In this document: piece after piece, positions 1-39,685 of the stretch
Position numbering within the stretch: the first letter of the stretch is position 1
How the letters are laid out: the number at the start of each line of letters is the position of its first letter
Source of the DNA: a virus
Direction: 5' to 3' (one strand)
IMG/VR virus record: IMGVR_UViG_3300047323_000547
Location: 1-39,685 of that record
Length of the DNA stretch: 39,685 nucleotides
The notes under the pieces: generated by a model
What the model was told of the DNA's origin: nothing
Seen by the model: only the letters and a program-made list of their open reading frames with translations
The model's database searches: none
Made by a program: the position numbers and the translations under genes

Positions 1-152
1 AACTTGGCGGCCTTCTTCGCGTCTTCATAGAAGATCTCGTAGAAGTCGCCCATGCGATAGAACATCAGCTGGTCGGGGTGCTGATTCTTCAGGCGCCAGT
101 ATTGCTGCATCATTGGCGTGTGGGAGGATAAATCAGAAATTGCTTTATTCAT
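1..152 (-). CDS. mutS: MutS mismatch-repair ATPase, N-terminal part, cut by the window edge
   Basis: Read leftward from the ATG at 152, the first 50 codons give [19 protein letters not shown] followed by a stretch containing [12 protein letters not shown], the conserved start of the MutS mismatch-recognition domain with its Phe-x-Glu wedge (FYEIF). MutS binds mismatched DNA and starts methyl-independent repair in Pseudomonas. The crossover core lies in codons 9-14, so the first eight or so codons and everything upstream come from the phage while the rest is host. The reading frame is restored. No strong ribosome-binding site is visible before the ATG; a TATAAG hexamer at 207-212 (minus strand) is a possible -10 box with a weak -35. 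Confidence 0.95.
112..128. other. attL core (17 bp, inside mutS codons)
   Basis: ATTGGCGTGTGGGAGGA is identical to 39559-39575. Outside the core both sides still encode MutS-like residues on the phage-proximal side, so the phage carries a diverged copy of the mutS start. The exact crossover cannot be placed within the 17 bp. Confidence 0.88.
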
Positions 153-374
153 CAGTGGCTTAGCGCTATTTGCTCAAGGGCGTGGGGCAAAAATGGGGCA
201 TTTCATCTTATAAAGTTTCAATGAAAGCCAAGGGTGCCGGCACGGTTGGAAAATGTGCGATGAGGTTACCATATGGAGGGGTTGCGCTCATTCCTGGTTG
301 GCAGGCAAACGATGGTCAAAAGAATGGCCGTGTGCTATCTAGGTTGAAATCTTTTGATTCAGCCAGGCGTAAAG
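153..374. promoter_or_regulatory. Phage left arm with integrase arm-type repeat and replacement mutS upstream region
   Basis: No gene is evident here. TGGGGCAAAAATGGGGCA at 183-200 is repeated exactly at 39420-39437 in the other phage arm and, with changes, at 39628-39645 in the host flank; its paired GGGGCA units look like integrase arm-binding sites. The stretch also replaces the host mutS promoter region: it shares GGTTACCAT and the GGGGCA pair with the host flank at similar distances from the ATG, so it is a diverged copy of the mutS upstream region. Confidence 0.6.
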
Positions 375-1715
375 ATGAGAGAAGCTTTTTCAGAGCATTT
401 TGTGGGGGAACCGGAGCGCCAAACGAAGCTTTGGGCGGACTGCATTTTTGTGCTGGATACGAATGTATTGCTCGACCTTTATAGATTTTCCGATTCCGCA
501 AGGGAAGCTCTATTTAAGGTTATGGAATCCTTAGGAGAACGCCTTTGGATACCATATCAAGTGGCAGCAGAGTACTTTGATAATCGCTTAACGGTAATCG
601 AGGCTCAGTCCAAAGCATATGCTGAATCGATTGCTGGATTGAAAGTCGCGAAAGATAAATTTAATTCTGGGTCGAGGCATCCTTTTGTTTCTGATGAAGT
701 GTTTAATCAGTTTATTTCTTCCTATGATCTAATGATTAAAGAGCTGGAAGGTAAGCAAGAAACATATATTTCGTACATTGGTAATGATGTTATAAAAGCA
801 AAAATTGGTACTCTTTTGAATGGGCGGGTAGGCCACCCATATTCTGAAGAATGGTTGCAAGATCTGGCTGCCGATGGTGAGAAAAGATACTTGGAAAATG
901 TTCCGCCAGGATTTCAGGATTGCGGAAAAATGCCTGAGGCCACTACGAATAAGCTACGGCTAAAAAAATTTGGTGATCTGATTCTTTGGAAGCAGCTAAT
1001 TGAAAAGGCCAAGACTGTCAATAAACCAGTCATTTTAGTGACTGGCGAAAAAAAGGATGATTGGTGGCTGAAGTCTGGCAAGCGAATGGTGAGCGCCCTG
1101 CCTGCGTTAAGTAAAGAATTCATGGATGCCGTCAAGCAGGATTTTTACCTGTATGCAACAGATAGATTCTTGCTTAAAGCCAATGAATATTTGAAGCAGA
1201 ATACTTCAGAAGTTGTAGTGGAAGAGGTTAGAGCAATAAATAAGGCTGATGCAGAGCGAAAAGATGATATGGATCACGCTCTGCTTGATCAAGCCTTAAA
1301 TAATGTTTGGCCTGAAGCGCAGGCAAAGGATCTTTGGTCTAACCAGGCAATAAAGTCTGGATGGGTTAAGCGGTTAGCGCCAGTGTGGGCAAGCAGCGAC
1401 ACCGAACTATTGAAGAGCCCGCAGCTCCATTGGGTTACAGAACAACGGGCGATGCTTCAGCAAAGGGCACAAAGTGTGCGAGCGGAGCTGGATATTTGTC
1501 GTAAGGAACGTGATGAGCTTAACTCCTTTCATCGCACTCTTTTATCGGTTGGAGTCTCCCCGGATGATGAAAAATTCAATAGTACAAAGGAAAGGCTGTC
1601 GGCGCTAAATGCTATGATCGAGGTAAACGAAAAAGAATTTTCAGTGCTGCGCAATCAAGTGCAAAATATCATTGCGCATCAGCGGGCACTGTTAGAAGCA
1701 GATGCCGATGATTAG
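375..1715 (+). CDS. PIN-like domain (PIN_8/DUF4935-type) nuclease, cargo gene
   Basis: The 446-residue product starts MREAFSEHF and then matches the PIN_8 pattern: CIFVLDTNVLLDLYRFS (acidic D28), WIPYQVAAEYFDNR (E66) and, near residue 225-240, a KPVILVTGEKKDDWW segment holding further acidic residues. PIN folds are metal-dependent ribonucleases; proteins of this family are often accessory genes with proposed toxin or defence roles, which here is inference. The C-terminal third is rich in charged helices and probably coiled coil. An in-frame TTG lies seven codons upstream, but the ATG matches family starts better. The gene is much more AT-rich than its neighbours, sits between attL and the integrase, and converges on the integrase gene with overlapping stop codons (4 bp). 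Confidence 0.75.
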   Translation: MREAFSEHFVGEPERQTKLWADCIFVLDTNVLLDLYRFSDSAREALFKVMESLGERLWIPYQVAAEYFDNRLTVIEAQSKAYAESIAGLKVAKDKFNSGSRHPFVSDEVFNQFISSYDLMIKELEGKQETYISYIGNDVIKAKIGTLLNGRVGHPYSEEWLQDLAADGEKRYLENVPPGFQDCGKMPEATTNKLRLKKFGDLILWKQLIEKAKTVNKPVILVTGEKKDDWWLKSGKRMVSALPALSKEFMDAVKQDFYLYATDRFLLKANEYLKQNTSEVVVEEVRAINKADAERKDDMDHALLDQALNNVWPEAQAKDLWSNQAIKSGWVKRLAPVWASSDTELLKSPQLHWVTEQRAMLQQRAQSVRAELDICRKERDELNSFHRTLLSVGVSPDDEKFNSTKERLSALNAMIEVNEKEFSVLRNQVQNIIAHQRALLEADADD

Positions 1716-2956
1716 TTTTTTTTGTTCTTTAGTGCAAGCCATATTCTTTCAAGTTCTGCAGGAGATTCATCATCCATCCACTTGGCGTATACTTCAACTA
1801 ACATGGTGAAGTCTTTGTGGCCCATCTGCTTTGCTATGAAAGCGAGATTTCCTCGCGCAGTTAAACACCAGCAGGCATAGGTGTGCCGAGCCTGATAAGG
1901 GCGGCGCGGGCGGATACCTGAACGTTTCTGGATGGCTGCCCACTTTGTGTTCCACGATGTGGGGATATACCAGTGGTTGATGACTTTCTTCCGGGCTTGC
2001 GTTGTCGGGGATAAGAGTGGCGTAACTGTTTCGATTCGGCTTTCATGGCGGTTCATGTACACCTCGATCTCACGCGGTGCGTGGTTGACTACCAACCCCA
2101 TTAGAATTTTGCAGGCATCGACGGCAGGTGGCATAAGTAGTACTGCCCGAGTCTTTCCCGTCTTGGGTACTTTGAATGTGCCGTCCGCTGTGATGGCCCT
2201 GGTGATGTTGATCTGTCCGGCAGCCAAGTCGATATCTTCGACAGCCAGCGCGCACATCTCGCCTGGGCGAAGGCCTGTGTAGACCGCGAGCGTGATTGCC
2301 GCTGAATCCTGCGGGTGAAGGCACCCTCTGGTGATCAGCTGTTCGAACTCATCCTTGGTCAGCGGGTCTGGCTCGCGTCCGATCATCGCGAATCGTACGC
2401 AGGCAGCAGACAGACCCTTACGGCAGTAGCTGTTGTTTTCACACCATGCCAAGAAACCCGCGAATGTAGCCAGGTAATGGTTCGTCGTCGAAGGTGCCCG
2501 GGTGGCAATCAGTTGAGTCCTGAGTAGCTGGATGTCTTCGGGCAGAAGAATGCCCGCCAAGCGATCTGGCCCAAGCAGCTCAGTACAGATATCCAATGCA
2601 TAGCCGTATTTCTCTTCGGTCATTGGGGTTATGTCGACGGCCTTCAGCGGTTTGTAACGGTCCATAAGTGCTGCTATGCGTTCGTCTTTTACGTTGGTGT
2701 AGTTGGTCGCGTTCTTCGAGTTAGGGAAGTGCCGGCCGTAATCAAAATGCCCTGTCTTGATCTCATGAATGATCGCCGCCCTTAGTAGGGCGGCATGCTT
2801 GATGTTGGCTTTGGTTACTGGAAGGCCGAGGGATTCGCGGCAACGGATTCTCCGCCACATGAACACGACGCGAATGTTGCCGCCGTGTAACTCGATCCCT
2901 TTGTGTTTAGCCAGCTCGGCTTCTAGGCCGCTTCCTGCGGTGCGCTCTCGGCCCAC
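1712..2956 (-). CDS. int: Tyrosine-recombinase integrase
   Basis: The 414-residue protein catalyses site-specific integration and excision at the att cores. An N-terminal arm-binding domain (about residues 20-75), a core-binding SAM-like domain (90-190) and the catalytic domain (200-400) can be seen. Catalytic residues are R230 (TGLRPGEM), R357 in YQARHTY, H380 (MGHKD) and nucleophile Y390 (VEVYAKW). The first histidine of the usual HxxR box is a tyrosine (Y354), a tolerated variation. Translation starts at a GTG at 2956, preceded by GGAG, and overlaps the excisionase-like gene by 34 bp, so the two are coupled. It is the last gene of the leftward operon, hence controlled by the left promoter. 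Confidence 0.95.
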   Translation of the reverse strand: MGRERTAGSGLEAELAKHKGIELHGGNIRVVFMWRRIRCRESLGLPVTKANIKHAALLRAAIIHEIKTGHFDYGRHFPNSKNATNYTNVKDERIAALMDRYKPLKAVDITPMTEEKYGYALDICTELLGPDRLAGILLPEDIQLLRTQLIATRAPSTTNHYLATFAGFLAWCENNSYCRKGLSAACVRFAMIGREPDPLTKDEFEQLITRGCLHPQDSAAITLAVYTGLRPGEMCALAVEDIDLAAGQINITRAITADGTFKVPKTGKTRAVLLMPPAVDACKILMGLVVNHAPREIEVYMNRHESRIETVTPLLSPTTQARKKVINHWYIPTSWNTKWAAIQKRSGIRPRRPYQARHTYACWCLTARGNLAFIAKQMGHKDFTMLVEVYAKWMDDESPAELERIWLALKNKKN

Positions 2957-3120
2957 TTGTCGTACTCCGTCATGTTGATTGCGATGCGGCCGTCTGGCGT
3001 TTTGCGCCAGATCCGGCCTTGAGCCCAGGTGCCGTTCTTCACTTTGTGGCGAATAGCGTCTTCGCTATAGCCGGTGAGTTCGGATGCGCGGTTGATCATT
3101 ACCCAGCGTGGAAGGCTCAT
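2923..3120 (-). CDS. Excisionase-like DNA-binding protein
   Basis: The 65-residue basic protein begins MSLPRWVMINRASELTGYS, then has a winged-helix-like pattern (helix-turn-helix about 8-28, strand pair WRKTPDGRIAINMTEYDKW about 38-56). This resembles phage recombination directionality factors of the Exc type, which bend DNA at attL/attR and bias the integrase to excision. It lies directly upstream of, and overlaps, int, the usual place for xis. A GGGGAG ribosome-binding site lies in the end of the preceding gene. The function is inferred from fold pattern and position. Confidence 0.75.
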   Translation of the reverse strand: MSLPRWVMINRASELTGYSEDAIRHKVKNGTWAQGRIWRKTPDGRIAINMTEYDKWAESAPQEAA

Positions 3121-3122
3121 TG

Positions 3123-3290
3123 CTATTGCTCCCCTGCCCGTCGCGCAATGCCTTCAGCCTGGCGTTGCTTGCTGCATTTTTGATGATTGCCATGAGCGCG
3201 TGACTTGTCGCATTTGTCGCAGATGACATTCAGGTCGAGGGGCGACATTTGCCCGCGGCGAATTCGGGCAATCCGGCGAAGGGCGGTCAT
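3123..3290 (-). CDS. Small zinc-binding-type protein (55 aa)
   Basis: The ORF starts MTALRRIARIRRGQMSPLDL and continues with VICDKCDKSRAHGNHQKC. One CxxC pair followed by His and Cys residues suggests a single structural zinc site; the ends are strongly basic. The stop codon lies two bases before the excisionase-like ATG and its final codons provide that gene's ribosome-binding site, so it is a true member of the operon. I do not recognise a characterised homologue; binding of DNA or RNA is a guess from its charge. Confidence 0.65.
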   Translation of the reverse strand: MTALRRIARIRRGQMSPLDLNVICDKCDKSRAHGNHQKCSKQRQAEGIARRAGEQ

Positions 3291-3352
3291 GGGTTGACCT
3301 CTGTACTGTCAACTTCATTGAGTGGCGCGTTGATCAGGTGTTGAGGCTGCAT
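3287..3352 (-). CDS. Possible 21-codon leader ORF before the zinc protein
   Basis: A short frame starting MQPQHLINAPLN has GAGGAA eight bases before the ATG and ends in an ATGA overlap with the zinc-protein start. It is preceded by the CACAGCACATG initiation motif (3350-3360) and a CTCTCACCAA motif (3390-3399). It may be a coupled leader peptide rather than a functional protein. The evidence is spacing and signals only. Confidence 0.35.
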   Translation of the reverse strand: MQPQHLINAPLNEVDSTEVNP

Positions 3353-3426
3353 GTGCTGTGTTCCTCGGTAGATCCCGCCGCCAGGATTCTTGGTGAGAGG
3401 CTGGCGGTGGGGTGTTGCAGTGGTGG

Positions 3427-4239
3427 TTAGCCCAGGTTGAAACTGCCGATGGTCAGCTTTGCTCCGCCACCGACTTCCTGTTGCACGACATCCTTGAATT
3501 CTTGTGCGAGGTCTTCGCGCAGTTGCTCTTCGCCAATCCAGCGCAGGCGCAGCAGGGGCTTGTCACCGCCGGTAAGAACGGCAACACGGAGTCGGATGAT
3601 CTGGACCTTCAGCCCTTCGTATGGCTCGACAGTGAATAGGAATTCAGCTGGCAGGCCTTCCGAGGATTTGGCTTCGATCTGGTCCATCGCCGAACGGGAT
3701 GCGCTCAGGTCGCCGACGACGTGTTCGCTCTTGCGTGCTTGCTCGATGCTGATGGAGCGGATGGCGCTCGCGGCTTTGCGCAAATCAATGGGACTGTCAT
3801 CAGCTGCAAGGGCTTGGAGGTTCGACGCCCAATCCTCAATCCAATCGCTCAGGTCTTTCTGCGCGAATTGGATGGAGGCTGCCCGCTCCAGCGCCCGAAA
3901 AGCGGCAGTTTTTCTCAAGTTGAGGGTTGCGGTGAAGTCGCCGTGCCCCGGTGCCTTGGTGTCGCCCAGGTTGAAAATCACGGTGCAGGCCATGGCTTCG
4001 GCGTCGACAAAACCAGAAGCGACGATCTCGGCGCTTTGCTCCATTACGTAGTTGCCGAAGTCCAGCAGTGAGTGGGTGGTGAGCTCCCCGCGGAAGCGGC
4101 TGCGTGCGGCTTGGAACTTTTCAATGCTGTGGATCTTCTGGTCCGACGGCAGTACCAGTGCAGGGGTGAAGGTGGTGAGCGGCTTTGCGTAGGCGAGAAC
4201 GGCGGTGTCTTGAATCAACTGAATTGCTTTGGCTTCCAT
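3427..4239 (-). CDS. DUF2303 (YfdQ-like) phage protein
   Basis: The 270-residue protein starts MEAKAIQLIQDTAVLAYAKP. It matches the DUF2303 family pattern: an N-terminal segment ending VLPSDQKIHSIEKF, a central FNLGDTKAPGHGDFTATLNL motif, and a C-terminal region with LRLRWIGEEQLREDLAQEF. The family is common in temperate-phage early operons (YfdQ in E. coli prophage CPS-53); its biochemical role is unknown. AAGGAAA precedes the ATG, and a CTCTCACCAA motif (4255-4264) ends 15 bases before it. It is part of the leftward operon. Confidence 0.85.
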   Translation of the reverse strand: MEAKAIQLIQDTAVLAYAKPLTTFTPALVLPSDQKIHSIEKFQAARSRFRGELTTHSLLDFGNYVMEQSAEIVASGFVDAEAMACTVIFNLGDTKAPGHGDFTATLNLRKTAAFRALERAASIQFAQKDLSDWIEDWASNLQALAADDSPIDLRKAASAIRSISIEQARKSEHVVGDLSASRSAMDQIEAKSSEGLPAEFLFTVEPYEGLKVQIIRLRVAVLTGGDKPLLRLRWIGEEQLREDLAQEFKDVVQQEVGGGAKLTIGSFNLG

Positions 4240-4281
4240 TGGAAAGATTTCCTTTTGGTGAGAGCTTTGGAGTAGAGCGGT

Positions 4282-4632
4282 TTAGGACTTGGCGTGAATC
4301 GGCGCGGCGTCTCGGTTGAACAGCTGGCCGGCGCGAGGAGCTTCGGCAAATAGGGTCAGGCGCCCGCCCTCATTGACGTGCATCGGCGTGTCGAGGGTAG
4401 TGTCTTCACTGCGACTGCCGCGTTTGGTCGGTACCTTGTAGGCGAGCTTGTGGTTGACGGTGACCTGGTGGCTGTCGGCAATCTGCTTCAGCGTGAAGGT
4501 CAGCGTGACGGAGCCAACCTTGCCGTTATCCACAACGCCCGACGCTACCTCGGAAAGTGCGTGGCCGATCTGATTCGCGAAGACGCCTGCGTTGAGTTCG
4601 CCAATAAATTCGGCTGTGTCTGTAGGTTTCAT
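4282..4632 (-). CDS. Conserved phage early protein, function unknown (116 aa)
   Basis: The likely start is the ATG at 4632 (MKPTDTAEFIGELNAG), with GAGG upstream and the shared CACAGCACATG initiation motif at 4630-4640; an upstream in-frame extension to 4683 lacks a good site. The protein alternates helix (residues 5-30, FANQIGHALSEVASGV) and strand (VGSVTLTFTLKQI, HQVTVNHKLAYKVP). It pairs with the DUF2303 gene immediately downstream, an arrangement seen in related Pseudomonas prophages, but I cannot name a family or role with confidence. Confidence 0.65.
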   Translation of the reverse strand: MKPTDTAEFIGELNAGVFANQIGHALSEVASGVVDNGKVGSVTLTFTLKQIADSHQVTVNHKLAYKVPTKRGSRSEDTTLDTPMHVNEGGRLTLFAEAPRAGQLFNRDAAPIHAKS

Positions 4633-4690
4633 GTGCTGTGCCTCATTGAGTGCGAGTTGTTTACCCCTGGACGGCAGGGGCACCGTTGAA

Positions 4691-4933
4691 TCAGGCTGCT
4701 TCCTTCGTCGCTTGGGCGTCGAGGTATGCGGCCAGGTCGTGCAGGTAAACCACCGGTTTTGCGCGGGTCGAGCAGTGCAGTCGCTTCACGATCAGCGCAA
4801 TTCGGCCGGCCTTGATTTCGCCCAGCAGGTAACGGTCGGTTCGGATGTGCGTGAAGTACTGTTCGCGGACCGCCGACAAGGTCGGGCAAGGCGTGGCGAA
4901 CTGGCGTCGAAGTTGTTCGAGTGTGTTGCTCAC
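4691..4933 (-). CDS. PrtN-like pyocin activator family protein
   Basis: The 80-residue product (MSNTLEQLRRQFATPCPTL) follows the PrtN family plan: short N-terminal helix, the LxxLxxQFxxPxxxLxxVxxxYF segment, a helix-turn-helix, and a C-terminal VVYLHDLAAYLDAQ helix that closely matches the PrtN VHVEDLAAYIDA segment. In P. aeruginosa PrtN activates pyocin genes and is repressed by PrtR. Here it may activate phage genes after induction. Translation starts at a GTG overlapping the previous stop (GTGA) with GAGGA upstream, so it is coupled to the upstream gene. Confidence 0.75.
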   Translation of the reverse strand: MSNTLEQLRRQFATPCPTLSAVREQYFTHIRTDRYLLGEIKAGRIALIVKRLHCSTRAKPVVYLHDLAAYLDAQATKEAA

Positions 4934-5313
4934 GCTGCGTCCTCCCCGAACCCCTCCGATCGGGGCACCAACTTCAGGCGGATCAATTCAGCGAGGCCTT
5001 CTTTGCTTTTACCCATGCCGGCGGCGCAGACGTTGCCCTTTGCATCCGCGACCACTGCGCCAAATGGATACTCGGGCGAGTTGGTCGGGGTGACGTAGGC
5101 GATCTGGCCTTCGTAGATCACGTTGTTGACGCAGCGGAACACTTCGGCCAGTTCGGTGCTCAGCGTCGGCATGCTTTCCAACAGCTGAACCGCTTCGGTT
5201 GAGGCTCCGATTAGTGTGGCTCGGCTGATGACGCCGGGGCAGTTGAGAAAGATGGGGATCAACTTCAGGGCGCCGATGGCTTGGGTGTAGGCATTTGCTT
5301 GATTGGTTTTCAT
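4930..5313 (-). CDS. Unknown early-operon protein (127 aa)
   Basis: The start is taken at the ATG at 5313 (MKTNQANAYTQAIGALKLIP), which has AAGGA upstream and overlaps the preceding stop (ATGA). The frame extends to 5364 without a better site. The N-terminal half is helical (EAVQLLESMPTLSTELAEVF); the C-terminal half has VIYEGQIAYVTP and VVADAKGNVCAAG, which look like strands. There are no membrane segments or catalytic motifs. It is tightly packed between the KilA-C-like and PrtN-like genes. Confidence 0.6.
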   Translation of the reverse strand: MKTNQANAYTQAIGALKLIPIFLNCPGVISRATLIGASTEAVQLLESMPTLSTELAEVFRCVNNVIYEGQIAYVTPTNSPEYPFGAVVADAKGNVCAAGMGKSKEGLAELIRLKLVPRSEGFGEDAA

Positions 5314-5585
5314 GCGGCTGCGTCCTTGTGCGTGATGGTTATGCCCAGCTTCTTTGCCAGCCATTGCACGCCGGCTTCGGTGACCATCACCACGGCATAG
5401 TGCTTGTAACGGTTGGTGGTTCCGATCTGGACGCTGCGCGGGTCTGAAAACAGATTGCCGCCACCGCGGTGATGGCTTGCCAGGTCGCCGCTTTGCGTCA
5501 GCACGCGGAGCGCACGCAGCTGCTCGCGGAACTTCCGAGGTTTGAGGCCGAGCACGGCGGCCGTTTCGTCCAGGGTTCGGTTCAT
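5310..5585 (-). CDS. KilA-C / antirepressor C-terminal-like DNA-binding protein
   Basis: The 91-residue protein begins MNRTLDETAAVLGLKPRKFR, a helix-turn-helix-like start that resembles the KilA-C domain of phage antirepressors, and continues LRALRVLTQSGDL with a later VMVTEAGVQWLAKKLGI segment. In longer antirepressors this domain sits behind an N-terminal Bro or Ant domain; here it stands alone. It may modulate repressor activity or gene expression, but a stand-alone domain could simply bind DNA. A GAGGA site precedes the ATG. Confidence 0.7.
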   Translation of the reverse strand: MNRTLDETAAVLGLKPRKFREQLRALRVLTQSGDLASHHRGGGNLFSDPRSVQIGTTNRYKHYAVVMVTEAGVQWLAKKLGITITHKDAAA

Positions 5586-5595
5586 GGCGCGGTCC

Positions 5596-6168
5596 TCAGG
5601 CTGCGTGGCTTTCGAAACGAGCGGTCAGGGCTGTGAAGAATTCATCGAGCTGGCCGAACAGATCATCGAGCGCGCCGTCGTTGTGCAGCACCAGATCGTT
5701 GTCCTGAATGCCAATACCCGATTCGCTGATGTGTGGGTTCACCTCGGCTGCGTCAGGGCGAAGGATGTGGAGAACGATCCCACCGCGCTTGCGGACAAAG
5801 TCGGCTTCGTTCTCGAATCGCAGGTCGCTGATCACGAAGCCAGTGGCGTTGTCCTGGGTCTGGCTGAGGAATTCGAGGTTCTGTTCAGCTAACAGTAGCC
5901 AGAGCTCCGGGTGAACCATGTTGCGGCCCCAGTCAGTCCCGAGGGACTGCATCAACTCTCGCGGGGAGCGTCCCAGCCAATCAATCGGTTGCTCTTTGCG
6001 GTCACCGTCGAAATCGCATGGGCTCAGGTTGAGGATGTTCATGAGTCCGTCACGCAGCGGTTCGGCAAATGCATACGCTTGGAAGCCGTGAATGTTTGCC
6101 AGGTGATTGGCGGCAGTGGTTTTGCCGGAGCGAGCGAGGCCTGCGAGGCCGATCAAGAGCTGCTTCAT
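5596..6168 (-). CDS. Deoxynucleoside monophosphate kinase-like P-loop protein
   Basis: The 190-residue protein opens MKQLLIGLAGLARSGKTTAA with a Walker A loop at about residues 10-17. It resembles phage dNMP kinases (T4 gp1 type): an AFAEPLRDGL segment after the P-loop, an LMQSLGTDWGRNMVHPELW lid or substrate region, and VISDLRFENEADF near residue 115. Such enzymes convert dNMPs to dNDPs to feed phage DNA synthesis. The gene overlaps the upstream small gene by ATGA. Confidence 0.8.
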   Translation of the reverse strand: MKQLLIGLAGLARSGKTTAANHLANIHGFQAYAFAEPLRDGLMNILNLSPCDFDGDRKEQPIDWLGRSPRELMQSLGTDWGRNMVHPELWLLLAEQNLEFLSQTQDNATGFVISDLRFENEADFVRKRGGIVLHILRPDAAEVNPHISESGIGIQDNDLVLHNDGALDDLFGQLDEFFTALTARFESHAA

Positions 6169-6371
6169 GCTGCGTCACCCCCGAGTGGCCATGAGCTGTC
6201 ATCGGCTGAGGCGATGTCGGCGTTCTTGATGGAGGCGGTGCGACCTTTAGGATTGGTGATGACCAGGAGACCTGTACGCTCCTGGATTGCTTCGACCGCG
6301 GCGCGGCTACTGCACGCAGATGGGTGCAGGTAGACGGGGCTGCGGGTATTACTGTGCTGTGTGGTTTGCAT
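6165..6371 (-). CDS. First gene of the left operon, unknown (68 aa)
   Basis: The start is the ATG at 6371 (MQTTQHSNTRSPVYLHPSA), 34 bases downstream of the left-promoter -10 box; the frame runs open to 6413 into the promoter, so the longer version is unlikely. The middle reads RAAVEAIQERTGLLVITNPKG, compatible with a small helix-strand fold. A CTCTCACCAA motif (6383-6392) lies 11 bases upstream. Being promoter-proximal it should be made first after induction. No family was recognised. Confidence 0.6.
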   Translation of the reverse strand: MQTTQHSNTRSPVYLHPSACSSRAAVEAIQERTGLLVITNPKGRTASIKNADIASADDSSWPLGGDAA

Positions 6372-6404
6372 CGCTCGTACTCTTGGTGAGAGGTAACGAT
6401 GCAA

Positions 6405-6443
6405 ACGATACAAATACGTATTGAGTCAGTCAATACGTATTTG
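6405..6443 (-). promoter_or_regulatory. Left early promoter with paired repressor operators
   Basis: On the minus strand TTGACT (6428-6433) and TATCGT (6405-6410) are separated by 17 bases, a good sigma-70 promoter. It is covered by CAAATACGTATTGA (6411-6424) and its exact reverse complement TCAATACGTATTTG (6430-6443), separated by GTCAG; each arm also contains the palindrome AATACGTATT. Related half-sites occur at the repressor/Cro promoters, so these are probably operators for the same repressor. Confidence 0.8.
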
Positions 6444-6463
6444 AATTGATTTTGCGGTGGACC

Positions 6464-6489
6464 ACAAAAAAGCCCGCACTGCGCGGGCT
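6464..6489 (-). terminator. Rho-independent terminator of the repressor gene
   Basis: AGCCCGC (6471-6477) pairs with GCGGGCT (6483-6489), and the minus strand then runs into a T tract (6465-6470). It separates the repressor transcript from the left operon. Confidence 0.85.
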
Positions 6490-6509
6490 ATATTTAATGG
6501 TGATATGTA

Positions 6510-7190
6510 TTAGAAAATCTCGAGTTTCGAAAACACCACACCGCAGATCATTGCGTCACTTCCCAGCTCTATGATTGGCTCCGGCCAAGCTGGGTTCAGC
6601 GGCTTGAGGAATCGGCGGCTACCCTCCATGACCAACTGCTTGAACGTCGCCTCTTGGCTATCGACTAATTTGGCAATAACTAGTGATCCGTTCTCCGCGT
6701 CCTTCGCTGGATCCACAAAGATGATGTCGCCGTCGCGGAAGGAGCGGCGTTCGTGTTGGTTGAACATCGAAAGCCCACGCACTCTTAGGGCATAGCTCTG
6801 GCTGCTATGAGATGCCGCGCAAGGCAGCCAAATCTCTGCGTCATCCAGTGTTCTCACATCCATTATTTCGCACCAAGCTCCTGCTTGAACCCATGAAATC
6901 AATGGGACATATCCTTTAATAGCTGGGCCAGGTTCTACGTTGGATGGTGGCACCCCAGGCTTTTTGATCGGATCAGAACTTGGATCTTTGTGTTCGCCTC
7001 CCTTCCAAAGCCAATTGCTACTGACCTTTAAAGCCTTGGCGATTTTTTCGACATTGTCATGGCGTGGGCTGGCAACCGCATTTGTCACAATCCTATGAAT
7101 TGTCGGCTGCGGCACGCCCGAGCGGCGGCCGAGCTCCCCTTCTGAGAATCCCATTTCTTGCATGCGTTGAGCGATGCGGTCGCCAATCAC
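6510..7190 (-). CDS. CI/PrtR-type repressor with S24 self-cleavage domain
   Basis: The 226-residue protein has an N-terminal helix-turn-helix (about 15-38, GELGRRSGVPQPTIHRIV) and a C-terminal LexA/S24 domain. The predicted cleavage bond is A103-G104 (VQAGAWCE), nucleophile S141 (RGLSMF) and general base K184 (ATFKQL). It keeps the lysogen silent and should be inactivated by RecA filaments after DNA damage. Its domain plan matches PrtR, and a PrtN-like gene lies in the operon it controls. Translation appears to start at a GTG (7188-7190) with AGG upstream. It is divergent from the Cro-like gene. Confidence 0.93.
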   Translation of the reverse strand: MIGDRIAQRMQEMGFSEGELGRRSGVPQPTIHRIVTNAVASPRHDNVEKIAKALKVSSNWLWKGGEHKDPSSDPIKKPGVPPSNVEPGPAIKGYVPLISWVQAGAWCEIMDVRTLDDAEIWLPCAASHSSQSYALRVRGLSMFNQHERRSFRDGDIIFVDPAKDAENGSLVIAKLVDSQEATFKQLVMEGSRRFLKPLNPAWPEPIIELGSDAMICGVVFSKLEIF

Positions 7191-7205
7191 TTTTTTCTGC
7201 CTTGA

Positions 7206-7258
7206 TTCAAAAACGTATCGAGGATTGTATTGAATGGTTCAATACGTTTGTGTATTGT
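7206..7258. promoter_or_regulatory. Divergent repressor/Cro promoter-operator region
   Basis: Rightward: TTGAAT (7230-7235), a 17-base spacer and TATTGT (7253-7258) drive the Cro-like gene. Leftward: TTGAAC with GATACG 17 bases on is a candidate repressor promoter. Operator-like half-sites are AAACGTATCGA (7211-7221), a weaker ATTGTATTGAA (7224-7234) and TTCAATACGTTT (7238-7249), sharing the AATACGT element with the left operators. Confidence 0.7.
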
Positions 7259-7291
7259 AGCGTCCAATGCGAAAGCGCATCGGTGAACGAT

Positions 7292-7489
7292 ATGACTATC
7301 CAAGAAATGCTCGCAGAGCTACTGCGGTCAGGCTTATCCCAACGGGTTATCGCGGAGCGCGTAGGGACCACACAGCCAACTATCAATCGTGCCGCTAAAG
7401 GTGCAGATGTTCGGTATGTAACGGGGAAGGCCATCGAGCGCCTTTATTCCCGGGAAAAAGTAGCCGCCAGCTTAAAGTCGGCAGCTTAA
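7292..7489 (+). CDS. Cro-like repressor
   Basis: The start is the ATG at 7292 (MTIQEMLAELLRSGLSQRVI), with GGTGA seven bases upstream; the frame is open further upstream but crosses the promoter. The 65-residue basic protein has a helix-turn-helix at about residues 14-35 (LSQRVIAERVGTTQPTINRA). Small size, divergence from the S24 repressor and position as first rightward gene fit Cro, which favours lytic growth by repressing the repressor promoter. Confidence 0.85.
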   Translation: MTIQEMLAELLRSGLSQRVIAERVGTTQPTINRAAKGADVRYVTGKAIERLYSREKVAASLKSAA

Positions 7490-7627
7490 AGGGTGCTGAG
7501 CCGGGGCCTCTCACCAAAGATCCCCCAGCCCAGCTACGACGATACACAGCACATGCACATCGGTCGTGGTCGTAGGATAGGGATTGCCCTGGTCTATGGC
7601 TAGGCCGTAAACGGGGAATTTACGGTT
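7490..7627 (+). promoter_or_regulatory. Leader region with shared motifs before the CII-like gene
   Basis: CTCTCACCAA (7508-7517) and CACAGCACATG (7545-7555) occur with nearly the same spacing as before the 21-codon ORF at 3287-3352. The ATG at 7553 opens a 16-codon frame (MHIGRGRRIGIALVYG) ending at 7603, a possible leader peptide. GGGGA at about 7613 serves the CII-like ATG at 7628. Confidence 0.4.
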
Positions 7628-8116
7628 ATGAGTCGAACAGATCTTCTACCGGACGCTGGTCCGGTCCTTCCTCTACGCCAGGCGATCTATCGCGCTGGTC
7701 GTGACTACAAGGGCGGAATCACCGCCCTTGCCTTTGAGATGGTGTTGGATAACGACACCCTTCAAAAGAAACTTAAGCTCGACGAAGAACGTCGCTGGCT
7801 GAATCCTGATGAGCTTGAGGAGGTGATTAGGCTAACAGCCGATCCGCGCTTGCTCGACGCGCTCATGCGGCCGGCGGGTGCGGTTTGGTATCGTCCGGTA
7901 CCGGTACCGGCAACACGCGATGCGTTGAAGGCCGTTGGTAAGCTGCTCGGCGAAACTGGCGAATTCGTGGCCGCAATGCACGATGGTGCTGCCGACAATG
8001 TCTGGGAGCTTCACGAAGTCCTCGATCTTGAAAAACAGGGCATGGACGTGATCCGCGAAATCCTCGGCATCATGGCGGGGGCCCGTCAGGCGATGGAGGA
8101 TCGCATCCATGGCTGA
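7628..8116 (+). CDS. CII-like phage regulatory protein (CP76 family)
   Basis: The 162-residue protein starts MSRTDLLPDAGPVLPLRQAI and contains GGITALAFEMVLDNDTLQKK (helix-turn-helix-like, residues 30-50), RRWLNPDELEEVIRLTADPRLLDAL and a long C-terminal helix region. This matches the phage regulatory CII/CP76 family, proteins that act early in the lysis-lysogeny decision or in delayed gene activation. It overlaps the downstream zinc-finger gene by 8 bp. Confidence 0.8.
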   Translation: MSRTDLLPDAGPVLPLRQAIYRAGRDYKGGITALAFEMVLDNDTLQKKLKLDEERRWLNPDELEEVIRLTADPRLLDALMRPAGAVWYRPVPVPATRDALKAVGKLLGETGEFVAAMHDGAADNVWELHEVLDLEKQGMDVIREILGIMAGARQAMEDRIHG

Positions 8117-8315
8117 CGATATCGATCGCGCCAACGACCAGGCGCAATACCTGCTCGACGTTGCGCTTCAGCGCAGTCGCCGTGCGCCATCAAGCCGCAT
8201 CAGCGCGCAGTTTTGCGAGGATTGCGACGAAGCTATCCCGTTGCTTCGACAGCAGACGATTGTGGGTTGCCAAACCTGCGTTGACTGTCAGGGGTTGCGG
8301 GAGGCTCGGCGATGA
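8109..8315 (+). CDS. TraR/DksA-type zinc-finger protein
   Basis: The 68-residue product shows the C-terminal DksA/TraR signature: FCEDCDEAIP (CxxC) followed by GCQTCVDCQGLRE (second CxxC), with an N-terminal helix (DRANDQAQYLLDVALQ). Family members bind in the RNA polymerase secondary channel and alter transcription, with TraR acting without ppGpp. Phages use them to tune host and phage promoters. It overlaps the primase gene by ATGA. Confidence 0.88.
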   Translation: MADDIDRANDQAQYLLDVALQRSRRAPSSRISAQFCEDCDEAIPLLRQQTIVGCQTCVDCQGLREARR

Positions 8316-11014
8316 GTGAACCGGCCAAAGGAATAGCCATCGCCACATGGGCAAAGCGTTACATCACTACTTTCGACCTCGCCCTGGTGTCCATTGAGCC
8401 AGGTGAAAAAGCCCCAAAGGGTATGGGGTGGAACAAGCCGGGTGGCTACATCACCGATGCATCTGCTGCTGAAGCATTCTGGCAGCGAAACCCCAACCAC
8501 AATCTCGGCGTAGTGCTCGGACCGAGTCGTGTCTGCTCGTTGGACGTCGATGACGTTCAGTGGACGCGGCATGTGCTGTATGAGCTGCTGGGCGTCGATC
8601 TGGATGCCATGGCGGTGGTGTATCCGACCATTGTCGGTAACCCTGCGCGTTTTCGGGTGTTGTTCAAGCTGCCGGAAGGCGTTGAGCTGACCCGGCATTC
8701 TTTGTCTTGGCCGAATGAAAACGACCCCGATGGTTCGATTTTCAAAGGTTTGATGGACAAGGCCAAGGCTGCGAAAGAGCAGGGCGATATTGCAGGGGAA
8801 GTCGCGGCGCGTGCCGAAGCCGATCCGTTCAAGCGCTTTACGGTGTTTGAATTGCGTGCCGGCCTGGTGCAGGACGTGTTTCCGCCGTCGATTCATCCGG
8901 GTACCGGCAAGCCTTACACCTGGAAAACCCCACCAAACGCCGCGGATGGGTTGCCGACGCTCACCAACGATCTGCTGAACATCTGGCAAAACTGGGACAT
9001 CTTCAAGCGTGATGCTGAGGCGGCGTGCCCGTGGGCGGTCAAGTCAACAGTGCCGCCGGCGAAGGTCAACAAACGTCCAGCTCCTACGGCAGGTAAGTCT
9101 CCATCGGTGATTGATGAGTTCAATCGTTGCCACGATGTCTCAGAGCTTTTGCGCACCCACGGTTACATCAAACGGGGCAGCAAGTGGCTTTACCCGCAGA
9201 GCAGCACTGGCCTGCCGGGCGTGACGATCAATGATGATGGCAAAGTTTACTCGCACCACGGCGCCGATCCGCTCGCGAACGGGCATCAGAATGACGCCTT
9301 CGAGGTGTTCTGTTTGCTCGAGCACGGCGGTGATCAGTCGAAGGCGGTGAAGGACGCCGCTCGTATGTTGGGTATGCAGCATTCATCGCGGCCTGATCCG
9401 TGTGATCTTCCCCCGACCCCATCCGATGATACGAGCGAGCCGGGCTTACCGAATGACGACGCCAGCGAGGCCGCTCCGGCTCCTAATGGGGGGGCGGGGG
9501 AGGTGCTGACGCTCGATCACGTTCTTCGGCGATTTGCATTGGTGGAGGGCACCACGCACGTGTGGGACTTCGACCAATCGCGGGTGATGAAGAAGTCGGC
9601 ATTTGAAGCGCGAGTCGGTAAGCCTTTGGCGAAACAATGGCTGGAGGACACCGAGCGTCGAAAGCTGATATCCGATGACCATGTGCGTGACATCGAACAG
9701 TCTCGACGCATGGCAGGCAAGAAAGGCGGTGCCTTCGGCATGCCGCCGACCGAGCGATACGTGTACATCGATGGCACGAAGGATGTTTGGGACCGCGAGA
9801 AAAAGCGGCGGGTAGCAGAGGGCGCCGTGAAGATGGCCCTGGGGGATACGTACCCATTGTGGTTGAACAGCAGCGAGCGTCGGGTGGTCGATGTTGACCA
9901 TATCGTCTTTGACCCGACAATGACCAAAGACCCGAACGTCTACATCAACACCTTCGATGGCTTGCCGCTTGAACCGATCAATGATGAGGCCGCCTGCGAA
10001 AATCTGCGCTGGCTGATTTCGTTCCTTTGCAACCATGATCAGGACGCCGCTCGGTGGTTGACGCGGTGGATGGCGTACCCGCTGCAACACCTCGGCGCCA
10101 AGATGGACACGGCTGTACTGATGCACTCGATCATGGAGGGCTCCGGTAAGAGCCTGCTGTTCGCCGACGCGATGGGCATGCTTTACGGCCAGTACGCAGC
10201 CACCGTTGGACAGACCCAGCTTGAAAGTAACTTCAACGCCTGGCAAAGCCGGAAACTCTGGTCGGTGTTTGAGGAGGTCGTCAGCCGCGATCAACGCTAC
10301 AACCAGGTGGGCAAGATCAAGCATTTGATCACCGGCAAGACGGTGCGTATGGAATCGAAGTTCATCAATGGCTGGGAAGAAGCCAACCACATGAACGCGG
10401 TTTTCCTGAGCAACGAGATCATGCCGTGGCCCATCAGCGAAAGCGACCGACGAATGCTGGTGATGTGGCCCGAGCTTACCCTGCCGGAAGATCGCCAGAA
10501 GGCTATCGGCCAGGAGCTGAAAAACGGCGGAGTCGCTGCTCTGTATGGCTGGCTGTTGTCGATTGACCTCGGTGATTTTGACCAGCGCACTCGGCCACCG
10601 AGTACGGCGGCGCGTGAACGCCTGGTAGCGTTGAGTCGAGCCGGCTGGCAAACATTCCTCAATCTTTGGAAGTACGGCGAGCTGGGGCGCGATCTGTGGG
10701 GTGTGTGCCTTTCGACCGACCTTTATTCGCTGTTCCTTGAATGGTGTCACCGCAACAAAGAGCACGTGATGAGCCAAACGAAGTTCTCCCTGTTCATCGG
10801 TTCGGAAGTAGACAAGACCCGATCTATTCCCTGGACCGAAGGCAGCAACAGGCGATTTGGTGCGTTTTTCTTTCCGAACGATCCTGGTGCTTCCCAGCCC
10901 CCATCATTGAAGGCGGCCGATCTGGGCAAGACGGTCACTGACTGGCGTGCCCAGGCGAAATTGGCCGGCTGGAACGTGGACAACTGGGAACACGTCAAGG
11001 CAGCTGCAGCATGA
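8312..11014 (+). CDS. Primase-polymerase / helicase replication protein
   Basis: The 900-residue protein joins an N-terminal bifunctional primase-polymerase domain (about 10-210; acidic active-site motif LDVDD at D78-D81) to a C-terminal phage primase/SF3-like helicase domain (about 480-760). The Walker A loop MEGSGKS lies near residue 610, followed by FNAWQSRKLWSVFEEV and NAVFLSNEIMPWPISESDRR, typical of DUF5906 proteins. A linker rich in Pro, Asp and Gly spans about 360-400. It likely initiates and unwinds at the phage origin and is the only replication protein in the window. The repeat-rich region just downstream is the candidate origin. Confidence 0.9.
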   Translation: MSEPAKGIAIATWAKRYITTFDLALVSIEPGEKAPKGMGWNKPGGYITDASAAEAFWQRNPNHNLGVVLGPSRVCSLDVDDVQWTRHVLYELLGVDLDAMAVVYPTIVGNPARFRVLFKLPEGVELTRHSLSWPNENDPDGSIFKGLMDKAKAAKEQGDIAGEVAARAEADPFKRFTVFELRAGLVQDVFPPSIHPGTGKPYTWKTPPNAADGLPTLTNDLLNIWQNWDIFKRDAEAACPWAVKSTVPPAKVNKRPAPTAGKSPSVIDEFNRCHDVSELLRTHGYIKRGSKWLYPQSSTGLPGVTINDDGKVYSHHGADPLANGHQNDAFEVFCLLEHGGDQSKAVKDAARMLGMQHSSRPDPCDLPPTPSDDTSEPGLPNDDASEAAPAPNGGAGEVLTLDHVLRRFALVEGTTHVWDFDQSRVMKKSAFEARVGKPLAKQWLEDTERRKLISDDHVRDIEQSRRMAGKKGGAFGMPPTERYVYIDGTKDVWDREKKRRVAEGAVKMALGDTYPLWLNSSERRVVDVDHIVFDPTMTKDPNVYINTFDGLPLEPINDEAACENLRWLISFLCNHDQDAARWLTRWMAYPLQHLGAKMDTAVLMHSIMEGSGKSLLFADAMGMLYGQYAATVGQTQLESNFNAWQSRKLWSVFEEVVSRDQRYNQVGKIKHLITGKTVRMESKFINGWEEANHMNAVFLSNEIMPWPISESDRRMLVMWPELTLPEDRQKAIGQELKNGGVAALYGWLLSIDLGDFDQRTRPPSTAARERLVALSRAGWQTFLNLWKYGELGRDLWGVCLSTDLYSLFLEWCHRNKEHVMSQTKFSLFIGSEVDKTRSIPWTEGSNRRFGAFFFPNDPGASQPPSLKAADLGKTVTDWRAQAKLAGWNVDNWEHVKAAAA

Positions 11015-11342
11015 GTACGCCTAAAAGTGTGTTGGGTGTGTCGGGGGTGTGTCGGGTTGGTTTTTGGTACCCCGCACAATTTCAGGCCTTTATTTGTGCG
11101 GCTTTCCGGCTGTTGTGCTGGGTGTGTTGGGTTTGTCGTCGCGCACGCGCATACGTGACGTTAAATGCACCGAAAAGAAGGGCGGGATTTTTTTCTTATG
11201 CGAGGAACAATAAACCCAACAAACCCAACACACTCAACTCAAAGTTAATAAAGGTATTGATTTTAAAGGGATTTATTTGTGTTGGGTTTGTGTCGGGTTG
11301 CGGATTTTCTGTGCTGGGTTCGGTTGTTCAGGGGGAAGGGCG
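11011..11342 (+). other. Repeat-rich, iteron-like region, candidate replication origin
   Basis: The octamer TGTTGGGT or a one-base variant recurs about nine times: 11030, 11050, 11116, 11125, 11280, 11291 and 11312 on the plus strand, 11214 and 11223 inverted. An AT-rich stretch (about 11240-11280) lies inside the array. It directly follows the primase-helicase. An open frame of 111 codons crosses it, starting in an ATGA overlap with the primase stop (MSTPKSVLGVSGVCRVG), but its composition merely mirrors the repeats, so I do not call it as a gene. Confidence 0.55.
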
Positions 11343-11825
11343 ATGATTGAGGAAATGGAAGTGCTGCTGAAGCACTGGGGCGAGCAATGCCGGCTCAATG
11401 GCGAAAGCGGCGGCATGGGCAGCCCGATGGCAACGATCATGGAGTGGGGTGGCTGCGCTCCTCGCGGCACGCCAGGCTCGCGGATCATCCTCGGTGCTGG
11501 AGCTGGCCCTGACGGTGTTGCTCAAGAGATCACCGCCGCGTTGTCGGAGATCGCTCGGCAGGATGAACGTGGTGAGCGGTTGCAGCGGTTGGCAGCCTTG
11601 CGTTATGGCGATGATCCAGCGCCGACCTGGCTTATGCAGTTGCATCTGCTTGGGTTGGAGTCGAGAGCGAAACAGACTTACTACGACCAGGTGCACCGGC
11701 TGCATGAGCGGCTGCTGGAGGTGCTGACCGAGCGTGCCGATGCCCGTAAGTGGCTTACCGCTGGTCGGGGCGTTTTGCCTCAAAGTCTCCTCAAAGTTGC
11801 ATCAAAGTTGCATCGAACCGGATAA
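11343..11825 (+). CDS. Candidate late-gene regulator (Q/DUF1133-like), 160 aa
   Basis: The ATG at 11343 (MIEEMEVLLKHWGEQCRLNG) has GGGGGAAGGG upstream; the longer frame back to 11277 begins in the repeats. The motif GSPMATIMEWGGCAPRGTPG and a C-terminal helical YYDQVHRLHERLLEVLTERAD are seen in proteins occupying the antiterminator position of many Pseudomonas prophages. Location after replication and before a terminator plus the lysis and late genes suggests a Q-like antitermination or activation role. The sequence alone does not prove this. Confidence 0.6.
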   Translation: MIEEMEVLLKHWGEQCRLNGESGGMGSPMATIMEWGGCAPRGTPGSRIILGAGAGPDGVAQEITAALSEIARQDERGERLQRLAALRYGDDPAPTWLMQLHLLGLESRAKQTYYDQVHRLHERLLEVLTERADARKWLTAGRGVLPQSLLKVASKLHRTG

Positions 11826-12058
11826 CCGAAAATGCCCCCTTTTCGGTTCCGTACTCAAGGGGTAAAAAGTCACCACGATATGAAATTTGCGCCTTGGCGC
11901 TTACCTCGCACGTGCTGTGCAGCTTCACCCGGCCCTCCCTGAGCCGGTCACCTAACCCCGCTTCGGCGGGGTTTTTCATTTGTGCTGCGACCCTTATGCG
12001 GGTCGCCAGCCTTGCCCGAGACAGTAGGGCTTTTCTTCCGTCGCCGAGGAGGCAACGC
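11826..12058 (+). promoter_or_regulatory. Late leader region between regulator and holin
   Basis: No gene is evident. A strong terminator lies at 11954-11976, then an inverted repeat GCGACCC...GGGTCGC (about 11987-12007) and a GAGGAGG ribosome-binding site for the holin. A terminator just ahead of the late genes is what a Q-type antiterminator would act on. I could not assign a late promoter. Confidence 0.45.
11954..11976 (+). terminator. Rho-independent terminator before the late genes
   Basis: CCCCGC, loop TTCG, GCGGGG and then five T residues. Confidence 0.88.
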
Positions 12059-12409
12059 ATGTCGACTGAACAGGAGGTGCAGCAGTCGCTGGCCGATCTT
12101 CCTACCTGGCTGCTGATTCTGGTGGCGCTTGCAGGTTTAACAGGGGAGATGTGGCGCGCTGATGCGGCAGGGATGGCTGTGCCGGTGTTGATCAAACGGG
12201 TGCTATTGCGCTTCGGCGCTTCGGCAGTATTTGGTCTAGCGACGGTAATGCTTGCCACTGCCTTGAGCTGCAGCCTGATGACGGCTGCAGCAATCGGCAG
12301 CGTCGTGGCTTGCCTCGGCGCCGATGTAGCCAGCGGGTTGTACGCTCGTTGGCTGGCGAAGAAGGCCGGCCTGTGCGACGTCCCGCCGAGCAGTCAGCAT
12401 GAGCAGTGA
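12059..12409 (+). CDS. Phage holin
   Basis: The 116-residue protein (start MSTEQEVQQSLADLPTWLLI, ribosome-binding site GAGGAGG) has an N-terminal hydrophobic segment (about 16-30), a conserved GEMWRADAAG turn, and two further membrane segments (about 50-70 and 73-95). Charged, short C-terminal tail. This is the layout of class I phage holins placed just before terminase genes in Pseudomonas prophages. It would permeabilise the inner membrane at a set time and release the SleB-like endolysin encoded at the far end of the late operon. The HNH gene overlaps its end by 11 bp. Confidence 0.82.
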   Translation: MSTEQEVQQSLADLPTWLLILVALAGLTGEMWRADAAGMAVPVLIKRVLLRFGASAVFGLATVMLATALSCSLMTAAAIGSVVACLGADVASGLYARWLAKKAGLCDVPPSSQHEQ

Positions 12410-12758
12410 TCGGCGAGGCAGCAGCACAGAGCGGGGTTATGGGTACAAGTGGCAGAAGTCCCGTGATGGGCATCTAAGTCAGTTTCCCTATTGCACCATG
12501 TGCTCGACTGATCAGCGGCCAGTCGCAGCGACCGTTGTCGACCACAAGATCGCACCCAAGCTGAAGGACGCCAAGGACAGTGGTGATCCGGTTCGTATCA
12601 AGGCGGCATGGAAGCTGTTTTGGAACCCAAAGAACTGGGCGAGCCTGTGCAAGTTCTGCCACGACTCGACCAAGCAACGGATGGAGAAGAGCGGCCGGCT
12701 CCCTGGCTGTCAGGCAGACGGCAGACCAGTCGATCCGGGCCACCACTGGAACCGGTGA
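12399..12758 (+). CDS. HNH endonuclease
   Basis: The 119-residue protein has a CTMC zinc pair (about 32-35), the VVDHKIAPK His-containing strand, then NPKNWASLCKFCHDSTKQRM with the Asn, the second CxxC and the final His of the HNH fold. In HK97-like phages an HNH nuclease encoded beside the terminase is required, with the large subunit, for cutting cos ends. Its position immediately before a candidate cos region and the small terminase fits this role. Confidence 0.92.
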   Translation: MSSDRRGSSTERGYGYKWQKSRDGHLSQFPYCTMCSTDQRPVAATVVDHKIAPKLKDAKDSGDPVRIKAAWKLFWNPKNWASLCKFCHDSTKQRMEKSGRLPGCQADGRPVDPGHHWNR

Positions 12759-12911
12759 TCGGCACCCTTCGGTGCACCAAAAAAAGCACCACCCCGAGGG
12801 TAGGGGGGGTGAAAAACTTCGTCCCGACTTCCTTCTAGACCGCTCGCCCCCCTCTCTTCGCAAAGTCGGGAAAAATGAGGGGAGGGGGGTATCAACAGGT
12901 AAGGGGTATGT
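12759..12911 (+). other. Candidate cos packaging region
   Basis: This noncoding stretch between HNH and terminase has a hairpin GGCACC/GGTGCC-like element with an A tract (12762-12786), G tracts (about 12804-12810, 12879-12892), and an inverted repeat CCCGACTT (about 12823) ... AAGTCGGG (about 12863). Terminase binding sites usually lie here in cos phages carrying an HNH gene. No cut site can be read directly. Confidence 0.45.
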
Positions 12912-13445
12912 ATGGCCGGAAACGGAAACTCGGGTCGCCCTGGAAAACCAGCGGTGCTCAAACTTTTGCAGGGAAATCGGGGGCGGGAAAATCTCGGTGA
13001 CCTGCTGGCCGAAGCCACTTCGCCGGCGGTCCCCGTTGGAGCTCCGCCGATGCCAGACGTCCTATCGGCAGAGGCGATTGCTGAATGGGAGCAGCTGGTT
13101 CCCGCACTGATCGCCCTCGGTATCGTTTCGAACCTGGATTCGATGGCGCTGGCGACTTATTGCCAGGCCGCGGCTGATTGGCGCCGCTACCAGCGGCTGA
13201 TCACCAAGCGCAACGCTGCATCCGATGACGAATTGGGTGGCGATATCCAGACCTTCAAAACCGGCGCGCAGCAAATGCACGTCCTCCGCCAGCTGGCGAA
13301 CGACGCCGAAAAGCGCGCCAATGCCGCCGGCGCTCAGTTTGGCCTGTCGCCAATGTCCCGGCGCAATCTGAAAACCACGCCGGCGCCGCAAGGTGAGCTA
13401 TTCCCCAATGAGCAACGAGACGCCGCAGACAAATACTTCAGTTGA
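12912..13445 (+). CDS. Terminase small subunit, P27 family
   Basis: The 177-residue protein starts MAGNGNSGRPGKPAVLKLLQ, the basic N-terminus with the RPGKP...LQGN signature of P27-type small terminases. It continues with PPMPDVLSAEAIAEWEQLVP and LDSMALATYCQAAADWRRY helices and a C-terminal LSPMSRRNLK motif. The subunit recognises phage DNA at cos and presents it to the large subunit. It overlaps the large-subunit gene by 38 bp. Confidence 0.93.
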   Translation: MAGNGNSGRPGKPAVLKLLQGNRGRENLGDLLAEATSPAVPVGAPPMPDVLSAEAIAEWEQLVPALIALGIVSNLDSMALATYCQAAADWRRYQRLITKRNAASDDELGGDIQTFKTGAQQMHVLRQLANDAEKRANAAGAQFGLSPMSRRNLKTTPAPQGELFPNEQRDAADKYFS

Positions 13446-15222
13446 CGATCGCGTCACCGCCTTTGCTCATGCCGTACTGGCCGGCGAAATTGTCGCCGGT
13501 CCCAACGTTCGCAACGCCTCTAAACGTCATCTGCGTGACCTCGAACACGGACCGGCTCGCGGTTTGGTTTGGGACCTGGAAAAAGCCAATCGTGCGATCG
13601 GTTTTTTCGAAGATGTGCTTTGCCTCAACGGCGGTGATTACGAAGGCATGCCTTTCCTGCTCGCTCCCTGGCAGGCATTTGTGGTCGGAAGTTTGTTTGG
13701 CTGGATGACCGTTGACGGTTATCGCCGCTTCCGACTGGGCTACATCGAGACTGGCAAGGGCTCTGGTAAAAGCCCGCTGGTTGGAGGGATCGGCCTTTAC
13801 GGGTTGGTTGCCGACGGTGAACAGCGCGCTGAAATTTATGCGGCGGCCACCAAACGCGATCAGGCGATGATCTTGTTTCGCGATGCCGTGTCGATGGTGG
13901 ACATGTCGGAAAAACTTCGCTCCCGGCTCGTGCAGTCAGGGCGCGACGAGAAAGTCTGGAACCTGTTTTATCCGAACACCAATTCCTTCTTCAGGCCGAT
14001 CAGTGCCGACGAAGGCAAGTCCGGCCCACGGCCCCACATTGGGCTGCTCGATGAGGTGCACGAGCACAAAAGCGCGGCCACTGTGAACATGATGCGCGCC
14101 GGTACCAAGAACCGCCGCAAAGCCATGGTGGTGATGATCACCAACAGCGGTTCCGACAAGAAGACGGTCTGCGGTCAGTACCACGATCTGGGCGTGCGAA
14201 TCTGCGCGGCCATTGAAGATGACGACAGTTTCTTCGCCTTCATCTGCTCCCTGGATGAAGGTGATGACCCATTCAAGGACGAAGCCTGCTGGCCCAAGGT
14301 CAACCCTTCGCTGGACTACATCGCCGAAGGACAAAGCGATGGCATCCCCGGTCGTAAGTACTTGCGTGAGCAGGTCCAGTCGGCCCGAGGGTTGCCGGCT
14401 CAGGAGTCGGTGGTGCGCCGTCTCAACTTCTGCGAGTGGACGCAAGCCGATGCCCCCTGGATTTCTTGGGGTGTTTGGAAGCAGGCCGAAGAACGTGTGC
14501 CAATGCGGCTACTGCGCAACCGCCGATGCGTTGGCGGGCTTGATCTTGCCAGCACCACGGACTTGACCGCATTTGTCCTGATCTTCTGGCCCGCCCCACA
14601 CGATCCGCACTGGCGGCTACTGCCGTACTTCTGGATCCCGGACGACGACCTGCAAGGGCGCGAAGATCGCGACAAGGTGCCCTACGCCATGTGGGTTAAA
14701 GATGGTCACCTTGAAACGACGCCGGGCAGGGCCATCAGCAAGCTGCATGTGCTGCGGCGGCTGGTCACAATCTGTGCGTACTTCGACGTCGAGCGCATCG
14801 CCTATGACCGGTGGCGCATTGAAGACCTGTTGCAGCTGATGTCCGAATACGACATCTCGCTGCCGGAAATGGTGGGCTTCGGCCAAGGCTACAAGGACAT
14901 GGGGCCGGCGGTAGATGAGTTTGAGCGCCGCCTGCTGGGATTGGCTCCTGAGCAGGACGTAATCGATCTTGATCCCGCTGACTGGGAGGTCATCGAAAGC
15001 GAGACAGTTGAAACCCTGCGTCACGACGGCAACCCGGTAATGACCTGGTGCGCCGGCAACGCGGTGATCGTTTCCGATCCAGCCAATAACCGGAAGGCCG
15101 ACAAGGCCAAGGCGACAGGTCGGATCGACGGCATCGTCGCATCCATCATGGCCGTCGGAATCAGCAGCAAGGCTGCGGGGCCGAGTGGCAAATCCATCTA
15201 CGACGAAGGGGCGGGTATATGA
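13408..15222 (+). CDS. Terminase large subunit (HK97-like)
   Basis: The protein of 604 residues, starting at the ATG at 13408 (MSNETPQTNTS; a GTG five codons earlier is possible), packages DNA into proheads. Its ATPase domain carries Walker A GKGSGKS (about 116-122) and Walker B IGLLDEVHEH near residue 215; the nuclease domain has GGLDLASTTDLTAF (near 380) and YDRWRIEDLL (near 465). It fits the Terminase_1 family, which cuts at cos together with HNH proteins. The stop overlaps the next gene by ATGA. Confidence 0.95.
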   Translation: MSNETPQTNTSVDDRVTAFAHAVLAGEIVAGPNVRNASKRHLRDLEHGPARGLVWDLEKANRAIGFFEDVLCLNGGDYEGMPFLLAPWQAFVVGSLFGWMTVDGYRRFRLGYIETGKGSGKSPLVGGIGLYGLVADGEQRAEIYAAATKRDQAMILFRDAVSMVDMSEKLRSRLVQSGRDEKVWNLFYPNTNSFFRPISADEGKSGPRPHIGLLDEVHEHKSAATVNMMRAGTKNRRKAMVVMITNSGSDKKTVCGQYHDLGVRICAAIEDDDSFFAFICSLDEGDDPFKDEACWPKVNPSLDYIAEGQSDGIPGRKYLREQVQSARGLPAQESVVRRLNFCEWTQADAPWISWGVWKQAEERVPMRLLRNRRCVGGLDLASTTDLTAFVLIFWPAPHDPHWRLLPYFWIPDDDLQGREDRDKVPYAMWVKDGHLETTPGRAISKLHVLRRLVTICAYFDVERIAYDRWRIEDLLQLMSEYDISLPEMVGFGQGYKDMGPAVDEFERRLLGLAPEQDVIDLDPADWEVIESETVETLRHDGNPVMTWCAGNAVIVSDPANNRKADKAKATGRIDGIVASIMAVGISSKAAGPSGKSIYDEGAGI

Positions 15223-15404
15223 AATTGGTCATCCTTTCATGGCTGGCCGGTCTGCTGGGCTTCGGTCTGCTGGTGTACGGCGTAGCAATGATCAGCATGC
15301 CGGCTGCCTGCATCGTCGCAGGTCTCGGCTTGATGGCCTGGTCATTCCTTGCCGATCGCGCATCCGCTGCACTGAAAGCCAAAACCAAACCCCAAGGAGG
15401 TTGA
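15219..15404 (+). CDS. Small two-segment membrane protein between terminase and portal
   Basis: The 61-residue product (MKLVILSWLAGLLGFGLLVY) has two hydrophobic helices (about 3-23 and 27-45) and a basic tail. Its start overlaps the terminase stop. Small membrane proteins at this position occur in other HK97-like prophages; the function is unknown. Confidence 0.65.
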   Translation: MKLVILSWLAGLLGFGLLVYGVAMISMPAACIVAGLGLMAWSFLADRASAALKAKTKPQGG

Positions 15405-15406
15405 GC

Positions 15407-16678
15407 ATGTTCTTTTCAAGCGTGCTCGGTGAGGGGCGCGGAAATCTGACAGAAACGGGCGGCGGCTTTTGGCGTGGGCTTCTTGGTGGTGGCCGCAACA
15501 GCTCGGGCGTGAAGGTCACGCCCGAGTCGGCGCTTGGCCTGCCGATCCTACAAAACTGCGTCACGCTGTTGGCCGAGACAATGGGGCAACTGCCTTGCGA
15601 GATGTACCGCCGGCTGGATAAAGGTCAGCGTGAAGCCGCCATCAATCACCCAGCGTATGACGTCCTTCGGTACCAGCCGAACGGATTTCAGACGCCGTAT
15701 GAATACCGGGAGTGCACGCAAGGTGCCGCCGGCTTGCGGGGTAACGCTTACAGCTTCATTGATCGTCGGGACGATGGAAACGTCACCGCGCTCTGGCCAT
15801 TGTGCAACGACAAGGTACAGGTGCTGAAGGGCGGCGACATGCTGCCGTATTACCGGATCAGCGGGGGTGAAGCTCTGCCGATGCGCATGATTCACCACGT
15901 GCGGTGGTTCAGCACCAACCATTACGTGGGGCTGTCGCCGATCGAGGTCCATGCCGAATCGCTGGGTTTGGCTCAGGCGGTGCGGCAATACACGGGCAAA
16001 AGCTTCGCCAACGGGGTGACTGTTTCAGGTGTGATCGAGCGTCCGCGAGAAGCCCCGGCGATCAAGGATCAAGGCAGCATCGACAAGATCGTCGATCAGT
16101 GGGGGCAGAAGTTTGGCGGCATGGACAACGCCAAGAAGGTTGCGCTGTTGCAAGAGGGCATGACCTTCAAACCTGTCTCCATGAATAACGTTGATGCCGA
16201 GGTGCTGGGCATCCTCAAAACCACCGGTACCGACATCGCCCGGATTTACAAGATCCCGTTACCCATGGTCAACGACCTGGAGAAGTCGAACTACAACACC
16301 CTTGAGCAGTTGATGATTCAGTTCGTGGTGTTCGCCCTATTACCTTGGGTCAAGCGTCATGAGCAGTCGATGATGCGCGACTTTCTGTTGCCCGCTGACA
16401 GGCGCGAGTACTTCATCGAATTCAACCTGTCCGGCCTGTTGCGTGGCGATCAGAAGAGTCGTTATGAGGCCTACGCCATTGGGCGCCAGTGGGGCTGGCT
16501 CAGCGTCAATGACATCCGCCGGCTGGAGAACATGCCGCCGGTTCCTGGCGGTGATATCTACCTGCAACCGCTGAACATGGTGGACGCAGGCAAGGGCGCC
16601 CCTGACTTGACCAACCCCAACGTGCGAGCGCAGCTCGAACTGCAGCACGCTGAAATAGAGAGGATTCTGGCGCAATGA
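15407..16678 (+). CDS. Portal protein (HK97 family)
   Basis: Translation starts at 15407 (MFFSSVLGEGRGN) behind an AAGGAGG site; the frame is open further upstream without a good start. The 423-residue protein matches HK97-type portals: TPESALGLPILQNCVTLLAE, KGDMLPYYR-type strands, a GLSPIEVHAESLGLAQAVRQY helix, and the FNLSGLLRGDQKSRYEAY plus NDIRRLENMPPV wing and crown segments. It forms the dodecameric DNA gate and nucleates the capsid. The protease gene overlaps its stop. Confidence 0.94.
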   Translation: MFFSSVLGEGRGNLTETGGGFWRGLLGGGRNSSGVKVTPESALGLPILQNCVTLLAETMGQLPCEMYRRLDKGQREAAINHPAYDVLRYQPNGFQTPYEYRECTQGAAGLRGNAYSFIDRRDDGNVTALWPLCNDKVQVLKGGDMLPYYRISGGEALPMRMIHHVRWFSTNHYVGLSPIEVHAESLGLAQAVRQYTGKSFANGVTVSGVIERPREAPAIKDQGSIDKIVDQWGQKFGGMDNAKKVALLQEGMTFKPVSMNNVDAEVLGILKTTGTDIARIYKIPLPMVNDLEKSNYNTLEQLMIQFVVFALLPWVKRHEQSMMRDFLLPADRREYFIEFNLSGLLRGDQKSRYEAYAIGRQWGWLSVNDIRRLENMPPVPGGDIYLQPLNMVDAGKGAPDLTNPNVRAQLELQHAEIERILAQ

Positions 16679-17619
16679 AAAATTACCTGCGAGCCTCCAG
16701 CCTGCTGTTCAATCAGCCGCTGCTGGTGACGCCTGACATGTTGGACCTCGGCGTTCGCTGGGCCAACCAGGCAATGAGCTTGAACATCGTCAACATCGGT
16801 GCTCAGGGAGTTACCAGCTTGTGGTCGGATGACGGCATGGACCGAATCGCTCAGCGTGAAGAAGAGCGTCGGACGGCAATCGCGCGAACCGGGATCGAGG
16901 TGATTCCGGTCAGCGGTGTGTTGGTCAGTCGTGGCAGCCACGTCAGCATGTGCGAGACGATGACCAGCTATGAAACGCTGCGGGCTCAGATTCGCAACGC
17001 TGTTGCGGATCCGATGGTCGAGCGCATCGTGTTGGACATCGACAGCCCCGGCGGTTCTGCCGTCGGCGCGTTCGAGCTGGCTGCTGACATTCGCGTCATG
17101 GCCCATCAGAAACCCATCACCGGCATCGTCAACTTCATGGCCTACAGTGGCGGCTACTTGATCGGTGCCGCCTGTAGCGAACTGGTGGTGAGCCAGACCA
17201 GTGGTGTCGGATCGATCGGTGTCATCGCTAGCCACATGGATCGTTCCAAGATGGAAGAGGGCATGGGCGTCAAGGTGACCACCGTATTTGCTGGCGCTCA
17301 CAAAAATGACCTCAGCCCTCACGAACCGTTGAGCGACCAGTCGCTCAAGTACCTCAACGATGTTGTGCAGGAGAGCTATCAGCTCTTCGTCAATGCGATT
17401 GCCGACTACCGCGGGCTCTCGGTACAGCAGGTCATAGCCACTGAGGCGGGCCTGTATCGAGGGCAGGCCGGTATCGCAGCGGGCCTCGCCGATCGCATGC
17501 AGAGCCCGCAACAAGCCGTTGATGATTTATCTAACTCGGTTGCATTGAGCCGAGCCAACCGTCAGCAAGGCCGCCTTACGGTCCGTGCAGCTGCACTGAA
17601 TTTTCAAACCCAGATCTGA
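16675..17619 (+). CDS. S49-family prohead protease (SppA/ClpP fold)
   Basis: The 314-residue protein shows the ClpP-SppA crotonase-like fold: GIEVIPVSGVLV (about 73-84), IDSPGGSAVGA (oxyanion turn, about 122-132), the nucleophile S158 in FMAYSGGYLIG, and SGVGSIGVIASHMDRSK with a candidate base lysine (about 192-200). In HK97-like phages using S49 proteases this enzyme matures the capsid and may help scaffolding. It sits between portal and capsid genes, and a terminator follows at 17641-17664. Confidence 0.92.
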   Translation: MKNYLRASSLLFNQPLLVTPDMLDLGVRWANQAMSLNIVNIGAQGVTSLWSDDGMDRIAQREEERRTAIARTGIEVIPVSGVLVSRGSHVSMCETMTSYETLRAQIRNAVADPMVERIVLDIDSPGGSAVGAFELAADIRVMAHQKPITGIVNFMAYSGGYLIGAACSELVVSQTSGVGSIGVIASHMDRSKMEEGMGVKVTTVFAGAHKNDLSPHEPLSDQSLKYLNDVVQESYQLFVNAIADYRGLSVQQVIATEAGLYRGQAGIAAGLADRMQSPQQAVDDLSNSVALSRANRQQGRLTVRAAALNFQTQI

Positions 17620-17640
17620 CCGCGTTCGCGGCAGTCGTCA

Positions 17641-17664
17641 AAGCCCGCCTTGTGCGGGTTTTTT
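17641..17664 (+). terminator. Terminator-like hairpin before the capsid gene
   Basis: CCCGC/GCGGG stem (17644-17658) followed by six T residues. Read-through or antitermination must occur for capsid expression, unless a promoter lies close by. Confidence 0.75.
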
Positions 17665-17680
17665 ATGCCCAGGAGGCACC

Positions 17681-19000
17681 ATGTCCCTTGTACTTCAATT
17701 GCGTAGCGAACGCGCCAGGATCAACGACACGCTCCAGGCGTTGGCTAAACGCGAGGCCGGCGGCGAAGCGCTGTCGGCTGAGCAACTGACTCAATTCACT
17801 AGCCTGGAAGCCGAGTTCAATGCGCTGACTGACAAGATCAGTCGGGCGGAAAAGGCTGAGCGAATGGCGGCTGCCAATGCGGTACCAGTCAATGAGTCGG
17901 CGCAAGGCCGAACTGGCCCGCCACCAGGTTACATTTCCGGATCGGGTCCGGCGGATGCGCCAGGAGTGCGAATGGCTCAGATGGTCCGTTTGCTGGCTGC
18001 TGCGGGAGGCAATCAGCATCAGGCTGCGCAAATGGCGGAACAAGGTGGTTTTTCCACTGATGTTGCCATGGCATTGAGCACGGTGACCCCGGGTGCCGGC
18101 GGTGTGTTGGTTCCTCAAAACTTTGCTACCGAGATTATCGAGGCTCTGCGCCCGATGTCGGTAGTGCGCAAGATGGGTGCTCGCAGTCTGCCATTGAACA
18201 ACGGCAATCTGACTCAGCCTCGCATTACCGGCAACACCATCGTTACCTACATCGGTACCGAAACCGACATCCCGCTCACTGGTATGACGTTCGCGGATAC
18301 GAAACTGTCGGCGAAAAAAGCCGCTGCGATCGTGCCCATCTCCAATGACCTGATTGCAAACGCTGGCATCAGCCCGCGAATCGATGACATCGTCGTAGCC
18401 GACCTGGCAGTGTCGATGGGGCTTTCGGAAGACCTGCACTTCATTCGTGCCGACGGTAGCGGCACGCTTCCCAAGGGCATGCGTTATTGGGCGCAGGCGT
18501 TCAACGTGTTGCCAGCTCCCGACACTGCGGGCATCACCCTGGAACAAATCGACCTGTTCTGCGGCGGCATGATGCTTCGCATCGAAACCGCCAACGTGAT
18601 GATGAAGGACTGCGGTTGGTTGATGCATCCGCGTGTCTTCCGCTGGTTGCAATCGTTGCGTGATGGCAATGGCAACAAGGCTTATCCGGAAATTGAACAA
18701 GGTCTGTTCAAGGGCTACCCGGTTGGTCTGAGCAACCAGATCCCGGTGAACCTCGGCGCCGGTGGCAATGAAACTGAATTCTATTTCGTCAACTTCGCCG
18801 ACATGATGATCGGCGAAGACATGGACCTGACGATCTCGTTCAGTAGCGAGGCTGCTTACAAGGACTCTGAAGGCAACATGGTCAGCGCCTTCCAGCGCGA
18901 CCAGACACTGGTCAAGGTGATCGCCAAACACGACTTCGGTCCACGCCACGTAGAGTGCATCGTCGTCGCCGTCGCCGTGAAGTGGGGCGCTGGCATGTAA
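17681..19000 (+). CDS. Major capsid protein, HK97 fold
   Basis: The 439-residue protein begins MSLVLQLRSERARINDTLQ with a coiled-coil delta-domain (about 1-70) normally removed by the prohead protease. The HK97-fold body starts near residue 130 (GAGGVLVPQNFATEIIEALR) and includes KKAAAIVPISNDLIAN, the E-loop/spine region and a C-terminal FQRDQTLVKVIAKHDFGPRH segment. A strong AGGAGG ribosome-binding site precedes the ATG. High output is expected. Confidence 0.95.
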   Translation: MSLVLQLRSERARINDTLQALAKREAGGEALSAEQLTQFTSLEAEFNALTDKISRAEKAERMAAANAVPVNESAQGRTGPPPGYISGSGPADAPGVRMAQMVRLLAAAGGNQHQAAQMAEQGGFSTDVAMALSTVTPGAGGVLVPQNFATEIIEALRPMSVVRKMGARSLPLNNGNLTQPRITGNTIVTYIGTETDIPLTGMTFADTKLSAKKAAAIVPISNDLIANAGISPRIDDIVVADLAVSMGLSEDLHFIRADGSGTLPKGMRYWAQAFNVLPAPDTAGITLEQIDLFCGGMMLRIETANVMMKDCGWLMHPRVFRWLQSLRDGNGNKAYPEIEQGLFKGYPVGLSNQIPVNLGAGGNETEFYFVNFADMMIGEDMDLTISFSSEAAYKDSEGNMVSAFQRDQTLVKVIAKHDFGPRHVECIVVAVAVKWGAGM

Positions 19001-19007
19001 TCCTTTT

Positions 19008-19028
19008 GCCCCGCTTCGGCGGGGCTTT
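19008..19028 (+). terminator. Terminator hairpin after the capsid gene
   Basis: GCCCCGC, TTCG, GCGGGGC and a short T run; probably limits transcription of downstream genes relative to the capsid. Confidence 0.75.
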
Positions 19029-19048
19029 GCATATCTGAGGTCGAAGCG

Positions 19049-19336
19049 ATGAGCAATAAAGTTGTGGTGCGTTTTCTGAAAGCCTGGCGTGGTTACTCGG
19101 CAGACGAGTTGGCTGGGTTTGACGAAGAGGTCGTTGAAGGCCTGAAATCCAAGGGCTTTGCTGAAGTCTACGAAAAGCCAAAAGCCGGTAAGACTGCAGC
19201 GGCGAAAACCAGTAGTGCAAAAAATGCTGGTGAAGCGGGCGCGGCAAGCTCGCCCGCTGAGACGCCAGGCGCAACGTCAAATGGTGCTGATGGCGGCGAA
19301 GGTAATACGAGTGCCGATGACGACGCGAAGCCATAA
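19049..19336 (+). CDS. Small head-region protein with Ala/Gly/Ser-rich tail (95 aa)
   Basis: The first 45 residues (MSNKVVVRFLKAWRGYSADE...) resemble a small strand-helix domain with GFAEVYE at its end, often seen in short proteins encoded after HK97-type capsids. The rest is a low-complexity acidic and Ala-rich tail (AGEAGAASSPAETPGATS). It may decorate or stabilise the head, but this is inferred from position alone. Confidence 0.65.
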   Translation: MSNKVVVRFLKAWRGYSADELAGFDEEVVEGLKSKGFAEVYEKPKAGKTAAAKTSSAKNAGEAGAASSPAETPGATSNGADGGEGNTSADDDAKP

Positions 19337-19339
19337 GCC

Positions 19340-19891
19340 ATGGCCCGTCGTATCGAGTACTTCGGCGACCCGGTCCTGACACTGGAACAGGTGGCTTTCC
19401 AGTGTCGGGTTGAGCCGGAAGACATGGAGCCGGCGCTGATTGAGCAGATCATCATTCCCGGTGTTACCACCCAGTGCGAGTCGAAAACAGGTGCTTCGAT
19501 TCGTGGTGCCGTTTACGAAGAAGAGTGGCCAGCCGATTGGCCAAGCGGGCATGCCTTGGATATTGGGCAGGCATTCGAGATCGTCTCGATCATGTCACAG
19601 CAGCCCGATGGCACTTGGGCGGCGCAGGCTGCGCCGTTCGAGTTACGGCAGGGACAGCGGGAAAGCGTTCTGTTCTTTCCCGGTACTCGTCCTGCTGGCC
19701 CGTTGCGGATTCGCTACAAAGCAAAGCTCAACCTTGACCTGAATCCGGGCGTCCGTAACTGGTTGTTGATGGCGGCAGCGACGATCTATCGCCATCCGGA
19801 AATGTTCTTGGTGGGACAGACGCTGGCTGAGCTGCCGTCGGCATTTCTGGATCACCTGGTAGCAGATATCACCGTACCGCCGAGGTTTTAA
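19340..19891 (+). CDS. Head-tail connector (gp6/phiE125 gp8-like)
   Basis: The 183-residue protein (MARRIEYFGDPVLTLEQVAF) has the plan of phage head completion adaptors: VEPEDMEPALIEQIIIPGVT helix with CESKTGASI, a beta domain (FEIVSIMSQQPDGTWAAQ), and a C-terminal WLLMAAATIYRHPEMFL helix. Such proteins form a ring below the portal. The position, two genes after capsid and directly before the joining protein, supports the call. Confidence 0.85.
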   Translation: MARRIEYFGDPVLTLEQVAFQCRVEPEDMEPALIEQIIIPGVTTQCESKTGASIRGAVYEEEWPADWPSGHALDIGQAFEIVSIMSQQPDGTWAAQAAPFELRQGQRESVLFFPGTRPAGPLRIRYKAKLNLDLNPGVRNWLLMAAATIYRHPEMFLVGQTLAELPSAFLDHLVADITVPPRF

Positions 19892-19893
19892 CT

Positions 19894-20256
19894 ATGGCCA
19901 TGCGCGAACCGAGTGCGGGGGAGTTGAATCGACGTATCACCCTCAGGTTGAGAACCGACATCCCGGCGCTGGATCAGGGGCTTGACTCGTTGTTCACCGA
20001 TCAGAAAAGACGATGGGCAAAGATTGAGCCGGTCGGTACCGCTGTTTACGCGAACGGTGTCCAGACCGATGTGAAGATCACCCATCGGGTGACCTTCTAC
20101 TATCTGAAGGGCATGAGCGAGTCGCACGAAGTTGTACACGGTGCCACGATTTATCGAGTGCGCAGGGTCGCGGACATGAACGGCAATCGTCGGTTTACCC
20201 TGCTTGAGGTTGAAGAGTTAGGGCCGGAGCAAGCCGGGGGAGGGATCTATGGCTAA
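19894..20256 (+). CDS. Head-tail joining/adaptor protein
   Basis: The 120-residue protein matches the phage head-tail joining family: AGELNRRITLRL at residues 7-18, RWAKIEPVGTAVYANGVQ, THRVTFYY and GATIYRVRRVADMNGNRRF. It likely forms the stopper ring closing the head. It overlaps the next gene by 8 bp. Confidence 0.88.
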   Translation: MAMREPSAGELNRRITLRLRTDIPALDQGLDSLFTDQKRRWAKIEPVGTAVYANGVQTDVKITHRVTFYYLKGMSESHEVVHGATIYRVRRVADMNGNRRFTLLEVEELGPEQAGGGIYG

Positions 20257-20770
20257 CTCAGCTTCCGTTGACGGTTACTTGCATTTCGAGGGCTACGACA
20301 ACCTGCCGCGAGATATCTTCGACAAGAAGAAAATTCGTGCAGGCATGCGCAAAGCCGGGCGGCTGGTAATGCAAAAGGCCCAGATGAATCTGGCGCTTGC
20401 ACGTGGTGAAGAGGGCTACCCGGTCAATCGCACCGGGGCGACCTTGGAGTCGATCTCTTTCAAGGTGTCGCGATCGGGCTTCCTGGTCAAGGTAGCCCCG
20501 CGCAAGACCAGTGCCATGCCGGAGTTCTATCCAGCCTACTTGCACTACGGTGTGAAGAAAGGCCGTCGCCCTGGGAAGCTGGCACCCGGTAAGGGCAAGG
20601 GGCGGAAGAATCGTCGCGCCGCTGGTGCCCGCGCTCGACTCGTTGCTGAACGGGCTGCCGGTGAGTGGCGTATCACGCCCCGTGACAACTACATGGCCGA
20701 TGCATTGCAGGACTCCAAAGCAGACGTTCAAGCCATTCTCTCTGCGGCGTTCGCCGCGGCTCTGAGCTGA
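20249..20770 (+). CDS. HK97 gp10-like tail-joining protein
   Basis: The 173-residue, very basic protein carries the HK97-gp10 pattern: an IRAGMRKAGRLVMQKAQMNL helix, TGATLESISFKVSRSG, a HYGVKKG turn, and a C-terminal ITPRDNYMADALQDSKADV helix. A lysine/arginine-rich insertion (KGKGRKNRRAAGARAR, about 110-130) is longer than in many relatives. It functions at the head-tail joint. Confidence 0.83.
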   Translation: MANSASVDGYLHFEGYDNLPRDIFDKKKIRAGMRKAGRLVMQKAQMNLALARGEEGYPVNRTGATLESISFKVSRSGFLVKVAPRKTSAMPEFYPAYLHYGVKKGRRPGKLAPGKGKGRKNRRAAGARARLVAERAAGEWRITPRDNYMADALQDSKADVQAILSAAFAAALS

Positions 20771-20813
20771 CCTCCGCCAGCAGCTGCTGGCGCTTCTATC
20801 CCTGGAACAAACG

Positions 20814-21422
20814 ATGAAAATCAGTCTGATCGTCGCGCACCTGCGTGCGTACTGTCCTGCCTTTTCCGGCCGTGTGTCTGCTGGTATCGATTGGGACGCA
20901 GTGGCCAATAGCGCAAAGCTGAGCCATCCGTCGGCATACGTGATCGCCGCCGGTGATGACGCTGCCGGAAACGACCTACAGAACGGAGTCCGCCAAGACA
21001 TCACCGATTTGTTTGACGTGATCCTGGTGCTCGACAGCACCGATGAGCGAGGCCAAGAAGCGGCCGATCTGCTGCACGATCTGCGCGCTGGCTTATGGAA
21101 AGCCTTGGTGGGCTGGAAGCCTGGCACCGAGTACGACCCGATCGAATACGGCGGTGGCAGCTTGGTCTTTATCAACCGAGCTCGGGTTGTTTACCGCTTT
21201 AGCTTTGAAACCGCGTTCCAGTTGGGCCGAAACCGGGCGTCCGATCCTGCCGAAACTTGGGAGGAGTTCCAGCTTGATGGCCTGCCTGCATTGGAGGGAG
21301 TTGATTTCAACGTCGACTTCATTGATCCCACTGACCCCAACCTTAAAACACCTGGTCCGGATGGACGGATCGAGGTGCGATTTTCTGCAGAACTTCCCCA
21401 ATCGCAAGAGGATGCCCCATGA
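20814..21422 (+). CDS. Tail terminator protein (gp37-like)
   Basis: The 202-residue protein starts MKISLIVAHLRAYCPAFSGR and follows the plan of tail terminator proteins: N-terminal helix, AYVIAAGDDAAGNDLQNGVRQ, a strand-helix TDLFDVILVLDST...LLHDLRAGLWKALVGW and a strand with RVVYRFSFETAF. Such proteins cap the tube and sheath and join the tail to the head. It overlaps the next start (ATGA). Confidence 0.82.
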   Translation: MKISLIVAHLRAYCPAFSGRVSAGIDWDAVANSAKLSHPSAYVIAAGDDAAGNDLQNGVRQDITDLFDVILVLDSTDERGQEAADLLHDLRAGLWKALVGWKPGTEYDPIEYGGGSLVFINRARVVYRFSFETAFQLGRNRASDPAETWEEFQLDGLPALEGVDFNVDFIDPTDPNLKTPGPDGRIEVRFSAELPQSQEDAP

Positions 21423-21628
21423 CCCGCATGACTGTGTACCCGGCCGCGGGCCGGGTGGTGCCCGACCCTGAAGCCGGCGACGACCTACCCGCGGAGGGAC
21501 GTGAAGTCCCGCGAGACGCGTACTGGCTGCGCCGCCTGCGTGACCGGGACGTCACCCTCGACGCGCCCAAGCCAGCCAAGGCCACCACTAAAAACCCGGC
21601 TCCGGCCACCTCTGGGAGCGCTGAATAA
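21419..21628 (+). CDS. DUF2635 protein (Mu gp38-like)
   Basis: The 69-residue product contains the DUF2635 signature: VYPAAGRVVPDPE, DDLPAEGREVPRDAYWLRRL and RDVTLD. In Mu and relatives this small gene lies directly before the sheath gene. The precise role is unknown. It overlaps the terminator-protein stop upstream and the sheath start downstream, so the three are coupled. Confidence 0.88.
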   Translation: MTRMTVYPAAGRVVPDPEAGDDLPAEGREVPRDAYWLRRLRDRDVTLDAPKPAKATTKNPAPATSGSAE

Positions 21629-23112
21629 TGACGATCAGCTTTAATACCATCCCCACCGATTTGCGCGTGCCGCTGTTTTACGCCGAGGTCGACAATTCAC
21701 AGGCCAACAGCGGCGGTTCGAGCATGCCGCGGCTGATCGTGGCGCAGGTCAACGATGACGCCACCGCGGCGGAAATTGGCCAGCTGACCCTGGTGTCGAG
21801 CCTGGGCCTGGCCAAGAGTATTGGCGGCGTCGGCTCGATGCTCGCGCAGATGTACGAAACCTGGCGCCGCATCGATCCGGCCGGAGAGGTCTGGTGCCTG
21901 CCGCTTAAAGGCGAAGGCGTCAAGGCGGCCGGCACTGTCACCATCACAGGTGCCGCCACCGCGGGTGGCGAGCTGAACCTGTACGTCGGTGGCAGCCGTG
22001 TGCGCGCGACCGTGACCAAGGGCGCCTCTCCGACGTTGGTGGCCGCGACCTTGGCGGCGGCGGTGAATGCGGCCGGGCTGTCGGTCGTGGCCACGGCGCT
22101 GGTCGGTGTTGTGACGCTGACCAGCAAGTGGTCCGGCGCGAGCGGTAACGACCAGGTACTGCAACTCAATCGTTTGGGCCGTAACAACGGCGAAGCCACC
22201 CCGGCCGGCCTGACCGTGGTTGTGTCGCCGATGAGTGGTGGCGTGGGTTCACCCGACGTCGCGTTGGCCTTGGCCAGCTTGGGCGACGAACCGTTCGAGT
22301 TCATCTGTGCGCCGTGGGCTGATGCCACCTCGTTGGATGCATGGAAAGCCTTTATGGACGACACCAGCGGTCGTTGGAGCTGGGCCAAGCAACTTTATGG
22401 GCATGTCTACACCGCCCTGCGCGGCACCCTTGGTGCACTGGTGGCGTTCAGCGCGACGCGTAACGACCAGCACGCCACCATTCACGGCTTTGAAACCAGT
22501 TGCCCTGATCCGGTATGGAACGTGGCGGCGGCCTATGCGGCGCGTAGCGCGGTGTTCATCTCAGCGGACCCGGCGCGACCGACCCAAACCGGCGAGCTGA
22601 ACGGTCTCACCCCGGCCCCCGCGGGCGAGCGCTTCACCTTGACTGAGCGTCAGTCGTTGTTGAACCGCGGCATTGCCACGGCCTACTTCGGCGGCAACGC
22701 GCAGCGTATCGAGCGGGCGATTACCAGTTATCAGCTCAACGCTTTTAACCAGCCGGATGATTCCTACCTGGACAGCGAGACGCTACACCAGTCGGCCTAT
22801 GTAATCGGCTACCTGAAAGCACGGGTGACCAGCAAGTACGGCCGGCACAAGTTGGCCAATGACGGCACGCGCTTCGGAGCCGGCCAGGCCATTGTCACGC
22901 CGAACGTGATCCGCGCCGAAATGATCGCCGGCTACTACGCGCTGGAGCAGTTGGGCATCGTGGAGAACGCCGACGCCTTCGCGGCCAATCTGATCGTTGA
23001 GCGTTCGAGCACCAACCCGAATCGGCTCAACGTGTTGTATCCGCCGGACCTAGTCAATCAGTTACGGATCTTCGCGCTGCAATACCAGTTCCGCCTGCAG
23101 TACGCGATCTGA
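21628..23112 (+). CDS. Contractile tail sheath protein (Mu gpL-like)
   Basis: The 494-residue protein starts MTISFNTIPTDLRVPLFYAE, the conserved N-terminus of Mu-type sheaths (IPxxLRVPLFYAEVDNS). A more variable inserted domain (about 100-200, VTITGAATAGGELNLYVGG) is followed by the conserved sheath core and a C-terminal ERSSTNPNRLNVLYPPDLVN motif. It polymerises around the tube and contracts on infection, showing that this is a myovirus. A terminator-like hairpin follows at 23127-23152. Confidence 0.95.
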   Translation: MTISFNTIPTDLRVPLFYAEVDNSQANSGGSSMPRLIVAQVNDDATAAEIGQLTLVSSLGLAKSIGGVGSMLAQMYETWRRIDPAGEVWCLPLKGEGVKAAGTVTITGAATAGGELNLYVGGSRVRATVTKGASPTLVAATLAAAVNAAGLSVVATALVGVVTLTSKWSGASGNDQVLQLNRLGRNNGEATPAGLTVVVSPMSGGVGSPDVALALASLGDEPFEFICAPWADATSLDAWKAFMDDTSGRWSWAKQLYGHVYTALRGTLGALVAFSATRNDQHATIHGFETSCPDPVWNVAAAYAARSAVFISADPARPTQTGELNGLTPAPAGERFTLTERQSLLNRGIATAYFGGNAQRIERAITSYQLNAFNQPDDSYLDSETLHQSAYVIGYLKARVTSKYGRHKLANDGTRFGAGQAIVTPNVIRAEMIAGYYALEQLGIVENADAFAANLIVERSSTNPNRLNVLYPPDLVNQLRIFALQYQFRLQYAI

Positions 23113-23126
23113 TTTAACCCCCGTCC

Positions 23127-23152
23127 AAAGCCCGCCGCGTGCGGGCTTTTTT
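23127..23152 (+). terminator. Terminator-like hairpin after the sheath gene
   Basis: AAAGCCCGC pairs with GCGGGCTTT, then a T run. Confidence 0.8.
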
Positions 23153-23166
23153 GTAGGAGAGAGGCC

Positions 23167-23514
23167 ATGGGCCAGAAAGTTGCGGGCACCGTCTACATCA
23201 AGGCAGACGGCGTTCAGTTCATTATCACCGGTGGCGTGGAAGTGCCGCTGAGTGACAAAAAACGCGAGTCGGTGGCACCCGGCTTTTTCAAGGAAGAGGA
23301 CCTGGTGCCATATGTGAAGGCCACCGTGGTGGACGCGCCGGACCTGCCGCTCAAGCAAATCATGGAGGCCACTGATCAGACGGTCACAGTCGAGTTTAAG
23401 AACGGCCGTGTGTATGTGTTGGCGGGTGGGTTTGTGGTGGGCGAGCCGACCTCCAAGGGTGATGACGGCACCATCGATATCCAGTGGGATGGCAGTAAGG
23501 GGGGCTTCCAATGA
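23167..23514 (+). CDS. Tail tube protein (Mu gpM-like)
   Basis: The 115-residue protein (MGQKVAGTVYIKADGVQFII) matches Mu-type tube proteins: GGVEVPLSDKKRESVAPGF, FKEEDLVPYVKATVVDAPDLPL and a C-terminal beta segment with GRVYVLAGGFVVGEPTSKGDDG. It stacks as hexameric rings inside the sheath. GGAGAGAG precedes the ATG. Confidence 0.93.
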   Translation: MGQKVAGTVYIKADGVQFIITGGVEVPLSDKKRESVAPGFFKEEDLVPYVKATVVDAPDLPLKQIMEATDQTVTVEFKNGRVYVLAGGFVVGEPTSKGDDGTIDIQWDGSKGGFQ

Positions 23515-23813
23515 GCCAGGTAATTACGCACACCTTGTCTGCGCCGATTCAGGCGCATGACGAACAGGTGCTGGAGCTGACCCTGCGCCGGCCGACGGTG
23601 GCCGAGGTGCGCGCGATCAAGGCGCTGCCGTACAAGATCGACAAAAACGAAGAAGTGTCACTGGACATGGACGTGGCGGCCAAATACATCGCGGTTTGCG
23701 CGGGGATTCCGGCGCCGTCGGTGAATCAGCTGGACTTGGCGGACCTGAACAACCTGGCCTGGGTCGTTGCCGGTTTTTTCATGACTGCGGCATCAGCGAC
23801 CTTGGTGGCCTGA
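23511..23813 (+). CDS. Tail assembly chaperone, upstream frame (Mu gp41-like)
   Basis: The 100-residue product has the gp41 pattern: LSAPIQAHDEQVLELTLRRP, TVAEVRAIKALPY and VAAKYIAVCAGIPAPSVNQL, ending WVVAGFFMTA. It overlaps the tube stop by ATGA. A slippery heptamer TTTTTTC at 23774-23780 lies in codons 88-90. A -1 shift there enters the downstream gp42-like frame and would give a fusion of about 143 residues. Confidence 0.9.
   Translation: MSQVITHTLSAPIQAHDEQVLELTLRRPTVAEVRAIKALPYKIDKNEEVSLDMDVAAKYIAVCAGIPAPSVNQLDLADLNNLAWVVAGFFMTAASATLVA
23774..23780 (+). promoter_or_regulatory. Programmed -1 ribosomal frameshift site
   Basis: TTTTTTC is read as TTT TTC preceded by the last T of GGT in the gp41 frame, a canonical XXXYYYZ slip site. 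The downstream -1 frame has no start of its own with a ribosome-binding site and carries the conserved gp42 sequence. Confidence 0.8.
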
Positions 23814-23941
23814 TTGCCGTGGCCTATGACCTGGCTTTTTTTTGGAAAGTCGGACCCGAACAAATGATGGTGCTGCCGCTGGATACGTTCACCGAATCGC
23901 TGGAGAACGCCCAGCGCATTAATCAAGTTCAGCAGGGGTAG
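23780..23941 (+). CDS. Tail assembly chaperone, frameshift extension (Mu gp42-like)
   Basis: This frame contains ISDLGGLIAVAYDLAFFWKV and GPEQMMVLPLDTFTESLENA, the gp42/GpT-type pattern (DLAxFFxWxPxxxxxLxxxxL). It lies between the chaperone and the tape measure, and is expected to be made only as the C-terminal part of the frameshift product, which binds the tape measure during tail assembly. Its stop is two bases before the tape-measure ATG. Confidence 0.8.
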   Translation, partial: HDCGISDLGGLIAVAYDLAFFWKVGPEQMMVLPLDTFTESLENAQRINQVQQG

Positions 23942-23943
23942 GT

Positions 23944-25863
23944 ATGGCCGATAAGTTTCAACTTAAGGCGCTGATCACCGGCGTCGATAAGCTGTCGCCG
24001 ACCTTGGCCGGTATCCGGAAAAATGTCGCCAGCTTCCGTAAGGGGCTGGAGCGTACGGGGCTGGGCAAGATCGGCTTTAGTGACATCGTCACGGGCGGAG
24101 CTTTGGCGGCCCCGTTCATTGCCGGGGCCGCGGCCGCGATTGAATTTGAGTCGCAAATGGCCGATGTGCGCAAGGTGGTCAACTTTGACACCCCGGCGCA
24201 GTTCAAAGAGATGGGCGAAGACATTGGGAAAATGTCTGAGCGGCTGCCGATGGCCGCCAATGACATTGCCAAAATCATTGCCGCCGGTGGGCAGTCGGGC
24301 ATTGCCCGTGATGAGCTTCTAGGGTTCGCCGAAGCGGCAGTGAAAATGGGCATTGCCTTCGACCAGAGCGCCGACGAAAGCGGCAGCATGATGGCGACGT
24401 GGCGCACCGCGTTCAAAATGACCCAGACCGATGTGGTCGGGTTGGCGGACAGGATCAACTACCTGGGCAATACCGGACCGGCCAACACCAAGCAGATTTC
24501 CGCCATCGTCACGGAAGTCGGGGCACTGGGTGAGGTGGCCGGTCTTTCGTCGGGCCAGATAGCCGCGATGGGGGCGACCATGGCCGGCGTCGGCGTCAAG
24601 CAAGATGTGGCCGCTACCGGCATCAAGAACTTTATGTTGGCCATGACCAAAGGCTCGGCGGCGACCAAGAGCCAAGCGGAGGCTTACAAGGCGTTACGGC
24701 TGGACTCGAAAAGCGTGGCTGTGGCGATGCAGAAAGATGCGCAGGGGACAATGCTGGATCTGCTCAAGCGCATTTCGCAGGTCGATAAAGCCAAGCGTCC
24801 CGCGTTGTTGACCAATTTATTCGGCAGCGAGTCGATTGCGGCGATTACGCCGCTACTGACCAACCTGGAGCTGCTCGAGAGCAACTTGCAAAAGGTCGGC
24901 GATACCACGAAGTATGCCGGCTCGATGGATAAGGAGTACGCCTCCCGCGCAGCCACCACGGCCAACAACCTGCAGCTGTTGCGCAACGCCGCGGCCAGTG
25001 TGGCGCGGGCGGTGGGCAATGCCCTGCTGCCGGGCATCAATGCGGTGGTGGATAGTCTGAGGCCGATGATTGCGTATGCGGCGGAATTGATCCAGGCCAA
25101 TCCGCAGTTGGTTCGCGGTCTGGCCATCGCCGGCGGCGCCTTCACCGCGCTGCGGGTGGCGGTGTTTGCGGCGACCGTGGCCACCCGGGTGTTGGGTGTG
25201 GCCTTTGCGGCGACACCGGTGGGCATCATTGCCGTCGCTATCGCCGCGGCGGCGGGTTTGATTGTGGCCAATTGGGAAACGCTCGGGCCGTTCTTCACCG
25301 CGCTGTGGGAGCTGATCAAGGCGCTGTCGACACCCTTTATGGAATTTATGAGGGGCGTGTTTGATTGGTCTCCGCTGGGGTTGCTGATCAAGCACTGGTC
25401 GCCAATCACCGCCTTTTTTAAAGAGTTGTGGGAGGGGGTCAAACCGTACTTGCAGCCGATCCTGAGTGTGTTCGGGCTGGAAGAGGGTGGCGCCGGACTC
25501 ACCGCGAAAGTGGCCAGCTACGCGGAGGAGCAACGCCAACGCAATGCTGGCCCCGGCGGCGGTACCGGCGCGTTCCTGCAGGCCAATGCGGTGAGCGTTG
25601 CGAAGAATCAGCAGGCCGAGCGCAACCTCACGCAGGCCGGCCTCGATCCGGGTCAGCTCTTGCGTCCGCCGGGGATGCCGGCCCCGGGCTCACTGGTGCA
25701 GCAAGCCTCGGCGAACAACCGCACGCAATTGGACGGAGCGTTGGTGATGCGTTTCGAGAATGCCCCGCCGGGCTTCCGGGCTGATCCGGGGACCAGCAAT
25801 CAACCGGGACTGTCGATCACGCCGAAAGTGGGCTACCGCTTGCTGTCAGGGAGTAATCCGTAA
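23944..25863 (+). CDS. Tail tape measure protein
   Basis: The 639-residue protein begins MADKFQLKALITGVDKLSPT and contains the TP901-type tape-measure core (FESQMADVRKVVNFDTPAQF to about residue 330, with MSERLPMAANDIAKIIAAGGQ). Hydrophobic segments follow (about 395-445, VATRVLGVAFAATPVGIIAVAIAAAAG), fitting membrane insertion during DNA entry. By the usual 1.5 angstrom per residue it would set a tail of roughly 95 nm. Its stop overlaps the next ATG (TAATG). Confidence 0.94.
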   Translation: MADKFQLKALITGVDKLSPTLAGIRKNVASFRKGLERTGLGKIGFSDIVTGGALAAPFIAGAAAAIEFESQMADVRKVVNFDTPAQFKEMGEDIGKMSERLPMAANDIAKIIAAGGQSGIARDELLGFAEAAVKMGIAFDQSADESGSMMATWRTAFKMTQTDVVGLADRINYLGNTGPANTKQISAIVTEVGALGEVAGLSSGQIAAMGATMAGVGVKQDVAATGIKNFMLAMTKGSAATKSQAEAYKALRLDSKSVAVAMQKDAQGTMLDLLKRISQVDKAKRPALLTNLFGSESIAAITPLLTNLELLESNLQKVGDTTKYAGSMDKEYASRAATTANNLQLLRNAAASVARAVGNALLPGINAVVDSLRPMIAYAAELIQANPQLVRGLAIAGGAFTALRVAVFAATVATRVLGVAFAATPVGIIAVAIAAAAGLIVANWETLGPFFTALWELIKALSTPFMEFMRGVFDWSPLGLLIKHWSPITAFFKELWEGVKPYLQPILSVFGLEEGGAGLTAKVASYAEEQRQRNAGPGGGTGAFLQANAVSVAKNQQAERNLTQAGLDPGQLLRPPGMPAPGSLVQQASANNRTQLDGALVMRFENAPPGFRADPGTSNQPGLSITPKVGYRLLSGSNP

Positions 25864-27122
25864 TGAGTGAATGGCGTGACCGCAAACAAGGCGCTTCCTT
25901 TCGGGGGGTGCCGTTTTTAGTGGATGCCGACAGCGTACCTGTCGGACGGCGCACTCAGGTGCATGAGTTCCCCCAGCGCGATCAACCCTTTGTCGAAGAC
26001 CTGGGGCGGCGCACCCGACAATACAAGTTCACCGGCTTTGTGGCCGGGGATGACTTCCTGGCGCAACGTGACCGTCTGCTGGCCGCGCTGGACAAGCCCG
26101 GCTCGGGTGAGTTGGTGCATCCGTGGTTCGGACGTCTCACCGTCACCGCCGGGGAGTGTGAGTTGTCCCATGCGCGCAACGAGCTGGGCATTGCGCGCTT
26201 CAACCTGGTGTTTATCGACGGCATGCTGGAGTTCCCGGTGCAGTCGCCGAACACCCGGCGTCTGCTGGCGGCCCAAGCGCCGAGCCTGATGGACTCGATG
26301 AAGGACCGCTTTAACTCCGCGATGGCCCCGGTCGATCTGGCGCGGCAGCGTGCCAGTGCGGTGCGCTTGGCGGTGTCAGGGGCTTTTGGTTTTGCCTTGA
26401 AGTCCCTCCAGCCTGCTTCCGCCTTGGGGGGCGACCTCACCGGCCTGGTGTCCTCACTGCTCAATGGCCCGGGCGCGTTTGCCGACAGCCTGCTGTCCGG
26501 GGTTGCCGGCCTGGAGCGCTCCTTCAGCGGCTACGGCTCCAGCAGCGCGTTTAACGGCAGCAGTGCCAAGGCGGCGGCGGTGTCGTCGTTACAGGCCTCG
26601 GCGCCGATGACGGCTGACCCGGAGGTCGCGACCATTCAGGCGGCGGTGATTAGCCTGGTGCAGGACGCGGCGCTGCTGGATTTGCTGCTGGACATGGCCG
26701 AGGTGCCGGTCGCTATCCGCCAGGGTGTCAGCGATCCGGCCGCCCTGGACGTGCAACTGGCACAACAAGGGGCGACGGTCGAAGCCGGTGCCGAGGTCGA
26801 GACGCCGGTGCCGGTCGCTGATGACGTGCTGGCCGTGCGTGACGCGATCAGCGAAGCGTTGTGGTCGGTGGCCGGGGAAAGTCCGGCGGAACACTTCGGT
26901 CGGCTGAGCGAGGCCCGCCTGGCTCTTGATCGGCATTTGACCGAAGTGGCGCGTAGTGGCGTAGGGCTGCGCACGTATACCCCGCCGGAGACGGTGTCCG
27001 CACTGGTGCTGGCCCATGCGCTGTATGGCGACGCCTTGCGCAGCGGCGAAATTGTCTCGCGCAACCGTGTGCCTCACCCGGGCTTTGTGCCCGCCACTGA
27101 ACTCCAAGTAGCGAAAACCTAA
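25863..27122 (+). CDS. Mu gpN-like baseplate protein (DNA circularisation family)
   Basis: The 419-residue protein has the conserved N-terminus MSEWRDRKQGASFRGVPFLV, with GRRTQVHEFPQRDQPFVEDL and GKRTRQYKF-like FTGFVAGDDFLAQRD, then GELVHPWFGRLTVTAG. Despite the family name, Mu gpN is a baseplate hub or tail protein. The C-terminal half is Ala-rich and helical. It follows the tape measure as in Mu. Confidence 0.92.
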   Translation: MSEWRDRKQGASFRGVPFLVDADSVPVGRRTQVHEFPQRDQPFVEDLGRRTRQYKFTGFVAGDDFLAQRDRLLAALDKPGSGELVHPWFGRLTVTAGECELSHARNELGIARFNLVFIDGMLEFPVQSPNTRRLLAAQAPSLMDSMKDRFNSAMAPVDLARQRASAVRLAVSGAFGFALKSLQPASALGGDLTGLVSSLLNGPGAFADSLLSGVAGLERSFSGYGSSSAFNGSSAKAAAVSSLQASAPMTADPEVATIQAAVISLVQDAALLDLLLDMAEVPVAIRQGVSDPAALDVQLAQQGATVEAGAEVETPVPVADDVLAVRDAISEALWSVAGESPAEHFGRLSEARLALDRHLTEVARSGVGLRTYTPPETVSALVLAHALYGDALRSGEIVSRNRVPHPGFVPATELQVAKT

Positions 27123-27124
27123 CC

Positions 27125-28234
27125 ATGGACGAGTTGAACATCGTCACCCTGAGCGCGGGTGGGCACGACTACGCCGGGTGGAAAAGCATCAGTATCGGCG
27201 CCGGCCTGGAACGCCAGGCACGGGATTTTAACCTGGGCGTTACCTGGCGCTGGCCTGGCAGCAGCGAGGTTCCGGTCAGGATTAGCCAAGGCGAAGCGGT
27301 GGAGGTGCGCATTGGCCAGGATCTTCTGTTAACCGGCTATGTGTTCAGCACGCCGATTCGCTACGACAGCGAGTCGGTGACGCTGAGCATCACCGGCCGC
27401 TCGCGCACGGCGGACCTGGTGGACTGCGCCGCGGTCAATCAGCCCGGGCAATGGCGCGGCCAAAGCGTGCAACAGATCATCACGGCAATTGCCGGCGAAT
27501 ACGGCATTGCGGTGGTCAACGATGCCAAGGTCACCTTGGGTGTTGAAGACCACACGATAGAGCCGGGCGAGACGGCGTTTGAAAGCATCGACCGGCTGTT
27601 GACCCTGTCGCGCTTGTTCAGCACCGACGACGGTCGCGGGCGCCTGGTGATCGCCAGTCCGGGCAGCGCCGGGCGCGCGGTCGACACCTTGGAGTTGGGT
27701 AAAAACCTGCTGTCAGGCGACACCGTGCTGGACTTTTCCGGCGTGTTCTCCGAGTACATCAGCAAGGGCCAGCGCAGCGGTACCGACGACAGTTTTGGCG
27801 CCGAGGCCAGCGAAGTCGAGGCGCGGATCACAGATGCGCGCCTCGACCGGCGTCGGGTGAAGATCATTCAGCAGTCCGGGCAAATGAATCCGGCGATTGC
27901 CCGGGCGCGGGTCGAGTGGGAGCGGGCCAACGCGGTCGGCAAGGCCTTGACCGTCAACTATGTGATTCAGGGGTGGCGGCAAAGCAACGGCGCACTGTGG
28001 CGGCACAACATGCTGGTGCGGGTGGTCGATCCCTTGATTGGCCTGGACCGCGACATGCTGATCAGTGAAATCAGTTACGAGCTGGGCGAGCAGGGCACCA
28101 CAGCCCGCGTCAGCGTGGCGCCGCCGGAAGCTTTCCTGCCGGAGCCGAACGACGCCTATGAAAAGCGCAAGCTCAAGAAAGGCAAGAAGACCGACACCTT
28201 CGAATACCTCATTCCAGCGGACTACAAACCATGA
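27125..28234 (+). CDS. Baseplate hub protein (Mu gpP/gp44-like)
   Basis: The 369-residue protein fits the late-control/gpD-like hub family: GHDYAGWKSISIGAGLERQA at residues 13-32, GQDLLLTGYVF, SVTLSITGRSRTADLVDCAA, and a C-terminal NMLVRVVDPLIGLDRDMLIS strand region. Such proteins form the trimer that holds the central spike at the end of the tube. A KKGKKTDTFEYL tail precedes the next gene's ATGA overlap. Confidence 0.92.
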   Translation: MDELNIVTLSAGGHDYAGWKSISIGAGLERQARDFNLGVTWRWPGSSEVPVRISQGEAVEVRIGQDLLLTGYVFSTPIRYDSESVTLSITGRSRTADLVDCAAVNQPGQWRGQSVQQIITAIAGEYGIAVVNDAKVTLGVEDHTIEPGETAFESIDRLLTLSRLFSTDDGRGRLVIASPGSAGRAVDTLELGKNLLSGDTVLDFSGVFSEYISKGQRSGTDDSFGAEASEVEARITDARLDRRRVKIIQQSGQMNPAIARARVEWERANAVGKALTVNYVIQGWRQSNGALWRHNMLVRVVDPLIGLDRDMLISEISYELGEQGTTARVSVAPPEAFLPEPNDAYEKRKLKKGKKTDTFEYLIPADYKP

Positions 28235-28746
28235 AAAATACCATCGCGAACTTTCTGGCGCGCGGCGTGGTGGCCCTGGGCAACTCGGCCAGCAAGCTGC
28301 AAAACCTGCAGCTTCGGCTGTTGGCCGGTGAGGTTAAAGACAACGTCGAGCACCTGGAGCCATACGGCTTCACGGCGTGCCCCTTGGCAGGCGCCGAGGC
28401 GCTGGCTGGTTTCATTGGCGGCGACCGTAGCCATGGGGTGGTAATCGTGGTGGCCGATCGGCGCTTTCGCCTGCAAGGCCTTAAGCCCGGCGAGGTGGCC
28501 CTGTACACCGATGAGGGCGACTTTTTTCACTTCAAACGCGGGCGGATTGTCGACTTGGAAACCGTGACCCTGAACGTCAAGGCGTCGGACTCGGTGAACT
28601 TCGATACGCCGCTGATCAAAACGAACGGGCGCATTGAATCGACGGGCGATCAAATCGCGGGCGGCGTGAGCCAAATCAATCACCCGCATGACGGCGTGAA
28701 ACAGGGCACCGAGCAAAGCGGGCCGCCGGTCGGAGGTGCGGGATGA
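28231..28746 (+). CDS. Baseplate spike protein (Mu gp45-like)
   Basis: The 171-residue protein has the gpV/gp45 plan: MKNTIANFLARGVVALGNSA, an OB-like domain (LQNLQLRLLAGEVKDNVEHL, GDRSHGVVIVVADRRFRL), then a C-terminal beta-helix (ETVTLNVKASDSVNFDTPLI) ending NHPHDGVKQG, a candidate His-based metal site. It forms the membrane-piercing tip. Overlaps neighbours at both ends. Confidence 0.92.
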   Translation: MKNTIANFLARGVVALGNSASKLQNLQLRLLAGEVKDNVEHLEPYGFTACPLAGAEALAGFIGGDRSHGVVIVVADRRFRLQGLKPGEVALYTDEGDFFHFKRGRIVDLETVTLNVKASDSVNFDTPLIKTNGRIESTGDQIAGGVSQINHPHDGVKQGTEQSGPPVGGAG

Positions 28747-29129
28747 GCCGTGAAGAACTGCTACGCCGCGCCGTGACCATCAGCCTGTTCACCTGGCGCC
28801 GCGCAGCGCCGGATGACGTGGTGGACGACAGCGACCGTAAGGGTTGGTGGGGCGACTGCGTGCCGTCGGTGGCCGGTGACCAGATCGGCTCGCGGCTGTG
28901 GTTGTTGTCGCGCCGCACGCTGGTCGCGCAGACGCTGCAGGATACCCAGGCGTACGCCGAAGAGGCGCTGGCCTGGCTGCTTGATGACGGGATTGTCACG
29001 ACCGTGACGGTGACGCCCGAGCGCCGTGGCAACGACCGGCTGAATTTGCGGGTGACGCTGACCGAGCAGAGCGGCGAAACCTTGGAACTGGATTTTGAGA
29101 ACACCTGGGGGCTGATCAATGCCGTATGA
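28743..29129 (+). CDS. Baseplate protein (Mu gp46-like)
   Basis: The 128-residue protein carries the gp46 signature: LLRRAVTISLFTWRRAAPDD, a DRKGWWGDCVP motif (about 37-47) and an EALAWLLDDGIVTTVTVTPE segment. It belongs to the gpW/gp25-like wedge group. It overlaps both flanking genes. Confidence 0.92.
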   Translation: MSREELLRRAVTISLFTWRRAAPDDVVDDSDRKGWWGDCVPSVAGDQIGSRLWLLSRRTLVAQTLQDTQAYAEEALAWLLDDGIVTTVTVTPERRGNDRLNLRVTLTEQSGETLELDFENTWGLINAV

Positions 29130-30162
29130 GAGACCAACACTACCGGCGCTGATCCAGCGCACCGAAGCCGATTTTGAACGCAATGCCCCGGATGCCTTGC
29201 GCCGCGCGGATGCCAAGGTGGCGTCCCGCGCGCTGAGCGGCACCGCCTACGAGCTGTATGGTTATCAGGACTGGATTGCGCGGCAGTCCAACCCGGCGAC
29301 GTGCGATGAAGCCATGCTGCTGCGCTGGGCCGATTGGCGTCTGGAGGACGGGCCGACGTCGGCGGTAGCGGCCAAGGGATCGGCGACAGTGACTGGCTCC
29401 AGCGGTGCCCTGGTCGATGCTGGCCAGCTCTACCAATTGCCGGATGGCCGACGCTATCAGGTCGGCGAAGCGGTCACACTGGTGGATGGGGCGGCCAGCC
29501 TGAAGTTGGTGGCCGAAAATGTCGGCACCTTGGGCAACATCGAGGCCGGCACCCTGACGGCGGTGACGCCGGTGCTGGGCGTCAACTCGACGGCCGTGAT
29601 TGGGCCGGATGGCATCGTCGGTGGTGCCGAAAAGGAAGGCATTGAAGCGCTGCGCGCGCGGGTGCAAGCGGCCTTCAAAAACCCCAGCAAGGTCGGCAAC
29701 GGTGACGACTTTGTCGAGTGGGCCTTGGAGGTTCCAGGTGTCACCCGCGCCTGGGCCTTGCCGCGCTGGATGGGGCCGGGCACGTTTGGCCTGGCGTTCG
29801 TGCGCGATGGTGATCTAGACATTATTCCCACGGCCGCCCAGGTCGCCGAGGTGCAAGCCTACTTGGACAAAAAGCGTCCGGTGACCTCGGAGATTTACGC
29901 TCTGTCGCCCGAACCGCGGCCGCTGAATTTCAGTCTGCGCCTGACCCCGGACAGCACGGCGTTGCGCGCGGCGGTGACGCAAGCGTTGCATGGCTTGATC
30001 CTAGATGAAGGTGGTCCGGGGCAAACGCTGAAACTCACCCATGTGTGGGCAACGATCAGCAACACCCCGGGTGAGACCGACCATGCCTTGAGCGTGCCGG
30101 CGGCGGACGTGGTGATGGCCGCTAATCAAGTGGCGGTGCCGGGGGTAATCACATGGCTTTGA
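29119..30162 (+). CDS. Baseplate J-like wedge protein (Mu gp47-like)
   Basis: The 347-residue protein begins MPYERPTLPALIQRTEADFE and contains the baseplate-J features: GTAYELYGYQDWIARQSNPA, GTLGNIEAGTLTAVTPVLGV, AEKEGIEALRARVQAAFKNP and GNGDDFVEWALEVPGVTRAW. It connects wedges and fibres in the baseplate. Overlaps gp46 by 11 bp and gp48 by 10 bp. Confidence 0.94.
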   Translation: MPYERPTLPALIQRTEADFERNAPDALRRADAKVASRALSGTAYELYGYQDWIARQSNPATCDEAMLLRWADWRLEDGPTSAVAAKGSATVTGSSGALVDAGQLYQLPDGRRYQVGEAVTLVDGAASLKLVAENVGTLGNIEAGTLTAVTPVLGVNSTAVIGPDGIVGGAEKEGIEALRARVQAAFKNPSKVGNGDDFVEWALEVPGVTRAWALPRWMGPGTFGLAFVRDGDLDIIPTAAQVAEVQAYLDKKRPVTSEIYALSPEPRPLNFSLRLTPDSTALRAAVTQALHGLILDEGGPGQTLKLTHVWATISNTPGETDHALSVPAADVVMAANQVAVPGVITWL

Positions 30163-30797
30163 CCGAGGCGGACTATGTTCAAAAACTTCGACAAATGTTG
30201 CCACCGGGGCCGGCGTTTGATCCCGAGCTAGAGCCTGATTGGGCGCAGATCGTGGCGGGCCTAGCCCCTGAACTGGCCCGGGTCGAGGGCAATGGCGAGG
30301 CGCTGTTGCTGGAGTTGAACCCGGCCACGGCCACGGTCTTGCTGCCGTATTGGGAAACCTATTTGGGCTTACCGGATGTGTGCACGGTGCCCGGCTCGCA
30401 AACCTTGGAAGAGCGCCGCCAAGCGGTGCTCGACAAGCTGACCGCCACCGGTGCGCCGCAGTTGAGCTATTACCGCAAGCTCGGCACGCAGTTGGATATC
30501 GCCGTCGAAATTCAGGAGTTTCGCCCGGCCCGGGTAGGCCTGACCAGCGTCGGCGATTTTTTGTATGGGGCGGGTTGGCCGTGGAGCTGGATCGCTTCGG
30601 TGCCGATTCAAACGTATGGCACCGAGGCCGCGGCCGCGCTGGATTGCAGGCTGCAGCGGGACGCGCCGGAATACACCGACGTGGTCTTGGGATTTGGCAA
30701 CGATGTCGTCGCCGGCATCACGGCGAAAGCGGACCAACTGTTCAACGCCATTCATTACGTGGTGCCGGCCGCCGTGGCCGGGATCGAGGATCTATAA
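30153..30797 (+). CDS. DUF2313/YmfQ-type tail protein (Mu gp48-like)
   Basis: The 214-residue protein starts MALTEADYVQKLRQMLPPGP, and has the family motifs ELNPATATVLLPYWETYLGL and TLEERRQAVLDKLTATGAPQ. It is the baseplate component to which the fibres attach in Mu-like tails, and it precedes the fibre gene here. Confidence 0.92.
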   Translation: MALTEADYVQKLRQMLPPGPAFDPELEPDWAQIVAGLAPELARVEGNGEALLLELNPATATVLLPYWETYLGLPDVCTVPGSQTLEERRQAVLDKLTATGAPQLSYYRKLGTQLDIAVEIQEFRPARVGLTSVGDFLYGAGWPWSWIASVPIQTYGTEAAAALDCRLQRDAPEYTDVVLGFGNDVVAGITAKADQLFNAIHYVVPAAVAGIEDL

Positions 30798-30798
30798 C

Positions 30799-31527
30799 AT
30801 GCAGAGAATTTCCAGCTGGACCGATTTGGTCGCCGCCCTGGGGCTCTTTCGTTACGGTACCGTAGCAGGCGGGGTCGCACCCACACCGCTCAAGGCAGAA
30901 TGGCTGAACATGGTCCAGGAAGAACTGGCTAACGCCATCTTGGCTTATCTGCCAGCGCTTGATGCCAATGATCCCACGCAACTGCTCAAGGCTATTCAAG
31001 CCTCGGGTGCAAACTATGCGCTGAAAGCCACCACCTTGGCCGGCTACGGCATTCTGAATGCCTACACCAAGCCTGAGACCGATTGGCTGTTGTCGCAGAA
31101 GGCTAACAACGCGATCACTCTGGCCGGCTACGGCATTGGTGATGCGTACACCAAGGCGGTGATCGACGCCGCACTGGCCGCCAAGCAAGCGGCTATCGAC
31201 AACTTAGCCGCGACCAAGCAGGACAAGAACACTGCGCTGATGGCGGCCAATGGCTGGCGCCTGGATAAAGCCACGGGGCTGCTGGAGCAGTGGGGCAGCG
31301 GCTACTGCGGCCCGAACGGTGTAACCCCCGCCATGGACTTCCCGACGCCCTTTGCCGAGGTCTACAACTGCTTCGGCAATAAGGTGACGCCGAACGATGA
31401 GGATGGCGATGCCAACGGAGCCGGTGCGCTGGCTATCAGCACCACGCAGTACCAGCTGTTCAATGACACCGTGAACTTTGGCGCCACCATTCATTGGCGG
31501 GCGATTGGTAGAGCCCCCGGTTATTAA
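30799..31527 (+). CDS. Tail fibre protein with gp53-like C-terminus
   Basis: The start is the ATG at 30799 (MQRISSWTDLVAALGLFRYG), just after the gp48 stop. The 242-residue protein has two copies of a TLAGYGIxxAYTK repeat (about 79-91 and 107-119), which is common in phage fibre shafts, a short coiled coil (about 123-140) and a C-terminal receptor-type domain (GWRLDKATGLLEQWGSGYCG onward). No fibre chaperone gene follows. It probably binds the bacterial surface or carries the spike protein downstream. Confidence 0.88.
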   Translation: MQRISSWTDLVAALGLFRYGTVAGGVAPTPLKAEWLNMVQEELANAILAYLPALDANDPTQLLKAIQASGANYALKATTLAGYGILNAYTKPETDWLLSQKANNAITLAGYGIGDAYTKAVIDAALAAKQAAIDNLAATKQDKNTALMAANGWRLDKATGLLEQWGSGYCGPNGVTPAMDFPTPFAEVYNCFGNKVTPNDEDGDANGAGALAISTTQYQLFNDTVNFGATIHWRAIGRAPGY

Positions 31528-31551
31528 GTTCTAACTAACTATGTTTTGCGC

Positions 31552-31573
31552 AACCCGCTTCGGCGGGTTTTTT
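31552..31573 (+). terminator. Terminator after the tail fibre gene
   Basis: AACCCGC, loop TTCG, GCGGGTT and a T run. It separates the fibre gene from the spike gene. Confidence 0.82.
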
Positions 31574-31592
31574 ATTGCCAGGAGCAAACTGA

Positions 31593-33611
31593 ATGACCGA
31601 TATCGCAGCGCTGGAAAGCTACGCGGGAGAGTTGTCGGAAGCGGCACAGCGCTCGCAAGCGGCTTCTGCAAAACAGCATCAATATATTCATAACGATGCC
31701 ATGACCGATGTTGTGACTGAGGCGGGGCCGGTGCCTTCGATTGCGAAGCAGGCTCGACTCTATCTTGAATCGATCCCGAATGCGGCGGCCGATCTTAGTG
31801 CGCTCATGGCTGACGGAAAAATCTACCCGGATGAAGCGACCGGTCGAGCGAGTCCAACGGTTAGCGATGGGATGTTGTTTTGGGCGGCCAGCACCAATCC
31901 ACGTGTCTTGAGGACGTTGTGGAAGAAAGTGGACAGCGGTAGTTCGCTGCATATCTCCGATGACGTCAGTAAGACAGTCGTCGATGACCTTTCCAGCAGG
32001 GCTGACCGTGATGATGCGCTAGGGTTTTACCGGGATGGCGTTTCAGAGTTCGCCTTCCCGATCATGGACCCCTTGGGTCAGGTCATTGGTTTTTTGGCGA
32101 ATGGAGGGGTGCTGGCGACTCACCTTGAGGTGCCTTCGATGGCCTCGGTCCCTTCCAGGGATGGGCCGTCAGGGATCCCCATTATTCAATCGTTGGTCGA
32201 TCGCAAGAACGGCATCACCTTCAATCCCGACGATGGCCGGACCGATCTGTTGTTGTCTGACAGCGCGATTAAGTTCATCGCGCAACAACTGAGCGGCGTT
32301 TCGAGCTACCTGCCGCTCACGGAAATGCGCGGTTCCTATGCGGTGTCTTCGGTTCGGCGAACCACAGCGTTCAATATCGCCGCGATTCAGGACCGCAGTG
32401 GTCAATCGTATGACGGGAAGCAAAGGGCCACGGGTTCTTACGACACCATCGTGATCGATCGCAAGGCGCCGATGCGATTCCGGGGAATGATCGGGCAGTC
32501 AAATTCTCTGGGGGCATCCAGCCCTGGCATCCTCGAAGGTCGGCCGTTGTTTCCTCATACGGTGTTGTCGTTTGACGGCCGTTTTTTTATGCAGGGATCA
32601 AATGGGCTGGTGAACGGGGAAACCTTGACCGATCTGGTGCCGCTGTACGATGCGGCTGTCGGCCTCGGTCAATGGCCGGCGGCCCTGGCAGCATTCGCCT
32701 CCGCGCAGGCGTGGGCAGACGCCGGCCTTCCTCAGGTCGGCCAAGTCGTGGCGACGGCGGGCCAAGGTGATCAGCCAGCCGCCAGCTTTTTATCCGGTAC
32801 GGTGAACTGGACCAATTTGATGACCTTTGCCGGCCGGGCCAAAGTCTGCGCCGCCCTCTACGGGCGCACCATTGAATGCCGGCACCTGACCTACATTCAG
32901 GGTGAAAAGTCGGATAACTGGTACGCCGATTTCAATACCTTTGTCGACACCGTCATCCCTGCTCTGAAGACCCAGCTCGGCCAGACCAGCCTGATGGAGA
33001 TTGCCCTGTGGCAGACCGTCGGCGTGGCGCCGGATAACGGTGTCGGTCAACTGCAGATTGCCGCAGCGGATGCGCGGACTGACGTGAAGCTCTTCGGCCC
33101 GATGTACATGCTGCCGGTCAGTGATCTTCAGCATGCCAATGCCTTGGGCAAGATGTTGATGGCCGATATCCATGCAGCAGTGGAGGTCCAGATCGAACTG
33201 GGCAGGACGTGGAAACCCCTGCGGATGCGCAGCGCTGTGCGGGTCGGTACGACCGTTACCCTCACGGTGGACTTGCCGCCCGGGACCACCAGCACTGCCA
33301 AAGATCAGGACTGGCTGCCGCAGGTCACTCAGGATGGCTTTGTGTTCCGCGACAGCAACGGCACCACTGCGATCACCGCCATTATGTATGCCGGGGCCAC
33401 CATCACCTTGACCCTGGCGGCTGTGCCAACGGGGGGCAGTCCGGTTGTTCGGTACGGAATGGATTACGGCCTAGGGGCTGGCTACTACTCCATGGCAGGC
33501 AACGCCATTGCCATGACCGAGACACCGTCTTTTTACCATCGCCTGGGGCATCCGGTGCCGAAGTTCATTCGGCATAACCTCTTGCGTCAACAAATAGGAG
33601 TCACCGTATGA
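31593..33611 (+). CDS. Tail spike with SGNH/sialate-esterase-like domain
   Basis: The 672-residue protein has an N-terminal helical region (MTDIAALESYAGELSEAAQR), a central linker and an esterase domain from about residue 285. The motif MIGQSNSLGAS holds the putative nucleophile S303, YIQGEKSDNWY (Q436-G437-E438) matches the second conserved block, and SDLQHAN supplies D511 and H514. These match sialic-acid acetylesterase-type SGNH hydrolases. A C-terminal beta domain follows (about 535-672). It probably deacetylates a surface polysaccharide during adsorption. The substrate is unknown. Confidence 0.78.
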   Translation: MTDIAALESYAGELSEAAQRSQAASAKQHQYIHNDAMTDVVTEAGPVPSIAKQARLYLESIPNAAADLSALMADGKIYPDEATGRASPTVSDGMLFWAASTNPRVLRTLWKKVDSGSSLHISDDVSKTVVDDLSSRADRDDALGFYRDGVSEFAFPIMDPLGQVIGFLANGGVLATHLEVPSMASVPSRDGPSGIPIIQSLVDRKNGITFNPDDGRTDLLLSDSAIKFIAQQLSGVSSYLPLTEMRGSYAVSSVRRTTAFNIAAIQDRSGQSYDGKQRATGSYDTIVIDRKAPMRFRGMIGQSNSLGASSPGILEGRPLFPHTVLSFDGRFFMQGSNGLVNGETLTDLVPLYDAAVGLGQWPAALAAFASAQAWADAGLPQVGQVVATAGQGDQPAASFLSGTVNWTNLMTFAGRAKVCAALYGRTIECRHLTYIQGEKSDNWYADFNTFVDTVIPALKTQLGQTSLMEIALWQTVGVAPDNGVGQLQIAAADARTDVKLFGPMYMLPVSDLQHANALGKMLMADIHAAVEVQIELGRTWKPLRMRSAVRVGTTVTLTVDLPPGTTSTAKDQDWLPQVTQDGFVFRDSNGTTAITAIMYAGATITLTLAAVPTGGSPVVRYGMDYGLGAGYYSMAGNAIAMTETPSFYHRLGHPVPKFIRHNLLRQQIGVTV

Positions 33612-34369
33612 GTATTGCTGGAATCCGGATCAATCAACCCTTTAACAACGATGCGCTGAGTGTGGGTGGCTCGCGGGCGGAAGCGCTCCTTGGTGATGTT
33701 CACCTGGTTAATTGGTTTCAGGCGGATCCCCGTAGCGTGGATCTGGATGGTGCCGAGATTATTTCCTTTACGGATAAAAAGGGAACGGGGGCCAAGTTCA
33801 CCCGGGCGAGTTCGGCCAACTCGGCGACGCTGGCCAACGGCTTGTTTGGAATCTACCCGGGGGCCAGGTTCAACGCGTCGGAATCCGACAAATCGGTGTT
33901 CTCTGGGGCCGCCTCCAATCTATCGCTGCCGTTTACCTGGGCGGGTGTAGCGACGCTTAATAACAATGCGGCTGCTGCCAACCTGATGGGTACGTTTACC
34001 AGCACCACGGTTCGATCGATTCTGAACGTATCCGGTGGAACGGCGGCGATGCGACTGCAATTTGGCACGGTGAGCACCGGCGCGCTCGCCATCCCTATCG
34101 GCCAGCCTTTCGCCTTCGCCGCTGGGTTCGATGGCACCAACATTTTTTTGATGGTCAATGGAGCAGTGAGCGTTGTTGCGGCGGCCGGCGCTCCTAGCAT
34201 TTCGGCCTTGAGCCTTGGTGCGTTGCCTGGAGGAGGCCAGTTCTGGGACGGCAATGTGTCCGACATTTTTATCTGTGATATCGCCTTGAACAGCCCGGCA
34301 CCTGCAGCCACCACGTTGCTCAGCAAGATTCGAGGCTTCACCCAAAGGGCCTATGGCCTAAGTGCCTGA
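33608..34369 (+). CDS. Lectin-like (LamG-type) tail-associated protein
   Basis: The 253-residue protein overlaps the spike stop by ATGA and is co-expressed. Strands such as HLVNWFQADPRSVDLDGAEI, FTWAGVATLNNNA, QPFAFAAGFDGTNIFLMVNG and GGQFWDGNVSDIFICDIALN follow the concanavalin/LamG sandwich pattern. It probably binds glycans as an adhesin or spike partner. The family assignment rests on pattern, not on catalytic residues. Confidence 0.6.
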   Translation: MSIAGIRINQPFNNDALSVGGSRAEALLGDVHLVNWFQADPRSVDLDGAEIISFTDKKGTGAKFTRASSANSATLANGLFGIYPGARFNASESDKSVFSGAASNLSLPFTWAGVATLNNNAAAANLMGTFTSTTVRSILNVSGGTAAMRLQFGTVSTGALAIPIGQPFAFAAGFDGTNIFLMVNGAVSVVAAAGAPSISALSLGALPGGGQFWDGNVSDIFICDIALNSPAPAATTLLSKIRGFTQRAYGLSA

Positions 34370-34388
34370 TCAATTCCCGCTATTTATT

Positions 34389-34412
34389 GCCCGCCAAGTG
34401 CGGGCTTTTTTT
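34389..34412 (+). terminator. Terminator before the endolysin gene
   Basis: GCCCGC pairs with GCGGGC, followed by seven T residues. Confidence 0.83.
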
Positions 34413-34428
34413 CGCCTGGAGAAAAGCT

Positions 34429-34854
34429 ATGACAGCAACCGAAATAGACCGAGACATCTTTGCGCGCACGCTGTGGGGTGAAGCTCGAGGGGAGGGGCTA
34501 GCTGGCCAGATCGCTGTGGCCTGGACTATCCGCAACCGCGTGAACGACAGCAAGGCCAGGTCCTGGTGGGGCGAGGGCTATGCCGGTGTGTGCCAGAAAC
34601 CGTATCAGTTCAGCTGCTGGAACAAGAACGATCCGAACTTCGTCTACCTGAGCGGTGCTAAGCCGATCCCGTTCCGCGAGTTTGCTCAAGCGCAGATCGC
34701 CGCTGAACAGGTGATGACCGGCAAGGTGCCAGATCCCACCGGCGGGGCCACGCACTACTACGCAACCACTTTGCCGAAAGCACCGGCGTGGACGGTGGGA
34801 GCGAAAAAGACATTCCGACTCGGCCACCACGTCTTTTTCAGGGATGTGCCGTGA
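34429..34854 (+). CDS. Endolysin, SleB-like cell wall hydrolase
   Basis: The start is the ATG at 34429 (MTATEIDRDIFARTLWGEAR) behind CTGGAG. The 141-residue protein has the Hydrolase_2/SleB features: LWGEARGEG with the candidate catalytic Glu, AVAWTIRNRVND, and CQKPYQFSCWN, followed by GATHYYATTLP. It degrades peptidoglycan once the holin opens the membrane; there is no signal peptide. Its stop overlaps the GTG of the Rz gene. Confidence 0.9.
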   Translation: MTATEIDRDIFARTLWGEARGEGLAGQIAVAWTIRNRVNDSKARSWWGEGYAGVCQKPYQFSCWNKNDPNFVYLSGAKPIPFREFAQAQIAAEQVMTGKVPDPTGGATHYYATTLPKAPAWTVGAKKTFRLGHHVFFRDVP

Positions 34855-35363
34855 GCCCCGCGTCGCTGAAGTTGGCGGTCGCAGGCGTGCTGGTCCTAAT
34901 ACTGCTGACGACTGGGATTACCTGGAAGGTGCAGGACTGGCGGTACGGCAGGCAGCTGGCGGAACAGGCTGGCCTGCACCAAGACGATTTGACTGCCATC
35001 AGTAACGCTGCAGCGGGGCAAGTCCTCGCCGATCAGGAAAAGCGCCTGGCGCTGGAGCAGCGCTTGTCTACCAGCGAACAATCCCACTACAAGGAACTGA
35101 GCGATGCTCAAACCAACCAGGCTCGCTTGCGCGATCGGCTTGCTACTGCTGATCTGCGGCTGTCAGTCCTCCTTACCGAAGGTCCAACCGGTGGCAGTTC
35201 AGTGCCAGCCGGTACCGCCGCCGGCGGCGTGGTTCATGGCGCCACAAGAGCCCAACTTGACCCTGCGCATGCTCAACGAATTATCGGCATCACCGATACC
35301 GGCGACCAAGGACTAATAGCGCTGGCTGCGTGCCAGGCGTACGTGTTGAATTTAAGGAGATAA
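34851..35363 (+). CDS. Rz-like inner-membrane spanin
   Basis: A GTG at 34851 overlaps the endolysin stop and gives a 170-residue protein starting MSPASLKLAVAGVLVLILLT, with one membrane helix (about 5-24) and a long periplasmic coiled coil (about 30-105, LALEQRLSTSEQSHYKELSD). It fits i-spanins that join with Rz1 to fuse the membranes at lysis. The Rz1 gene lies wholly inside it in the +1 frame. Confidence 0.85.
   Translation: MSPASLKLAVAGVLVLILLTTGITWKVQDWRYGRQLAEQAGLHQDDLTAISNAAAGQVLADQEKRLALEQRLSTSEQSHYKELSDAQTNQARLRDRLATADLRLSVLLTEGPTGGSSVPAGTAAGGVVHGATRAQLDPAHAQRIIGITDTGDQGLIALAACQAYVLNLRR
35104..35316 (+). CDS. Rz1-like outer-membrane lipoprotein spanin, nested in Rz
   Basis: The 70-residue product has a lipoprotein signal (MLKPTRLACAIGLLLLICGC) with a lipobox before C20 and a proline-rich mature part (QCQPVPPPAAWFMAPQEPNL), typical of o-spanins. 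It is fully embedded in the Rz gene in another frame. It should be acylated and act from the outer membrane. Confidence 0.88.
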   Translation: MLKPTRLACAIGLLLLICGCQSSLPKVQPVAVQCQPVPPPAAWFMAPQEPNLTLRMLNELSASPIPATKD

Positions 35364-35391
35364 AAAAAATCCCCGCATCGGCGGGGATTTA
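35361..35391. terminator. Bidirectional terminator between lysis genes and leftward cargo
   Basis: ATCCCCGC, ATCG, GCGGGGAT with an A tract on the left, so it works best for the leftward membrane-protein genes and weakly for the late operon. Confidence 0.83.
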
Positions 35392-35392
35392 G

Positions 35393-35968
35393 TTAACTGC
35401 AAAAGTTTCTTCGCTCGTAAATTTGATCAATTTCGTCATTAGAAAAGCTCACCATTCCCATTGCTTTTTGCAATCTGACGGGAGCTTTCTTTACAAGATC
35501 GATATTCAAAACCTTGTGCCGAGTCGCATAATAAATGAAGCGCGTTGCGCTACTGTGCGATAACACCATTTCTGAATAAGATGAGTAGAAGCTTTCAACC
35601 ATTTTTGAAACTTCTTGAATTTCTAACTCTTTAGAATTCAGAATGTTATCTGTTTCCTGTCTAGCTTTCTCGAAGGCTACATTTAGGTCGACTTTGCTAT
35701 TGTTTTTCAGGAACAAAAATGCCTTGTATGCTTGGTCAATGCCAATGTTGGGTGCATATTGCAAGAGCATGTTTGTTCTTTTGTAATAGTGTTTGAAAAT
35801 AACAGAGTCTTCGCTAACCACTCCTTCCGAAACCAAACGAATCAGCTCATCGCGCACCGCATACATATCGTATGTGGCTTTGGTGCGCCGCAGTCTATTC
35901 ATCACCACTATGAATCCAGTGGCTGCGACTGCCCCAAGGGCTAAAAACACCAAGAAGATGTCTATCAT
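35393..35968 (-). CDS. Membrane-anchored cargo protein A (191 aa)
   Basis: The product starts MIDIFLVFLALGAVAATGFI, one membrane helix (about 3-22), then a basic turn and a helical cytoplasmic domain (about 35-190) with AVRDELIRLVSEGVVSED and FEKARQETDNILNSKELEIQ. There are no catalytic motifs. The gene is much more AT-rich than the phage body, transcribed against the late genes, and overlaps its partner by ATGA. This is the position and look of a lysogenic-conversion gene, perhaps superinfection exclusion or defence; this is inference. Confidence 0.65.
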   Translation of the reverse strand: MIDIFLVFLALGAVAATGFIVVMNRLRRTKATYDMYAVRDELIRLVSEGVVSEDSVIFKHYYKRTNMLLQYAPNIGIDQAYKAFLFLKNNSKVDLNVAFEKARQETDNILNSKELEIQEVSKMVESFYSSYSEMVLSHSSATRFIYYATRHKVLNIDLVKKAPVRLQKAMGMVSFSNDEIDQIYERRNFCS

Positions 35969-36270
35969 GGCTTCCTCCCCGTTGACGAAATCCTACGTCT
36001 CAAAATCTGACCTTCCAAGTCAGCTTTTACCTTGCACAGCCTGTCTATCTCGTCCTGCTGAAGCAATTGGGAGTAGCTACATGCCATTACTCCCAAGGTG
36101 AAAATAAACACGAAAAACACGAATGTACAAGCCCATACGAACGGCTCAATGGTGGCGCTGGATCCAGTGAGCTTCTCCATAATGTAGCCCAAACTGGAGA
36201 TAAGGCCCGCGTAAGCGATAAAACCCGTAACCACACCCTTCACAGTTGCATATTTTTTTAGTAGTCGCAT
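35965..36270 (-). CDS. Membrane cargo protein B with two membrane helices (101 aa)
   Basis: From the ATG at 36270 (MRLLKKYATVKGVVTGFIAY; a TTG three codons upstream is possible) two hydrophobic segments are seen (about 10-31 and 42-65), then a cytoplasmic coiled coil (LLQQDEIDRLCKVKADLEGQ). It is translated just before protein A with a coupled stop/start, so the pair probably forms a membrane complex. A candidate promoter (TTGATA / TAGCAT) lies upstream at about 36310-36340 on the minus strand. Confidence 0.65.
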   Translation of the reverse strand: MRLLKKYATVKGVVTGFIAYAGLISSLGYIMEKLTGSSATIEPFVWACTFVFFVFIFTLGVMACSYSQLLQQDEIDRLCKVKADLEGQILRRRISSTGRKP

Positions 36271-36279
36271 CCGTGCCAA

Positions 36280-36746
36280 GCTCTGCCGCGTCAGATTAAA
36301 GGACGCGGATGCTAGCGTGATAGCCTTCTACTATCAAGTGTGACCTTACGGACGGTGCGTTGTTCCCTGATGCGGCAGGGATATGCAGCATGGGCTGAAT
36401 CCGCGCAAGGTGCTTCGGTAATTTGTAACCGTTTAGCTGCGGGCCTCATCCACAGCAAATCAAAAAAACCTATCCCGTACGATTTTTTTTGTGCGCGAAG
36501 TCAGCCGCTGATGGTTTTCGGTTTGGCTGACAGGCCGTCGAGGATCCGAGGTACGGCATTTAGGCGAGGATCAGTCGACGAATTGCCGGGCCAAGTAAAC
36601 CGATGTCCAAGCCTCAATGCTGAAATGAAAAAAGAGCGACCGGAATAGTTGCGTCAACATCCATCCCGGCCGCCGTCCCTGCAGAACATCCCTGCAAGTC
36701 CAGCCAAGGCTCTTGCTCCGTGCACAAAGCGCGGCGAGCCTAGCAC
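36280..36746. other. Noncoding region between cargo genes and methylase
   Basis: No supported gene is present. An inverted repeat CCGCGTC...GACGCGG (36287-36309) lies by the leftward promoter. A GTCAGCC...GGCTGAC repeat lies near 36501-36531 and T/A tracts occur near 36465-36490. Small open frames lack ribosome-binding sites. A small RNA is possible but not shown. Confidence 0.4.
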
Positions 36747-36762
36747 CTGTTTATCCATACAG
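36747..36762 (+). promoter_or_regulatory. LexA box upstream of the methylase gene
   Basis: CTGTTTATCCATACAG is a 16-bp CTGT-N8-ACAG match to the LexA consensus, ending 17 bases before the methylase ATG. LexA binding here would repress the gene until DNA damage. Confidence 0.72.
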
Positions 36763-36779
36763 TAAAGGTCTTGCTCTCA

Positions 36780-37574
36780 ATGTCTACACCCATCATCCCT
36801 TGGATGGGCGGCAAACGCCGCCTGGCCGATCGCCTCATCCCGCTGTTTCCGCCACACGAATGCTACGTCGAAGTCTTTGCCGGCGGTGCTGCGCTCTACT
36901 TCATGCGACCTCAGGCAGCACCCGTCGAAGTTCTCAACGACATCAACGGCGATCTGGTGACGCTATATCGCGTCGTGCAGAATCACCTTGAAGAGTTCGT
37001 GCGCCAGTTCAAATGGGCGCTCAGTTCACGCCAAGTGTTCGAGTGGCAGAAGATGACCCGCCCCGAAACCCTCACCGATATCCAGCGCGCCGCCCGATTT
37101 TTCTACCTGCAGCATCATGCTTTTGCCGGCAAGGTCACCGGACAGACCTTCGGTACCGCGACCACCGGCCCGGCCATCAACCTGCTGCGGATCGAAGAAA
37201 ACCTCTCGGCCGCCTGGCAGCGTCTGTCTGGTACCTACGTTGAAAACCTCCCCTGGCTTGAATGCGCCGAGCGCTACGACCGTGCCCACACCTTTCATTA
37301 TATGGATCCGCCTTACTGGCAGACCGCTGGATATGGCGTGGACTTTCCGTTCGAGAATTACGAACGGATGGCTGACTTCATGCGCCGTTGCAAAGGAAAG
37401 GTAATGGTCAGCATCAATGACCACCCGGACATCAGGCGTGTGTTTGATGGCTTTCACTTTGAGACCTTGGACATCCGTTATTGCAATACCAATCAGCGTC
37501 AAGGCAAAGCTGAAGTCACCGGGGAACTGGTAATCATGAATTGGAAACCCGCCGAGCTAGGTGGTTTGTTTTAG
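36780..37574 (+). CDS. Dam-type DNA adenine methyltransferase (D12 class)
   Basis: The start is the ATG at 36780 (MSTPIIPWMGGKRRLADRLI) with AAAGG upstream; a TTG nine bases earlier is too near that site. The 264-residue enzyme has PWMGGKRRL (about 7-15), the SAM-binding EVFAGGAALYF (31-41), VLNDINGDLVTLY and the catalytic DPPYW (176-180). It methylates adenine N6, probably protecting phage DNA from restriction or altering gene control; the target site is not predictable. A LexA box precedes it. Confidence 0.92.
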   Translation: MSTPIIPWMGGKRRLADRLIPLFPPHECYVEVFAGGAALYFMRPQAAPVEVLNDINGDLVTLYRVVQNHLEEFVRQFKWALSSRQVFEWQKMTRPETLTDIQRAARFFYLQHHAFAGKVTGQTFGTATTGPAINLLRIEENLSAAWQRLSGTYVENLPWLECAERYDRAHTFHYMDPPYWQTAGYGVDFPFENYERMADFMRRCKGKVMVSINDHPDIRRVFDGFHFETLDIRYCNTNQRQGKAEVTGELVIMNWKPAELGGLF

Positions 37575-37590
37575 CTATATAGGCGGATAG

Positions 37591-37616
37591 AAAAAAGCCT
37601 CGCTGATGCGAGGCTT
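37591..37616 (-). terminator. Terminator of the leftward protease gene
   Basis: AAGCCTCGC, TGAT, GCGAGGCTT with a T tract on the minus strand; it also lies after the methylase. Confidence 0.83.
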
Positions 37617-37625
37617 GGAAGGGGG

Positions 37626-38531
37626 TTAGCTCAAGTTCATTCGCACATGGGCGATGCCGCGATCATTTTCGACCACCTTGGCAACGCGGCCAGTATCCAT
37701 GGCATTGATGTAGCAATGATGAACGGTCAGGATGAGGTCCTGAAGCTTATCATCGTCTTCCATTTGTAGGATATTCAGACCGATTTCTTTGCAGCGGTTG
37801 ATATTGATATGGCGGGTGTGATGGCGAGTCGCATCGAAATCGCTCAAAAACTCAACTACGGATCGGGCTCGTTGCTCGCAATCATCCTGACCCTTAAACA
37901 TCACTGTCTTGAGGGAGGTTTCGACGAACTCTTTCGCCCATTTGATCGCTTGTTCGCAGCTCACAACCAGCGTCGGATGATACTTGTTGATGATCACTCT
38001 CCAGAGCTCGAGCTTGGAGGGATCTTCCTTGATGTCTGCGGCGGCTTTATCCAGCTCGGCTAGCACGCCAATTGCCGGAACGTTCTGTAGCTGAGGATCG
38101 ATAGGTCCGAGGCTGGATTGTTTGCCCATAACGATCACTTTTGCCGCACACGCAATCATTGTGCCGGCAGACATGGCCAACTGCGGCACGATCACACGAA
38201 TATCGGATCCGAACAGTTGATGCAGATAGTCGACAAGCGATTCGGCAGCAGCTATGTCGCCACCAGGCGTGTGTAGGATCAGATCCAAGCCTTTCTTAAA
38301 CTCGCAGCCATGAACCACGGTCATGAATGCGTTTTTATCGCTGTCATTCACGTAGAGCTGCGGGTTGTTGGGCGTGGAGGTCAGCCAGCCGGAATAGTAA
38401 GCAACGGTATTCCGACCGGTGTGCGCTGACAGTTGTGCGAGGTACTTGCGGCGAACTACATCCTGCGCCATCTCACCGTGAGTCTGTGATTCAGCAGCAA
38501 TCTCAGTGAGTACATCTGTCCAGTTAGGCAT
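37626..38531 (-). CDS. SDH/SppA-family serine protease, cargo gene
   Basis: The 301-residue protein matches the serine dehydrogenase proteinase family of the ClpP/SppA fold: YYSGWLTSTPNNPQLYVND, LDLILHTPGGDIAAAESLVD (oxyanion turn, residues 83-100), the nucleophile S121 in VPQLAMSAGTMIACAA, and GKQSSLGPIDPQLQ. There is no signal peptide or membrane helix, so it should be cytoplasmic. It overlaps the small gene upstream and is distinct from the capsid protease. A role in defence or host control is possible but unproven. Confidence 0.82.
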   Translation of the reverse strand: MPNWTDVLTEIAAESQTHGEMAQDVVRRKYLAQLSAHTGRNTVAYYSGWLTSTPNNPQLYVNDSDKNAFMTVVHGCEFKKGLDLILHTPGGDIAAAESLVDYLHQLFGSDIRVIVPQLAMSAGTMIACAAKVIVMGKQSSLGPIDPQLQNVPAIGVLAELDKAAADIKEDPSKLELWRVIINKYHPTLVVSCEQAIKWAKEFVETSLKTVMFKGQDDCEQRARSVVEFLSDFDATRHHTRHININRCKEIGLNILQMEDDDKLQDLILTVHHCYINAMDTGRVAKVVENDRGIAHVRMNLS

Positions 38532-38718
38532 TCCGTACGCTTATAGTATTTGTGGAAACGGCGGTTTTCAGGGAATAGTCGAGACCGGTATAGATCTCAA
38601 AACCTTGATTCATCTGTTGCGGCTCAACAGGAGCGTGTGCAACAGGCGCTGCTTGCCCAAAAATCGCTTGTAGAAGCTCTACACGTGATGATTTCTTGTC
38701 TTGCATGTGCTGTTGCAT
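38524..38718 (-). CDS. Small partner protein upstream of the SDH protease (64 aa)
   Basis: The frame starts at the ATG at 38718 (MQQHMQDKKSSRVELLQAIF) with GGAGG six bases upstream; a second ATG at 38706 is possible. It overlaps the protease gene by 8 bp, so the two are coupled. The sequence has an amphipathic N-terminal helix, a proline-rich middle (APVAHAPVEPQQ) and a polar tail. It may be an adaptor, substrate or inhibitor of the protease. No family was recognised. Confidence 0.55.
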   Translation of the reverse strand: MQQHMQDKKSSRVELLQAIFGQAAPVAHAPVEPQQMNQGFEIYTGLDYSLKTAVSTNTISVRNA

Positions 38719-38978
38719 GCCTGCCTCCAGAGTTTCCCTGCCTACGTAGTACGTCTTTGCATACTTTTGGCTGCGAAAAAGCCCACCGATAAGTGGGCTT
38801 TGAATTGAATGGTGCCGATTCTGCTAAGTCCACGCTAAATAGACAATAGCCAAGCATCGAAAATTCGATGATTTTTTTTACAAAAAAAGGTAGAAAAAAA
38901 TAAGTCAATAAAATTTACCCTTTCCTCGAAGAGAAACCAGCAATAACAGATGACTGGCGACCAGCACTATTTGTTCAG
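38719..38978. other. AT-rich noncoding stretch with a leftward terminator
   Basis: The hairpin AAAGCCCAC (38779-38787) with GTGGGCTTT (38794-38802) and a minus-strand T run ends the coiled-coil gene transcript. Beyond it, 38865-38930 is almost wholly A/T with runs of eight T and seven A residues. A promoter for the small gene and protease probably lies here, but I cannot place it reliably. Confidence 0.5.
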
Positions 38979-39329
38979 CTAGACGATTGTTTTCGGGCGA
39001 TCGATGAGGCCGTCCAGCATCCCGCGAAGCCGATCAGCTTCACGCTTGTTGCCTTTCGCTATCAAGTCGAGGTCGCAGAGTTCCTTGCGAGCGTTTGCGA
39101 GCTGGCTGGACGTTTCCCGAAGATTTCTCATCGCTTCGTCGCGCTGTGCGCCGGCTTCGGTGTACATATCCACTAAACCGAAGATGTCTTCTCGGGCTTT
39201 GCGCAGTTGCATGTTCAACTCCTGAACTTCATTTTCCAGCATGCGCAGGTAGTGTCGGCAGGTTTCAATCTCGGTCGGGCAGCCCAGCCAATCTGAAGTG
39301 TCTTCGATTTCAAGCGGGTCCACGGTCAC
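38979..39329 (-). CDS. Coiled-coil protein under a LexA box (116 aa)
   Basis: The most likely start is a GTG at 39329 (MTVDPLEIEDTSDWLGCPTE) with AAAGG just before it. Residues about 22-110 form a long charged coiled coil (YLRMLENEVQELNMQLRKAR, AMRNLRETSSQLANARKELC). No catalytic or DNA-binding motif is seen. A LexA box lies 13 bp upstream, so it should be induced by DNA damage. LexA-controlled small genes in other phages include antirepressors, but this protein shows no known antirepressor motif. Confidence 0.65.
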   Translation of the reverse strand: MTVDPLEIEDTSDWLGCPTEIETCRHYLRMLENEVQELNMQLRKAREDIFGLVDMYTEAGAQRDEAMRNLRETSSQLANARKELCDLDLIAKGNKREADRLRGMLDGLIDRPKTIV

Positions 39330-39342
39330 ACCTTTATCTGTG

Positions 39343-39358
39343 CTGTTTAGATATACAG
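39343..39358 (-). promoter_or_regulatory. LexA box upstream of the coiled-coil gene
   Basis: CTGTTTAGATATACAG matches the 16-bp LexA pattern CTGT-N8-ACAG, with an AT-rich centre close to the consensus. Confidence 0.75.
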
Positions 39359-39419
39359 TAATCGAGATGTGGTCAGCGGGCGAGGGGGGGGCGACGAGTT
39401 GCGACAGGGAGAATGTCTA

Positions 39420-39437
39420 TGGGGCAAAAATGGGGCA
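39420..39437. repeat. Integrase arm-type repeat, right phage arm
   Basis: TGGGGCAAAAATGGGGCA is identical to 183-200. It contains two GGGGCA half-units and lies 121 bases from the right core. A diverged copy is at 39628-39645 in the host flank. Confidence 0.65.
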
Positions 39438-39542
39438 ATCCCTACGCCTATCAATGCCATTTAATGCCAAATGAACGATAAGCCTGATTTGTCAAATACG
39501 CCCTATATCCCTTGTTTTACGGGGGTGTGGGGCTTTTTGACG

Positions 39543-39599
39543 TTAGTACTCCAGCACAATTGGCGTGTGGGAGGACAGATCGGAGACGGCTTTATTCAT
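39543..39599 (-). pseudogene. mutS: Stub of the native mutS start, cut off by the prophage
   Basis: From the ATG at 39599 the frame reads [18 protein letters not shown] and stops at 39543-39545. The first 13 residues match MutS, including the codons of the att core; after the core, phage sequence gives a quick stop. The codons upstream of the core are more GC-rich than the phage version, fitting a host origin. Its native promoter should lie in 39600-39685 and beyond and would now transcribe into the right phage arm. Confidence 0.85.
39559..39575. other. attR core (17 bp)
   Basis: It is an exact copy of 112-128. The left part of attR (below 39559) is phage and the right part is host. A 12-bp identity around the ATG (142-153 and 39589-39600) lies further out. 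Confidence 0.88.
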
Positions 39600-39685
39600 C
39601 GGATATAGGCAAATTCGTTGAAAGGTGTGGGGCAAAGGAGGGGCATCGGCCCGGCTTTTCCGCGATGGGCGCAAGGTTACCATGG
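39600..39685. other. Host mutS upstream flank
   Basis: This short flank holds the native region upstream of mutS, with a TGGGGCAAAGGAGGGGCA sequence (39628-39645) and GGTTACCAT shared with the phage left arm. No gene can be called before the window ends. Confidence 0.5.

Follow-up and report, generated by a model that had tools for sequence, protein, structure and literature searches.

A probable two-subunit tailspike encoded by an SGNH esterase gene and its overlapping concanavalin-A-like neighbour in a phage with a Mu-like baseplate

The closest described counterpart of the gene pair reported here is the tailspike of Pseudanabaena cyanophage Pan3, a podophage of a cyanobacterium according to the available text of PMC9837993. 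Structure entry 9vyh contains three chains of the Pan3 spike and three chains named 'tailspike gp15', a protein of 270 aa encoded 1 nt after the spike gene (gp14). Escherichia coli phage G7C also carries an SGNH esterase tailspike, gp63.1 (4qnl), cited as a lipopolysaccharide deacetylase in the accessible part of PMC13123978, where two Klebsiella prophage SGNH fibres are reported to be active on p-nitrophenyl acetate. Aristophanes gp41 is likewise a deacetylase, as told in the portion of PMC11058221 available, and the Aristophanes tailspike deacetylase is described in the available portion of PMC8471582. In the same portion of PMC11058221, fLi-Aba02 and fLi-Aba03 are described as having two separate fibres, one SGNH and the other concanavalin-A-like; of the papers cited here, it is the only one whose available text names both domains in one phage. 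The GDSL esterase that adjoins the tailspike of Vibrio phage Peru-2 (PMC13320782, partial text) was considered and set aside, being a separate 473-aa protein in a different arrangement. A literature search conducted mostly outside subscription journals found no paper on 9vyh and none that describes these genes as a single, conserved device of two subunits.

The locus lies in a virus record of 39,685 bases, all of which was analysed and is referred to here as the window. It encodes terminase, portal, protease and major head genes, together with tail genes for sheath, tape measure, hubs and Mu-like baseplate J and gp48 proteins; the sheath and Mu-like baseplate genes indicate a contractile-tailed phage. 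The order 3' of the baseplate is short fibre, spike, overlapping second gene and cell-wall hydrolase. A DNA search with window positions 14000-38000 matched four phage records (three Pseudomonas and one Burkholderia), none at more than 22 % coverage. In Pseudomonas phage DVM-2008, whose tail cluster is Mu-like and matches the window at 71 % in the sheath region, genes for tail fibre and fibre assembly proteins stand between the baseplate genes and the lysozyme. The features of the window, with related loci identified by L numbers, were as follows.

30799..31527, + strand: separate short tail fibre of 242 aa with a Gp53-like_C domain, outside the pair (family match)
31552..31569, + strand: terminator-like hairpin and T run, 5' of the spike (terminator scan)
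31593..33611, + strand: SGNH-type esterase tailspike of 672 aa, PHROG 4201 tail fibre (ORF, profile, motifs and fold)
31593..31805, + strand: spike residues 1-71, N-terminal part and putative virion anchor (outside the 95 %-identity stretch shared with the L005 spike)
32493..32504, + strand: GQSN motif, residues 301-304, with putative nucleophile S303 (sequence and alignment)
32898..32906, + strand: QGE motif, residues 436-438 (sequence and alignment)
33123..33134, + strand: DLQH, residues 511-514, with putative catalytic D511 and H514 (sequence and alignment)
33596..33600, + strand: AGGAG, probable ribosome-binding site of the second gene, within the last codons of the spike (sequence)
33608..34369, + strand: putative second subunit of 253 aa with a concanavalin-A-like (LamG-like) fold (ORF, weak Pfam match, model and fold match)
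34389..34405, + strand: terminator-like hairpin and T run, 3' of the second gene, common to L005-L007 (terminator scan)

The two hairpins bracket the spike and second gene as a unit, with only the downstream one common to L005-L007, and nine terminator-like sites were observed in 30700-35500 against 4.7 expected. No sigma-70-like promoter was found by scan between the short fibre and the spike; given the hairpin at 31552-31569, the spike may need its own promoter or read-through. The short Gp53-like_C fibre upstream is a candidate for a second receptor-binding protein, so that the phage probably has two adhesion devices. Few of the genomes searched have either gene of the pair. Among 398 Pseudomonas genomes the second protein occurred in one, which was the seed, and among 369 genomes of the class PHROG 4201 occurred in two, again including the seed. 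The second protein had no match in the plasmids searched, nor by DNA in E. coli genomes.

The original prediction described the spike as a sialate O-acetylesterase-like SGNH protein with S303, Q436-G437-E438, D511 and H514 as its active-site set. All of these residues occur at those positions, in the GQS / QGE / DxxH arrangement of SGNH Ser/Asp/His esterases, and family, motifs and fold all support the assignment. GQSN, QGE, D511 and H514 were invariant in an alignment of 11 homologues including the window spike, the other ten rows being 23-86 % identical to it and three of the rows near-duplicates. A separate 19-row alignment of more distant spikes retained Q-S, QGE and H as invariant; the Asp was absent from its list of invariant and near-invariant positions, reflecting either a real change or misalignment. 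The PHROG 4201 (tail fibre) profile matched residues 27-635 of the spike (E 8.8e-30). Pfam SASA (PF03629) gave no match to the window spike at E up to 1, so that it is not filed as a member of that family; among four other spikes, those of L021 and L044 exceeded the SASA cut-off, that of L013 fell below it and that of L012 had no match. PDB and Pfam sequence searches with the single window proteins gave nothing firm.

Both proteins were modelled with AlphaFold2, with middling confidence. The spike model had a pLDDT of 59.2 and was of low confidence at residues 303-360 and 508-515, around S303 and H514. Its best match among 998 aligned chains was the Pan3 tailspike, 9vyh_o (Z 27.6 over 348 residues, rmsd 5.2), followed by the FI8 deacetylase (Z 20.0), XAC1771 (19.2), PpCE20_II (19.1) and SIAE (18.4). 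The best matches of the model are thus SGNH esterases, with Z up to 27.6, in a model whose catalytic loops are of low confidence. SIAE and CE20-type acetylesterases (8f9o, 8f9p, 7kmm, 9ega and 9h4u) resemble spike residues ~255-671 in fold at Z 18-20; these are cellular enzymes, not tailspikes, and are not known to have a companion subunit. Together with the active relatives, the motifs and fold suggest that the window spike probably strips acetyl groups from the sugar coat of its host, which is probably a Pseudomonas, a surface polysaccharide being the presumed substrate.

The second protein was modelled as a concanavalin-A-like jelly-roll sandwich (pLDDT 65.7). Among 997 aligned chains its best match was 9vyh_p (Z 21.4, rmsd 2.5, 215 residues; next best Z 18.5), which was also ranked first in plain Foldseek. 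Such folds are common, 657 of the 997 chains having Z of 8 or more, and rows for clostridial neurotoxin binding domains in these searches were rejected as reflecting the common fold only. The original prediction had spoken of a coupled, lectin-like gene whose product looks like a glycan-binding sandwich. The lectin fold and the sandwich are borne out by the model; by sequence, the protein has a Laminin_G_3 (PF13385) match below the cut-off (E 0.0018; 18.9 bits against 27.6). Sugar binding is a suggestion from the modelled fold. For Laminin_G_3, the homologues in L013 (27.8) and L021 (34.2) passed, with those in L012 (22.1) and L019 (22.4) failing. A PDB profile search with the second-protein alignment returned chance-like rows only. 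The protein matched no PHROG, with no match to PHROG 4390 at E up to 1, and had no tail fibre assembly (Tfa-type) match in Pfam or PHROGs at E up to 1. An N-terminal motif, L-P or similar around residue 15, that recurs in 19 of 29 second-protein sequences was discounted, as the pattern was chosen after inspection.

The predicted overlap of the two genes was confirmed, the ORFs sharing 4 nt (ATGA) with the second ATG inside the spike stop codon. AGGAG lies 7 nt 5' of this ATG, and overlap or close spacing with GGAG-type sites was also present in L005, L008, L012, L018, L019 and L021. This arrangement is consistent with coupled translation of the pair in vivo.

The locus resembles Pan3 gp14/gp15: an SGNH spike gene is followed directly by the gene for a concanavalin-A-like partner. 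Separate searches with the two window proteins each placed 9vyh first among 174,310 entries, which makes a chance agreement unlikely. The spikes are also related in sequence: the window spike profile matched the Pan3 spike with probability 96.9 (E 1.5e-10), and a profile of more distant spikes matched 9vyh_m at E 7.5e-11. The second protein, compared with gp15 by sequence, gave a probability of 0.7, so the likeness of the partners is in fold only. The window shares with the Pan3 type a homologous esterase spike and a same-fold protein encoded directly downstream. The two systems differ in that the Pan3 spike reads HGE where the window spike reads QGE, and in that the Pan3 genes lie 1 nt apart whereas the window genes overlap. 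G7C gp63.1 was a much weaker fold match than Pan3 (Z 10.9), and the gene directly downstream of it encodes 110 aa, with no gene of the second-protein type on that side. The window pair is likely to be a member of a kind with one solved structure, that of Pan3.

Relatives of the window locus carry the two genes together. In three IMG/VR contigs the spike is 94-95 % identical from residue 72 and the second protein 96-97 % identical; in L008 the values are 80 % and 67 %, and in Klebsiella phage P7641 33 % and 53 %, respectively. Identity with the three contigs ends at residue 72, and a gene related to central tail fibre J lies 5' of the spike in L005, L008 and L009, indicating that the enzymatic part and the second gene have been kept together whilst the N-terminus and the tail type changed. 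The second-protein profile found a match in 11 of 13 records; these were gathered through the pair, and some of them contributed rows to the profile. As to the remaining two, the L017 contig ends at the spike, and L021 has a diverged second gene that overlaps its spike by 4 nt and is the one noted above as passing Laminin_G_3. Ten IMG/VR contigs carried the spike, with the second gene adjacent in eight, separated by a 739-nt insertion in one and lost to a contig end at the spike in one. Across 26 pairs, distances between second proteins followed those between spikes (rank Mantel r 0.47, p 1 in 5001), after Ruegeria was dropped for want of a companion and L005 and L010 as near-duplicates. The correlation was 0.37 with the N-terminal part of the spike, so that the test does not single out the enzymatic part, and rho was 0.16 for the 274 distant row pairs alone.

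At L010:4255-5003 and L013:5255-6003, a 739-nt segment separates spike and second gene. It is flanked by an 18-nt direct repeat, GGAGACGTTCGCATGATC, containing an ATGA junction, as if inserted into a formerly coupled pair. In L010 the segment holds a reverse-strand ORF of 212 aa with no Pfam match at E up to 0.1. L010 is Synechococcus phage Sc-Yong805-1. The second proteins of L010 and L013 are near-identical, and L013 has the same match figures as L015, a prophage locus of Pseudotabrizicola algicola. The latter is an alphaproteobacterium, and the stated cyanobacterial host of Sc-Yong805-1 may be doubtful.

A wider census comprised 18 phage regions picked by spike match for diversity: two of the 13 records of one search and 16 of the 60 rows listed (88 records) of another. 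L044 and L045, both from Acinetobacter phages, are close relatives within it, and L009, L010, L057 and L058, which were chosen through the second gene, were left out of the count. A gene of 238-266 aa lay directly 3' of the spike in 17 of the 18 regions, at gaps of -4 to +20 nt. PHROG 4390 ('unknown function') matched 15 of these 17 second proteins at E up to 0.01, that of L051 only at 0.0048; those of L062, which is closely related to the L051 protein, and of L063 had no match. The exception was Ruegeria phage 45A6, in which the next gene, 254 aa long after an 11-nt gap, encodes an unrelated DUF847 protein. As this gene has the same size and spacing in another family, size and spacing prove little, and the case rests on the family. 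Taxonomy of the census records includes Peduoviridae, Autographiviridae, Drexlerviridae and Vequintavirinae, and the baseplate of Burkholderia phage KS10 is annotated as similar to that of Mu. In one further region, L066, a 391-aa ORF with GQSNS (SGNH) has no such companion downstream; the preceding 276-aa ORF has, by eye, a stretch resembling LamG, and the order may be reversed here.

In the Acinetobacter phages SH-Ab 15497 and fLi-Aba02 (gp21/gp22) and in the Klebsiella, Serratia and KS10 pairs, a gene of the PHROG 4201 type is followed by one of the 4390 type, with the gene order, similar sizes and spacing of the window pair. The spikes are related to that of the window (profile match probability 100, E 2.4e-42), whereas their second proteins are only weakly like it. 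Second genes in other phages are usually labelled 'hypothetical', as most of these are, that of fLi-Aba02 being annotated as lectin-like. Compared as profiles, the second-protein group and the PHROG 4390-type group gave a probability of 7.9, and four other groupings 2.4, 3.6, 1.3 and 12.8; controls on the last of these (eight column-shuffled and one reversed) gave 0.0-0.1. The window-group profile did find the second protein of Klebsiella phage KPP5665-2, a PHROG 4390 member, at 22.3 bits (E 1.2e-07 for 28 sequences), with the unrelated Ruegeria protein scoring 3.9. Pfam detected little or no LamG signal in PHROG 4390-type proteins, and a PDB profile search with their alignment gave a single weak hit, to an S-layer domain protein (E 0.0014).

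We consider it quite probable that the pair encodes a single two-subunit tailspike, in which a trimer of the SGNH esterase carries concanavalin-A-like subunits 3:3. A competing account makes the second protein a dedicated, Tfa-like helper in folding or assembling the spike, lectin-like in fold by chance and perhaps remaining bound at the tip. This would explain why its gene sits where DVM-2008 has tail fibre assembly genes, lies directly 3' of the spike in most regions seen and tracks the spike in its Mantel distances. We regard it as rather unlikely, though the strongest of the alternatives, because no known chaperone family was matched at E up to 1, the Pan3 counterpart is present 3:3 in the structure and G7C gp63.1 is not followed directly by such a gene. 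The original prediction that a separate lectin replaces the usual fibre chaperone holds as regards gene order; a second subunit fits better, given that the Pan3 counterpart is stoichiometric in the particle, and the second protein has the look of a virion component and not of a chaperone alone.

An independent adhesin or decoration placed elsewhere on the virion and merely co-transcribed would agree with the treatment of fLi-Aba02 gp21 and gp22 as separate tail fibres in the available text of PMC11058221. This is improbable in view of the companionship of the two genes across tail types, from the sheathed Mu-like tail of the window to L005, L008 and L009 with their upstream gene related to central tail fibre J, and of the Pan3 counterpart belonging to tailspike entry 9vyh. 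Slightly more improbable still is a spike that is a dead esterase and merely binds polysaccharide: the loop after S303 and the D511-H514 loop are poorly modelled, but GQSN, QGE, D and H persist in homologues down to 23 % identity, and the Klebsiella SGNH fibres in the partial text of PMC13123978 are active.

Under the two-subunit reading, the first protein would trimerize and anchor the spike to the baseplate through its N-terminus, and its C-terminal ~400 residues would fold into an SGNH domain of the sialate O-acetylesterase kind and a terminal beta domain. Ser303, His514 and Asp511 would together remove O-acetyl groups from surface polysaccharide during adsorption. Translational coupling across the overlap would supply the second protein in amounts that match the spike, and it would dock on the spike 3:3 as in Pan3 gp14/gp15, from which we infer both the trimer and the complex in the window phage; it would most likely help the spike to hold the polysaccharide and perhaps to fold.

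What stands out in these results is how broadly such spikes are paired with PHROG 4390-type genes. A general two-gene rule, which we rate as likely as not, would be that PHROG 4201-type fibres of short, long flexible and contractile tails work as hetero-oligomers with the lectin-fold protein encoded by the gene that follows. PHROG 4390 and diverged relatives such as the window gene would then be the missing second subunit of deacetylase spikes, which would be incomplete alone. Through this pairing PHROG 4390 acquires a role open to testing, and the occurrence of a lectin-fold gene 3' of these spikes in unrelated phages would be accounted for. If the second subunit is needed, host-range prediction and recombinant tests that consider the esterase alone would miss part of the device.
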